Assembly (NCBI GenBank): GCA_036172665.1
Contig: CM069870.1
Location: 27,998,001-28,062,000 of the forward strand
Source: Prosopocoilus inquinatus
Lineage: Eukaryota > Arthropoda > Insecta > Coleoptera > Lucanidae
Length of the DNA stretch: 64,000 bases
Direction of reading: 5' to 3'
The notes under the pieces were generated by a model that ran no database searches, was not told the origin of the DNA, and saw only the letters and a list, made by a program, of their open reading frames with translations. The position numbers and the translations under genes were made by a program. Of the stretch, positions 1-64,000 are shown piece after piece (the first letter of the stretch is position 1; each line of letters opens with the position of its first letter).

Positions 1-950
1 GATTTCAAGTGTGGTCTAACGCCTAAACAATGCCTCAACCGGCTTCATTTGGCTTTTGGAGATGAAGCACCATCAAAGAGCAGTGTTTATAATTGGTTTG
101 CCGAATTCCAGCGTGGACGTACCACTCTCAGTGACGAATTTCGTGAAGGTCGTCCATCAACATCTGTTGTTGCCACTAATGTAGATGCTGTGCGTGAAAT
201 ACTTGAGCGAGATCGACATGTGACATACCGTGAGATTCAAGCGTCCTTACGCGTTGACATGAAAGCAATACACCAGATTTTGCCTGATCATTTGAACGTA
301 CGAAAGCTTTGCAGTCGTTGGATCCCACACAATTTAACAGAAGCGCAAAAGCTGGATCGTGTCAAATGGTGCGAAAAAATGCTCAAGAAATTCAATGGAG
401 GTCGTTCAAATTTAGTTTATAACATCGTTACTGGTGACAAAACGTGGATTTATTCGTACGAGCCAGAAAGTAAACAATAATCTACCGTTTGGGTATTTCA
501 AAATGAACCAAAACCAACAAAAGTTGTAGCAACCGTGGTTTTAGAGGATCGAAAAACCGTGAATGCTGATTGGTATACTACAATTTGTTTGCCGGAAGTC
601 ATCGATCAGATAAGAAGAAACAATCGTAATCGACGAATTATTCTTCATCATGATAACGCCAGCTCTCACTCAGCCCATCAAACAGTTGATTTTTTGTCCA
701 ACAAAAATGTTGAATTATGACTCATTGTCCATATTCACCTGATTTATCACCTAATGATTTCTTTTTGTTCCCAAATATCAAAAATAAAATGCGTGGTGAG
801 CGATTTTCGTCGGCTGAAGCAGCGGATGAAACATTCCGGACACTGGTTTCTGAGGTACCATCTTTAGAGTGGATAACGTGCTTTAGAAATTGGGTCGAGC
901 GTATGCAAAAGTGTACTGACATCAAAGGCGAATACTTCGAAAAACAATGA
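1..950 (+). pseudogene. mariner transposase, broken copy 1
   Basis: This is the remnant of a D,D34D mariner transposase, the nuclease that excises and inserts the element. Reading begins in the N-terminal helix-turn-helix region (motif GDEAPSKSSVYNWFAEFQRG). It continues to the first catalytic aspartate (GDKTWIY), the second (HHDNASSH) and the third (SPDLSPNDFFLF). Three lesions against copy 2 are visible: a CAA-to-TAA stop at 478-480, a 60-bp in-frame deletion after 527 bounded by a TGT microhomology, and a 1-bp deletion near 716 that shifts the frame. Open segments are 49-480, 535-720 and 717-950. The region that copy 2 has lost (13 bp near 314-326) is intact here, so the two copies have independent damage. 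It cannot make an active enzyme. Confidence 0.93.
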
Positions 951-1016
951 TACCGTTTACCAAATTTTATATGCGTTTTTTCATACCGTTTCCAGAAACT
1001 TTTCCAGCAGCCCACG
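1..1016 (+). mobile_element. mariner element, copy 1 (5' part outside the window)
   Basis: This is the right-hand part of a mariner (Tc1/mariner, D34D) element. Position 1 aligns with position 38227 of the second copy, so about 215 bp lie outside the window. The right terminal repeat ends CCAGCAGCCCACG at 1016 and is followed by TA (1017-1018). After that TA the two copies diverge completely, which fixes the element end. Seen directly: near identity to copy 2 along the whole length. Known: mariners duplicate TA. Confidence 0.93.
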
Positions 1017-1018
1017 TA

Positions 1019-3079
1019 AATCAATCAAATTATGGAAGTCGGCCACGGAAGCCATCAAATTAAATTATTTTGTATTGTTTTTTTTTTTTTTAACTGTGAT
1101 GAACTGGTTTACACTTTTCAACGAACAACAATAAATTCTTTTTCTAGAAATGATTCCTTGAATACAGGAGGAGGTGGAATGTTCCTCCTTTTCCAATTAT
1201 GAAACTGCTGCATTTCTGAGAGTTGTTTATCAATGTGACAGAAATATTGGTTGGTGTGCTTATTTTTCTGTTGAATATTTGTCGTAGTTGTAATCTTCGT
1301 GTAGCGAATGCAATTTAGATACGTCAGAAATTAATTAGCTGACGTTAGTAGTGTGTAATTAGGTTATTGTTATGACTGATACTAGTGTTAATAAATGGCA
1401 AATGGTTACATTTTTATTTTCCAAAGATCACTAGACCAATTAATCATTTACAGAATCTCTGTACTAACTTTGTACAATGTTTGATTTTTGCGGAACTAAT
1501 GAACGCGTTTACATTTCTTAATTAACTGAAAACGAAGAGCAAAAGTCAAGCCGTTAAAAAAGTAAGACATCCAATTAACATGAGAACGACATATCTCTGC
1601 TACCATCTATGCAACGAACAAGTTCACTGGACGAAATGAATAACGATCTCCAATTTCACTCTTCTCGGAGAAGAATGTTCGACAAGACCGTAATATTTTG
1701 ATCCTTATCAGATTTATTTGAACTCGTGTTAGTGTGTGTGCTTGTAGTAATTAGATCGATGATTTGTTAACCGGCGAGCGTGACGCGTTTGTTAAGCATT
1801 TTTTCATTCAAATTTATGTTAATATTATGGAATAAATTCATTGAATTGTGTCTTTATTGCGTTACACCGGGTTCATAATTATCTGAGAAGAATAAAATAA
1901 TAAACAACCGACATCATAGACAAAATAATTAACATAATTTATTTTACTTTATTACTAATTAATTAAAACTTTTCTGGCAGCAATCAGAATATATTTAATT
2001 AATTGATTTCACGTTTCGCAACAGATTCGAAAATAAATGTGTTTTTATCTTTTGAGAGCAAAGATATTTCTTCCAAGATCTCTCTCTTTAGTAGCTTCCG
2101 CCAAAGATTATGAAATTCAGTTTGCAGATATTTCAAATATGTCGGTGTTTCGTCTTGAAATACATTGAAAACCTTTTTATTTTTAATAACTGCAACTTTT
2201 AAACTCCCTCTTTTCTTGTTTATAGAGCTCTTTATTTTCACAATCGCTTATTTCGCTTTTACACATCGTTGTAGTCAGAATAAAATTCGAAAAGAAAGTA
2301 GAACTTGTATTATAATTTCAAACCTCATCGATTTTAGTTTCGTTTCGATGCAAATGATTTGGGTCGTATAAAAATGGTTGTTTTTTAAAAAAGAACCTTT
2401 TAAGCCAGTGCCTTTCAAAACTGAAATTAGCAATTAAAAGCTAAATCTTGTCCATATACGAACAACACTAATGCAAGAGCTCAGATATACAATTTTTTAC
2501 AAGGCTAACCGGCGGCAGTTTTTTTGTTGATATAAAATTATTAGGTAATCGGTTCTTAATGAAAAAGTTTCATTTTCGTCGCGTTTATTATTTTAAAAGT
2601 AAATTATTTTAAAAGTAAATTATGGATGTAAGAAACAAACCTTTTTTTTTGTGCTCTTATCACGAGTAATTTGAAGAAGTGAAATGTGAATTCTCTACGA
2701 AATTCTGTATTTATTAACCTTACATGATTAGGATTAGTACCATATATCGAAGTTAAGTATATGCAGGAAGGCGTGCTGTATATGTATATTGTGTTTTCTT
2801 TCGCTTAAAAGTTTGAATCCTGTTTCGAATAGTTTGGACCTGAATTTCGTAGTTGTTGCAACAAAGCATCTGAATTGAATTTTTGATTGACAGTTCATTT
2901 GTAAATAACCATAATTCAATCCAAACGAGTTTTAAAAATAGAAAGATTCAAACCAAGGACCAAGCAGTTGTTAATTCATAAATTGTCTAGTATAAAAATA
3001 AATAAAATGTTGTAGTAATCGATAAATGTTTTGGCTTTTATGGCCTAGGGCCTACCTTTATCAAAAATTTATTTGGACA
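1019..3079. other. non-coding stretch, no gene seen
   Basis: AT-rich sequence with no recognisable protein or RNA gene. A 16-bp unit (attattttaaaagtaa) is duplicated in tandem at about 2588-2620. Part of the stretch (2785-2965) matches a repeat at 29372-29525. Confidence 0.6.
2785..2965 (+). repeat. dispersed repeat R1, copy 1
   Basis: The order of shared blocks here (gcttaaaagtttgaatc, cgtagttg.tgcaa, attcaatccaaacga, taaaaatag) recurs at 29372-29525 in the same orientation with point changes and small indels. No coding potential or end structure was identified, so the class is unknown. Confidence 0.65.
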
Positions 3080-3149
3080 TACCAGGTCTTTCCTGAAAAA
3101 TGTTCCATCCTGTAGCGACGTTATTTGTGATCCAATTTTAATTAATAAA

Positions 3150-3327
3150 AAAATCGTAAATATAAAGTTTTTTTAATCTCAAACCGGACAGAAAAATGAA
3201 GGGAACATCGCTATAGATTTATAGCTTCGTCCTGACGAAGCTATAAATCTATAGCGAAACGTTGAGTGTGTTCCCTTCATTTTTCTGTCCGGTTTGAGAT
3301 TAAAAAAACTTTGTATTTACAATTTTC
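3150..3327. repeat. foldback element with hammerhead-like core
   Basis: The two halves are reverse complements. Arms carrying aatctcaaaccggacag and atgaagggaaca begin near 3150 and mirror at 3280-3327, with the axis near 3230. In the right half, CTGACGA (3232-3238) is followed by a 6-bp hairpin GCTATA/TATAGC (3240-3245, 3250-3255) and GAAAC (3256-3260). This is the arrangement of a hammerhead core, with one extra A before stem II. Because of the palindrome the minus strand carries a similar motif. Hammerheads are known in the terminal repeats of Penelope-like elements; assigning this foldback to them is inference. Confidence 0.7.
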
Positions 3328-3659
3328 ATCGGACAAGAACAAACTTCAAAAATAAAAAAATCAACTAACTAGCTTTAGATGTACATACATATTTTAAAGT
3401 GGCTCTAATTTTGATTTTTTCTAATCTTATCTTCAAAAGCTATCGGTAGTCAACTTTTTTTTTCATTTTTCTGCCTATTTTTCTTTAGCTACAATCTAGT
3501 ACAATTTTTTTTTCTAAATCATATATTGAAAATTATTGCTGTGGAGCTAATTGGAAAAATTAATAAAAATTTTATAAAGGTGTTATTTGATGATGGTTTA
3601 ATAGATTAAAAATAGTAATAATAAACAATCAACAAACGATAAAGGTATCAAACAGAATC

Positions 3660-4570
3660 ATAATAATTTATAAGTATTGCTCGAATTGACCACCACCTTG
3701 CTCAACACACTACCAGCACCTTCCTAGTAAATTAGGAATTATTTCGCGATAAGATCAACAATCCTTTGTCTTCAAAACAACTCATTTTTCGGACTTGTTA
3801 TGTACACACTTGAGAAAACCCCATAGCCAAAAATCGAACGGCGCCAGATTCGGAGAACGGGCGGGCCATCGAATTGGCCCATCCGTTCCTATCCATCTTG
3901 CACTTTCTTACATTATGAGAAGCAGCTCCATTTTGGAAGAAAAACTCTATTTAGTTCTGCCAAGGGTAATTCGTTCAAGAAAAGTTCAATGTCTGCCGAT
4001 AATAAGTGGTGATATTTCTCTTGATTGAGAGTACCATTTATGAAAACCGACCAATTAACTGTTCTCCTAAAATACCACACCACACATTCACACTAAATCA
4101 TCTTTGAAATTTGCTTTCAACAACGATTCTGGAATTTTCCTGACTCCATGAAACTGCCATTTTTGGTAAATGTGCACTCATTAGACCAAATAGTTCTGTA
4201 TAAAAGGTCAATCGCGTTGTCGCATATTCAAGTAAGTGTTATAAAATAGGTCCCTCCGACCTCTATCATTTTCCTGTAATACTTGAACTTTTTGAAGAAT
4301 GTATGATTTAAAATTGTGCTTTTTTTAAAATTGCATGCACAATTCGATTTGATTGTTCTTTGCAATTTCACGAGTTGGTGGATGTTGATTTTGTTGAACA
4401 CGAAGAAGATCTAATTCAATATTTTCATTAAACCTGCGCTACTTTTGCTTTGGGATTTTAAACGCTCCATGGTGCCTCAAATTTTCCTTAAGTCTTCCGA
4501 ACTTTCGAGAATGTGGAGCTTCTCTATCAGGGAGACGCTGAATATAAAGCCGCAATGCTTGATTACGATT
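3660..4570 (-). pseudogene. transposase relic, mariner-like (DUF4817-type) family
   Basis: Read on the minus strand with frame changes, this shows blocks typical of transposases common in insects. From N to C they are a helix-turn-helix region (rich in E and R, about 4400-4570), a segment reading NVWCGILGEQLIG near 4045-4085, then FINGTLNQEKYHHLLS, and finally an RWPARSP-like DDE block with DFWLWGFLK near 3800-3880. The reading frame changes at least three times and contains stops, so it is dead. The family assignment comes from the WCGILG and SP(D/N)LxPxDFxLWG signatures. It sits between the terminal repeats of the element at 3082-5543. Confidence 0.75.
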
Positions 4571-5545
4571 TTTATTACATTCGTCATATCAGTTAATTGA
4601 TTGTTGTCTACCAGGACTGTTGGTATCGCTATTTTTACAATATTTTACAAGAACTAATAACAACAATTAAAATACAAATATTTTCAAAAAGGACGGATGC
4701 AAATATTGTTATTGTTGCAAAATTTCCACAACTGACTAGAAAATTTCATTCATTATATACAATTCTATTTTCTACTTGTATTCATTTGATCTTTTGTTTT
4801 CACTACAATATTTGTTTCCTGTTGCACTATTTGGTAGTCTTCTCTAAGTGGCTCTTAGCACGCCAGTTATTTGTATTAATTTGCAACATTTTTTTGGTAT
4901 AATGGAGAGATCAGTGATCTCAGCTTTTCTTTAGATCATCATAAATTAATTTATAATTAGTTTTTTTTGTATATATTCTGTTTTGAGCTTAATGAAAATT
5001 ATTATTATTATGTTAATAATAATTCTGTGATCCCATGGCGAAAGCTGATATGTCACTTGAGGCAAATTTTCCAAAAGAGTTCTTTTAGGACAATAAAGAT
5101 ATATCAGTATTTGTTAACATAATGTATGGGGGCGGAAATAAAGTTGGGGCATGTCTGCTTTTGCCACGAACTCATTGTCACAATATACCCAAGATCGTTA
5201 TGGATATATCTTCTCGAAATCTAAAAGATTGACTTATACCAGCTTTCGCCTTCAAATTACATAATTTTAGGAGTATTAATTTTTCCAACTGCGCACCAAG
5301 TAATAATTTTGAATCCTTCATTTGTTTTAGAAACAAATGCTCTACTGCATTAAAGTTAAAAAAATATTGGCAAGCAGTTGAGAAAAAAATGATTATCATT
5401 AGACATTGACGATAACATTAGAAAAGATCGAAAATATAGTTCTTTTTAAATACATCTAAAGTAATTTGTTTTATTGTTTTATTCATTAAAATCCGATCAT
5501 AAATAACATCGCGGGATGGAACATTTTTTTAGGAAACACAGTGTA

Positions 5546-6831
5546 TGGTGTGAGTAAATAATGTAAGTAGGAAGCGCAAACTACGCAATGATTGTGTAGT
5601 TTCCTTTGTGATTGATTCTGTCTTGCTTGTTGCTTCATGCGCTGTTATCACGAGTATAAAATTCATTTATATTCTTTATTCGTGTCACATCAAAAGAAAT
5701 AATACTTTTTTTCCTTAATAAACAAGCCAATGTTTTTTGTGAGCTTTCAAATCCGTCACGTACCTTATTGTAAATTTGTATGTTCGCCGTTATGATTAAT
5801 TGCACTTTTGAAATCAGTTGATGTTCAGCAACATGCAATGCAACTTTTTTCTAGCAATAACAGTGTTTATTAAACATTATTTCTAAATTAGTGTTTAATG
5901 ACATGTCTGTATTTGCATTCTCTGAAGGAGGTATTGCAATTGATAGGTCATAGGGAACTACAGCTCTAGCTTTTTCTAGAAAAGTTTAGGCAATTTATTT
6001 GAAATAAAAATATTCTTACAAAAACACGTATGTAAAACTTTAGTACCTACTTTAGCTAGCTATACTCCAAACCTTTGGTTTTAGAGTAGTAATTGTTAAA
6101 TTAAAAAAAAAGAAACGTTTAGTTTTAATTAAAATTAGTATATTCACGCAAAGCGTTCATTAAAACATTTCAACTAGATTTGTGAGTTTTTCGAATCTAC
6201 GATAATTTGGTATAAACTTATGGACTTGTTAATCCTATTTAATTAACTCTGTTGTTCTAATAAATCTCATTTATTTAACGAAAAAAAAATTCTTCTTTTG
6301 TCCCCAATTCTTTACCGTACAAATTTGGATTTCAATTTCTTTGTTCGAGTGTAAACTGATTTAGTCAAAGAGCCAGAAATCGATTTTCCAATTTGTTCTC
6401 CACAGTTGTTCGAATGGCGCTTCACCTGTACTTTCAGAATTGTCGAAAATGTCTCGTCCTTTTCTCTCTCTGCTCTCATTGAACTTCAAAATGGAAACTT
6501 CACTTACGAAAATATCTCTAATAAAAAATGCACATAATTTTAAATAACAATATATTAAGAAAACGCAAAAATTTTGGTTTACAGACATTTTAGGAAATTT
6601 AAACACAAAAATATATTAAACGAAATGCAAAATAAAAGATTAAACAAAATGTGAAATTCAATTTACGATTTTAAAGAAAAGAAAGAATCAAAATTTAACT
6701 CAAAATTAACAAATAATTAAATATCTATGAATTTACAACATTAAATAAGACAAAACAGTAAAAAGGGTTTTGGAAAGAGAAAGCAGAGATTCGGTATAAA
6801 AGTCAAAACCAAAAAATAAAGCTTGTGTTAA
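5546..6831. other. non-coding stretch, no gene seen
   Basis: AT-rich sequence. Short open frames here lack any family signature and no repeat structure was noticed. Confidence 0.5.
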
Positions 6832-6883
6832 AAAAAAATTATGAAAAATTTTGTGCAAATCGTTTTTGATTGCAGTGAGAACC

Positions 6884-6949
6884 TCGAGCAGCCTCTGGAC
6901 AGCTGTTTCAGCCCTGCTTGGGGCTTCTTCAGCAGAAACGTAGCTCGAC
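6884..6949 (-). ncRNA. type I hammerhead ribozyme (predicted, core intact)
   Basis: On the minus strand the core reads CUGAAGA (6932-6926), then stem II of 5 bp (AGCCC/GGGCU with loop CAAGCA, 6925-6910), then GAAA (6909-6906). A two-pair stem III (AC/GU) closes over an AGCU loop, followed by the cleavage triplet GUC (6900-6898). Stem I is formed by CUG (6935-6933) with CAG (6897-6895). Beyond an internal loop it continues with CGAGC (6947-6943) paired to GCUCG (6889-6885). Every conserved hammerhead nucleotide is present. Known: short-stem-III type I hammerheads occur in Penelope-like elements and animal retrozymes. Self-cleavage between 6898 and 6897 is predicted but not shown. Confidence 0.72.
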
Positions 6950-7012
6950 ATTCCCACTGCAGACCAAAAACGACTTGCCCAATTTATTCTCAAATGCGAT
7001 GTAAGAATGATG

Positions 7013-7118
7013 AACATTAAAATAGCGACATCTTACTATCGCTTTTTGACCTAACATTGTCTATCCTACTGCAATGTTAGGTCAAAAAGCGATAGTAAGA
7101 TGTCGCTATTTTAATGTT
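7013..7118. repeat. perfect 47-bp palindrome with 12-nt loop
   Basis: Positions 7013-7059 are an exact reverse complement of 7072-7118, with loop tctatcctactg between. The arm sequence (ggtcaaaaagcgatNgtaNg and tgtcgct) is shared with single-arm copies at about 41067-41103, 44983-45020 and 48010-48050. It is therefore the conserved terminal part of the hammerhead family and not a random hairpin. Confidence 0.92.
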
Positions 7119-7131
7119 TAAAAAAATTATG

Positions 7132-9083
7132 CGTAAAAAAAATTAATACTTCCACTCACCAACGTTGAAACACAGTTTAAGTTAAAAATTGAAAAAAATC
7201 GGTTACGATTAAATTAATTACCAGACAAAAAAAAACAAACACCCCTGATGTCTAATAACTTCTCGCGAAATTAAGTTCAAGTTTAGGAAAATTGACTGAA
7301 TAACAAAAATAATAATTTAGATCTTTTAACGAGGATCACTGATTAGATAACTCGAAGGAACGTACCAAAATTTCTTTTTGGAACCTGTCCTGATCTATTT
7401 ATGCATTTTCCTCCCACTTAAGAGGTGCATTAAGTGCGTAACACCCTTAAAGAAAAAAATTAATTGGATTGCATATCGCAGCTTCCGGACACACCGGCAG
7501 ATGAACATCAGGCAACGTTCCGAGTGCAAAATTCTAAGAATTCAGAAGAAGTTACAGTGAGCGATACATTAAGGTGATGTAACGACAACACTCCGCCGTG
7601 TGTTTACATATGCATAAAAGCGTTCCACCACAATATTAGTCTTATACCATGTTTCTAAGTGCGTCATCTAACCTCGATCTTATTACACGTTATGAATCAT
7701 TGCAGTAGACGGAATAATTTAATCGTAGCATTTAATTTTTATAAACCAAAAATGCATTCTTGCGTACCGAATCTTTACACTATAAAACATTAGACATGAT
7801 TGGAATTTTCAACTGTTTTTGTCGTCATGCAATCTGCTGTTATTATGGCTGTTATTGCATAATAAAATCCGTATAAAAATCTGATGATTTAAGAAGAGAC
7901 TGTTCTCAAGTTGAAATTAAACATAAGGTATGCAAAATTTTAATCGAGAAATGTGTTAAAAGCTGCAACCATGGTATGTACAGTGGTATAACGTGTTGGT
8001 GAAAACTGTAAGTGGTCCAACAATTTAATGTACCATCGACCAGAACTTTCCACGTGCTCAGCTTCAGCCCGATAATAAAACCGTTAAATTAATAAGGAGC
8101 GAGTTATTGAAAACAGTTATTAAGAATATTGATACGATGACGAAGTAATTTACTCTGTCTAATTTCTATACAGAAATAAAAGCTTCCAAGATGTAATTAT
8201 ACCGATCTATAGATATTCGGGGCAGGAACAATTGAATTCAAGGCTTTGATGATGATAAACGACGATGAATTCGTTTAATTTGTTGTACCTACTTGCTGCA
8301 CGTTATTGTAATCGGAATCCATTAAAATAACGAATACCTACTGTACATTTATCATATTGTTTTCGTAACTTTTCTTTATTTATTGGAATGAACGGGCTTG
8401 ACAATTTAATTTCCCTGTGTGATTAAATTGAATAAAGTACAAGATGTATTTTTATTATATTTCATAATGATATTAACAGGACTACAATAAAGAAAAACTA
8501 ATGCATAAGTATTGTATTTAAAAACCTGCATTTTGTAGGTATTGTGCTACGTGTATTTTAACTGCATCGTTTTACAAGTACAGCACGATACGGCTAATTT
8601 CATTATATCTATGTAATAGTTTCTTTTGGAGAACATTCTATTGTCTGTGAAACTTCGTCCTCGTGTTTAATTTTCTTGAACGGATATAACCCAACCGAAA
8701 CACGAATACAATACAGCGTTTTATCCACAATCAATTCACTCATGGGGCCGGAGTTAACCGAATTTAATAAAGTAATTATCTTATATCTCCGTGGAACACG
8801 GATTATCACTTAAAAATTCAATTAAACTTAGAAACATATGTCACATTATCCTTCGTGAGATAGATATGTTTATTCTTATAGCATTTCTAGCAGGTTTACT
8901 TTTGTTAAGTCATGCTAACTTGCAAATGTTTGATATGGCACACGGGACACTGTGGAGAACATTAATTCTACATAGGAGTTTATGGTTAGCTTGTACTATG
9001 CCCGCCAAAAATATCTGAGACATGTAATATGTCCTACTGTAAATATAACGAGGTATTTTCTCTGTTCTGGCCATTGGTTTGTA
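7132..9083. other. non-coding stretch, no gene seen
   Basis: AT-rich sequence with no recognised gene, RNA or repeat. The last part (about 8900-9083) may belong to the 5' side of the adjoining LINE, but nothing in it is diagnostic. Confidence 0.45.
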
Positions 9084-10318
9084 ATGGACAATTCTATCAA
9101 AGTGGCCCATCTTAATATTCGCTCACTTTTGCCGAAAATCTCTAACTTTCGCGATTTTATTTTGCAAAACAGTATTAACATTATGATTGCATCGGAAACG
9201 TGGCTAAGTGCTAATATTCCTACAGAAATTATAATTTTGAATAATTTTTCATTCATTCGTAATGAACGTCCCTGTCGTGGCGGCGGAGTAGGTGTATATG
9301 TTAACAATTCTCTTAGATATTCTGTTATCGGATCTAATAAATCAATTGAACTTGACTTGAATCATTTGTATTGGGTGTTGTCTATAGACCACCACATATG
9401 TACCTGAAATTTTTTTTGGATGAATTTGAAAACACCATTGCACTATGTTTGCCTTTTTCTGATAAGATTATTTGCTGTGGCGACTTCAATGTAGACTTTC
9501 TTAACATTAACAGTACAGCGACAACAATCTTTTCTAACCTTTTGGAAGCTTATAATCTGAAGCAAATCATTAATCAGCCCACAAGGCTATCATTTAATTC
9601 TTCCTCTTTAATTGATTTGTTAATTGTTTCTGACGAAATTTCAGTTGTGGGTGGTGGTATAGTCTCATGTCAGCTATCTGATCATGATTGTATTTTCGGT
9701 AATATTGTTACTACACAACCTTGTGTAACTCCAGTTTTTCGTGTATGTAGGTCTCTTAAGAATATTGACTTAACTAAGTTTAATCACGACTTACATCTTC
9801 TGCCTTTGCAAGAAATATTTAACATTACTGATATTAATGAAAAAGTCCACTTTTTGAACAACTGCATATTAACACTTTTTGACGTACACGCACCTTTGGT
9901 GATGCGAAAATTTACAAAATCTTACAAGCCTTGGCTTACGCCTAACTTGAAACTCTTAATGGAACTTTGTGATAAAACGAAAGCCAAATTTAAGAAAACA
10001 AGACAGCAGGCACACTGGGACTACTATAAGTGTTTAAGAAACCTCACTATATTTACTTACAGAAAAGAACGGAAAGCTTATTTCAATTTTATTTCTAATC
10101 ATTCTGACTGTAAAGCTTTGTGGAGAAATTTGAATTCATTAAATCTTAGTAAGAGGCACGAATCTGTTCCTGCTCATTTAAGTAATGTTGATGCTATTAA
10201 CAATTACTACATTAACTGTGTTTCCAATTCTCCTCACATCTATGATTCGAATCTTGATAATTTGAATTTTAACTTTTTGCCTCTTGACGCCGATAGTGTA
10301 CTTAAATTGATTTATTAA
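9084..10318 (+). pseudogene. LINE endonuclease domain and linker, frameshifted
   Basis: The first part (ATG at 9084) reads VAHLNIRSLLPK, then the catalytic-glutamate block IASETWLS, then GGGVGVYVN. A frameshift lies between about 9371 and 9407. The second part, in the other frame, continues GVVYRPPH, CCGDFNVDFL (Asp/Asn pair) and the terminal QLSDHDCIFG histidine block, and ends at TAA 10316-10318. These are the ordered signature blocks of apurinic/apyrimidinic-like endonucleases, which nick target DNA to prime reverse transcription. The stop at 10316 interrupts a frame that continues as KSNAAGCDGID, so the true protein ran on into the reverse transcriptase. The element cannot encode a full enzyme. 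Confidence 0.85.
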
Positions 10319-11818
10319 TTCAAATCTAATGCTGCTGGTTGCGATGGAATTGACCTTAAAATGATTAGGCTGTGTTTACCATGTATAATTCCTTATATAA
10401 CCCATATTTTTAACTGATGTATTGCTGACAGTACTTTTCCCTTCAGTCAGGAAATTACCTCTTTGTACGTCCCGTACCCAAAATTAAGTAACCTGCTCCG
10501 TACAAGGACCTACGTCCTATTAGTTTACAGTGCTGTCCAAAATATTTGAAAAAATTATCAACAAACAATTAACAACTTTCCTGAATAAATTTAAAATACT
10601 ACTACCTCCTAATCAATCAGGTTTTCGACCAGGTTTCAGCTGCACAACAGCTTGATGATATTTTAGCCTCGTGTGATCACGGAAAAATCACTCCGCTTGT
10701 ATTACTAGACTACAGTAAAGCTTTCGACACCGTTAGCCATTTAACTCTTACTTCATTACTGTCTCATATTGGCCTCAGTCCTAATGCAGTATCTCTGATA
10801 AGCAACTACCTTCAGGATAGGACACAAATCGTCAAGTTAGATCTACTAGAAATTCTCATTTTCTGAGCCGCTGCTTGTTTCACAAGGTGTCCCTCAAGGA
10901 TCTATATTGTGCCTTACCTTATTTACAATTTATACCTCGAAATTTACGGAGCACATCTATCATTGTAACTCACATATGTATGCTGATGATTGCCAACTCT
11001 ATCTTAGTTTGATGCCTGCTGATTGGCGGCTAGCACAATCAGAAATTAATGCTGACCTAAATAGTTTGAATAATATTTCTCTCAGTCACTGTTTCATATT
11101 AACCCAGACAAATCCGCGGTTCTTCTTTTTGGCAAAAAGGCAACCTGTAACTCTCTTCTGAAAGTTTTGAATATTAGTATCAATAATATTAAAATTCCAG
11201 TTGTTGTCAAATCCTTCGATTAACACTTAATAATTCTTTTAGGTACAGGGAACAGATTACAAAATACATCAGCAATGCTTATATCAGTTTAAAAAATTTG
11301 TATCCACATAGATTTTACTTAAGTATAGAGTTGAAAAAAGACTAAGTGATGCATTCGTCCTATCACAGTTTGCGTATTGCGCACCAATTTATCATGCCTC
11401 CATTGATGGTATAACTTGTAACCGTATTCAAAAATTACAGAATGCTTGCCTTAGGTTCATATATGGCATCAGAAAATTTGAACATATCTCGCATAAGCTA
11501 GTTGATGCTGGTTGGTTGACTATGTATAATCGCAGAGAAATTATTTCTCTCTGTCTTTATCATAAAATTATAACTCTCCAACACCCCTCTTATCTGTACA
11601 ATAAGATTAGGTTCCGTTCGGATATACATAACATTATTACAAGATTTAGGGGTCTCGTTACACCTCCGGCTCATATTACGACAATCTTCGAAAGATCTTT
11701 TTACTTTCAGATTTATTGTAAATATAATGAACTACCCGATCACTTTAAACTTCTCTCTTCGTTTTTGTTTAAAACTAAGTTGCGGCAATTACTACTCTAT
11801 AAACAAAACGCCACATAA
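10319..11818 (+). pseudogene. LINE reverse transcriptase and C-terminal region, decayed
   Basis: Ordered reverse transcriptase motifs are present but spread over several frames. They are NAAGCDGID after 10320, DYSKAFDTVSH near 10708-10740, VSQGVPQGSIL near 10875-10910, and HMYADDCQLYLS (the catalytic YxDD) near 10972-11008. A C-terminal open segment, 11516-11818, contains FYFQIYCKYNELPDHFK, matching the 'WNxLP' region found near the end of CR1/Jockey-type proteins. Multiple stops and indels between 10380 and 11500 show it is long dead. Confidence 0.82.
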
Positions 11819-12453
11819 AAATAATGATTAAAAAAAAACAATTGTTATTCCTCGGAGTGATGTACTTATTATTTCGGTCTCTATCTGTTTGAAGTATCAT
11901 TATGCCCAACATCACGGAAGTTTAATTTTTTAAGTTAGTCTTTAGGCATACGGTGTTTTTTCATTTACGTTTGATAATTCAAGGTTTAGATGGTAGAACA
12001 GAAGTAGGACTCTCCTACAACTCTGAATCTCACCTTGGGATTGTACTCTCATTATATAATTTGTTTTTTCACTGCTAATTATTGTACTTAATTCTGGTAT
12101 TAAGATTTATTTATTTACTTGTCACTTCTCTTTTTTTGTACTTATGCCTTGGCAGTGCAATAAAGACAATTTATTTTTATTATCATTATTATTATTATTA
12201 CCTTAGAAACAAGCTCTAAATCGCAAGATGAGTGGCTTAAAGCTGCATTCAAACTAATAAAATAACTCAAAAATTCAACGTAGACAGTTGTCAAGACTTT
12301 TTTGGCGGACATAGTGCATATAGCATCAATATTCTACTAGCGCTTTTGACTGCGCATTCAAAGTATCTTCATTTTGTTTTATTACATAAAGTTAGAAAAA
12401 GGGGACTATAATTAGTTTCAGTTTCATGAAGTTAATCTAACAATCAGTGCATA

Positions 12454-12835
12454 CAGGGTGCCTATAAAACTACATTTTTTTATTAAAACTGCAGTCCCTC
12501 ATTATACTATACATACGAGAGATTGATTCCAAATCAGAACACTGGCTTAAAAATAAATTATATATATTCAAAACAACGCAAAACCAACGTTCCAACGACA
12601 AATATGTTTTAATATCAACCAGTAACCGATTTTTTAACGAAAGTTGTAAAAATCTAAATCCCGGAGTTTATTTGACGCGATATTCTTCAAAGAACTATTC
12701 AAATATGCATTTCTCCCTTCATATCATTGACAATATATATTTTCTTGAATTGAGTGAGCCGATGATTTGGTGATACTGAACTTTCTTTAAATTACAAAAG
12801 TTACCCATGTTGTGCTACGAAATCAGGGCACACTG
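12454..12835. mobile_element. possible TA-flanked MITE
   Basis: The left end CAGGGTGCC and right end GGCACACTG are near-complementary and each is flanked by TA (12452-12453, 12836-12837). Beyond these ends the terminal similarity is weak (ctac against gtag), so the call is tentative. Confidence 0.4.
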
Positions 12836-12837
12836 TA

Positions 12838-14109
12838 TATCTCTAGGCCGATATTTGTGGGAAAAAGTCTTAAGCCCGATTTTCCACGAAAAACTCTTAT
12901 CAAGCGTCCACTGCATTACATTGGCGAGCCCGAATAATTTATGACTTTACCTACCTACATGGTTACCACTCAGCGTATACCCGAAGAGACTGTCCGCTAT
13001 CTTTTCCTTGCATAAACTTTCTTTAATTCTAAATTTTGAAGATATTAAACAAATTAAAGAATTAAAAAATTTGGCTGTTTTCAGTTTTTCTCAAATTGTG
13101 CAGAAACTGTAATGAATATCTTAAATCTGGTGAGATGTCTTTAAAGAAGCCTAAAAAATTATCTTTTCCCCATTGAACAACATTGTAACTTTAATAATGT
13201 ATTGATAATATGTATTCCCTGATGGACAACTGATTTCGAAGTCTACATACCCACTTTCGCGTTTTAATTTTTAAGTACCTTTCCAAAATAATTGTATTTT
13301 CTGTTATAATTCCTGTTCATTTGTGTTTATGCCGCAAGTTATGGGTGTAACCCGGAAAGCACGGTGCAATAAAACCCATGCAATGTAGAGCAAAGACAGG
13401 ATGTTAATGTTGCTTCTCCAAAATTAATATCTATAATTAACTCTGTAATGCATGCGCGTGTTGTGGCATTATTAATTCAGATTGTTTGCTCATGGAGTTT
13501 ATAAAATAAAGTGGCCGGAATGTAAACTAGTGTCAATTGTATTCGACCTCTGCAGCCTATTTTATGTGTGCCACGACAGCTGGTGGTTATTCCCATAGCT
13601 TACGTACGTGTGGTCCATATTAAACATCCTACCGAGCCGAAGATTATCCAAAAATTCCCTTCATTGCCGTGTTTAATAAATACACACCATAAATTTTAAG
13701 CCGCCGCGGTAATAACTATTTATCATTTATTATCGTCGCGCTTTGTTTCTTTTTATTCGTTTTTTGTAGCTCTTACAAAACGGGCATCGTAGACGAATAA
13801 TACTTCGGTGAATATAAAATATTTGAGAGTATTAAGAGTATAAATTCGGGGATTATTGATTGTGTCTCGGATGACCCTATTGTGGAAACCTCACAACGAT
13901 TGCCTTCAACATATTCAAGTAGCAGTTTACAACTTTATAGGTTTCTAGGTAATGACCATCGTCGAAGTGCTTCGAATATTGGTTTCATTAAGAAGCTTCA
14001 ACAACTTTGAATGCATTGGGGGGATTACGTTTTTATGGTCCTTCTTCAAGTATCTTTTAGTTCTAAATGAAAATAATTATTTTAATACATAATGACATTT
14101 AATATAATA
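12838..14109. other. non-coding stretch, no gene seen
   Basis: No open frame with family signatures and no repeat was noticed. The stretch 13330-13760 is less AT-biased than its surroundings and may be conserved non-coding DNA; I cannot show it. Confidence 0.4.
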
Positions 14110-14111
14110 TA

Positions 14112-14586
14112 CTGGGTGAACCAGAAATACGTGTTAATTTTAACACGGAGTGCAGTTAACTAAATGAAATATTTTTTCTATTTGACTTTTTTTTATTTAA
14201 GGCTTTCTAAATTGATTTAAAAATTGAAACGTATTACGTATTAAAATCTATACCCGCCTCTGGTTAACACCGGAAAATTCTGTTGTCATAGAAACACATG
14301 TCATATAAAAAAAGTCAATTGTTGTAATGTCACATTTACTTAATTTGAACAGAAATTGTTTTTATAACTTGTTGGAGACGAATAATTGTTCATTATTATA
14401 GGTTTCCATAATCCTTAAACACAGCGAAAGAAAATTGTAATTGCACATAATTATTGCACTTTAAAAATTTGCCAAACTGTCAAACGAAAAAATTGACGAT
14501 ATTTTCAAAATGCCATAAAGTAAAATTGTTTACCTTGGCGAGTTCTTCTGTGGTTTAAAATTAACACATATTTCTGATACAGCCAG
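14112..14586. mobile_element. TA-flanked non-autonomous DNA element (475 bp)
   Basis: Terminal inverted repeats of about 30 bp: the left end begins CTGGGTGAACCAGAAATACG and the right end closes with TTTCTGATACAGCCAG. Both share gtgttaatttt on the inner side. TA flanks both ends (14110-14111, 14587-14588). There is no coding capacity, so it is a Tc1/mariner-type MITE by structure. Confidence 0.8.
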
Positions 14587-14727
14587 TATTTCTAATGTGT
14601 AATAGGTAAACTACGAATTGGTGTATCGGGATCTTTGGATTACGTTTATCAACAAAAATAATGCAATAAATGGGATGGACTTGATTAACAAAACATATTT
14701 AGCAAACTACAATTTTATTAAAACTTT

Positions 14728-14851
14728 GTTGCCAATCGTTTTTCATTACAGTGGAACTCTTCGCTTTTACTGACGAATCCCCAAATAGAGCAGAAACAGC
14801 TGTACAGACGATGCTCTAGGGATCTACTGCAATCAAAAACGATTTGCAATA
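14728..14851 (+). mobile_element. hammerhead-family element, copy B
   Basis: A compact member consisting only of the inverted arms and ribozyme region: ccaatcgtttttcattacag (14732-14751) and ctgcaatcaaaaacgatttg (14827-14846) are inverted to one another. Between them CTGACGA (14770-14776), GAAA (14793-14796) and the cleavage triplet GTA (14802-14804) are all present on the plus strand. Stem II (14777-14792) has lost much of its pairing, so activity is doubtful. There is no palindromic tail as in copy A. Confidence 0.75.
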
Positions 14852-14859
14852 AAATTTTT

Positions 14860-15788
14860 AAAATATGTTGTATTGATTAAAGAGAAATGGGTTTAAAGAA
14901 GAAATTAAGAAAATTAATCTGCTGCAACTTTCTTGTTATTGGATTTTGGATAAAGCTGAGTTAAGAAAAAACTTTATTTTTGATTTCCTATGGCTTCAAT
15001 CTCTTCCTTACATTGTGATGCACCCAGTGTAAGAAGCTTATGTTGGTTTCTGTATTAACTAGTTCTAGGTCAGTCTGATTGCGGATTAAATTAATTCTTT
15101 TTTAATTTAATTTGTCTACCTAAGTATCTTAATAACATACATAATATTTATATTATTTACTTTCTACCACAATCCACAATCCATTTTCTCAACGAAGAAC
15201 TTTTCATGCATTAATTCGCCACAATTCAAGGAATTATAGGGAATATGTGTTGGCCTCTCAAGAACAGAACGCTTCGTAAGAGATCGATCAAAATCAAATC
15301 TGAAGTGTTAGTAAACTCGCTGAACTTTTTTTTACTTACTGCCTTATTTAATACACCATTTGGTACAGTTAAAAATTCGTTTTCAATCCGGAAAGTTAAA
15401 CATGTGATAGAAGGCGATATGTTAGGTGTCGCAATAACAAATTCGACCAATTTGTTGTAACTTCCGAGAGTGCTCAATTCTGCGACCCCTCCTTGTCGTT
15501 ATGTTTATAAATGAGATCGTTGACATTGGCAATTTATCTGATGGAACTCAGACTATTTATCTGATAGCAAAATGTGCGTAAAATAATTGTATTCAATGCT
15601 TCTCACTTAATGCTACTGATCAATTTAACTGAATAATCTGTCTGCAACTGCGACTGAAGAATGAATTTAATAAATTTGTTGTTATAGAAAGTGTCTCTTA
15701 AAAGAAATTAATTATAGTAGCAGCATTACAGATATTATTGTGTTGTACTTATATTGTTGATTAATTATATGAATTATTAATCATTATA
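14860..15788. other. non-coding stretch, no gene seen
   Basis: Only small unremarkable open frames on both strands and no repeat structure noticed. Confidence 0.4.
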
Positions 15789-15905
15789 CCGGGTGATTGT
15801 TAAATAAGTACAGAAATTTAAACCTGTAATACATCACCATAAATGGGAACGATTGAACTTACAAGTCCTTAACAAAAATTTTACACATTTCAAGAAAATC
15901 GCAGG
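15789..15905 (+). repeat. fragment related to the element at 61888-62758
   Basis: The sequence from atttaaacctgtaatacatc through ccttaacaaaaattt parallels 61914-61985 (atttaaacctgcaatatatc, accatgaatggcaacgatt). It begins CCGGGTGATTG after TA (15787-15788), as a Tc1/mariner-type terminus would. No matching right end was found. Confidence 0.6.
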
Positions 15906-17204
15906 TGAAAATCGGGCAAGAAATAATCGTACGTCTATGTCTTTGAGGTAGGTCAAGAAATGGAAATTTTATTGGAACAAAACCCAGAGGTGCAATCGAG
16001 CAGTGACCTTTGGCGAAGTCGAGAGGCCAATAAAAGCGTTGCTTTTAACGTCGCAATGAGTCGTATTACAGCTAGGCTAAAGAATTTGCTTCGTTTTTTA
16101 TGATTATGACACGTAATTTATTCCACCGTATTCTTTGAGATCAACAGTTTAGTTTGTGCAAAGTGATTGAACGAGTTGAAGCTAAATATGATTACTATCT
16201 GCCTATAATACATAGTATTATTACTTATTAAAATGTTGCAATTCACGAACGGCGAGAGAACAGCATTTCAGAGGAGGTGTATTCATAATGCAATTGTTAT
16301 AAACATTTCTAAATATGTAATAGTGAACGTCTATTTGAATGTGACCTTCTACACAGGTGAGTGAGTGTCTTGCGTATTAGTAATTCCCGCAATGTTTACT
16401 GTCTACCATCGGAGAAGCAAGTTCCGTAAGTTTTTCTTTTGTTTTTTCATGAACACCGAATAAGGGAAGGATAAAGGAAGTCAGCGTATTGTGGTTATAA
16501 ATTTTGCACTTATTTTGCAAACACCCTGTACAGGGCTTCAATTTAAAAATTTTAATGAATGCTTTTTTGGGTAATAAAAGAACTTTGTAGGTTATTAACT
16601 TCTTCATTATTTTTATTATTTTTTCCCGGATTTTACTTTCATTTCAAATGAAAATTCTTATTCACTTGTTTTAAAGCTGAGTTTCTTGTAACCAATGTTA
16701 CGCATTGCTGTCTTAAAATGTGGAATAATTTTTTTATTTTCGCTTAATATCACGTATTTCACATTTACTACAAGTCTCTTTATAAGAGCTTTCTTTCCTC
16801 CTTGCTGTTTTGTGTCTTCCCTATCGTTTCATTCTTTTTGTATAATAGCCTTTTTTAACGTGTGTAGACAAATCATAAATTTGCTTCTTTAAATTTCCGC
16901 TTCTTATTTTACTTGAGGCGTACGCGGCCATTAAGAACAAAACTGAAATAATTAATTTTAAAAATTTGTTCAGAATATTTACAACTACGGTCCTGACCAA
17001 AAGAAATGTACTTTTGGACGTAAATTTAATAGTGTTAAGAATCACTTAAGAATTATACTTTATGGCTGTAATTATGAACTGTAACTTACGGATTACACAA
17101 AGCGAATTACAGATAAATTAAATTTTTAAAGGAAGTCTATTTTCCACTTTTGCGTTACCTGTATAGTTAATACGAGCCGATATCTTTTAAAATCAAATAA
17201 TGAC
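15906..17204. other. non-coding stretch, no gene seen
   Basis: No recognisable gene or mobile element. Short open frames on both strands show no family motifs. Confidence 0.4.
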
Positions 17205-17275
17205 CGACTTTCATTAATAAATAATCATGTCGTCCCTAAGTGAGAACGACATATTTATTTATTAATGAAAGTCGA
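17205..17275. repeat. short palindrome
   Basis: The arm cgactttcattaataaataa and then atgtcgt (17205-17233) is mirrored by acgacat and then its complement (17246-17275), with a loop of about 12 nt and one small mismatch region. It would form a stable hairpin. Its origin is unknown; it may be a MITE core. Confidence 0.8.
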
Positions 17276-17289
17276 TCGGATCTAGTATA

Positions 17290-18330
17290 GGGGAAGAAGA
17301 AATTAGATCAAATATTATCGAAATAAAAATGATAAAAATTAAAAATTTTAAGGAAATTCGAAAAAAAACTGAATTGTAAAAGATTGAAAGAAAAAGTGTT
17401 AAAAATTAAATATTTTGAAAATAAAGAAAGTAAAAGTCCTTGAGAATTTAAACGCAATATTTTAAAGTGGTAAAAAATTGAAGGTCAACCCAAACCAATT
17501 GAACTGAACCTAAGTAAAGCCAATCCAAGAAAAGAATTTTACAATAGATAAAAAAACTTAAGAAATTATCAAAAAAGTTCTGAGATTGAACAAGAAATTT
17601 CAAAAATTAAAAATAAAAAAATCAAAATTATAGTCAGAAAATTGGCCAAATTCTCACCTCACACTTAAAGTCGTCTCTAACTAAAACCATGATTAAAATA
17701 AAAAAACGATATAGCTTTATGCGAATTTAAAAATTAAAGACGGGGTGAGGATACGGGCCATTATCTTTAAAAATTTAAAAATATGTATATTTCAAGGTTA
17801 AACGAACTAAACCAAAATTAATCGACTAACTAGACCGAAGCTAAGCAAACCCAACCCTACTAATCTAAACCCAAATTAACCCAATTTCTTTTAAATACAA
17901 ACTATGAAATATTAAGAACGTTTCAAGGTCAAACCAATTCAACTGAACTGAACCCAAGTCAATCCAATTCAAAAAATAAATTTTTAAAAAGATGGAAAGG
18001 TAGAAAATTAGCAAAAATCCAAACGAAAATATTAGAGATTTTAAGGAGCTTAAAAAAACGGCAAGAGGTTGAAACATGAAATGTTAAAACTCAAAAATTA
18101 AGAAAAAATCCAAAAAATAAAATGTTAAAAACGTTTCGAGATTCACCCAACCCAATTAAATTGAACCCGGCCGAAGATTTTTGTAAAAAAATTTGAATGT
18201 AAAATTTTTAAATCGAATTTTTTTTTAATAAGGAAAATTAGAAATTCGAAAATTGAAACAAAAAAAATTAATTAAAATAAGCCCAACTAATCTAGAGACT
18301 TGTATAACTGTAGCCAATTTGAAGGATCTG
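17290..18330. repeat. purine/A-rich degenerate repeat tract
   Basis: Long A-rich sequence in which a degenerate block of the form ggtcaacccaaaccaattga, ctgaacc(t/c)aag returns irregularly near 17483, 17797, 17927 and 18140. Spacing is uneven (about 314, 130 and 213 bp), so it is a decayed repeat and not a clean satellite. There is no coding potential. Confidence 0.6.
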
Positions 18331-18409
18331 TAGAATTTCGTTATTAGTGTAGATGCCACTGTAACATCATTTGTACCTTATTTAAACTTTTAAGAATTTT
18401 TGCTTTTGA

Positions 18410-18660
18410 ATTGCCCATTTTTTTTCGCCCACCTATTCCCTCCCTGATCTCGTCTCCCCTTCATCTTTTTTCTTCTGTTTGTTTTTTTAAGTCTTTTTGT
18501 GTTGTTTTGTCTTTTCTCGTCTTTTTTTTCTTTACCTCCTGGACCTTTTGCAGTTTCCTTTCCGCCTGCTTTCCACCATCACCTCATTTTTCTCATCTTT
18601 TCTCGATTGTATCCATTTGTTTCGGCTTTTCTTTTGTCTTCTAGTCAACAACTTAACTTT
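18410..18660. repeat. pyrimidine-rich tract
   Basis: About 250 bp in which C and T make up most of the plus strand. Open frames here encode only F/S/L-rich low-complexity peptides and are not genes. It directly follows the purine-rich tract, giving an abrupt strand-composition switch near 18350. Confidence 0.75.
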
Positions 18661-18727
18661 TTTCTATTTGACAAAATATTTGCAGATAGAGAACTGAAGT
18701 ACAGAGTTTCTTATCGTTCCATGAGCT

Positions 18728-18772
18728 AGGGGCCGGCAACTGCCCCGATTGTCCCACCTTGGCTACGCCCAT
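18728..18772 (-). repeat. likely hAT-type terminal end
   Basis: Read on the minus strand, the sequence starts CATGGGCGTAGCCAAGG and continues to GGGGCAGTTGCC. This resembles the CAGTGGCGTAGCC ends of many hAT elements. The partner end was not located, so only one terminus is claimed. Confidence 0.4.
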
Positions 18773-18774
18773 GA

Positions 18775-20720
18775 ATACATGCCTATTCCACTATTTTTTG
18801 GTCACAGTGATACATATGACGTCTTGTCTTTTCGTTACCAGCTGTATAACTGTGTTAATATTTCACGATCAAGTTTTACGACTTTGGTTTTCTGCGTAAC
18901 ACCATAAAACGTTTATTGCATGCTTCTAGACCTGTACATTTTTCGTTCTCGTCTTATGCATGGGCTTAACATGGTTTCCTGGTAAATTTTTAATTAATTA
19001 TAGATTCTTGTTACTCTGTTATAAGCAGTATGCACGTGATTCGGAAATGACCACTAATATTTTTAGAGTCATCAAAAAATAAGGTCACCTTTTCATATTG
19101 GTTTTCCAAAAATAAATAGTGAGAGATTTATAAGCAGTTATAACAGGAATGAAAAATATGTTTTTTTCGGCGGTATCTTCAGGATCCTTCAAATTATCAA
19201 ATTAATGTTTTAATCTTTGGTTTAAGGCCTGTAATATGCGCATTAGCAACATATTTGTCAGATTCTCCCTCTGTTTTGAAAGGGTAGTTTTGAGGGGGTA
19301 ACTTTCAATATTTTATTTTATTTATTTTTTATATATTTCATCAAGAATTTGTGGAGGAAATATTCTTTAGATTATTTAACACAAGAAAGGCTGTCCTTTT
19401 GGAATTTTTCGATAAACCGAATTTCTTATTTTTCCCCTTTCAAAAACAAAAAACAAAAAGATGACTTTATTTGTTGGTGCTCTATTCACCTTGAAAATAT
19501 CAAGGGACGTTTCTAAATCACATTGTATAATTTCGCATGCAATTTAATTTAAATTTTATTTTTCGTTCGAAAGTAGTCATCGAGAAGCATCTTGATTTCA
19601 TCGTTAGATCAATAACTTGCAATGTGACCTCTTGCATTCTATTTCAAGATATTCACATATTTCAAGGGATCTCATCTACATGTATGTCTTATATTTGCTC
19701 TTTCGACTGTATGTCTTATATTTGCTTTCTGTTTGTTGGTGAACACATTTATTTACATACTTTCACGTAGATAATAATTTATCCTCAGACATTTTCTAGC
19801 GCTTCGTATATGAACAAGTGTAAAGCTAGAATACTACTTTGGCATTTTTACACCCTTTTGTTAGCTTCGAAATATTTCATATTCAGTCCGTTTCGACGCG
19901 TTATTTACAGACGTTAATAATTTATGTTAATGCTGCGCCATCTCCAGGCAGGATATTTTCTTGAAAGGCGAATTCGCAAAACAACCAGTCGTTGCAGATG
20001 TTGTTTACTTGAAGTCGAATTTATTTGCAATTTAATAATGTTCAAATTTTCTGCTTCGATAAGTTTCATATTATTACATTTAGATATTAAATTCATAATA
20101 CATATTTGGCTTTCTGCGCCAGATGTCTGCAAACATGCAAGCTGTTTAATAAACAAAGTAATTAATTTTACAAATTCGATTCGTTGTTTACACTGAATGT
20201 AGTTTTTTCACATTCCCTTGTAACTGAGATAATCCGCAAAAGTTTCTACGCCAATTATCCCGGTATCTGTTAGTCTGGCACAAAGCTATCTTGCCGGTAA
20301 TAGCTGGTGTCCCTTCCTTCCTCTTTCTCCCTCTCGTTACAAGTCTTGTTTACAGCTTCTAGGATAGGTTAACTGGTTCTCTTATCATGCAAGGTGCATA
20401 TAATGATGAGCGCGGGTTTATTAAACTAACCATTTATTAAACCGAGTATTCAAGATATACTTCTTTTTACTTTAAACGAGTATCAAACTATCTCTGTCAC
20501 CAAATTAATTCGTAATTATTATGATTTTTCAGTAAAAAATGCACATATTTTTTAACCATTTCACTTCACCACTATTTCAGTCAACGAGTTAGAATCAAGG
20601 GTGGCGCTATCACGTACAAAAAGCGACCTCCATCTCTCCACAGAAGTGGTTCACTTCTATTAAATTGACAGAGAATTTCACGTGTTAAATTAGTAATAAA
20701 ACCTAACTTGGATTTTACTT
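18775..20720. other. non-coding stretch, no gene seen
   Basis: Nothing gene-like was recognised. A 27-bp unit (tgtatgtcttatatttgct plus 8 bases) is tandemly duplicated at about 19680-19733. Confidence 0.45.
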
Positions 20721-20721
20721 A

Positions 20722-20848
20722 GGCCAGGTATTATAAAGGCAAGTTAGTTTTAACTATTGATTTACTCACATGCTAACAATTCTAAAAACAATTGTTATAG
20801 CAATAAATTGGGAGTTAAGGCTAACTTTCATTTATAAAACCGGACCAT
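20722..20848. mobile_element. MITE, imperfect inverted ends
   Basis: The left end GGCCAGGTATTATAAAGGCA and right end ATTTATAAAACCGGACC are inverted, and both continue into aagttag/ctaactt. The flanks TTA and ATA would fit a decayed 3-bp PIF/Harbinger-style duplication. Non-coding. Confidence 0.55.
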
Positions 20849-20849
20849 A

Positions 20850-21570
20850 GTGTTAACCACAGTGAACGATATATGTATATTAGGTGACGCCACAAGAGCA
20901 TTCGGTCGTGTGTCGATATGTGCATGAAAACGTAAGATCAAATGCGAGAGCGACACCTGAAAGAGGGTTCAAATATCAATGCGCGAGAGAGAACGTGTGT
21001 TTAATCCTTCAGAATGAGATAACATGAAAATTTTTCTCGCGTGCACGTTCCAAACGCCCGCGCTGCTACCTATTAATTCTTTACTGTGGTGTTAACCCAT
21101 TACCGCCTGGCATATTAAATTTTTAATTTCGTATTTTTAACATAGATATGTATTTTTAAAACATATAAGCACTGTAGGCATGTAAAGATTATTTTTCAGT
21201 TTCGAATCAGTGTTTGTAAAATAAGGTGTTCCCTTACGGATACATCAAAGAAACTACTATTTTTCAACTAGTTAAATGATCAGTGGTGGAGGATAACATA
21301 TGGATTTACTTTTCTGCGTACGAATTTGTCACGTATAATTGTGTTATACCGGCCGTTATTTTAAAGCAAGAACATGGGCAACACAGCAAACAAAAAGCGA
21401 TATGGGCAGGAAAAAGAGATGAAGCAGGCGTTTTGTAAAGTCTCGCCTTTGGCGAAGATGTGATGCTTCGCGACTCGTATGCTGCGAAATTTCTATAACT
21501 TGCTGTGGATTTTATATCGCTACATCAAGGAGTTATGTGAATAAGTATGGACCAGGACTACATTGTTGCA
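20850..21570. other. non-coding stretch, no gene seen
   Basis: Mixed-composition sequence with no recognised gene. Part of it (20870-21080, rich in CG and short palindromes) stands out from the AT-rich background but matches no family I know. Confidence 0.4.
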
Positions 21571-21574
21571 TGCA

Positions 21575-21813
21575 CGGTCACGAGCTACAAATTTTGGTAG
21601 TCAATGCCAACGCCTTTTTTTTTTCTAGAAAATAATAATTTTCACATAAATATCCTGTATTTTACCAAAAACGTGTCGAAAATAGGTTAATGTTTTAAGA
21701 GATTATACCAAATACACAAAATTAATACAAGAATCTTCTTCTTTTTAATAAAATACAACTCAAATACAAATCTTTGACAATCAGTGACGACCAAAATTTA
21801 TTGCTCGCGACTG
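21575..21813. mobile_element. TA-type MITE, family M1 copy 1
   Basis: The inverted ends share a consensus reading CAGTCGCGAGCAATAAATTT and then TGGTCGTCA. The left end is 21575-21606 and the right end about 21782-21813. The right flank is TA (21814-21815); the left flank is CA, one change from TA. A shorter copy of the same family lies at 22919-23039. Confidence 0.75.
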
Positions 21814-22618
21814 TACAAATTCCGATACGGTAACTATAAGGAAACTGAAAGCAATAATTATATGAATATTTCGGTGTTGTATAAAATGCATAAACAGATA
21901 AAAATCTGGGATTAATTCAACACCTTTGGACGCCAAGGAACATGTTTTTGGATGTTCCTTCGAATCCGCCCGTTTGTGAAGTTAAAGAAAAACGAAGTTA
22001 GGATGTTTACCATGTAAAAGTAGGAGTAGAGCTTGTCCTTGTTGGAGTAAACCAGTGGCGGCTTTTCAGGGTAGGCAAGATAGGCATCGCCTACCCTAAC
22101 ATTTTATAAAGAATTAAGTATTATATTTAATATTAATTAAAAATAACCCATTGTTTATTTTTATAAACCCATTTTTGTCAAGCAGGTAATAGCGGTCCAT
22201 TTCTGAACGAATCCTAAGTTGCATTTCTGAACGGCTCCTCCGTTGCATAAGATGTGGTTGGTCGGTAGCGGTAGAATAGGCGAAATAATTTTTCGCCTTA
22301 AATCCTCATGAAAGTATCACGCGATTAATATGTTTATCTCTTTCTATCCCAGAGCTAGAGGACGTGTAGCAAAATGAATAAGTACAATATTAGGCGACAG
22401 ATCGTGTCGCCTCGGGTTATTCGGAAATATTCGTTCGAGAAACGTTTTAGTTTGGTTATTCCATAATTTACGTTTGAATCAGTTTAAATATTGTGAGTAT
22501 TATTATAATTTATTATAATCGTCATGGATCAGGGATGCCCGATATGAAATTATAGGTACTTTATTAGAAATGTCGTTTTCAAAGAAAAATATTTTTCTTC
22601 GGGTAGAACACTGACAAA

Positions 22619-22849
22619 ATGAATATTTTAATGCCGATAAAAGAGTTCAATTATTTCATCGTTCGTTTGACTATTTGGTATGAAAGTCATAAATGGTTGT
22701 GTGGAAACAAATTTAAAAAGGCTCTTTTTTGTTGGCCGTGTTTTTTTTTAATTCTTTTATCAAATATCAGACAAAATTCTCTTAACATGCTTAATAGACG
22801 TCAGAGTAACTTTGGCAAAACAAGCGCTCTCATTTCGGGATGCAGATGA
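22619..22849 (+). pseudogene. hAT transposase N-terminal TTF-type zinc finger, remnant
   Basis: A 76-residue frame whose middle reads KWLCGNKFKKALFCWPCFF (residues about 24-42). This matches the opening of the TTF-type zinc finger that precedes the catalytic domain in many hAT transposases, where a W is followed by spaced cysteines and an LFCxPC block. Downstream, FGKTSALISGC loosely follows the FxxxG(F/Y)xxW region. The catalytic RNase-H-like domain and C-terminal dimerisation region are absent. The position inside a hAT with intact target duplication supports the reading. As it stands the frame is a non-functional leftover. Confidence 0.6.
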
Positions 22850-22918
22850 AAGTAAAAGGGTTTGTTTAGTGTTAGCAATGTTGTTAAAAGAAATTAATTT
22901 TTAAGACTTAAGTATGTA

Positions 22919-23039
22919 CAATCGCGAGCATTACATTTTGGTCGTCAATGTCAATCAAAACGTTAATTTCTACAAAGTAAAAAAATTAAACGTCTTGTTT
23001 TGACAACCAATGACGACCAAAAATTATTGCTTGCGTCTG
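22919..23039. mobile_element. TA-type MITE, family M1 copy 2, nested in hAT
   Basis: The ends CAATCGCGAGCATTACATTT and the complement of CAGACGCAAGCAATAATTTT are inverted to each other, and both are followed by TGGTCGTCA. TA flanks both sides (22917-22918, 23040-23041). Same family as 21575-21813 but half the length. It inserted into the hAT element. Confidence 0.8.
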
Positions 23040-23112
23040 TACCTTTAACTATTTCTTTTTCACTGTGTCGCCTACCCTGGATCATTAGCCACGAGCCGCC
23101 ACTGGAGTAAAC

Positions 23113-24169
23113 ATTTACTTATAGACGCAGTTTAGTCGTGAAAAGACAACAATAATACCAAATTAGATAAGGATTACTAACAACTTTTCAGACAAAACTT
23201 TCTCCATATTTAACACCGATAAGGTAGATTAGAATTAATCCCAAAAATTTTTTGATTAGTAAAAAGATATTCACTTTAATTTATTGCCACCTATCAAATC
23301 TATGCTGCCCCTATTCTTGTTGTGCTACAAGAAACACGAAGTCTAGATATTCTAATGAATTTTCTTGAAAAGTATTCTATTTTTTTTATTGAAATAGTAC
23401 CAAACATGAACCAATGTACAGGGGGGTGGGGGGAGTGGGGGTTAAGAAACATCGCCGGGCCTCGGGAAAAATACTGCCTAAATTGTAGAAGGATTATAAT
23501 AATATGCAGCCCCCAGAGTAGTGATGCCCAGGCCTTTGTGAATCTCAGGTATGGGGAATTTCGTCCCCATTATTTCTTTCTCTCTCTCTCTCTCTCTCGA
23601 CGCCATTGCTAGTGTACTTGATTATTTTCTGAATGTACCGTAAATAAAATCAAGTACTTCTTGAAACGTAATTTCTCTGAACAAGAAAAATGTTTGTCAC
23701 GTGAATTTTTCCACTTGGCGCTTAGTTGGCCCATAAGGGGACCTTCGACATTATTTGAAATCGGGTAAATAGTATAATGAGGTAAAGTAAATTTCGGTAA
23801 AATTTATGTTGTTTTAAAAACCGACTTAAGCAAGCGCAAGTAAGACAAAAGCAATAAATAACTTCTAATGGGAGTTGTCACTTGAAAAGTCATGATTAGG
23901 GACTGGATTTTAGGTAAAATATATTTTTTTAAGGTTTTAAAATTCTTTTTGCATTTTTCGTTTCATTAGAAATATAACAGAGAAGCCGGGGGCCTCAACC
24001 AAGGAAAACAGAACCGTTCACCTAAATTACCTTTTTCCAATTTTCTTCACTGTTGCAATTTTTTCCACCTAATTTGCCTTTTTTCACTTAAATGATACCT
24101 TTTTTGCAATAATGGAATTTTTTTTATTTACACGTTTTTTTTTTCTTGCTATCGCCGTCTCCACACAGT
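23113..24169. other. non-coding stretch with simple repeats
   Basis: No gene was recognised. It contains a G-rich block at 23420-23443 (five G-runs) and a (TC)n microsatellite at about 23577-23599. Confidence 0.5.
23420..23443 (+). repeat. G-rich block, G-quadruplex potential
   Basis: Runs of 4-6 G separated by single T or A occur on the plus strand, satisfying the usual four-tract quadruplex pattern. It lies within otherwise AT-rich sequence, so the composition is abrupt. Confidence 0.75.
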
Positions 24170-24311
24170 GGCTGTGTTCAAGTAACGTCGTCATTCAGCA
24201 GATGGTGTTCCTGAATGGATAACAAAGTGCACCATTAAAAGGTGAGCTGTTGGTACTGGTAGAGCCAAGCTGAGCCAGTAACTTAGTTGCTGCAGTTATA
24301 TGAACGCAGCC
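24170..24311. mobile_element. possible MITE (Harbinger-like ends)
   Basis: GGCTGTGTTCA (24170-24180) and TGAACGCAGCC (24301-24311) are inverted with one change. Similarity extends weakly inward through taac. I saw no clear target duplication. Confidence 0.45.
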
Positions 24312-24620
24312 TTTCGGGTTAACCAAAACAAGGTCAATTGGGTAAATAATAAAATAATAAAAAAGCTAAAATCTGTAAAGAAAAGGCGTTCTTAGTTGAA
24401 TCAAATATGCGACTAAATGCATTCATTTATAAGTTTTAAACGATAATATATTTTTCTGTAGAGCTTGTGGCAAATCAGTAAATCGGCTGATCAAAGTATA
24501 AAATTTTATGTCTAAATAATGTCTCCTTTTTACTCTGAGTTTACAGTGAACCAGAAATGGTTTCATAATGGTACTCATTAAGGACGTTCAGCCGGTACCA
24601 ACCGCTAACTTTCCACACTT

Positions 24621-24705
24621 AGCATGTTGAGAGTGCTCAGCAGCTGCAGACATTACAGTCGGAGCATATTGGAGAGTGCTCTGCAGCTGCAGACATTACA
24701 GTCGG
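24621..24705 (+). repeat. tandem duplication of a 43-bp unit
   Basis: The unit carrying agagtgctc, gcagctgcagacattacag and tcgg occurs twice in a row (24621-24662 and 24663-24705) with few differences, so the duplication is recent. Each unit contains a PvuII-type palindrome (cagctg). Confidence 0.88.
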
Positions 24706-25196
24706 CTTAATGATTGATGAGACAACTTAAAATCATGTGAAAAGCAAGGCCAATGATTAACTTGGGCAATTTAATTTTATACAAAATTCTGGACGATTAC
24801 TTTACTCAATTTTTCCGAATATTTTTAAGTACCTGCCATAAGAAAATAAAAACCTAACTTAAAAAAGGTAAGTAAATTTCGACTTTTTTACCACCCAAAA
24901 GTTCGGTCTTTAGTCGTGACAAAAATTTAAGTGCACTGCACAAACACATGTAGCAGGAAATGTTAAACTAGTTTGCATAGTCTTGATCATTGATTCGTAA
25001 ATAAATACGTGACCCAGTAATACGGGTAGAGCAGATTACACATTTCACAGTCTTCCTGATAGAATTCTGCGTATGGCATTTTATTTATTCATGAATTAAA
25101 CTTCAGAGATAAAAATTAAAAGAAAAAACAAATTTGTTGAACTTCGTAAACAAAGAAAAACTAAAATAGAGAACTAGAACTAGAATCCGGTTCATC

Positions 25197-26170
25197 TAGA
25201 CTTTTGGGAACGGGTACATGATCCCCCATTCCTGTTTTTTAGAACATCCCATAAGTGCTCACTGGGGTTCAAGTCTGAACTGCGAGGTGGCCAGCCCAAT
25301 ACTTTAATATTGAATTCATTTAAGTAACTTAACAGATCTCTTGGAACGTGCGGTCGAGCATTATCCTATATGAAAGTGAATTTATTGCCTATAAAGGGCG
25401 CAAGAGGCATGACATAGTCTAGAAAATAAAGTTCTCTAGGTAAAACTGAGTATTCATTGACTTTTGTTGAGTGGGAACTAAGATTGTACAGGCGTGGACA
25501 CAGATTTCTCACCAGAACATTCTCGACTCTCCACCAAAGAGTTCCTTTGCAGAGATATTGCAAGCAGCAAATTTTTTTCCAGGCCTGCGTCGTACTTGTT
25601 CTCAACCATCTGGTGATTTGAAGCTTTTGCTTCATCAGTAAACAAGACTCTCTTCCAATCGTCTGTAGACCAGTGTTCATGCTCTCTCGCAAATCTAAGT
25701 CTGACCATGTCTGTGTCCTGTGGTGAACCGCGGTGCAATTGCAGGCCTTCTACTGGCTAGCCCTTCTTCTCTCTTAGAATTCTCCTAACAGTTACAGTTG
25801 ATATCCTAACATTTCTGACACAAGTTCATTACTAAGTTCCGTACTTGTACATCTCTTGTTTCTTAAAGATGGTCGCAGAAGAAAACGCTCATACCTTAAG
25901 GCGCGTTTCCACAAGCCAGTAGCTGGAGTTCTGTAACTCCACTCCATTGACTGGCTCTGTGCTGCTGACCGGTCTACTGGCCTCGTGGAAATGCGCCTTT
26001 AAACTTGTAACCCTCTTCCTTCACTGATGTCTTCTAGCATATACCCCAGTTTCTCTATATGTTACTTCTATTCATCCGACTAACTGATCAATGGTCAACA
26101 CTTTGCAAATTAGCTGTATATCGCATACTTCGTCTCTTGTTTAACAAAGTTGGTACTCTTACGCAACCCT
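25197..26170 (-). pseudogene. Tc1-type (DD34E) transposase, decayed
   Basis: On the minus strand the blocks follow Tc1 order. First comes a weak N-terminal helix-turn-helix (LVGRMNRSN, then GICxKTSVKEEGY, about 26005-26100). It is followed by RFLLRPSLRNKRCTSTEL, then TVTVRRILREKK, then FAREHEHWSTDDWKRVLFTD with the first catalytic aspartate (about 25625-25690). Last is DNARPHVPRDLLSYLNEF, leading to WPPRSSDLNPSEHLWDVL (25230-25375). The second Asp and the terminal Glu are 34 residues apart, as in DD34E. Stops and frame changes (for example near 25365 and 25480) make it dead. A MITE (25899-25998) interrupts it between the two helix-turn-helix parts. Confidence 0.88.
25899..25998. mobile_element. 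100-bp MITE with TTA target duplication (Harbinger-like)
   Basis: The ends AGGCGCGTTTCCAC and GTGGAAATGCGCCT are inverted with one mismatch. Identical TTA triplets flank them (25896-25898 and 25999-26001), the 3-bp duplication typical of PIF/Harbinger. It sits inside the dead Tc1 transposase, so it is the younger insertion. Confidence 0.85.
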
Positions 26171-26174
26171 CAGT

Positions 26175-29100
26175 CTTTAAATATTGTGATCGATTCATGT
26201 TTTTGGGATGCAAGAATATAAACTAATATTCTGTTTAACACTCACTACTTTTCAAAACTTATTACGTGAGGAAACCAAAGATTAATTTTGTTAAACTTGA
26301 AATTAAATTTAAAACTTAATTGGATCTTAATGATATAACTTCTTATAATGGATTAACAAGACGTAATAATTATTAAAATTTATTTATTTGGAAGTGAGTC
26401 ACCTAGTGTAAAACATCAGTAACTTCGCCAGTAAAAAACATTAATAAAATAATTAAGTGGTGTGTTAATTTTGAACAGGTGTTTAATTAAAAAACTCAGT
26501 GTGTTTAAATTTTTGAATTCTTAAACTGTTACGAGTGTATACGAAGACGTACAAAAAGAAAATAAAAATTAAATATGTTGTATTCAGTGATAGTATTCGA
26601 AAACTGTTCCTAATAACTACTTCACAGGTAAAAATTGTGTCAAATATGTATGCCATACTTTTCCGTCTAATTTACTTGAGTCATCCTACATATTATTCGA
26701 ATGTGGCACGTTTTATCGTGGTTTAAAAATTTCGATGAGACCGCCGACGTGATTTAGTATATGAAGAATCCATGTGAAACTAGACTCTGTTTATGTGTAA
26801 ATGGGTGATCTTATCGAAACTGATACACACCCGCCTTGCATGTCTTCACATTCTGATATTCTATGTTCCGAATGAGCTTCTCTTTATTATGCTTTGTATT
26901 CATTCCGGTTAGTCATGCAAGTCTTACGAACCTTGACGTAAGCTTCATGTATGTGCAACACAAATTGTATACATATGTTAATCCGATAATTATTCTGTTA
27001 GTCATATCGTTGTGGTGCACATTATTAAAGGTGCAGTATCCCCGGTAAGAAATTACATAAATTTTCTGAGTTCATTGAAAATCCAGACAACATTGAAATA
27101 TGTTTTTACTTTACTCTAATTAAAATCGTATGTAGATTTTTTGTGACAAAACTTTAATAGCTCGATTTGATTCATGAACTAAATAGTAGATGAAGTTTAA
27201 CTTCAATGCAGATCTAATCTAATTTAACTGCGTCGAAGATATATTAAACTTGACTCAAGTTAGATCGTTTAAATAAACCTTGTAATTAATTTTAATGTTA
27301 ATTCAATACGCTTCAACGTTAAATTTGCCCGAGAACTGTGTAATTTTAAAGGAGTAGGTAGTAAGTTTTCTGAAGGAATTGCAGTTCTAGTTCTAGAGCG
27401 ACGTAATTCATAACTTAATATTACATCATTAAAAAATTAATTACCTTGCCTTAAGCTACAAATAATAAGGTAAAATATATCAACCTTTTAAGGTCCTATT
27501 TGGCCTTCACAAAATCTAAAGGTATCCGAAAGCATTATTAATTAACTCGCGCGTAATTACATTCAAGGAGTACGAATGCGCTTCGAATCCGTATTTTTTC
27601 TTGCCAGGATTTAAGTTTCTATGAGAAAGAAAAATACAACTTTTAATGTTTTTATTATATATATTTACAACAAAAACACTTCTAAAATTTATACTGTCTT
27701 TCAAATTGTGCTCTGAAACCTTATTGTCGTGGAGAATTTCGTCTTCACGTCAAGTCCACGGACATTAAAATAAATCCTACCAGCTCGAACGAAGATCCAA
27801 ATCCACGTACGTACGAGGAAATATAAATAACGACAGCATAATCGCCGAAATCGATGAAAACTATTATCTCCGTTTTCCAAGTTTATGTTCTCGGGGCACA
27901 TCTCGGAATGCACGTAAACTGAATTTCAAGGAGTACGAATGCGCCTCGAATCCGTTTTAAAGCTCCACTGAAAAATATACAGTATCCGTCCGTCTAGCTG
28001 CAGCTGAAAATATTTATGGCGAGAGGATGCTGTAAAATTGTCGTCCTTATTGTGAAATTACGAGATAAATTGGTGTATTACAACGAAAGTCTTCTTACGA
28101 TTCACAGGTTACATCAGAACGATTTTGTATTTTGGTGGTGGTCGTACACAATTCGAATTTATAAAATGTTCACGTAATAGTAATACATTGAGAAATAGTT
28201 ACACTTTACTAGTTAATATTGGATATTTACTGCTTTACTTAAAACTTTTCAATACAAGAAAAGATATTTGGAAGACATCTCCTAGTTCTAATGAAGTAAA
28301 TTTATCTTGGTACACTGCAGACACAAAGTGTGTTACGTGGCAGTCAACGTTGATTTTTGTGTCAAAATTAACACAAGTCATTTAATGTCAATAATTTATT
28401 ATTATTAAGGGTCGGACATTCCTAGGATATCTGGTAAAAACCAGTATAAAGATAAATAAAGCAACGATGTAGATTTCAACGTCGCCGCTTAACTTCTTTT
28501 ATGCCCGAGGCACCCTCATCCTCGCGTTTATTGCATCAGAAGCAACCGTTTGATGTAAATTACGTGTGTAATATAATTGCCTTTATAGTTTCTTTCATAT
28601 TAATAATTATGAAAACATTATAATTACTTACTGTAACTTTTAGAAAGACTGTCATAATACGTTTCATATCAATTATAGCGCCGTCACTGCAAAAAGAATG
28701 CGAGTTTATTTGGGAATGAATCGGTTATGTAAACAAGTTTTTATAACCAAGAACTGTAGTGGTTACTGCGTGCCGCATAGACTTCTCGGGCTTCGATTGA
28801 TTTATTGTTTTGTTTTTACAGAGCAGACGCGTTGAAGATTAGAACTTTTTCCGACTATGATCACTTCAGTATATTAATAGTTCCTCGTATATTTAACGAA
28901 ACCTTCCGCCTAAAATGCGCCTAGGCCTGATTATTATATTTACACTTACATTGTATCCATCCCGGTTCCTAATAAGTTTTTATACCAATTTTTTTTGCAA
29001 TAGTGTGAGCCAGATCCTATTTTTTAAATTTCTTAAATGAATTGTAAAATTTCAAATGATATAATCTGTAACAGCATCGTTAAGATTAACTTCAAGATTA

Positions 29101-29371
29101 TTTGTTTTTAATAATCAATAATTACATCACATTATAATCTGTTTTGTAACTTGCATATTTCAAAATAATTCTACCTGAACGTTATTTGTACGTTTTTGAG
29201 TAAAAATTTAAAGGATAAGGTAAGCTAGCATGTAAATCAGCTGCTGCCGATGCAAGAATTTGTAATTTATTGTTTCCATGACAATAGTTTTCATGACAAT
29301 CTTAACAGAAAAGATAGAAGACGTTTTCTTTCCTGAATTATATAAAAAAATCTGGTAATACAGAAACTATA
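26175..29371. other. non-coding stretch with one pair of direct repeats
   Basis: No convincing gene or transposon was found. A 30-bp sequence (tcaaggagtacgaatgcgc and then tcgaatccgt, one mismatch) occurs at 27563-27592 and again at 27925-27954. The part 27700-28060 has more balanced composition than its surroundings. Confidence 0.5.
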
Positions 29372-29525
29372 GCTTGCATTCTTTTGCTTAAAAGTTTGAA
29401 TCTGGATTCCGTAGTTGCTGCAATAAAACATTTCAAATTTGAATTATTGGTAACAGTTCGCCCGTAAAGAACTGCAATTCAATCCAAACGAAATATAAAA
29501 ATAGTTTGATTCGAAAGGGAAAGGG
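29372..29525 (+). repeat. dispersed repeat R1, copy 2
   Basis: Same orientation and block order as 2785-2965 (gcttaaaagtttgaatc, ccgtagttgctgcaa, attcaatccaaacga, taaaaatag). It is shorter because of internal deletions. Confidence 0.65.
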
Positions 29526-30045
29526 GATTATCGATTGGGACTGAATTTTCAAGGAGAGTGGTGATTAATCCGTTTGCAAAAGAGCGTCCGTCTTTGAATC
29601 TAAACGCGTTTGGAACACGTTTTTATAAACGAAAGAAAGCACCTTATTTGTTTAGAATAGATTCAATAGATATAAGAAACGCTAATACAGACCGACACAG
29701 CATTTAATTCTTCATACGACGGTATACTAAAATGGTCGTTCCAATAGCAAAAAGGTTGGGGTCGATTAGGGGTCAAATAACGTCTAGGGATCGTTTTAGA
29801 CTATTTAATTTCTTCATAAATTATAAAGATACCAAAAAAGCTTATGTGTTTGTTGAAAATAATTAGTTATTAAAAAGCTCATTTTTTTAAAACAAATTTA
29901 GAAAAAAAATACTTTTGATGAGAATGTCAGCTATGTGATGAAATATTATTCAAAGTACGATTGAGATAGTTGATCCTTTTGGACAAGAGGTTGCGCTCTG
30001 AATGGTTCCCGTCTAAGGTTGGTAAAGCTGAACTGAGTATTAGAA

Positions 30046-30135
30046 GGTTGCCTGGATCCAGAGGGGAGGATTTGGGTACGTAACCCGTTACGTGTCGTCA
30101 CACGATAAATTCCATTGAGTATATTAATCAGGTTT
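30046..30135 (+). repeat. dispersed repeat R2, copy 1
   Basis: The segment aggttgcctggatc, agagggga, gggtacgtaacccgttacgt, cgtcac and atcaggttttt parallels 50152-50250 in the same orientation. The class is unknown. Confidence 0.65.
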
Positions 30136-30146
30136 TTGCATTAATA

Positions 30147-30200
30147 CAGTGCTTCCCAAACTGTGGGACGCGCCCCCTTGGGGGGGCGCATAAGTCTTCA
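30147..30200 (+). repeat. likely hAT-type left terminus
   Basis: CAGTGCTTCCCAAACTGTGG is a common hAT terminus. It is followed by a GC-rich hairpin (GCGCCCCC, loop, GGGGGGCGC). A degenerate partner might be the complement of CAGTGCTACAGAATGTG near 30571-30587, but without a matching target duplication I do not claim the whole element. Confidence 0.5.
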
Positions 30201-30295
30201 AAGAGGGGTGCAGCAGAATAAATATAAAAAAATTGAATGCAAATTTTAACTAATTTATCAACTTATTTTTTACAAGAAATGCTTATGCGCGCCCC

Positions 30296-30440
30296 TTCCC
30301 ACACCCTTTAACTTCTTTATTTTTTACTTTAGAAAAAAGTCTTTATTATAAAACTTACATAGACTAATACAAAGTTTTTGCTGATATTTACGGAAAACTA
30401 AATTAACATCGCATAACTGAGATACAAACTGAAATTTTAA
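30296..30440 (+). repeat. dispersed repeat R3, copy 1
   Basis: Shares with 35783-35915 the ordered blocks ccctttaact, tttatttttNa, taatacaaagttt, ggaaaa, gagata(c/t)aaact. The order is kept with many substitutions, so both are old copies of one family. Confidence 0.6.
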
Positions 30441-32337
30441 TTTTTTAAACAGAAAACTTGTTTTTTTTTTTAATTATTTGGTATCTGAAATAATAATTTT
30501 TTTCTTAAGCAAATTTTATCTTTTAAAACTTTGTTTAATTAAAACGTAACAGTGTCTATGAGACGATTATTCACATTCTGTAGCACTGATATATCGACTC
30601 CTTGGAGGTCGATGAAGACTTGAAAGGGGTCGATGAACCTTTATTAAGGGTCCGCTATGGATCTTTCAGTGTGTCGGAGTTGTTAAGTCTTGTGTAGTGA
30701 AGGTCTTGTTGAATAGTTTATACAAAAAGAAAAAACTTTACATATAATATTAAAAGAATTTGAATTAGCTCGTATAAAGGAGAAAAAAAAGACGTTCAAT
30801 TGATTATCAAAATGAAAAAATTGTGTGAAACTCAAATCGATATACATAGACTGACTTTCACCAAAACCCAAAATTTAATTCAATTTAATAATTAAAAAAT
30901 AAAAATAAATTCGCCGAAAATAGCGATCAGTCGGCGGAATTAAAATGTAAAATAAAATAATCTTAAATCGTGAGAAAAAAAGAAACAAAAGACGTTTAAT
31001 TAAAAAAATCAAAAGTCGTATCAAATAAAATCAAACCGAAGAGAAAAGAAAAAACAAAGGTACATCAATTGATTATATTAAAATAGAGTCAAATGAGGAT
31101 TGTATAAAAGTAAAGATTGATTGCCATTTTATTTTCTCCTTTATTTGAGTTGACTTTATTTTGTTTTTAAATTATTCACTGATCTCCCAGTTTTGTTAAA
31201 ATTTACAGATTATTCTTTGAATCATGACAAAATTTGTCAATTTTTAAATCAGTTTGACTTATTGTTAGTTTTATATAATTTTTATTTTGGTCCCAACTTA
31301 ATCATCACACGATGATCATCAGATCATCGTCGATAAATTTTAATATGTGTCTTTTATTGTAAGAGAATACTGTTATCCTACATAAATGAATTACTAGTCA
31401 ATGGTAGTGTAGAGAGTGGTTGCTGAAAATAAGCTTATTCTTATGTTAAACATATTCATTTCTATCGGCGAATGAAACAAGTAATCTGTTTAGATTTATT
31501 AATCACAGTTACACTTTTTTAATTCGTTGACATGTAGTTTTTCTTACAACTATGTTTTAAACATCCACAGACATTCCAATTTTCCACACAATTTAACAAA
31601 ATCGTACTGCTGCAGACAGCCCACTCTGTCTACCGTTCAAGCGGGTCCAAAGGTGTTAATCGTGCAGTGTTGAATCGTGAGTGGCCTGCTTATCACGAGT
31701 TAGAAAAGAGTTAGTGGTAGCAACGTTAAATGTAATTAGTGTGCGGTATGATATAGGGTAATAGAGTAAATTTTGTTCATTAATCTTAGCGTTGAACTCG
31801 CCCTTTAAAAGGATTCATTGAAGAAATTTGTTGTTTATCACGAGATTATGTAGAAAATGCGAATTCTCTTTTTTAAATCCTTAAATGAGACTTAGTGAAG
31901 ACGCCCCTTTTTGTTTATTCCAAGAGGTTTAACATAACCAAGGCCCGGATTCAATTATTTTTATTAAAGAAATGAAGCATGAAAGTATACAAGATTAGAA
32001 TTACGGTAATAAGCTTGAGATGGGAGTCAAATTCAATATGGAACAATTTAGGTATAAGGAAATAAATGGTTACTTTTCTCATTGTTACATCTAGAGTTCA
32101 AAAATGTAAATGTGACAGACTTTTAGCAGACTATGAGTCGGTAGCGACTTGTGAATTTCCTGTTTCTATGTATACTTTTTCTTTGAGAAATTTTAATGAA
32201 CTCTTTACGTGATTAACCTAACCTGTCACGTGTCTACAGGAACAAATTTATATTGAATTAAATTTTCCTTCTTCAATGTTGTATGTTTTGTACAATGACG
32301 TTTTATTTAATAACGCTAATATTATTTTAAATTTCAG
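30441..32337. other. region 5' of the host exon, no gene recognised
   Basis: AT-rich. It presumably contains intron and perhaps a non-coding 5' exon of the gene whose exon starts at 32338. The less AT-rich patch 31600-31770 is a candidate for such an exon or promoter, but I see no decisive signal. Confidence 0.4.
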
Positions 32338-32338
32338 G
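32320..32338 (+). promoter_or_regulatory. 3' splice site (acceptor)
   Basis: An AT/pyrimidine-rich stretch ends in tttcag at 32337 and the exon starts with GTAAATG. The in-frame TAA immediately upstream of ATG implies that the preceding exon is non-coding. Confidence 0.75.
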
Positions 32339-33260
32339 TAAATGTGGCAGAGACCACGACGTTCGCAAGAAAAATGCGCAATGGAACGTATACAACCGGG
32401 AGACCAAAGGAGTTACGATCCCTCGAGGGATATATTTATGCAGCAAGGTACACCCCAGTCCTCAGCGCACACGCATCGCCCTTTTTTCAACTTTCCGCCC
32501 CCTCCTAATTATCCTCCCCCGAATCCTTTAGATCCAAGGATGTCAGAAGACCACTTGCTGAGCATACCGGGACCCTCGACTCAAGATCCTACTTGGAATA
32601 TACCTAATGACTACTCATACGCTTACTATGAACCGGGTCCCCCAACTCGACATACAAACGTTCCTAATAGATATCCCGGAGGAGGTTCTAGACGCAGTTC
32701 GTATAGGGAAGGCTCGTACAGGACCAAGCACACTTATCTAACCCGGTACGGAACAGAGGAAAATATATACGAGGAAATTAGTGAAGTTGCTAGAGCACGT
32801 ATGAGGCCGAATCAACAATCTATGATGTCTTTGAACCAAAGTTTGGTCGAAGAAGAAGTGCGCAGGGTGCAAAGCGGGCACCGTCGTGTCTTAGGGGAAC
32901 TTAATTTATCTGTCGAGGCTATGTTGATGCCCTCAGCTTCACGAGAGGGTAGCGACGATACGGATCGCGATACGGAAGTGGAAGATCAGCTTGCAGATTT
33001 GCTTACCGTCGGTCCTACAGACGAATTGTTATCGCCTGTGCCTATGGTGGATTTAGACAGTGGTTTTAGTGGTAGTTCAAGCGGTGCTAGTTACAGAAGT
33101 GCGGCGGGAAGTTTACGTAGAGGTCCTGAAAAAGGAAAAACAGTTAACATTGGAGTTAAGACTGGAATGCAGTCAGAACCTAGTCCTTCAAAGAGTTTTT
33201 GGAGTCGTAAAGGATGGAAAAAGTTAGCATTAAGTAGCATTAGCTTAAATAAAAACAAAG
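32338..33260 (+). CDS. first coding exon of an unrecognised host protein
   Basis: The only convincing host exon. An AG acceptor (tttcag ending at 32337) precedes it and a GTAAGT donor begins at 33261. The codon TAA directly precedes ATG 32342 in frame, so translation starts at 32342 or at Met14 (32381). The coding part gives 306 residues plus one base, so the following intron is phase 1; a stop 2 codons into the intron is not the real C-terminus. The protein is low-complexity. It has a proline run at residues 50-66, Tyr/Pro/Gly-rich sequence at 90-115 and a basic Arg/Ser patch at 115-130. NIYEEI at 141-146 matches the YEEI motif bound by Src-type SH2 domains when phosphorylated. An acidic stretch lies at 204-221, a Ser/Gly-rich stretch at 238-258 and a basic end (FWSRKGWKK). 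There is no signal peptide, membrane segment or known domain, and I do not recognise the gene. A scaffold or adaptor role is inference only. Confidence 0.8.
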
Positions 33261-33268
33261 GTAAGTGA
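33259..33268 (+). promoter_or_regulatory. 5' splice site (donor)
   Basis: AG|GTAAGTGA at the exon end is an almost ideal U1-type donor. It interrupts codon 307 after its first base (phase 1). The nearest in-frame stop (TGA 33266-33268) is formed only by unspliced read-through. Confidence 0.85.
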
Positions 33269-33892
33269 ATATGATTAAAAATCAACTTCTTTCATTAATA
33301 TAAAATGAGTACAATCTAGTCATGCAATTTCGTTGATAAAGAACAACGATCAAAGAACTATCCCTAACAACTTGTACTAATTACTTATTTAATGATTAAT
33401 AGCTATTTATTATACAAGTGACTTATTTGCTGTTAAGGCACGAGTATAATACACAGTTTTATCCAACACCTATTTATTATGAAGTCATAATAATGCCGAT
33501 TTTGAATAACAGTTTAATTATGTGTTCATAATTTCACTAGTGTTTTATAGACCTCATAATATATTTAAAATCGGCATTATTATGCCGATTTTTAATATAC
33601 ATGGTATTATGTGTAGGATAAAAATATTTATTATCATACAGAAAATGTTATAATTATGTGGTCCATGTTTAAAGAAAACAAAAAAAGACAATTTTCTTGT
33701 ATTTTCTTCAAAGAAACTGTATAGGGAAAGTGCAAATCACTTAGCTTCTTATAAAAATAGAAACCATTCTAAATTTAAGAAAAATAATGAAAGGAAAGTG
33801 TTATCGCACTATAGTAAGAGATTTGTTGTTAAGTTTTTTTGTTGTTAAATTAAATTAAATTAATTTTTAGCTGACATTTTTCTGCTTTTATA
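33261..33892. other. intron start, no exon recognised
   Basis: AT-rich intronic sequence. A short inverted pair containing aataatgccgatttt lies near 33488-33505 and 33567-33600. No downstream exon of the gene could be identified anywhere to 64000. Confidence 0.45.
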
Positions 33893-34203
33893 CTAGATGA
33901 TTAAAAATAAGTGTCCAGTCTGTAGGCATAAAGGGTTTAGTATGCATAGTTTTTAAGATAAAATGCATTGAAAATTCAAATATAAATTGGTTGATGGTCA
34001 CTGGTACAGCTATATTGCGTCACAGGAGTAATGAACCCGCGAAGTAGAGGGAAACACTAGAGTTTACTTTGAAACAAAACTTTAAAACGTTTTTGTTTAT
34101 AGGTTAGGTAGATTTTTGGAGTGTCTGATAAAATTATTTCTTGCAAATTCGTTCTTGAATAACACGCTTCTAACGGGTAGGACACTTATTCTGAATCACC
34201 CCA
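33893..34203. mobile_element. TA-flanked MITE (311 bp)
   Basis: The left end CTAGATGATTAAAAATAAGT and the complement of the right end TGGGGTGATTCAGAATAAGT are similar and both continue into gtcc. TA flanks both sides (33891-33892, 34204-34205). The GGGTGATTC...AAGTGTCC style of terminus is common among Tc1/mariner-type insect elements. Non-coding. Confidence 0.7.
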
Positions 34204-34869
34204 TATAGTTAGTGTTTTCCCTAATATTAATTTTTTATTTAAGATTTACATTACAAGTTGAAATTGTTAGCGTTGTTAAATATTGGTATGTGTCATATTA
34301 TTTATACAATTCAGTTGCAAAAAAAAGAAAAACGCAAATAATCTGATAAAAGCGAGTATTGCGATTTCAGGGAAACCAATATCTAACCCTCGACTATCTC
34401 GAATAAGTTACGCGTAACTGCCGTTTTATAAATGGAAACCGTTGGCTTATATTCGTATTTGAACGGTTCGATCCTATCTTAAATAACTATTTGATTTCAG
34501 TAAATATCGTGGTTATTTTGTCACAAATAAATTACTTGATTTTTGAAGAATATTTCATGAACTTAAAATGGATATGTCTAGCATTTACATTACCTGTTTA
34601 ATATCCCCATAAACCGTCTTAAAATTACATAATACAAAAAATGTCGAGTCCTCATTTATATGTATTTATTTTTCTTATTGATAAATTAAATACTCGATCT
34701 AAGGTCCGATTTTTCTTCCTTTTTGTAATTTTTTTCCTACATCTTTAGAAACCATTGTCGATGCAATTGTCTCCCGGGATTTGATGGAGTAGATAAATTT
34801 ATAAGAAGGTGGAAAGTTCGGATCTGATTAAAAAAGATTGACGGCCAGTATTATTTAAAACATTTTCAC

Positions 34870-35290
34870 GCAGCTTTTCTATTTACCTCGTGTTTAGAAT
34901 GTGAAATTAGCATGATCACTATAGTATCAGTCAATTACATTCTGGCTGAAACTTAAATTCATGTAAATGTCAATTAGAATATGGCTGACGTTTTGTTGAA
35001 TCTACAAAAATGGAATTCTAAACAGAACTTAAAATTAAAGATGGCTTAAAATGTTTAAAACACCGCCCGTAAATCTTTTACTGAAAAGATCTCACCTAAA
35101 ACTGTTTAAAATTTTAACTGTCAGTATTTTCAACATTTTAAACGGAGCTTCAATTTAAGTCATCCTTAGAATGTGACACTTCATGTAGCTTCATTATAGC
35201 TTGAACAGAATGTCACATTGTAATTGACATTTAAATTGAACATTAAGTGTCAATTTGAATGATACAGTCATTTTGTTGAACCTTCACAAA
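34870..35290 (+). repeat. degenerate tandem duplication, period about 275 bp
   Basis: Blocks at 34893-35020 (tagaatgtga, gtcaattNgaat, cattttgttgaa-like, acaaaatg-like) return in order at 35165-35295. Part of the interval (35048-35130, ttaaaacaccgcccgta) also resembles 48386-48440 inside the hAT at 47370-48699, so it may be hAT-derived. Confidence 0.5.
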
Positions 35291-35479
35291 ATGTTACATT
35301 TGTTGTTGTTACAAATCGTGTCCTCACGATTCTTAATTGAGTAATGTTATTGATTGATCGATCGGTATTAAGGACGTCTGTTAATTAATGAAACATTTAT
35401 TTGTTCATTTAGCTGATAATTTTCGGTTAACTTAGTGATCTTCTTCAGAGCCCAGAATTAAAATTAAAATAAAGTTTAT

Positions 35480-35748
35480 GATAGGTAACAATAACATTCT
35501 TTTTTCCTCTGAACATGGTTAAAATTGTATTATAATTATGACAAGAACCAAATTATTATCAAATTAATACTACTTCAAAGGTATTTCATTAAAACTAAAA
35601 TAAATAAACTTTTTAGCAAAGTTGGTAGCTACAAAAAAAAATTCCAAGTTACGAGTTAAAATAAACAAAAATAAAATTTAAAAAAAAATTAAAAATAGGT
35701 AGCAGTAACATTTTCTTACCTCTGAGCATGATTAAAATTATATTTGCA
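35480..35748 (+). repeat. direct repeat pair, about 215 bp apart
   Basis: ataggtaacaataacattNt, followed by cctctgaNcatg and ttaaaattNtatt, occurs at about 35480-35535 and again at 35694-35748. A weaker relative is at 58320-58375. They may mark subrepeats or ends of an unidentified element. Confidence 0.6.
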
Positions 35749-35756
35749 GGGTGACT

Positions 35757-35915
35757 ACCCGAGAATTCCTACCCCCTTTAACTCTTTTATTTTTGATTTC
35801 AACAAAACATGCTTAATACAAAACTTAAGGGCACTAATTCAAAGTTTATGTACGTGCTCATGGAAAAACAATTGATGGTCGGATAAACGAGATATAAACT
35901 AAATTTAGGTTTGTT
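35757..35915 (+). repeat. dispersed repeat R3, copy 2
   Basis: Same ordered blocks as 30296-30440. It is preceded by GCAGGGTGACTACCC, a terminus-like sequence (CAGGGTG) that may be the element's left end. Confidence 0.55.
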
Positions 35916-36093
35916 TAAATATAACAGCCCTGTATATTATAACGATTCGATTCAAGAGAGTACAAGTAACAGAAAAATTCTTTAAAATCGTTAAGATTCT
36001 CGTAAAAATATTTATGCCAACTCTAAAATTCTAAAATAAAAAAAATGAGATAGGAATTATTTTATTCTTCTACATTATTAGGTTTGTTATACT

Positions 36094-36660
36094 GGGTGTC
36101 CTACAGAAAACGTCCCAAGCCATAACTCCTTTATTTATAGACTAATTCTAAAATTCAAAAAGGCAAATGAAATGAGACTAAACACACTCTAAAATGTGGT
36201 CAGTTAATTATTTTCTTTAGTTATCTTCATGGTCAAACGACTGTCAACTTTTATTTTTTAAGTAACTCTGCATATTTTTATTACTGTATCTGGTAGACCT
36301 ACTTTTTCCAAATTCAATGATGTGCAACACTTTAAGTTTTGACCAGCAAATATGGCAGATAACATAAGATAATAAGCTACCCTATGCAAGGCGGTAAGTT
36401 TAAAAAAAATTGTTTATTGTGTTGTTAAAAAAATTATTTATTTATTGTTTAAGTACATGCTTTAGGAAAGAAATGATCCCGAGCAAAGGCAGGCTCTTTG
36501 GGGAAAGATGATTAGGAACTTTTGGCTTGCACTATCCCTAGATCTGACACCACTAGATTTATTTTATTCAGCTTTTATTTAACTCAATTTAACGAAAATG
36601 AGGAAATATTGCGAGATAGAATTATTAATTAGAGCAAGAACCAAACTATTACCAAATAAC
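36094..36660 (+). pseudogene. possible transposase relic, DDE C-terminal fragment
   Basis: Near 36510-36580 the plus strand reads NFWLALSLDLTPLDLFYSAF. This follows the WPxRSPDLTPLDFFLWG block of mariner-like transposases, with L at several key sites and S-L-D for the expected S-P-D. A terminus-like CTGGGTGTCC after TA stands at 36094-36105. Only this short match is visible and the remaining sequence is too decayed to align by eye. The identification is moderate at best. Confidence 0.45.
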
Positions 36661-36661
36661 C

Positions 36662-37312
36662 GAAAATAACATGACCTATAAGATTACACGTTCAAATTGT
36701 AAAAAGAGACAACGACAATAATTGTAAGAAACAATAAATTGTTTAATTATTTACATTTGAAACTAATGATGAACACAAGGTTAACGTGACAGGAAGACGC
36801 ACTAATATAAAGTCAAGTAATAGCCAACCATCACATAAAATGACTAACACGAGAGCGCACGAGATTCAAAATTACAAGATTATGATAAATAATAATCATA
36901 ATACTTAGATCTTGAGTATAGGGGTTTTAAGTTAATCGTTTTTTTGTTGATTGGTGAAAATCATTTCAAAAATTAGTCTTTTTGATAAATTAATTTCAAG
37001 ATATAGAATAAATAACATCTACATCTAAACTTTTCTTCATCCCTTCTGATTCACCCTTTATTTGTTATTTTATCGGCACTTTAGTTTTTGCTCTTGATTC
37101 TGGACCTTGTGCCAATTCTATCACATACAGATCCCACCACATTAATTAGTCACACCAATGTACTGACGACGCAATCTTTGTGAGTTATCCTAGAAACAGG
37201 TTTCGTTAAAATTACGAATGCATTTCGTATTACTTAATAACAACTAAGAATTATAATGAATATAAAATAAACAGACTTTGAGTTTGAACTGTGAAAATAA
37301 AAGACAAAGTAC
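36662..37312. other. non-coding stretch, no gene seen
   Basis: AT-rich; nothing recognised. Confidence 0.4.
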
Positions 37313-37320
37313 CCTAATGA

Positions 37321-37758
37321 TAGGGTTAGTACTTGCTTTGCAGGCAAAGGAGAACATTTAGTGGTAAAAAGGAGGACATTGCACGAAACAAGAGGACATT
37401 TTTGTAATTATTAAAATTCGATTCTACTGATGTTTGAATTACTTTAATCTATGACGTTTGTATGAAGATGCAGAGCAAATAAATATAAGAATTCGCATTG
37501 GTCCGTAAACATACGAATTGCGACTAGATTCACCGCCCAACAACGAATATTTTCAAGTAATTTGTATCTTGAATATTTTTTGTTACTATTTCGCCTGTTC
37601 GGGCTGTTGCAACGCGTTGCAACTCAGCTGCAGCAACGGAAAAACAGACATAAATGTTTTGCATAAAAAAGCCGGACGGTAGAAAAGCCGGCCGGACTTA
37701 AAAAATTGAGTGCATAAGTAGGGCATGTCCTCCTTTTGCCGGACGGATGGCAACCCTA
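37321..37758. mobile_element. hAT-type MITE with perfect 8-bp TSD
   Basis: The right end (reverse complement TAGGGTTGCCATCCG, then GGCAAAAGGAGGACAT) and the left end (TAGGGTT, then GGCAAAGGAGAACAT) are inverted partners with an indel between the two blocks. Identical 8-bp CCTAATGA repeats flank it (37313-37320 and 37759-37766). At 438 bp with no coding capacity it is a non-autonomous hAT. Confidence 0.9.
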
Positions 37759-38011
37759 CCTAATGAGAACAATAATAACAAGAGAAATAATTCAATAGGA
37801 TCGTAGCGCATGTAACATCCTTCACGTTACCATACAAGCAACTGTCCCATATCCACCATATAATACTGATCTCCCCACTTGATCACACTTGACGACGTAT
37901 GTCGGTTTAAATTATGTGCTTACTTGATGTGGTTGTATCTGTATATACTTTTCTATATCACTGCTTTTAAAACACGAATCATTATTTTTTATGACGAGTA
38001 TCGGCTATGTA

Positions 38012-39296
38012 CGTGGGCTGCTGGAAAATTTTCTGAAATCTAGTAGGTCTAGAATTGTTAGCGTTTATCAACTGTCATATTTGAAAAATTTGACGTTTTT
38101 CGCCTATAATTCTATTGACAGTTCCTATCCAAGTGAACTAGTTTTGTTTGTACAGCATTTGAGAAAAAGTAATTTTGTTTAAACATGGAAATCTCGCGTG
38201 AAAATTTTTGTGCCAAGATTCTTTACGATTTCAAATGTGGTCTAACGCCGAAACAATGCCTCGATCGGCTTCATTTGGCTTTTGGAGATGAAGCACCATC
38301 AAAGAGCAGTGTTTATAATTGGTTTGCCGAATTCCAGCGTGGATGTACCTCTCTCAGTGACGAATTTCGTGAAGGTCGTTCATCAACATCTGTTGTTGCC
38401 ACTAATGTAGATGCTGTGCGAGAAATGCTTGAGTGAGATCGACAGGTGACATACCGTGAGATTCAAGCATCTTTACGCATTGACATGAGAGCAATAAACC
38501 AGATTTTGCAAGATAATTTGAACGTACGAAAGCTTTGCCACACAATTTAAGAGAAGCGCAAAAGCAGGGACGTGTCAAAGTCCAATGGTGTGAAGAAATG
38601 CTCAAGAAATTCAATGGAGGTCGTTCAAATCTAGTTTATAACATCGTTACTGGTGACGAAACGTGGATCTATTTGTACGAGCCAGAAAGTAAACAACAAT
38701 CTACCGTTTGGGTATTTCAAAATGAACCAAAACCAACAAAAGTTGTCCTTTCACGCAGTGCTGCGAAGCAAATGATTGCTTGTTTCTTTGGTTTAACTGG
38801 ACATGTAACAACCGTGGCTTTAGAGGATAGAAAAACCGTGATTGCTGATTGGTATAGTACAATTTGTTTGCCGGAACTCATCGATCAAATAAGAAGAAAC
38901 AATCGAAATCGACGAATTATTCTCCATCATGACAACGCCAGCTCTCACTCAGCCCGTCAAACAGTTGATTTTTTGTCCAACAAAAATGTTGAATTAATGA
39001 CTCATTGTCCATATTCACCTGATTTATCACCTAATGATTTCTTTTTGTTCCCAAATATCAAAAATAAAATGCGTGGTGAGCGATTTTCGTCGGCCGAAGC
39101 AGCGGTTGAAACATTCCGGACACTGGTTTCTGAGGTACCATCTTTAGAGTGGAAAACGTGCTTTAGAAATTGGTTCGAGCGTATGCAAAAGTGTATTGAC
39201 GTCAAAGGCGAATACTTCGAAAAACAATGATACCGTTTACCAAATTTCATATGCGTTTTTTCATACCATTTTCAGAAACTTTTCCAGCAGCCCACG
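38012..39296 (+). mobile_element. mariner element, copy 2, both ends present
   Basis: The ends CGTGGGCTGCTGGAAAA and TTTTCCAGCAGCCCACG are perfect inverted repeats over 17 bp and continue with one mismatch to about 27 bp (TTTCTGAAA). TA lies on both sides (38010-38011, 39297-39298). An alternative reading two bases further out would also give TA, but copy 1 diverges immediately after CCCACG-TA, which supports the ends given. Length is 1,285 bp, typical of mariner. Confidence 0.95.
38185..39230 (+). pseudogene. mariner transposase, broken copy 2
   Basis: The start codon at 38185 opens MEISRENFCAKILYDF, the usual N-terminal leader of mariner transposases, then the helix-turn-helix block. A CGA-to-TGA change stops it at 38434-38436. 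Further on, 13 bp present in copy 1 (about 314-326) are missing at 38538, shifting frame. From about 38535 to 39230 the frame is open for 231 residues and contains all three catalytic aspartates: GDETWI, HHDNASSHSA and SPDLSPNDFFLF. The last two are 34 residues apart (D,D34D). It keeps the 60 bp deleted from copy 1. The enzyme is dead, though its catalytic half is intact. Confidence 0.95.
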
Positions 39297-39302
39297 TACA
39301 TA

Positions 39303-40919
39303 CACGTTTGTGAAATTGTCCGAACGTTTGGATACTACGTTACTGTCATTTTTACAAAATTTGTACTAAATCACGACAATAATTTATTAAATCGCTTTTT
39401 CCGATTCATCTGTTCGTCGGCGTTCGGAAAGCGCCAAAAGCCCCAACGATTATTATAATTTCAAGTGAACAAAAAACGCATACATAATTCCCGTTTGATC
39501 GATAACGAAATTAACAAGCGTGAATCACGAATTAATTTTTATGAATCGTGCGCGAGTATTTCATTTCTTAAGGGTCATAATTCATGTGCGGTTAAGTTAC
39601 GGTATGTTTTCTCATATTTATGTATCTATTAAGTTTAACGCGACCCTTTAATCAGGGACCATGCGGGCGTGTTATAGAAATAAGTGATTTAATGGTTTAT
39701 GAAACGGGTTAGAATTACTTTATGTTCGTCTTTACCATAATTGTTCTCACTTAGAATTTTATTTTGAGTATATAGGGTGAGTCTCGATTATGTATTTTCA
39801 AGATAAATTTTTTATTTTAAAACATTTAAAATCTTTAAGGAAGGTTACACAGAATGTTAAGGGCTATAACTTAGATAATTTCAGAGACCTCTATCTTTAG
39901 TTGTTTTAAAGCGTCCCATTTAAGATTGCAAAGTGTTTACCCTTACAAATAACATATTAACTATTGCATTGTGGTAAACCATGACCGCACGTAAAATGTT
40001 TACGTATTACTTGATCATTATTTGTTAGAAAACCAGAAATATGTAAACAGTTCGCATGACGAACATGGCCTAATTTAGTGTAATATCACTTTGTTCCGGG
40101 AACTAAGGTAAACGCAGATTGTCAATGTATATTAAAATCTGTTATTGAAGTTGCGTTATGTGCTGTTAAAAAATTGAAGAAAAACAATAATGGAAGATGG
40201 GTGTTATTAGAGTTCTTCATACTGTTACCTATAACATTCAATGTAATCTGTTTTAGAGCCTGCTGTTTCTCAAAATAAGACAGTTGTTTCGACAGTTTAG
40301 AACTGTGACACCTCTATGTACTAGTTGAAGAAAAAGTTCTTAAAGATTCGAATATTCTACCATTCCAATATCTCTCTCTCTCTCTCTCTCCATAGTTTTA
40401 ATCAAATGCAAATTCGATGCCAATCTACTTGCAATTTGTGTTCATTTGTTTTTAGATTTTTTTCTGTTGCGCTCCCCTTGGAAGACTTACGCCCCACAAT
40501 TTGGGAAACGCTGATAAAATGTATCGATGACATTTTCCTATGCATAAAAAATCGTGTGCATAATTAGAAGTAATATTGCAACTTTCGCGTGCTCGACTTC
40601 GTTCTGAAGTTCTAAACATTCGAACCCTTAGAGAATCATTTACGTGAAATTGTGGAATCGATGTTATTTTGCCACATAATTTGTAAATGTTGCGTGACAT
40701 CTGTCAGCATTCCTTTGTTTTTAAATGTCATATTACATAATTCTAATAAAATTTTCTGCGTTCATTAATGTGGTGCAATAAAGACTTATTTTTCAAGTTC
40801 AATTCAATTTAGTTTAAATTAAGGAAGACATATCAGTACCAATATTATTTTGTATAGTTACATAATGAGTCATCGTTTCATCAAAAACTAAAATAGTAAA
40901 GGAGACTGTGGTTTAAGAA
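39303..40919. other. non-coding stretch, no gene seen
   Basis: No recognisable gene. A (TC)n microsatellite lies at about 40371-40391. Confidence 0.45.
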
Positions 40920-41383
40920 ATAATTGAAATACACCTCCGCCCACAATAATTTTTATTATTAAAAAAATTTTGTGCAAATCGTTTTTGTTTTGACAGCAAG
41001 CATGGCCGCCTTGCATGGGGGACTTATTACGTAGCAAACCCGCTTCAATTTGTCTATCCTACTGCAATGTCAGGTCAAAAAGCGATCGTAAGATGTCGCT
41101 ATTATATCTGTTAATAATTTTTATATCCTTACCTACGTATTTCGCCATCTTCAGTACGCTACCAACTTAAAAGCACTAAAAAATGTCTAAAAACAACAAC
41201 AAAATCATAATCACACTGACAAAATCATAAAAATGTTAAACCTTCATGATTTTGTCAGACTCAATTAGGTTGTTTTTAGACATTTTTTAGTGCTTTTAAG
41301 TTGGTAGCGTACTGAAGATTAGCTGCCGAAATACGTATCTACGGATATAAAAATTATTGTGGGCGGAGGTTTATTTCAATTAT
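40920..41383. repeat. foldback element interrupted by a hammerhead-family insertion
   Basis: The right arm (about 41240-41383) is continuous: tttttagacattttttagtg, gttggtagcgtactgaagat, ggatataaaaattatt, gtgggcggaggt. The left arm is its reverse complement but is split in two (40920-40956 and 41113-41205) by an insertion. Both arms contain a CTGAAGA...GAAATACGTA motif (plus 41312-41337; minus 41154-41134) like a hammerhead core. Stem II is missing in the left copy and poor in the right. The loop is about 35 bp. Confidence 0.85.
40957..41112 (-). mobile_element. hammerhead-family insertion with 12-bp target duplication
   Basis: Inserted into the left arm of the surrounding foldback. The uninterrupted right arm shows the empty-site sequence, so the duplicated target AATAATTTTTAT (40945-40956 and 41113-41124) is certain. 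The insert starts with ttttgtgcaaatcgtttttg, as in copy A, and ends with the ggtcaaaaagcgatcgtaag, atgtcgct arm. The ribozyme core itself is deleted. This copy defines both ends of the family. Confidence 0.85.
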
Positions 41384-41384
41384 C

Positions 41385-43180
41385 TTTTCATCATTGTTTA
41401 AATTACAGTTTAACAAATTGGTTTACTTTAAATTAAGCATTTTTTTTTTAATAAATGTAATAAAATTATTTATTTATGTTGGTCTTGAATATTGAAGCGT
41501 AGAATATAAATCCGACTAGCAATTTAAAAAATATTTGAATCTGATGTTATTTTAACCTGTACGATACTCTGTTCCTGACAAACAAATAACAAGCAATTTG
41601 ATTTTGTGCCCGAAACATATGACCCGACGCAGAAATTTACTCTTCCCATTTAAACGGTTTAGCCTACAGATGTGGACAGAAAACATTATAGAAGTGAAAA
41701 GTATACAAAATTGACGACACGTTATATTAAATTTCGATTTTTAGATTATTATTCCTCAGGCATAACTGCACTTGGGATTATTCCCTATAAAACGTTTCAA
41801 ATTATTTGTAACACTGCCCAGGGGTGGACGTAATGTTTCGGGATTGTCCCTTCTTTTAATTTCATGTCCCGTTATTCCCTCGAACTGAAAATTAATCGCA
41901 AATTATCCCGTTTTTCTCACTGCATTTATTTCTTAACCAGTAAAACATAAATATCTTCAATTCACCGCATTTCAGAATCACAATTACTCGTCATTTCATC
42001 ACATTTTTGAGATAAGTTTCTCTAAAATTGAAAAACTTAAAGAGAGAATATACGATCGATACTTTAAAATACGAATACGAAACAAGAATGTCGAAGAAGT
42101 TATCTTTTGACAAAAAGTTAATTTAATATTTAACGCAATCGCTTATTTGACGATATTTCTGTGTCTTACTATTGATAGTTTACTTATTTTTATTTATTAG
42201 TTTGAAGTGGATATGTGTAAAAATATCAGTTAGTATCAAGAAATAAATAAAATAAATAAAAAAATCCAAGTGTAACAAATTCCTGATGTGAAACTCGTAC
42301 AGCGAATTTCTGTTAAGTTAATAATAAATTAATAATAACTTCGGCCTTATTAAACTTAAATGTATTAAGTGTGGTAGCAAAGCTATTAAAAAAGGCTATC
42401 AACTCGTCTAATTATATATTGGGTATGAAGTAACCAAGTAATTTTACAATTCTTGGAAAGAACTCTTCCAAACCATAATTTAAAATAATCTTGAGCCTGG
42501 ATCCTTTCTCACATGAAATACGAAATAACTCAACATAATGTTATGTCATTTTCCTCTGCTTTACAAATCTTTTTTCAAATATGTAAAATGTGTGTAGCTT
42601 TCCATTCCAAAAATATAAATTTGGTTTACAATTAAAAAGAAAAGAAAAACATCTGGTACAGTTGAAAATAATTTCGAACTCTGCAGAATTTGTTTCTTAC
42701 CATTATAATTTGCTTGCGCAATTAATTTATGTACAGATTGTAACATACTTAAGGAAAACTCTGTTCCTAACAGACAAAGTAGAAGAAAAGTGGAAATATT
42801 TAAGAGAAGAAGAGTACAGGGCCAAGAATAGAAAAATTCCGGAACCTTGTGATTGTGTGATTACGAAATATGTCAAAGAGATTAAAAGAGATATATTGCA
42901 AAGTTTATTTATTAAAGCACAAAGATGAATGATTTGGACACGTGTACGCGAAAAAAAAGATATAAATGCCTAAAGAAAATCTGAAAATAATGTGAATATT
43001 GCATTTATATTTGTGGAAGTCTTCGGTACAAAAAAAAACGGAATCGGGTTCGTTTATTCCAGAACAGGATTACATGACATGTAATTGGAGAAACTTCGAC
43101 GATAGATAATAACGTTTGTGTACTCTATAATGCCTATCAGTGTCAAAAATCTAGAATTTCTGTTGGAACCCTCTTTTATC
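41385..43180. other. non-coding stretch, no gene recognised
   Basis: An open frame at 42590-42928 (112 residues, KWKYLREEEYR near its middle) vaguely recalls a MADF-type helix but is too short and isolated to call. CAGGGGTGGACGT at 41819-41831 looks like a lone transposon terminus. Confidence 0.4.
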
Positions 43181-43185
43181 CCTAA

Positions 43186-43313
43186 GGCCCGATTTTTTCG
43201 TCTCTGAGTAACTTTAACCGTTGATTAATTCCTATAGAAACAATTGTCTCTACAATTGTAACTATGGGAATAAATCAACGATTAAATTTACTCAGAGATG
43301 AAAAGACCGGGCC
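43186..43313. mobile_element. 128-bp MITE with TAA target duplication
   Basis: The ends GGCCCGATTTTTTCGTCTCT and the complement of AGAGATGAAAAGACCGGGCC are inverted. The arms run about 50 bp each, meeting over a short loop near 43245. Identical TAA flanks (43183-43185, 43314-43316) fit a PIF/Harbinger-type duplication. Confidence 0.85.
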
Positions 43314-43888
43314 TAAATGTACTTAGTTCATATTAGGTTCGCGTTGGCCAGGTGAACGTTTCGGTAACAAATTTTGAAGGTTAAAAATACTTTACATGCA
43401 AAAGTCGTTCGCTGCAATTTAAAAGTGCTTGTTTCTTTTTCAACTCCAATACACATTCAAAGGGTTTCGCTTTTTTGACATACTGTCTCGGCAGCTACAC
43501 ATTTTAACTTTAATTTATAATTTGTCAAATGATAACGAAATATCAGATGATCAGCTGAAGTTTTTGAATTTCCTAATATTTAGGTAGCTTTTTTACCAAA
43601 ATTAAAAACATTTGACAGAATATAGATATATGTATTGAAAGATTTACTAACAGATCCAAAAGAATGGTTGTGAAAAGTCTCTGCACAGTTTCAAAAAGAA
43701 AACGAAAATCTGTAAAATATAGAGTAATTATTAAAAGACGCCCAGCTTTAGATATCTAGTATCGAAAGTATGAAGTTTGCCTTGAATAAATCATCTACAG
43801 AATATTGAATAAGTGTCAATAAATAAATATAAACTAAGTGTGTGGTCGCGAAGATGAAAAACGGGACGAAATAGTCTTATCGCCCATC

Positions 43889-44030
43889 GTCAATTTTTAA
43901 CCTAACCTTTTGTCAGAATGACAAATGGTAACAGCTGTTTTGGTCTGTTTGACCAATTAAACTGACCTGTCTTGATTATCATTAGTTACCATTTGTCGTT
44001 CTGAGACAAGTTAGAACAAAAATTGGCCGT
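43889..44030. repeat. inverted repeat next to hammerhead copy C
   Basis: Arms of about 42 bp (caatttttaa, gacaaatggtaac at 43889-43931, and the mirror 43985-44025) are inverted. It stands about 95 bp upstream of the ribozyme copy at 44124-44211 and may be part of the same insertion. The boundary is not resolved. Confidence 0.75.
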
Positions 44031-44120
44031 GCAATAAGGCAATACGAACTGTTGTCAACTTTGCACTTGATTTCGAGATAACCCAAAGAGATCAGTTTGA
44101 TGCAGTTAGAATTCTTGAAC

Positions 44121-44180
44121 CACTCTTGCCTTTGCTGAGGAGGCCCCAAGAAATAGCCGAAACAGCTGTTCAAGGAAGTC
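44121..44180 (+). ncRNA. hammerhead-like ribozyme, copy C
   Basis: Core CUGAGGA and GAAA are intact, with cleavage triplet GUU (44168-44170). Stem II pairs only three bases (GGC 44142-44144 with GCC 44156-44158) over a long loop. Stem I pairing is partial (UUG with CAA next to the core, then CC with GG across a bulge). It may be weakly active or inactive. Confidence 0.5.
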
Positions 44181-44211
44181 TACTGCAATCGAAAAGACTT
44201 GCAGTTAATTT
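44124..44211 (+). mobile_element. hammerhead-family element, copy C
   Basis: Contains the plus-strand core CTGAGGA (44135-44141), GAAA (44159-44162), cagctgtt and the right arm ctgcaatcgaaaagacttgc. The left arm of the inverted repeat is not evident. Same orientation as copy B. Confidence 0.65.
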
Positions 44212-44702
44212 ATTGTTTCTAAATTTTAAAATTCTGAGTTTAGCTTATAATGTCACGGTCTAATTTTTAACTTCAGTAACAAAATTTAAAAAAAATCATA
44301 ACGTATGTACACACTTGTGCACTTTACCAAGATTTCGAAAAAATAATTTTAATTCAATGTTTATGGTTTGAATGGTCCTAAGCAGTCTAAAAAACGCTTA
44401 GTATAAATTTAACTGCAGAAATGATGCCCTTAACGAAGAAAACAAGTAAAAGTTAAACGAAGCTGATTATGTAATAGAATGCTTAAAAAAACTTTTGAAA
44501 ATGTTTAAGAAAAAAAAAGAAGTTTACCCATTAAATGAATTGAGGAGATAAAACTAAGAAGATGAAGGAAAGCGTAAAAGAAATAGACATAAAAGGAAAA
44601 GGAAACTTTAAATAATAAGGAACCGAGATGACTAGAATGTATCTGAAGTTCAAACAACGCCATTTAATGGATGACCAACCATAGTTTAGAAAGTGAATTA
44701 TA

Positions 44703-45025
44703 AAAAATTTTGTTGCAAATCGTTTTTGATTCCAGCGAAAACCTCGAACAAGCCTCTGTACAGCTGTTTCAGCCCTATTTGGGGCTTCTTGAGCAGAAAC
44801 ACAGCTCCAGATTTTCACTGCAAACCAAAAACGACTTGACCAATTTATTCACAATTGCTATATAATAGTGATGAATAGATAAAATACCGACATCCTACGA
44901 TCGCTTTTTGACCTCACTGCAATCAAAAACGATTTGCAACAATTTTTTTTTAAACTTTCACTTTTGTCAATTCCTTTGCAATGTTAGATCAAAAAGTGAT
45001 CGTAGGGTGTCGCTGTTTTCATGAA
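44703..45025 (-). mobile_element. hammerhead-family element, copy D, with 9-bp target duplication
   Basis: Flanked by TGAATTATA on both sides (44694-44702 and 45026-45034). It has the same plan as copy A: arm gcaaatcgtttttgattcca, ribozyme region (minus strand, 44767-44793), opposing arm, then the gacatcctacgatcgctttt and aaaaagtgatcgtagggtgt segments. The ribozyme core has CUCAAGA where CUGANGA is required (a G-to-C change at the essential G5), so it should be inactive. A further ctgcaatcaaaaacgatttg arm at 44921-44940 suggests partial internal duplication. Confidence 0.8.
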
Positions 45026-45035
45026 TGAATTATAC

Positions 45036-45615
45036 AATGCAAATTTACTTAAGCAATAACCATGTAATTTTAGTATGAAATAATAAATAGGAGATAAACT
45101 GTGTGAAGCCTCTATTTGAAATTACTTTTTTAATAACGAAATTTGTCAATAATTAATGGAACCAATAAGAATAATAAATAACTCCGTAACAGAAGTTCCA
45201 AACCGAAATTAAATTATTATGTTTATTTAATTTAAACATTTACTTGACAAATCGTGGTCATTAAGCGAACAGGACGGACCGGATTTTCGTAACTTACGGC
45301 ATACACACACGGTTACCAGGTGAGGTTGTTTTTCTTGCGTACTGACGGGCAAATAAACACAGAAATGCTAAGTTGAGCGGCCAGTGATCGATGTTGGTCA
45401 CGTTCCGATGCATGTTTGGTTGGTTGTTGGACGCAGATGATTTACGTCGGTCATGCGTTTCGAACTAATTAATTAACACTGTACAAACACAAAACAAACG
45501 TAATAACGTTTCGAAAGCTTTTAGAATCCTCCCGATTTCGTAAGGTCCTGAATACAAGGAAAATGTGGAATTATTTCATTATAAGCAACTTTTAGGTTAT
45601 TTCAGAATTTATATA
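45036..45615. other. non-coding stretch, no gene seen
   Basis: Nothing recognised beyond AT-rich unique sequence. Confidence 0.4.
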
Positions 45616-45617
45616 TA

Positions 45618-47078
45618 CACTATGTCCACGTTTCGATGCTCACCATCGGCATCTCGGTTATTAGAAGACACAGAGCAACGGTTGAATGGGGAATTCAATG
45701 CTCGCAACAAATCTCATTTCAAATTCACCATAACTTTTTTAAATTTTAAAATAATTTAAGAAAACCAAAATTTGACGATTTCAATATTCCTTAATAACTC
45801 GATAACACCTGATGTGACCTCTTCTAAACTTTTACATTGTTCAGACACATTTTTAAGAAAAAGTTTATGATGCAAACAGAAACCTCCGATTGTCATTTGT
45901 TTTCAAGTTATTAGGGCTAACTTTTGTTTTTTATATGGCACCCATATTAGGTTTTTGATGAATTAGATAGTCTTTAAAAAGAGCTTTTCAAAGATGTATA
46001 ACATACCCGACAAATTTTTATTTTTAAGGGAGATATTAACAAACAGATAAACTAATCCCTTATGATATTAGTACGCTATGGAACTAAACACCAACGAAAA
46101 AGCTTAAAGACCTGCTAAGAGTATGCTGTAAAATAACGAAATGATAATAAAAGTCATAAAAGAAAAAAAAGTAAAGAAAACGTACTAAAAGGTGAGGTTG
46201 ACTTAAGGAAACTTCAATATGACAACCATTCTGTTCCACACACTTTTGGCACCTTATTGTAACAGAGTTTCAGACTCTACAAAGTGTGTTTTCGGTTAAT
46301 AATCTTAGCACATCCAGCATTCTTTGTTCTAAAATTCCCTGAGCTTCTGGCGGTGCAAAATTAAATACTTCGTTTTTAGTGGCGATGCAAAATTAAATAT
46401 TTCATCTTCAGTGGCGGTGCAAAATCAAATACTTCGTTTCTAATGGTACCCCATGAATGACAATCAAGGGGGATAAGGTCGGGTGAGCTTGCAAACCATT
46501 GTACTGATCCATTATTTGAAAGCACTCTAAAGTTTTCTTTAAAAAAATGTACGTCACGAATGTTGTGGGCCAGGTAACCATCCTGCTGGAACCTGATGTT
46601 TTGCGGCATGTCGTCAGGATTAATAATTTGTCTCGAAGCAGGTTTTTTTTCGTTTGTTAGTAGTCCCAAATATCTGTTACGTCAATATCGTTTCGTTATT
46701 TTACAGTATTGAGTGTTTAATTTCATAGCTTACTAATTTCAAAAGGGATAAAAAAAACAAAAGTTAGCCCTAATAACTTGAAAACAAATGACAATCGGAG
46801 GTTTCTGCTTGCATCAAAAACTTTGTCTTAAAAAAGTGTCTGAACAATGTAAACGTTTAGAAGAGGTCACATCAGGTGTTATCGAGTTATTGAGGAATAT
46901 TGAAATCGTCAAATTTTGGTTTTCTTAAATTATCTTAAAATTTAAAAAAGTTATGGTGAATTTGAACTGAGATTTGTTGCGAGCATTGAATTCTGTAAAA
47001 CATTCCCCATTTAACCGTTGCTCTATATCTTCTAATAACCGAGATGCCAATGGTGAGCATCGAAATGTGGACACAGTG
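45618..47078 (-). mobile_element. long-TIR DNA transposon, TA target duplication
   Basis: Terminal inverted repeats of about 320-330 bp (45618-45935 and 46747-47078) start CACTATGTCCAC/CACTGTGTCCAC. They stay clearly similar throughout, with point changes and small indels. TA flanks both sides (45616-45617, 47079-47080). The middle carries a minus-strand transposase remnant. Total length is 1,461 bp. The repeats are unusually long for the superfamily. Confidence 0.92.
46376..46669 (-). pseudogene. mariner-like transposase, C-terminal remnant
   Basis: The remnant opens with MPQNIRFQQDGYLAHNIRDV, carrying the second catalytic aspartate of a DDE transposase in the FQQDGAPxH context. After a 36-residue gap it reads WFASSPDLIPLDCHSWGTI, which follows the SPDLTPLDFFLWG block with L-D-C-H in place of the usual L-D-F-F. 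The first aspartate and the N-terminal DNA-binding half are absent. It lies between the long terminal repeats of the element at 45618-47078, so the enzyme and ends belong together. It is the same broad family as 3660-4570 and 53905-54660. Dead by truncation. Confidence 0.8.
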
Positions 47079-47369
47079 TATAATTGTATTCAAACATATG
47101 AGAAATAAGACAAGCAGTTCGAAAACAGCAGAAATAACCCCTAAAGTTCTAGAATCTATGAATGGTCTAGAATCTAGATCATTCATAGACCATTGATTCG
47201 GTGAATTACGCAGAAGTAAAACTCTGCAACATGTTTGAATTTCTTCTCTGAATCAAAAGATATACTGACGCTACTTACTGCCTAATATAGTTTAAAGTAG
47301 TGGTAGTCAACTTGGTCCCTACTGCCCACTAGTGAGCGCTTCGTCTGTCATGGTGCGCGGTAGTGGAAC

Positions 47370-48699
47370 CAGGGTTGGACAGTTTAAAACAAACTGTTTA
47401 AAACATAGTGTCTAAAATATGTTTAAAACACCGAATTAAAAACATGCCGTCTATTTCAAACAAAACGTTTTAAACATGTTTTTTGTTATTGTTTTAAATT
47501 CATTTTTTGTAAATTTAAAAATTAAATCTTTTTTGTTTTAAACATGTTTCTTTGCTAATGTTTTAAATTATTGTTTTTTTAGTTTTAAGCTAAAAAGAGA
47601 ACAGTTTTGATGTAAGATGTAAGTTATAATGTAATACTGTGTAACCAGAAGCAAATTGTTTAGGGTCGGTATTTCACTAACAGATTAACTTTATTCTTTA
47701 GTTTATTCCTGTATCAATTGTTTTAATAATTGTAGACAATACGTGGCTGAGCTGATGAAATGATGACCACACTGTAGCTCTGATTTGAACTAAATTTGAA
47801 GTGTATTAGATTGATTACAATAAGTTCATTAATTATTACTGATCACTAAAATAATACTTATATTGTAAAATTTATCTTTTCAATATTTAACGCTTTATTA
47901 TTTCATTAAGATTTGAAATATACTGGATCCTCCGTTTCCCTGTTCATACTACGGACTACGGGATGAGTCATGTAGCAAACTGGCTTCAATTTGTCAATCC
48001 TAATGCACAATGTTAGGCCAAAAAGCGATCGTAGGATGTCGCTGTTTAAACTATTTATAACGTTATCGTTTCGTCTTCTTTGAATTTCTACCGTGTGTCC
48101 CAAGGCCATATATTGGATAATTTTCAGACATATACCTACTGGACTTTCGGTTTTGCCGGACGTAATATCAACTTTGTTATTTTAAGTGGAACACCCTACA
48201 TATTTTTACATATTTGGAATTTTTGTTTTCCAATCTTGAAAGCCTCGAGTCATGTATTTTAGTTCTAGTGCGATCAAGTAATTTGAAAAAATTACTTCTA
48301 TGGATTGTTTTAGATTTTAGTTTTTATTGGGAAAGTTTTTCTCAATATGTTGATACCAAAAACTTTACATACTTTCTCTGAAAATCATTTAAAACACCGC
48401 CACCGTAGATCCTAAATAAAACAAGCTCTGCCTTAAATTATTTAAATTATTATCAAAGTACTCTTCGTATCTTTTTACACAAATATCAAATAATAATAAT
48501 AATATTAATATTAATATGTACCTTTTTATATGAGCTATAAGGGCAATTTGAACATTTAAAAGTGTTTTAAACAGCTGTTTTTTTTTGTTTAAAACATGTT
48601 TATAGTTTAAAGTAGTGGGTAATGTTTAATTTAGGTTCAATTTTAAACAAACAAAAAAACTGTTTAAAACAAAAAAACAGTTTTTTTTTTCCAACCCTG
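47370..48699. mobile_element. inner hAT element, non-autonomous
   Basis: The ends CAGGGTTGGACAG and the complement of CCAACCCTG are inverted. The flanks are AGTGGAAC (47362-47369) and AGTGGAGC (48700-48707), 7 of 8 identical. Both subterminal regions are crowded with gtttaaaac motifs in both orientations. Known: hAT transposases often bind subterminal repeats, and these could be the sites here (inference). The interior (1,330 bp) has no transposase and carries a fragment of the hammerhead family at 47980-48056. Confidence 0.88.
47980..48056 (-). repeat. hammerhead-family terminal fragment
   Basis: gtagcaaactggcttcaatt, atcctaatgcacaatgttag and aaaaagcgatcgtaggatgt match the corresponding parts of 41032-41103. 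No ribozyme core is present. It is nested inside the inner hAT. Confidence 0.75.
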
Positions 48700-48873
48700 A
48701 GTGGAGCTAACAAACAGCGCTGCAATTACTTACTAACCTCTGACTGTAAAGTGAAATCACTTTCGTACTTTACAAATAACCATTACTGTGGAACCGGTTA
48801 GACAATTTTACTACTAACAGAGATACTAAAATGAGCGATAGGTATAAAAAGCTTGACTACCTCTAGTTTAAAC

Positions 48874-50151
48874 TATTATTATAAGTTTAAAAAAAAACAA
48901 CTCGTCAATCTTTCAGTAGTTGCTAGCACGTTTACGAACACCATTCATTGCTGTTCTGGTTCTTCTCTTTGTTTTTCCTTCTTCTCTTATGTTATGTAAG
49001 ACAACATAAAAAAAGATCTTTTTAACAGTCTTACAGACAAATGCTCAAATGTTTTGAGCTTTAAATATTTGGGCGGTCACGTGATATTACAGCGTTGACG
49101 ATTCTTCAAATTATAATTTACTTCTAATTCACCCTGTGTATAGAATTATTAAGAAAATATATATTCTGTAAGAAAGATCGTTTATAAACTCTCACGTTTG
49201 GAATTATATTTTGAACATTTTACTTCGAAAATATGTATAGAAATATTTTCTCAAATAACTCAGTTGGAATAAGTGTTGCAGAAATAGGCAATATATTCTC
49301 ATTAATCATTAACTAATGTAGATAAACACTTGCACATAAAAATGCCGCTAATATCAGTATCTGACATAATATTTTCATCGGGTTACATAAGTGTATTTGA
49401 TGTTTAAAACAATTGTTATGGATATGAGGATATAAGAAATGAAAATGAGCAACCTCCCAATTGTCTTTTCAAATATAATAATCGAAAGGGATATAAAATA
49501 AACTTCACAAAAAGAGTACCGCCTATTATCATCTATTAAGATAAAGAAGAAACATAAAGAATTCAGTTCATAAATTAAATTTAATAGAAAATTGACCTCT
49601 AGAACTCAGTTTTCGATTTATTCCCCGTGGCACTACGTGACTTAATGCAGGCGTTTCAGTGCTATTTCGTCTTTCTTATAAATGCTGCGAACTTTTTTTT
49701 TACTAAACAGGGTATTTTGCAACTTCATAGAAAAAATAAAACACAAAAATAGAGATGAAAAATAAAATGCAATGAACTATTCTTTATATTAATAAATTTT
49801 AGAGATATAGGCACATGTTTAAAAAAATACGCACACTGAAAACTGATGATGTCATTGGATGTAGAATAAAAATTCATTTAAGAATAATATGCACCACCTC
49901 GCCACCTTGCTATTTAAAATATCGAGGTTCATGGTACGCATAGCGCCACCTAGTGAACGTTTTAACTTAACTTATCTCTGAACTTAATACTTTTTATTGG
50001 TTTTAATTTGGTTTTTTGTTCCTGTTTTATTTTATTTCGAAGTTTATACGCAGGAGACAAGCATAATAAGTTCCGTGTTATTAACTCACAAATAAATTAA
50101 AGCTGTTGGAAACTAACAAATAGCCGACAAATAATTGTTGTGTATTGTGTA
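48874..50151. other. non-coding stretch, no gene seen
   Basis: AT-rich; a lone terminus-like AATTCACCCTGTGTATA occurs at 49126-49142 without a partner. Confidence 0.4.
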
Positions 50152-50250
50152 GGAGGTTGCCTTGAACAAGAGGGGAAGCCTTGGGTATGTAACTCGTTAC
50201 GTCACGTCACGTGACAAAATCTGGTCAGTTTTATTCATCAGGTTTTTACC
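50152..50250 (+). repeat. dispersed repeat R2, copy 2
   Basis: aggttgccttgaacaagagg, ttgggtatgtaactcgttac and atcaggttttt parallel 30046-30135 in order and orientation. Confidence 0.65.
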
Positions 50251-50816
50251 TTAAATAATCATCAGGACCCCAGAATTGTTTCCATTTTTGATAAATACGT
50301 AGATTAATCGTTAGGGGACAGATCAAAACTCATTCTGTTTACTAGCTATAGGATAGTTTACAAATATTTTATAATAAATCTCTATTAATCTATCCAGTTT
50401 CATTCTTCCTTACATTTAAGCCTAATTAATTAATAATTGGACTTTTTTCCATTTCTTTGGTTCTTGTTGCCTGTTTTGCACATAGGTATGGTACATGTTC
50501 TACACATATTGCAAATAGGTCTCATTGGTGAAAATTTAATTGAGAAAGTGAAGATTTAAACTTTAGTATAAATTTACGTAAGAAATCATTTAATGGGCTG
50601 TCCTGGTCCACGCGGTAACCGTACTATTACCTAATGCCAGTGCGTAGGGATCTCAGCATACAGCTCATTGAGACACCGGTCTGTCTTATACCGTGATTAT
50701 TACGATTATTTTTTCTTGACTATTCCAGTCAAATGGTTTACAGACGTTTGTTAGAACATTCTATTAAGGAAGTATCTCTAATATACAGAACAAGAAGTTA
50801 TAATGTTTGCTATGTA

Positions 50817-51210
50817 CAGTTGCGGTCCTTGAAAACTGATACACTGAGAATCGACATCACTGACAGAAATTCGTAATTTTGTAATGTGTAAATCAAACCT
50901 AGGTCTATCATTTTGATGTCAGTGTCAAATTTGACAAATCCATAGAAGGATTTAGAATTAATTAGAATTAGAATAATTCAATTAATAATTAATGAGTGAC
51001 GTTTAGAAACTTCAGATTTAGGATCAATTTATACCACCGAAACATTAGGTCTGTTTGTTATCCTGCATTGGTGCACACTCAAACTATCTTAACTCGTAAT
51101 AATCTATGAGGTTAGAACAAGACACAAATACTTTGAGTGTAACTAGTGCAGGATAATAAACACACCTATTGTATTTGTCAAAGTGTACCAGTTTTCATAC
51201 GTCGCAACTG
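50817..51210. mobile_element. TA-flanked MITE with another MITE inside
   Basis: The ends CAGTTGCGGTCCTTGAAAAC and the complement of GTTTTCATACGTCGCAACTG are inverted over about 29 bp. TA flanks both sides (50815-50816, 51211-51212). It is 394 bp long and has no coding capacity. Confidence 0.85.
51048..51166. mobile_element. nested 119-bp MITE
   Basis: The ends GGTCTGTTTGTTATCCTGCA and the complement of TGCAGGATAATAAACACACC are inverted and continue into cactcaaa/tttgagtg. TA lies on each side (51046-51047, 51167-51168). Located inside 50817-51210. Confidence 0.75.
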
Positions 51211-51212
51211 TA

Positions 51213-52110
51213 CCTATAAGGAAAGACGCTAAATAAATAATAGTCTTGGTTGATATTTTCTTATTTCTTGCTTGACTTTTCGAATTTAAAGTTAAATGTT
51301 AATTTAAATTACTATAAATGTCTTTTAAATTCCCACTCTCTAATTAAACTACAGAAAATGTTAGAATTGGCTCAACTGCGTGTTATACTTCTTACACATG
51401 TGCATGGTATAAACAATTTTGCGCAGAAACTAGAAGTTGTACATCGGTGCCGATCGAAATCTTGCCGTAAATTATAACGTTCAATAAGCAGTTTCCTTGG
51501 AAAGGCGGCATGCATTTAATATTCTACAGTGAAATAAGTTGGCGTATAAAATAAGTAAGTACGTAATAATTTACCGCGCTCGGAGCTGTTCTCTTCGGAA
51601 TTATTAAACCGCTTTTTAATTTAATATTTAATACGTCGATAAGGCAGGCAAACAAATTGTTTAGAAAGGAGAACAGTCTCGACCTGAGAATTTTCAAGGA
51701 GTGCACGTAATTTTTGAACACGTAGACGTGCACGTAATTTATCAGGGTTACAGGTTATAATTCTTGGTACAAAATTACTTCAAAGTGTTTGTTTCAGATA
51801 TACCATAGAAATAGGTTAACTAATTTCGTTCAATCTATTCTTAAACATTATTTGAAACAATTTCAATCCAATATCTAATGTTTTATTTCATTTATTATTA
51901 TTGAAATTAAATACACTCTTTTGAATGTGAATTAAATTCCGAGCAATATGAGACATCAATAAAAATGCACAGTTCTTGAATAAATTATAAAATTAATTTA
52001 TTGATTATTCAATTAAAAAAAAACATTCTCCTATCTCAAAGCTTGAGATATAATAAATAATTCACCGAAATAACTTTTATAAGTAACAATAAAACAATAT
52101 AACATTAATC
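51213..52110. other. non-coding stretch, no gene seen
   Basis: No recognised feature; short open frames only. Confidence 0.4.
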
Positions 52111-52111
52111 T

Positions 52112-52232
52112 TACTGCAAGTCGGCTAGATTGCAATGCAGCGTTTTCTGTATAGCTATTTTAGCTCTAATTGAGACCTCCTCGGAAGAAGAGTAGCTCGA
52201 CAAATCCATTGCAATCTGGCCGACTCGGCAGC
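52112..52232 (-). mobile_element. hammerhead-family element, copy E, decayed
   Basis: Inverted arms gtcggctagattgcaatg (52120-52137) and its mirror (52207-52226) enclose a minus-strand ribozyme region with CCGAGGA for CUGANGA and AAAA for GAAA. The core is therefore dead. The arms differ from those of copies A-D (cggctaga in place of gtttttga), suggesting a subfamily. Confidence 0.65.
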
Positions 52233-52927
52233 GCGTAATTGCGGACAATAGCTTAAGACTCATCATCGTGCTGCTGGAGGTTTGGCCTTAAACTGCGCGA
52301 AAAATTGCGAATAACAACCACTGTCTGATAAAAAGTCACGCACGAAACGTCCGTATTGACCGCTTTGTGTCAGTAAACTATTTAAAATGAAAGACTGACG
52401 ATAAAGAAGAAATAAAAAGCGTCTAAGAAGTTGCAAAATACATTTGTCAAAACAGATCGGAACTTACTAATTTGCTATTGTTAATTCTTGGAAAACTCAC
52501 AATCAGTTACTTCTCCCAAAAAAATCCCAGTTTTTTTTAAGATGTCAGAGTATTTCTCAACTATAGAACGGGAGGAAACAAAGTATTCAGCAAATATGAA
52601 ATCTGCGATTTTTGTATAAAAAGCTTTCCTTAATCAAAATCCGGTAAAAAGCAAAACGAAATCATAAGGAGCCAAGGAAATTTGAAACATTGATCCCACA
52701 AAAGAGTGGAAAGAGAAATGAAATATAAAGTTATAGATAAATGAAAGAAGTCGGACGATACTCCGATGGAATAACTGAAAATTATTGCAGAATTAGTTGA
52801 AATATTAAAGAGTTAGATCAATAATCAATAATATAATCAAAATAAGAAAAATGTAAGAAAACAGGAGAAACTAAACCAAACAAAATAAGATTTAAATTAT
52901 GATTACAGCTATAATTCGTATTTTTAT
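52233..52927. other. non-coding stretch, no gene seen
   Basis: A-rich sequence; nothing recognised. Confidence 0.4.
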
Positions 52928-53811
52928 TTTAGGCTCGAGGAGGTATTAGTAGTTGCGGGGCTCCGGACGAGAAATTTTTGTAGAGCCCTTTGGATTGGGT
53001 TGGTTGAGAAATTTTTGTGGGGCCCTTTGGATAAAGAAAAAAGTTTGCCTTCTTTATATTTTAAAAAATAGAAAATACTACCTAAATAAATTTAAAAAAC
53101 AATAAGTATTTAAAATAATTTTTGCAACACATAAGTGACTTATTTGACACGTTTCAATTGTTAATATATGTCGTTATTTGAAAGTGTGAAATAAAAAAAA
53201 GACTTGTCAAAGAAGAAAGTAATTGTAAAATAAAACTATCAGATTTGATATGATATCCTTCACACGAGCATTACGTTTAGAACTTAATATTCAGAAACGA
53301 GTAAACTCGTTTCATTAACTACTATTAATTATTACGATAAAAACTTCTGATTACAATTAACAAAAGTGAATTTAAAATAATTTTAAAAATGTGTTCGGCT
53401 TATCTTTTGCCTAAAACGCAAACAAACAAAAAGTTTCGCAAATATAATTATTTGCTTTATCAAATGTATTTCCGTTATTCACTTTCGTTTACAAAAGTAT
53501 TTTTATTTGTTTCATATCTTCTATAATATCAAGAGCTTATAAACCTAAACTAAATCTAAGCTGCATTAATTTTACTTATACATAGGAAAGGAAAACAGTT
53601 TTTGTTACAAAAATACTATTATTTACAAGTTGACTTAAATTCCAAAGAAGGCAAAAAAATTACCGCAGACCGTAAAATCGAGTCTGCAACATATGTTATT
53701 CTAAGAATAAGAGCGAGTAGGAAATGTTGTTTCTCTAAAAGGGCAATTGTTGCTTTTCTAAAAGCATGATTTGTTAAGGTAGTATTATAAAAATTTATTT
53801 GTTTACATGTA

Positions 53812-55016
53812 CCGGGTGTTGAATTGATTTTGAGACACAGAGATTCAACATGGGAAATCAAAGATTTGCGAATATTGGATTCCCTAACTATTTTACAGTA
53901 AATCAGATCTGGCTTAAGAGACATACAAGCAACTTGCGCAGCTGTTAACCCAGAGCGACCAATTCCAGCTGTTGGAACAATTCAAAGAATCGTAGAAAAT
54001 TTTGAAAACAAGAGCAGCGTCAGTCAGTTGTACAAGTGCCAGAGGCAAAATGTCCTTAGACCGATAGAAAGGACGGAAATTCTTCTCTTAAGCGTAGCAG
54101 AAAATAAAAATATATCTTTACGGGAAATGGGTCAAAATTTGGAAATCTGTTATTCAACAGCACAAAGGGTTTTGAAAGCACAACATCCTCAGTTTTGCGA
54201 AACTATGGTGGAAAAAGCAAACAAAGACAGAAACTTTATATCTCGATTATTATTTATTGAGTTATGAATATACGTTCTTCTTGAATGGTTAACCAAATCG
54301 ACAAAATTATATACGTAGATACTGGAGTACGAAAATCAACATTTACTGCTACAGACAAATACTCAGTACCGAGGCAGCGTAAATGTGTAAGCTGGTCTAT
54401 TAGGCCCTCACGTAATTGGTCCGTATTTTCTTCTACATCGTGTAAATTGCATGGATTGCATACTCGTAAATTTATTACAGAAAATGGTGGGATCAGATAG
54501 ATATTGATGAATTGGAATTGATTATGAATACGATGGATGTCCAGTGCATAAAACACGTTTTGTGACGGAGTATTTAAATGATACGGTTCCAAACCGTTCA
54601 TTGACCAGCCCGTTCCCCGAATTTGACTTCTTTCCATGGAGATTGTCTTTACAAAGGACAATCGTATGACAATGTTAACCAATATTAACCAATTTATTAT
54701 ATTCTCGTTGCATTTAAAATAACTAAGAAGGTCTTATTAGAACCAATTGTAACTGTAAAATTAAATTAATTTTGTTTACTTTCATTGTGACATTTCATGA
54801 CTATTCTATTTTACACTGATGTTTTAAATACTTATTCTTCTTTTATTTCAACACCTGAGGACTTTATAAAATAAAGAAAAACTTGCATAGGATTTTTATT
54901 ACTCTAAAAGTTTTGAATTGAACATTTTACTGTATAATAATTAGGGGAGTCAATATTCGCAAATATTTTATTTCCCATGTTAAATCCCTATGTCTCAAAG
55001 TCAATTTAACACCCAG
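53812..55016 (+). mobile_element. TA-flanked transposon nested in hAT
   Basis: Terminal inverted repeats of about 95 bp (CCGGGTGTTGAATTGATTTT on the left; its partner CTGGGTGTTAAATTGACTTT in reverse on the right). Both continue through acatgggaaat and tttgcgaatattg. TA flanks both ends (53810-53811, 55017-55018). It carries a plus-strand transposase relic. Length 1,205 bp. Confidence 0.9.
53905..54660 (+). pseudogene. mariner-like (DUF4817-type) transposase, decayed
   Basis: The N-terminal part reads AVGTIQRIVENFENKSSV and then SVAENKNISLREMGQNLEIC with STAQRVLKAQH. These are the two helix-turn-helix segments typical of this transposase family. After frame changes the middle reads RGSVNV, a stop where W is expected, then AGLLGPHVIGPYFL, which matches the NVWAGILGxxxIGPYF block. 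A DGCPVHKTRFVTEYLND segment corresponds to the second-aspartate region. The final SPDL block survives only in fragments (near 54610). Stops and indels make it dead. It is the best match in the window to the relic at 3660-4570. Confidence 0.78.
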
Positions 55017-55256
55017 TATGTATAGCAAATTACTTAGATTTTTCTTTTTCTTTTTGGCTGAATAGAGTTTCTAAAATATTCATTTTGTACAGATCCGCAA
55101 ATATTTCCGTATTTATATGATTGTGCATTCGATAATCTTAGTTCTAACTGAACTAGGGTAGGTTAAAAAATTGAAAAATTCACATTTTGCAAATATTGCC
55201 GTCCCAGCCGGGTGCCCGGTTCGCCCGCCCCTAAGGCCGCCACTGTTTAGGCTGTA

Positions 55257-56017
55257 CAGGCTGTTCATGGGAAGCCACTACAATAACTAACTTTCTTATT
55301 TGTATTTTTATGAAGTAACTTAAATTAGGAAAGTTTTAGCATCTTTCGTCTTCGATTTTATGGTACTTCCAAAAAAGAAATGACAATCAGGTTTTCGAGA
55401 TTTTCAATTGTTTTCAACTTTTTTAAATGGAACATTATGTTTTTTAACATGGCATCGCATTCAGGATGTCAAATTAAGTAGGTCTGTGAAACAATATCTC
55501 TCAAAACAGAATATTTAATAAATAATTCAGTCTTGATATTCGCGGGAAGAAGTGTACCGTTACGATAGTCTTTTTATTCACGAATACAATATGATGTGCT
55601 TCGAAACAAGAGAATAAAGGAAGTGTGTTCAAACTGTCAGACCTTTGTGAACTGTCATGATTCAAAATTAGTTTAAATGTAGTTCAAACTGAAAACTCTT
55701 GTGTCAAATATTGAATGTTAAAATGTCTAATACCATTATGTAGCAAATAATTTATAAAATAGTAGACTTAGGAGGGAAATATTTTAGAGAAGTACTTAAT
55801 TTGGCACCCTGAATACGATACGCTGATAAAAAATATAATGTTCCATTTAAAAAAGCTGAAAACTATTGAAAATCTCGAAAACCTGATTGTCATTTGTTTT
55901 TCCGAAAGTACAACAAAAACGAGGAGGAAAGGTCCTAAAACTTTTCTAATTTAAGTTACTTCGTAAAAATATAAGTAAGAAAGTTAGCTATTGTAGCGGC
56001 TTCCCATGAACAGCCTG
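55257..56017. mobile_element. long-TIR, TA-flanked element (761 bp)
   Basis: Terminal inverted repeats of about 225-230 bp (55257-55488, 55794-56017) begin CAGGCTGTTCATGGGAAGCC. TA flanks both ends (55255-55256, 56018-56019). There is no coding; the non-repeat centre is about 300 bp. The left TA overlaps the end of the neighbouring hAT target duplication by two bases or less, so the two insertions abut. Its inner arm (atgacaatca, ggttttcgag) weakly resembles the arms of 45618-47078. Confidence 0.9.
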
Positions 56018-56286
56018 TATATACCACATTATGAACGTACTACCTATAACAGACTGTCCAATTGGAATCGTTCTTTATTTTAAAAGGTAGATCCTGATAT
56101 TTATGTTTATTCGGAATTTATAATAAAAATAAATATTTTAACAAACATATTTTTAATATGTTTTGCTCTCTATTATTTAATCTTGTAACATTGCACTAAA
56201 TAAAACTTATTATACCCTCATTTTTCAAGAGAAACCTTTATCAACCTCCTGCTATACTAAATTCTTGCGTCCGCTATCTTCTACCT

Positions 56287-56414
56287 AATTAGACGTGGCG
56301 AGTTCACTAACGAACGAGGAAATTCGCCAATCAGTATCTACTAAAGTTGATCGGTCTTCTTACACTATACTAAATTATCTACTAGTAGCGAGTGAACTAG
56401 CTTCGTCTAATCGA
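56287..56414. repeat. short inverted-repeat element
   Basis: aattagacgtggcgagttca near 56287 and gtgaactagcttcgtctaat near 56392-56412 are imperfectly inverted. It may be an old MITE; no flanking duplication was identified. Confidence 0.45.
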
Positions 56415-56819
56415 CGCTTAAAGCATCAAACTTTGTGCACACCAACCCTTTACGGAAAATACCACAACACGATTGAGTAATACTTCAAAGTCTCCAATAG
56501 TTTCTGCTGAAAGGATCGACCGTTATGAGCATATCTTAAGTTAATTATTGGCATGCAAGTCACTTTTATACTTTTGGTGTTATCGACTGATGCTTTATTT
56601 ATGTCTTCTAAAGTTGAAGTTTCAAGAGGATTACTGTTAGAACTGAACTCTGTCTTGCACTGGGTTCAGTTTCAATTGCATCCAGTTGTTTGTTGTTTTA
56701 CTTGTACTAGGTTTTCTTTTTAATGTAATAGACATTTTACTTAGTAGACGTATATAATTTTGATGTCGCTAAAGGTATAATTCTTTTCTTTAAGCGACTG
56801 CATGAGACGGTTATCTTGT

Positions 56820-57265
56820 ACTCTCTCGGAGGCTAGGCTTTGCTATAATCAGAAAAGCGCGCATAGTTATCGAGGGAACTGTGCTATATGATATTAAGGA
56901 CAAATGGGGCCTTTCTGATACTATAACCATTCCGACGTCCAAACTGAGTTTAATTCATTCCAGTATTGTTCGAGTTTTCTCGTACAATCTGTTCTATAAG
57001 ATTGCAAAAAAAGTATGATAAAAGTTGGCAGTAACCATTCATATGGTGTAACTCCAGTTTTGTAAATACTTTTTATCAATCCTACTAAAATATGAAGCTG
57101 TCGTTCCTTTATCAGATTAAGAATTTCTGAGAAAATCTGATATGGTCCTGATGCTTCATCATCTTTTAATACCTTCAGAATGTGTAAGACCTCCTCCTCA
57201 GTAATATCTGGATCTTCATCTGCTTGTGTATTTTCGAGGTCTGGATCATCATTCTTCCATATAAT
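56820..57265 (-). pseudogene. second LINE reverse transcriptase relic
   Basis: On the minus strand from 57265 the frame reads EDPDITEEEVLHILKVLKDD, then SGPYQIFSEILN, then LVGLIKSIYKTGVTPYEWL. This is the first reverse-transcriptase block of insect non-LTR elements (EEVxxALKxLKxxKAPGPDGIPAEIL, GxxPxxW). It continues in other frames as QFGRRNGYSIRKAPFVLNI and FSDYSKA. The last is the aspartate-containing motif A, followed by a VQDNRLMQSLKEK-like stretch to about 56780. The fixing-finger region between is deleted. No endonuclease part or 3' end was found. It is a different lineage from the element at 9084-12200, judged by the EITEEEV leader. Dead. Confidence 0.75.
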
Positions 57266-57456
57266 TTATTTTCTTTTTTGTCGCCTAATGTAATCGTTTT
57301 CCGCAAGATGAAAATCGTTTTATCTTCCGTTTATTTCATTTGCGATTAAAAAGCTCCTACACTTTCTTTCGATTTTCTATTAGTCCTTCAATTTTTGAAC
57401 AATTGTGTACTCGCAAAATGTTAACATTTGAATTAATTTTATAAGATGACAATTAA

Positions 57457-57705
57457 TTATAATTGAATCGATGAGTACGTAATGGTGTTCAGTCCAAATT
57501 TACTGTGTCGAGAAAACAACAAATAACTTTCTAGATTTTTATTTTAAGTGAATTATTGACTTAAAATTCTTTCAGATAAGGATGTGTGAAGCCTCCTGAA
57601 GCCAATAATTACTTAAAATAAAAATCTAGAGAAAGTTATTTGTTGTAGTCTCAACACAGTAAATTTAGACTGAATACCGTTATGCACTCACCGATTCAAT
57701 TAATT
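57457..57705. repeat. foldback element, arms about 100 bp
   Basis: The left arm 57457-57556 (aattgaatcgatgagt, ttcagtccaaatttactgtg, aacaacaaataactttct, agatttttattttaag) is mirrored at 57604-57705. The loop is about 47 bp. No target duplication was resolved. Confidence 0.88.
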
Positions 57706-57927
57706 AGCTACATTTTTTTCTAATAATATCCAATGAATAAAATCTAAACTTTTAGAAACTCCAAATTTCGGTTCAACTTTTTCCTGAAAACATAAATCTA
57801 ATTTCGCCAGGACATCAATATAAATACCTCCAACCAATGGAAACTTCCTGATTGAAATAGGAATGCAAGACGTCTGGAAATGTATTAAATAAAGAAATAA
57901 CGCCTAACTTTAACAGTAATCGTCACA

Positions 57928-58070
57928 AAATCTGTAAATATAATTTGTCGGACCGTTTACAATTCAATTTAAAGACTACGTTTCATTGTAAATTAACAGC
58001 TTCTTTAAGATACCTTGAACGTTAAATTGAATTTTACAACTGTTCGACAAATTATATTTACAAATTTGAT
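57928..58070. repeat. foldback element, arms about 45 bp
   Basis: The arm tgtaaatataatttgtcg, followed by ttcaattta (57930-57973), mirrors 58024-58070 with small changes. It stands about 225 bp from the previous foldback. Confidence 0.85.
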
Positions 58071-58071
58071 G

Positions 58072-61000
58072 ATAATTTTCGTTTCAACGGAGAATAAGGG
58101 GCCTTAATTAGCGACTGTGTTGTTCGTTAACGATTTGAAGCAAAAAATCAAAACCCCAATCGAAATTTTACATTAAATCTGAAACTACTGATCATTAATA
58201 CCAATTGATATCGAAACCATGGCGAATGTATTGAAAGTAATTTTTTTTTAGTTTGTAAATTATTATTTGTTTGAGTTTCACCTATTCATATTTTTTCTTA
58301 TTAAAAGTTTAATTAAAAATAGTAGCAGTGACATTTTTGGCAACTAAAATTCATCAAATTTACTTCTGAGTATGCGCATCAAGAAAAATCGCAATATTTT
58401 TATTAACATTGAAAAGAACAGTATGATATTATTACGTCGCGTCATCTGCATTGAAAAGTAATGTTGTAATACTGTTTCTGTGGTACCGTTTGCTGACATA
58501 TACAGTTTGTAATACAATACATATGGCATTGTCAGAGAGCTCGAGAATATATAAACTTATCCTTTATAGATCCTGGCGATAAAAATTAAAAAAGAGATTG
58601 ATCAGTAAATGCTTTTTATTGAGGTTGACGATAAAGAAATCACATGTATAATGGTCCTGAACATGAAGTATCTCTGCGTTATCTGCGCTACAAATGTAAA
58701 TGTAATAAATTCAACCCACGCCACACAAAAAAAGTAGTTATCTTTCGATATATTCTTTGTGTTAAAAGCAAAGGATCTTATTAGCATGCCTCTTGACACA
58801 ATTGAATTGATATCACTAATGGCCCGACTCGTTTTGTCAGGCTGGAATGCGGTTATTAACGCCGTCGGTTGGCACTCGCATTGAACAAAAAAAAAAAGAA
58901 AACAATACAAAAAGGCTTATGCTTAAGAAGAGTGCGCGCGGTCATATCCGGTCGTTGGTGAGTGTATGTTTCAGGCCTTATTTTCTACGTGCTTTAACAG
59001 TAAGGTATGCAAATTTAAAGAAAATCTTGTATTTTCTAAATATTACACCAAGCTTTTTGAACGCTTATAGTATTTTTCTTCGAAATATGTTGTTATCTTA
59101 ATCTTTATAAGTGAAACAATAATCGTAATAATCAAATCTTAGTCAGAATTTTAAAGGTCTCATCCGTATTATGACTACGGCAAGGTTGTACCAACTCCTT
59201 GAGTAAACACTTCTTCACTTTAATTCGAGATTAACATTTATTGATCGATGTTGGAACAATTGGATACGTGATATGGCTGATGTGATAGTGCTTCCCAGAA
59301 TGATGTATATGGCTACGATTTAACAGGGAATTATTTAAAAGAGAAAAGAAACGTGACTTAAAAGAAATACTTTGCTAACGATGCCAGTTTGAAAATAAAT
59401 GCAAAAGCTAATAGTAGAAGTAAAAAACAAAGCACTAGTTAAAGAGTAATGATTAATTGTTTATCTTTGACTCTGTTTTAGTCGAATGGTGAGTCACCCA
59501 CTGTTATTAAGTTTGAGTCTAGATCATAACAAAGTGCCATAGGAACGTGGAAAATATGATCAAAAGTTGAGAACTTCGATATACTGATTGTTTCAAAACA
59601 ATCGTAAAGAGATAACTACGGGACATAAATGGCTACGTTATGAACTAAAAGATGTACTTATCTATGATATAAATATAGGCGACCACAAGTTTGCTAAGTT
59701 AGTACGTTTTATTTTTGGAAGGAAGGATCATGCTCGCGTACGTTTCCAAAATTATTCAAAGCAGATTGTGCATCGTGCTTCTCTGAGCTGTTTTTTACAG
59801 GAAAGTTATTTGTGTGTAAGAAAATTAACACCGGTGGAATATTTAAAGGAAATACTCACCAATTAGTATAATTAACACCGGATAAGAATATAAATAATTA
59901 ATCTGAAAATTTGAATGTCCTAATTCCCCCTAAATAAAACGTTACTATTGACAAATTTAAAACAGAAACGAGATCTGTTTGCGGTAGCTTTTAGTCGTCA
60001 GGTTAAAACTGCAAATGTAAACAGTAGGCAGTGAATACAACTACCACATCTCAGCATATATGGGCTTCCTAAGCAGGTTAAATAAGAAAGATAAATTGAA
60101 TACATTATCACATTCTCCACCGAGAAAACATTGGTTGGGTAAGGCCGCCAGAAAAATTAACAGGAACGCGCATTTGAATAAAAAGTGTCGTCCGGAGACG
60201 TCTCATTTACAATTTATGAAACTACATAGTTAAAATATTTTCAGCATATTGCCAAAGAAGAAATGTACATAGATTTTTTCCGCTGCGCGTGAGGCAATCT
60301 CATGAAAATGAATGAAACAATTAGTTATCATCTAAAAGCTATTAACTCGGACGTTACAACTAATCTAGTTGTCTTTAGGCGATTTACAAAGAGAAAAAAC
60401 ACTAATGAAATTGCGTGAGAATAAAATGCAGCGCTAATTATAAATGCAGCTACGTGCTAAACTTACAAACGAAGCATGCCAGGAATGCCACTACTAAATG
60501 AATTTCACGAGTTCCCTATAAAAACATACCTAACGCATGAATGAAATTTTATCTCCAGAGAGTAGATTTTTTGAAGATAACTTAACATGGACGGACAAAC
60601 TGAATTAATTAGTTTCAGTTTATATCGACAGGATATCGTAAATACTAAAGGCATTTTACTTCATTATTGTCTAAATCTATAATCTTTACACCTATTTCAA
60701 CACATTATACATTCTTTTGTTTTAGTTGTTTCATATTTTTCTAAATACGTGTATTAACTCAGATGTTTAAAAATTAACTGAATTAATTTAATTACCTACG
60801 TATTATTTTCATTGAATTATTTATCGTTGTATTAGTGTTTACTTGATCAAATTAACTGAATTAATTTAATTATTATTATTTCTATTATTACATTTCTTTA
60901 TTTACAGCACAATAAAAAGTAATCTATAACCATAATTTTCGTTTGTGTTTCCCATGCTGTTTGTCTCGTGGTGAGAATTTAATCTAATTTTCTTACAGCG

Positions 61001-61885
61001 GGCGCAATTTCGGTAGGTAAGAAATCAGTCAGTTGATATGCGACAAATGTTGATTTGTTTTATTTTTCAAAGGCCAGTGGACCAATAATCATTTATAAAA
61101 ACTGTATAGTATAGTACATTGTGTAAATATTTCGTTTTATGCTTCATTACATACAAGTTTTAATACAAACAAGTAAATATTAAAACCACCAAAAAAATTA
61201 CACAACTCTTCGTTAAACGAAGATCTCTCAGTACTCTTTAGTCTAAACTGGAATTTATAGGGTCCGTTTAATCCTTTTAAAGCTTCACTTGATCAACGTT
61301 GCATTCCGACATACTTCCTAACTTTAACGAGCGAGAGCTTAAGATTATGCGGCGGTTCTGGTGAAACGAAACGACTGAGAATCGATTTTCAGAGTGATTT
61401 TCCAACCTGAATACGATCTGTAAGTAGTTCGTAAAAAATGCTTTATTACGGTTCGAACTGGTGTCTGTGAAATATTTTACTACTCAACTTAAAGTTCATT
61501 GTAATAGATATTTTGACGGTTTTATGGCGAGCAACGTATAAATATTGCGTCATGAACGCGCATTTGTGTCAAATGCAAGTAATTTTAGGAGCCGTATCGT
61601 CTTTTATGGCTCGTAAGTTATGTTTTGATAATAAATGTTTTAGTTTCAATAAATTTTGGGCCTTGCGGGAGTTATCTTATGACACCCGAATGATCTTTAA
61701 ATCTAATTTTCCAAAATATTAGCTTTAGTGATACGTAATACTTCCCTAGAGTTTTTATTATACAAAGCGGAAGAAAATATTTTTTTAACTATTATTTATT
61801 TGAAAAGAAATTGTACGAGTTCGAAGTTTTTAAATGTTCAACTAAATTTTTTTAATTAGATTTTGAAGAAAAAAATCATGTACAA
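58072..61885. other. non-coding stretch, no gene recognised
   Basis: Short open frames (for example at 59588-59866) show no family signature and no splice context. A 24-bp direct repeat (aaattaactgaattaattt, aatta) occurs at 60771-60794 and 60849-60873. A relative of the repeat at 35694-35748 is at about 58320-58375. Confidence 0.4.
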
Positions 61886-61887
61886 TA

Positions 61888-62758
61888 CAGAGTGTTCTTT
61901 TACTGTGTGCAAATATTTAAACCTGCAATATATCACCATGAATGGCAACGATTGAACTCATATGTTCTTAACATAAATGTTTGGTTTTCGAGAAAAATGC
62001 AGTGCCAGATTTTCACTAAACCATTTGAGAACTGCTGGTATAGCTAAAAGTGGAACGCGGCCGTCTCTTGAATTACTACCCGAAGCCGAAGTCGGTCAGG
62101 GTCAGTGCCTTATCGCAACTCGAGGAGGAACCACGTAACTCTCGCCGCTGCGATCAGCTGGTCCGTCAAAGTTTTACAATTTAAATTAACTTCACTGCAA
62201 GTAATTACAAGTTTAAGTATTAAATTAACATCTGGTGCAATTCAAGAAGCTGCAGTTCGTAATTACCGAACAAATTAAAAGCGAGGTACAAACAAATTGT
62301 AATTTCTCATTCAATATTATTTTTAAAAGAGTTATAAAAATTTTACATTTACTTTGTTTCCAAAGACTGTAAGTAGTAATACTTTCATTTATTTACGTAA
62401 AACGGTGAACGAAGAACATTTTTAACACGCTTGCCTAATTGGTGCATAAATTTTCGGATTTACTCACTCAGTGAATTAAAATTTTAAACAAAATAATTAA
62501 TAAACGATATCAATGATTATTATTACGAAACTCAGCGTTGAACATCGAGTGCGGTATCGGTGGGCGTGTTCATACCGAGAGGAAGGCGAAGTTGACCTTC
62601 CTATCTTCCCCGCACGTTTCAACAGTTCCATACAAGTGGTCTGTCCGAAATTTTTTGGCTATGATACGGTAGCCACCATAAAATACCCGCTGAAGGTAGC
62701 ATTTCGTTTACTTATACTGAGGTTTTTTTTTATTTGCACACAGTAAAGGAACACTCTG
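61888..62758. mobile_element. TA-flanked DNA element (871 bp)
   Basis: The ends CAGAGTGTTCTTTTACTGTG and the complement of CACAGTAAAGGAACACTCTG are inverted with one mismatch and continue to tgcaaata. TA flanks both ends (61886-61887, 62759-62760). The interior just inside the left end matches 15789-15905. A transposase was not recognised. An open frame at 62513-62746 overlaps the right terminal repeat and is unlikely to be a gene. Confidence 0.9.
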
Positions 62759-62879
62759 TATATATTTCCAAAGAATAAGTCAGTAAGGTCCTTGCAATTT
62801 AATTCAAATTATTGCTATAAGAATTATATTTTCGCAGCTGCTTCTATGATAATAATGAAGTTTAAGTTTCTTTGAAGTA

Positions 62880-62969
62880 GGTATCGTAGCATGCATTTTA
62901 TCAAGACGCCGTTTATTAATGCAATTTAAACGAGAAACTGGGATTTGATAAAATGCATGTTACTATACT
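62880..62969. repeat. short inverted repeat
   Basis: gtatcgtagcatgcatttta (62880-62899) and its near mirror ending at 62969 share the aaaatgcatg core. A hairpin-forming pair of unknown origin. Confidence 0.7.
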
Positions 62970-63142
62970 TTCTCAGAAAATGGGACATCATATTTAAAAC
63001 TTAATTTATTTGTCCAAATTTGGAAAAATCATAAATAAAGCTAGTTATGTAATAATATAGTTGTGAACGAAATAATTATCCCTAACATATTATTGCATTA
63101 TCTGTTAATTCAATTAATTCAATAACACACACATGTTTATTA

Positions 63143-63501
63143 AGGCCGTTTTACATTACACAATTTATTGTTCAAGAAATTGTACAATTTTTGAAACAAT
63201 CTAAATTGTGTAGCATCTTGAGTAGTCCCGAGGTATCTTGTTTGATATTTACACACAAGAAATTGTGAGTGATTCTGCGCAGTTGATTGTAATTTTACAG
63301 ATGTTAGGTTATAATCACTTGTTATGTCTTCTATTTTCAAGTGAATATAGACCCCACGATTGTGTAAAAAATAGAGCAGACAAACACAATTTTAAAAGCA
63401 AGCAATATTGCACGCAATTTACTGTTTGACACTACACAATTTAGATTGTTTCCAAAATTGAACAACTTCTTGTACAATAAATTGTGTAATCTAAAATGGA
63501 T
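63143..63501. mobile_element. MITE with about 70-bp inverted ends
   Basis: The left arm (acattacacaatttattgtt, caagaaattgta, gaaacaatctaaattgtgta) mirrors 63432-63500. A TTA or TAA triplet is available on both sides, as for PIF/Harbinger, but the exact boundary is ambiguous by one or two bases. Internal repeats of acaca and ttgtg make the arms self-similar. Confidence 0.78.
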
Positions 63502-64000
63502 TTTACATGAAACTCTTTATTTTTACATTCAATGTTTAAAAACTATTAGCGTATTTATAAAAAATTGTAAAGATTCATCAAAATTTATTATAAGTAAACG
63601 AAATCTGCTCAATGAATTGATTCAATACAATTAAAATTGAAATAAAAGTTTTATTTATTCTTTTCTGAATTCACTTATTCACGAAAAATTGATAAACCCC
63701 AAATTTTTGTTTTTTTTATGATTTGAATATTTAAATTTTGAAATTATTAAAATTAGAGGTATGTTTACTGATCAAAAACATCTACATTTTCACTTTTGGG
63801 ACACACGTTTCATGCAATCTTGAAATGAAGCTATTTATTCATTAAAATACATATACAGATCCCGCCATATTAAGTTGGCACCACCGAGTGTCTTACAGTG
63901 TGATCGTAAGTACCATCGAGTACAAATAAAAGTAGTCGATAAATTTTGGGTTGTTTTAGTCTTGTAAAGCAAGCGTCACTATATTTTTTGACAATTAAGT
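63502..64000. other. non-coding stretch at the window end
   Basis: AT-rich sequence with nothing recognised. Confidence 0.4.

What the first reader, a model, noticed from the sequence alone, without database searches (positions are those of the whole stretch)
6884..6949. Near-canonical type I hammerhead ribozyme in a dispersed insect repeat
The minus strand keeps CUGAAGA, GAAA and the GUC cleavage triplet. Stem II is 5 bp and stem III is two base pairs. Stem I is CUG/CAG, then an internal loop, then CGAGC/GCUCG. The stem I pairs lie far apart in sequence yet match, which is hard to get by chance. The internal loop in stem I and loop of stem II could form the tertiary contact that speeds natural hammerheads.
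Basis: partly seen in the sequence, partly recalled or inferred. Interest (0 to 1): 0.88.

Follow-up and report, generated by a model that had tools for sequence, protein, structure and literature searches.

The report
Beetle hammerhead retrozyme moved Penelope-style
A beetle-like genome carries many thousands of copies of a tiny mobile element of about 311 bases that encodes a probable self-cutting RNA, and the copies examined are built into the genome in the same unusual outward-facing pattern as the Penelope retrotransposons there, which suggests how such mobile RNAs are copied.

Summary
The motif is real and is a type I hammerhead. The minus strand at 6949-6884 holds all core bases; cleavage is predicted at 6898|6897. 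It lies in an insertion at 6844-7119 flanked by a 12-bp target duplication. The genome (650 Mb, beetle-like) holds 25,249 matches to the motif pattern; the reversed control gives 0. In an old subfamily sampled without reference to the core, core bases are 91% conserved and the two positions that hammerheads leave free (N7, H17) 53%; H17 is G in 1 of 28. Older copies match Rfam RF00163 (E down to 7e-5), below its gathering score.

The repeat is a ~311-bp, partly tandem element like metazoan retrozymes. New here: insertions are outward-facing inverted pairs with ~12-bp duplications. In 42 of 43 units with both ends typed, one end is monomer site ~311 and the other ~140 (35 further units could not be typed so). 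Penelope-like elements of the genome show a matching rule (15 of 15: one end with a ~37-bp tail, one without). I infer that Penelope machinery copies hammerhead-bearing circular or concatemeric RNA by priming on both target strands. Self-cleavage, circles and mobilisation are untested.

The parts
6884..6949 (-). type I hammerhead motif: core CUGAAGA 6932-6926, GAA 6909-6907, A15.1 6906 / U16.1 6899, H17 = C6898, predicted cleavage 6898|6897
   Evidence: sequence; descriptor scan
6891..6939 (-). stem I, 7 bp: GUUUCUG (6939-6933) with CAGAGGC (6897-6891); outer helix CGAGC (6947-6943) with GCUCG (6889-6885) beyond a 3x1 internal loop
6910..6925 (-). stem II AGCCC (6925-6921) / GGGCU (6914-6910), loop CAAGCA
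6899..6906 (-). stem III, 2 bp (AC/GU) closing AGCU; ACAGCUGU is a palindrome that can give an 8-bp stem III between two ribozymes
   Evidence: cofold
6844..7119 (.). whole insertion: minus-strand arm ending outward near monomer site 311 (6844), plus-strand arm ending outward near site 140 (7119)
   Evidence: window unit typed -311 / +140; edges set by the duplication
6832..6843 (.). target site duplication, left copy AAAAAAATTATG
7120..7131 (.). target site duplication, right copy AAAAAAATTATG
7013..7118 (.). perfect 47-bp inverted repeat (7013-7059 / 7072-7118): the meeting of the two arms
   Evidence: read as the second arm from the pattern
44701..44850 (-). second copy; core CUCAAGA (G5C), expected dead
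14724..14861 (+). third copy; core intact (CUGACGA) but stems I and II broken
44102..44211 (+). old divergent copy; core intact (CUGAGGA), stem I CUUUG/CAAGG, stem II GGC/GCC
52107..52224 (-). old divergent copy; core mutated (U4C, G12A)
44910..44947 (+). partial copy (3' end only)
40960..40999 (-). partial copy (3' end only)

Best explanation
This is one copy of a non-LTR retrozyme family of a beetle-like genome: a ~311-bp non-autonomous retroelement whose RNA carries a type I hammerhead. Tandem transcripts are cut at each hammerhead (probably by paired, dimeric hammerheads) and the units circularise or stay concatemeric. The Penelope-like protein of the same genome then nicks both strands of an AT-rich target about 12 bp apart and primes reverse transcription on both strands, at a different fixed internal site of the RNA on each strand (~311 and ~140). 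This gives outward-facing inverted insertions with a 12-bp duplication. Shown by sequence: the motif, its family-level conservation, the unit length, tandem copies, duplications, the two-site rule, and a matching rule in Penelope-like elements. Inferred: self-cleavage, circles, and mobilisation by Penelope.
For: Core-blind conservation: core 262/287, N7+H17 32/60, H17 = A12 C13 T2 G1. RF00163 sub-threshold full-length matches (5 of 10 loci chosen through the core pattern; 8 of 40 core-blind copies at E<=1). Old and young subfamilies differ by paired changes in stems I and II. Dimer cofold gives the exact double hammerhead. Tandem spacing 311-312 bp. Direct repeats >=9 bp at the edges of 41 of 56 units vs 23 of 427 swapped controls. 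Two-site outward ends in 42 of 43 units with both ends typed; arms cross the 311/1 junction in 13 of 31 and 17 of 21 units. GIY-YIG neighbours: 46 '-+', 1 '--', 0 '+-', 0 '++'; hammerhead neighbours 16 '-+', 3 '--', 1 '++', 0 '+-'. RT + GIY-YIG in one frame. Penelope ends: 15 of 15 tail/no-tail with 11-15 bp duplications.
Against: No transcript, cleavage or circle was seen. The lone motif folds better into a form without stem III. Stem II changes across dispersed copies are close to neutral decay: paired (3,14) 47/70 Watson-Crick vs unpaired (3,13) 27/49, p=0.25; the control slid by -1 has more two-sided changes (32) than the structure (22). Junction-crossing arms could come from transcripts of tandem arrays, not circles. 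Retrozyme and Penelope ends share no clear sequence in the loci compared. 35 of 78 units did not show two typed outward ends, and of the older units (L051-L080) only 7 of 28 did. In vitro, insertion by the anole Penelope enzyme does not need hammerhead cleavage and shows no difference in start site between strands (PMC11167929).
Confidence: 0.76

Rival explanations
1. A foldback or MITE-type DNA transposon whose inverted repeats contain a hammerhead look-alike by chance.
For: The element is strongly self-complementary (RNA fold z -9.97), many copies are inverted pairs, and descriptor hits of this quality occur about once per 100 random windows.
Against: Core-blind conservation follows the hammerhead fingerprint; RF00163 matches; unit length 311-312 with tandem copies; variable inner junctions; edge duplications of 9-14 bp, mostly 12; a matching insertion rule in RT-bearing elements.
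Confidence: 0.07
2. A conserved coding segment: the core is an alanine/glutamate-rich reading frame (AEEAP..AETAVQ), and N7 and H17 vary because they are third codon positions.
For: A 51-codon frame lies over the 52.2-kb copy and a similar frame over 6.9 kb (read by eye).
Against: Third positions of that frame other than N7 and H17 are as conserved (313/372) as first (358/434) and second ones (359/430). No candidate protein for the 51-aa frame in a search that needs three shared 5-residue words. The 14.8-kb copy has a stop and the 44.2-kb copy a frameshift in that frame (by eye).
Confidence: 0.03
3. The hammerhead family is real and Penelope-moved, but it works on linear concatemeric or antisense transcripts with self-priming, not on circles with two-strand priming.
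For: Tandem arrays exist, so junction-crossing arms do not need circles; the anole HHR is dispensable for insertion in vitro; antisense self-priming was proposed for rotifer Penelope elements (PMC3846280, passages).
Against: Both insertion ends are fixed outward 3' ends with a duplication, which two-strand priming gives directly; self-priming does not by itself predict two different fixed ends (inference); the anole enzyme cleaves and extends both strands (PMC11167929).
Confidence: 0.3
4. The hammerhead was real in old subfamilies, but the copy at 6.9 kb and its young subfamily are inactive relics amplified for other reasons.
For: No RF00163 match up to E 10 around the window copy or in the young trimer locus L035, and the lone fold is unfavourable.
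Against: Core intact in 76 of 85 copies in L001-L050 and the window (mostly fetched by a pattern that contains the core, so biased); the young dimer folds correctly.
Confidence: 0.2

Closest known systems
Metazoan non-LTR retrozymes (Cervera and de la Pena 2020, PMC7229834; passages seen)
   Same: type I hammerhead, 2-bp stem III with tetraloop, ~150-450 bp units in tandem copies, GC below 50% (44% in the monomer here), duplications longer than 4 bp, very high copy number possible
   Different: in the loci fetched here most units hold one hammerhead or an inverted pair, arrays beyond a trimer were not seen for the 312-bp unit, and insertion ends fall on two fixed sites; the passages seen report no integration mechanism and name Penelope elements as a strong candidate
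Penelope-like elements with hammerheads (PAc of Anolis, PMC11167929, main-text section read; rotifer Penelope, PMC3846280, passages, no hammerhead mentioned there)
   Same: inverted ends, an optional ~30-40 bp tail at one end, AT-rich targets, short duplications; in PAc a hammerhead near the internal RT start sites
   Different: the present element has no reverse transcriptase and is ~311 bp; its two end sites lie ~170 nt apart (~140 the other way round the circle), not 30-40
Newt / axolotl dimeric hammerheads (PMC7229834 passages)
   Same: weak palindromic stem III that needs a dimer
   Different: host, sequence, and a 2-bp stem III instead of a single pair (axolotl class 1)
Dolichopoda pDo500 satellite hammerhead (PMC2837043; search listing only)
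   Same: insect repeat with a hammerhead
   Different: a satellite family; the element here is dispersed

Membership tests
type I hammerhead ribozyme | core CUGANGA ... GAAA ... UH | tested here: met
   family level core-blind
type I hammerhead ribozyme | three helices, ends in stem I, supported by paired changes | tested here: met
   Pairing 86.8% over 10 unforced pairs; slid controls reach at most 62.0%; two-sided changes 22 vs 11.1 shuffled, 0/500; but the slide of -1 has 32 and the covariation score is reached by 29/500 shuffles, so the support is moderate. Subfamily majority strings change together at paired sites.
type I hammerhead ribozyme | covariance-model hit above the gathering score | tested here: not met
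   Window: none. Best relatives 31.6 and 31.3 bits vs 34. This is a threshold, not a structural feature.
type I hammerhead ribozyme | self-cleavage in magnesium | not testable with these tools
   needs the bench
metazoan retrozyme | short (150-450 bp) units, some in tandem | tested here: met
   311-312 bp; dimer L037, trimer L035
metazoan retrozyme | duplications longer than 4 bp, no ORF for RT | tested here: met
   mostly 12 bp; the monomer of 311 bp is too short for an RT
metazoan retrozyme | circular RNA in tissue | not testable with these tools
   arms crossing the unit junction are compatible but do not prove it
Penelope-like element | RT + GIY-YIG ORF | tested here: not met
   absent from the ~311-bp unit; present in separate elements of the genome
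Penelope-like insertion mode | outward inverted ends of two different lengths, short duplication | tested here: met
   retrozyme 42 of 43 typed units; Penelope 15 of 15 examined pairs
DNA transposon / MITE | matching terminal inverted repeats and one fixed duplication length | tested here: not met
   the two ends of typed units are different monomer sites and edge duplications run from 9 to 14 bp, mostly 12

The most novel reading that the evidence does not exclude
A Penelope-type enzyme, probably a dimer, grips one hammerhead-derived circular RNA and primes on both nicked target strands at two different fixed sites, one site per strand. Nearly every insertion is therefore a mixed pair; this rule is shared by the autonomous Penelope element (where it would explain the tail at one end) and the retrozyme, and it gives the missing integration mechanism of animal retrozymes.
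Probability: 0.45. Interest if true: 0.85.

Novelty: new variant of a known kind. Interest (0 to 1): 0.72.

Why it matters
How animal retrozymes integrate is open in the paper that named them; Penelope elements were called a strong candidate because both carry type I hammerheads, occur in tandem and live in the same genomes (PMC7229834, passage). Here both element types in one genome share a specific insertion signature, which turns that candidate into a testable mechanism and gives a concrete reading of the Penelope tail. The copies of the young subfamily tested with Rfam (the window copy and L035) are missed by RF00163, although the genome holds 25,249 matches to the family's pattern, so such families may be under-counted.

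Tried and rejected
Rejected: chance motif; plain MITE; coding segment (see rivals). Stem II covariation by genome-wide counts of double changes gave no clear result: paired (3,14) 70, (4,13) 43, (1,16) 141; unpaired (3,13) 49. A matching control for (1,16) was asked for and not answered. Searches for the element in phages, plasmids, viral contigs (3 pattern scans) and bacterial and archaeal contigs (1 pattern scan) found nothing. A protein search with the 51-aa frame found nothing. A whole-genome DNA search with the element returned 0, not even the window's own copy (I take this to be its stated skipping of very common words). A genome-wide RF00163 search was asked for many times and never answered. 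Tandem Repeats Finder missed the 312-bp dimer in L037; the repeat finder saw it.

Full report
Observation. Stem I is better than described: seven continuous pairs (GUUUCUG/CAGAGGC), a 3x1 internal loop, then CGAGC/GCUCG, and the complementarity runs on outward (128 nt folds at -72.8 kcal/mol, z -9.97). Rfam gives no gathering hit in the window, and for this motif only RF02275 at 14.5 bits, E 5.6, when the 2 kb around it is searched permissively (a weaker-than-threshold microRNA family also overlaps it on the other strand, E 6). A descriptor scan finds two places in the window, both of this repeat family; random sequence gives 430 hits, 59 of them as good as this one, in 6,300 window equivalents. 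The single motif could therefore be luck; the family decides.

Family. nhmmer finds five full copies in the window. The window lies in a 649,647,856-bp genome. The closest host-gene relatives that carry an organism name are beetles (Ignelater, Photinus, Lamprigera). The 34-place pattern with up to 3 mismatches matches 12,610 + 12,639 times, the reversed control 0 + 0. Of 85 copies covering the motif in L001-L050 and the window (87 places found), 76 keep the core, but most of them were fetched by a pattern that contains the core.

Core-blind test. I searched a 3' flank of an old subfamily (665 matches with up to 3 mismatches), took the first 40 listed places and aligned them. 32 of 40 keep at least 60% identity over the motif; 8 were dropped. 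In the 32, fixed core positions match the majority in 262 of 287, N7+H17 in 32 of 60 (p=5e-11) and stems I+II in 530 of 684 (p=1e-7). N7 is A19 G12 T1; H17 is A12 C13 T2 G1. Only 5 of 32 are intact at every core position, as expected of old copies. The rate is not a codon pattern: third positions of the one open frame, without N7 and H17, match in 313 of 372, first in 358 of 434, second in 359 of 430. The majority string is itself a full hammerhead with different stems (UCCCUUG/CAGGGGA, GGCCC/GGGCC) from the young one (GUUUCUG/CAGAGGC, AGCCC/GGGCU). RF00163 is matched full length in 8 of these 40 at E up to 1 (best 2.5e-4 and 3.5e-4), and in 5 of 10 other loci, which had been chosen through the core pattern (best 6.9e-5; the young trimer locus L035 was one of the five without a match). 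None reaches the gathering score.

Covariation. On 75 distinct copies (A3) the given structure pairs 88.6% of cells; slid versions reach at most 44.7%; two-sided changes are 57 against 24.5 in shuffles. Two stem II pairs had been forced to vary by my search patterns. Without them, and without stem III, pairing is 86.8% (slid at most 62.0%), two-sided changes are 22 against 11.1 (0/500), and the covariation score is reached by 29/500 shuffles; the slide of -1 has 32 two-sided changes. Genome-wide double changes in stem II are near neutral decay (p=0.25). So dispersed copies mostly decay, and the support lies in subfamily differences.

Fold. The lone motif prefers a structure in which GCUG (the last base of stem I with C3-G5) pairs with CAGC of the stem III strand and loop (-27.0 against -21.0 kcal/mol), but two copies cofold into the exact double hammerhead with an 8-bp stem III ACAGCUGU/ACAGCUGU (-57.9). 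Dimer action is reported for amphibian retrozymes (PMC7229834, passages).

Element. Same-strand neighbours lie 311-312 bp apart; L037 is a dimer at 98% identity and L035 a trimer. The monomer taken from L038 is 311 bp. Of 56 insertion units in L001-L047, 41 have a direct repeat of at least 9 bp at their edges (24 of the 41 are 12 bp), against 23 of 427 swapped flank pairs. Three units are counted twice in overlapping loci (two in L010/L011, one in L028/L029; all three have the repeat), so without them it is 38 of 53.

Two-site rule. Typed units are inverted pairs with outward ends, one at monomer position ~311 and one at ~140; in L001-L030 (the first 30 matches listed), 20 mixed and one 311/311 among 29 units; in L031-L047 (chosen as paired hammerheads), 15 mixed of 21; in L051-L080 (older, chosen through stem II changes), 7 mixed of 28; no 140/140. 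So 42 of 43 units with both outward ends typed are mixed; the other 35 of 78 units were untyped, truncated or in other arrangements. With equal, independent choice of ends the chance of 42 or more of 43 is 5e-12. The one 311/311 case (L010) has two separate repeats and may be two adjacent mixed insertions. Direct repeats of at least 9 bp flank 18/20, 13/15 and 3/7 of the mixed units. Arms cross the 311/1 junction in 13 of 31 units (two of the 31 are edge repeats of others in the overlapping loci L021/L022) and 17 of 21, so in those the template was circular or concatemeric. In the predicted circular fold, the longest unpaired runs are 137-151 and 301-311, the latter running on through 1-8. The window copy is such a unit: 6844-7119 between two copies of AAAAAAATTATG; the perfect 47-bp hairpin beside the motif is where its two arms meet.

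Link to Penelope. GIY-YIG domains: the best 150 of 2,232 candidates were scored; one open frame of 591 aa carries RVT_1 and GIY-YIG. Among these 150, neighbours within 7 kb are 46 '-+', 1 '--', none '+-' or '++'; among the 100 listed hammerheads, neighbours within 900 bp are 16 '-+', 3 '--', 1 '++', none '+-'. I examined 15 of the 46 pairs: five with short spacing in full, and the ends of ten more that stand next to each other in the listing. All 15 have one end with a ~37-bp tail and one without, with 11-15 bp duplications (chance 3e-5 if ends were independent). An inverted short/long pair with an optional tail is described for rotifer Penelope elements (PMC3846280, passages), and the anole enzyme starts internally at two sites and cleaves and extends both strands, with no strand difference seen in vitro (PMC11167929). 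What I have not found described is a hammerhead retrozyme obeying the same rule. Searches: in an open-access library only; the 2014 paper on Penelope hammerheads is not held.

Limits. No transcript, cleavage, circle or protein was tested. Retrozyme and Penelope ends show no clear shared sequence, so recognition in trans is inferred from architecture. Old units are hard to type. The species is not known beyond a beetle-like host.

Noticed in passing
L081 (G000:C7:47891000-47895100): Five copies of an old hammerhead subfamily with stem II AGUCC/GGACU (one with a further change) in a same-strand array at about 730-820 bp spacing, unlike the 312-bp unit.
   Followed up: partly
L082-L090: A distinct subfamily (CUGAGGA GCCCC..GGGUC) with a shared C.U mismatch in stem II and very uniform flanks; it looks amplified although its stem II is imperfect.
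   Followed up: partly
window 43880-44030: Another palindromic foldback repeat with AACAGCTGTT in it, next to the 44.1-kb copy.
   Followed up: no
window 44850-45020: Nested foldback arms (GACATCCTACGATCGCTTTTTGACC and its complement) around a partial 3' end, probably a second two-arm insertion into the 44.7-kb copy.
   Followed up: partly
window 38517-39230: Mariner-type transposase frame (type named from recall), up to 77% identical to proteins from public assemblies over nearly its whole length; several relatives are named SETMAR.
   Followed up: partly
window 9356-11818: Fragments that look like a non-LTR retrotransposon ORF (endonuclease/RT); judged by eye, no search made.
   Followed up: no
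window 52108-52270: A 51-codon frame starting with ATG covers the dead 52.2-kb copy; no protein relative found.
   Followed up: yes
L149-L173: Penelope-like elements of this genome look young (arms 99.2-99.7% identical in the four of five loci whose self-match was printed), and the 15 pairs examined have a tail at exactly one end.
   Followed up: partly
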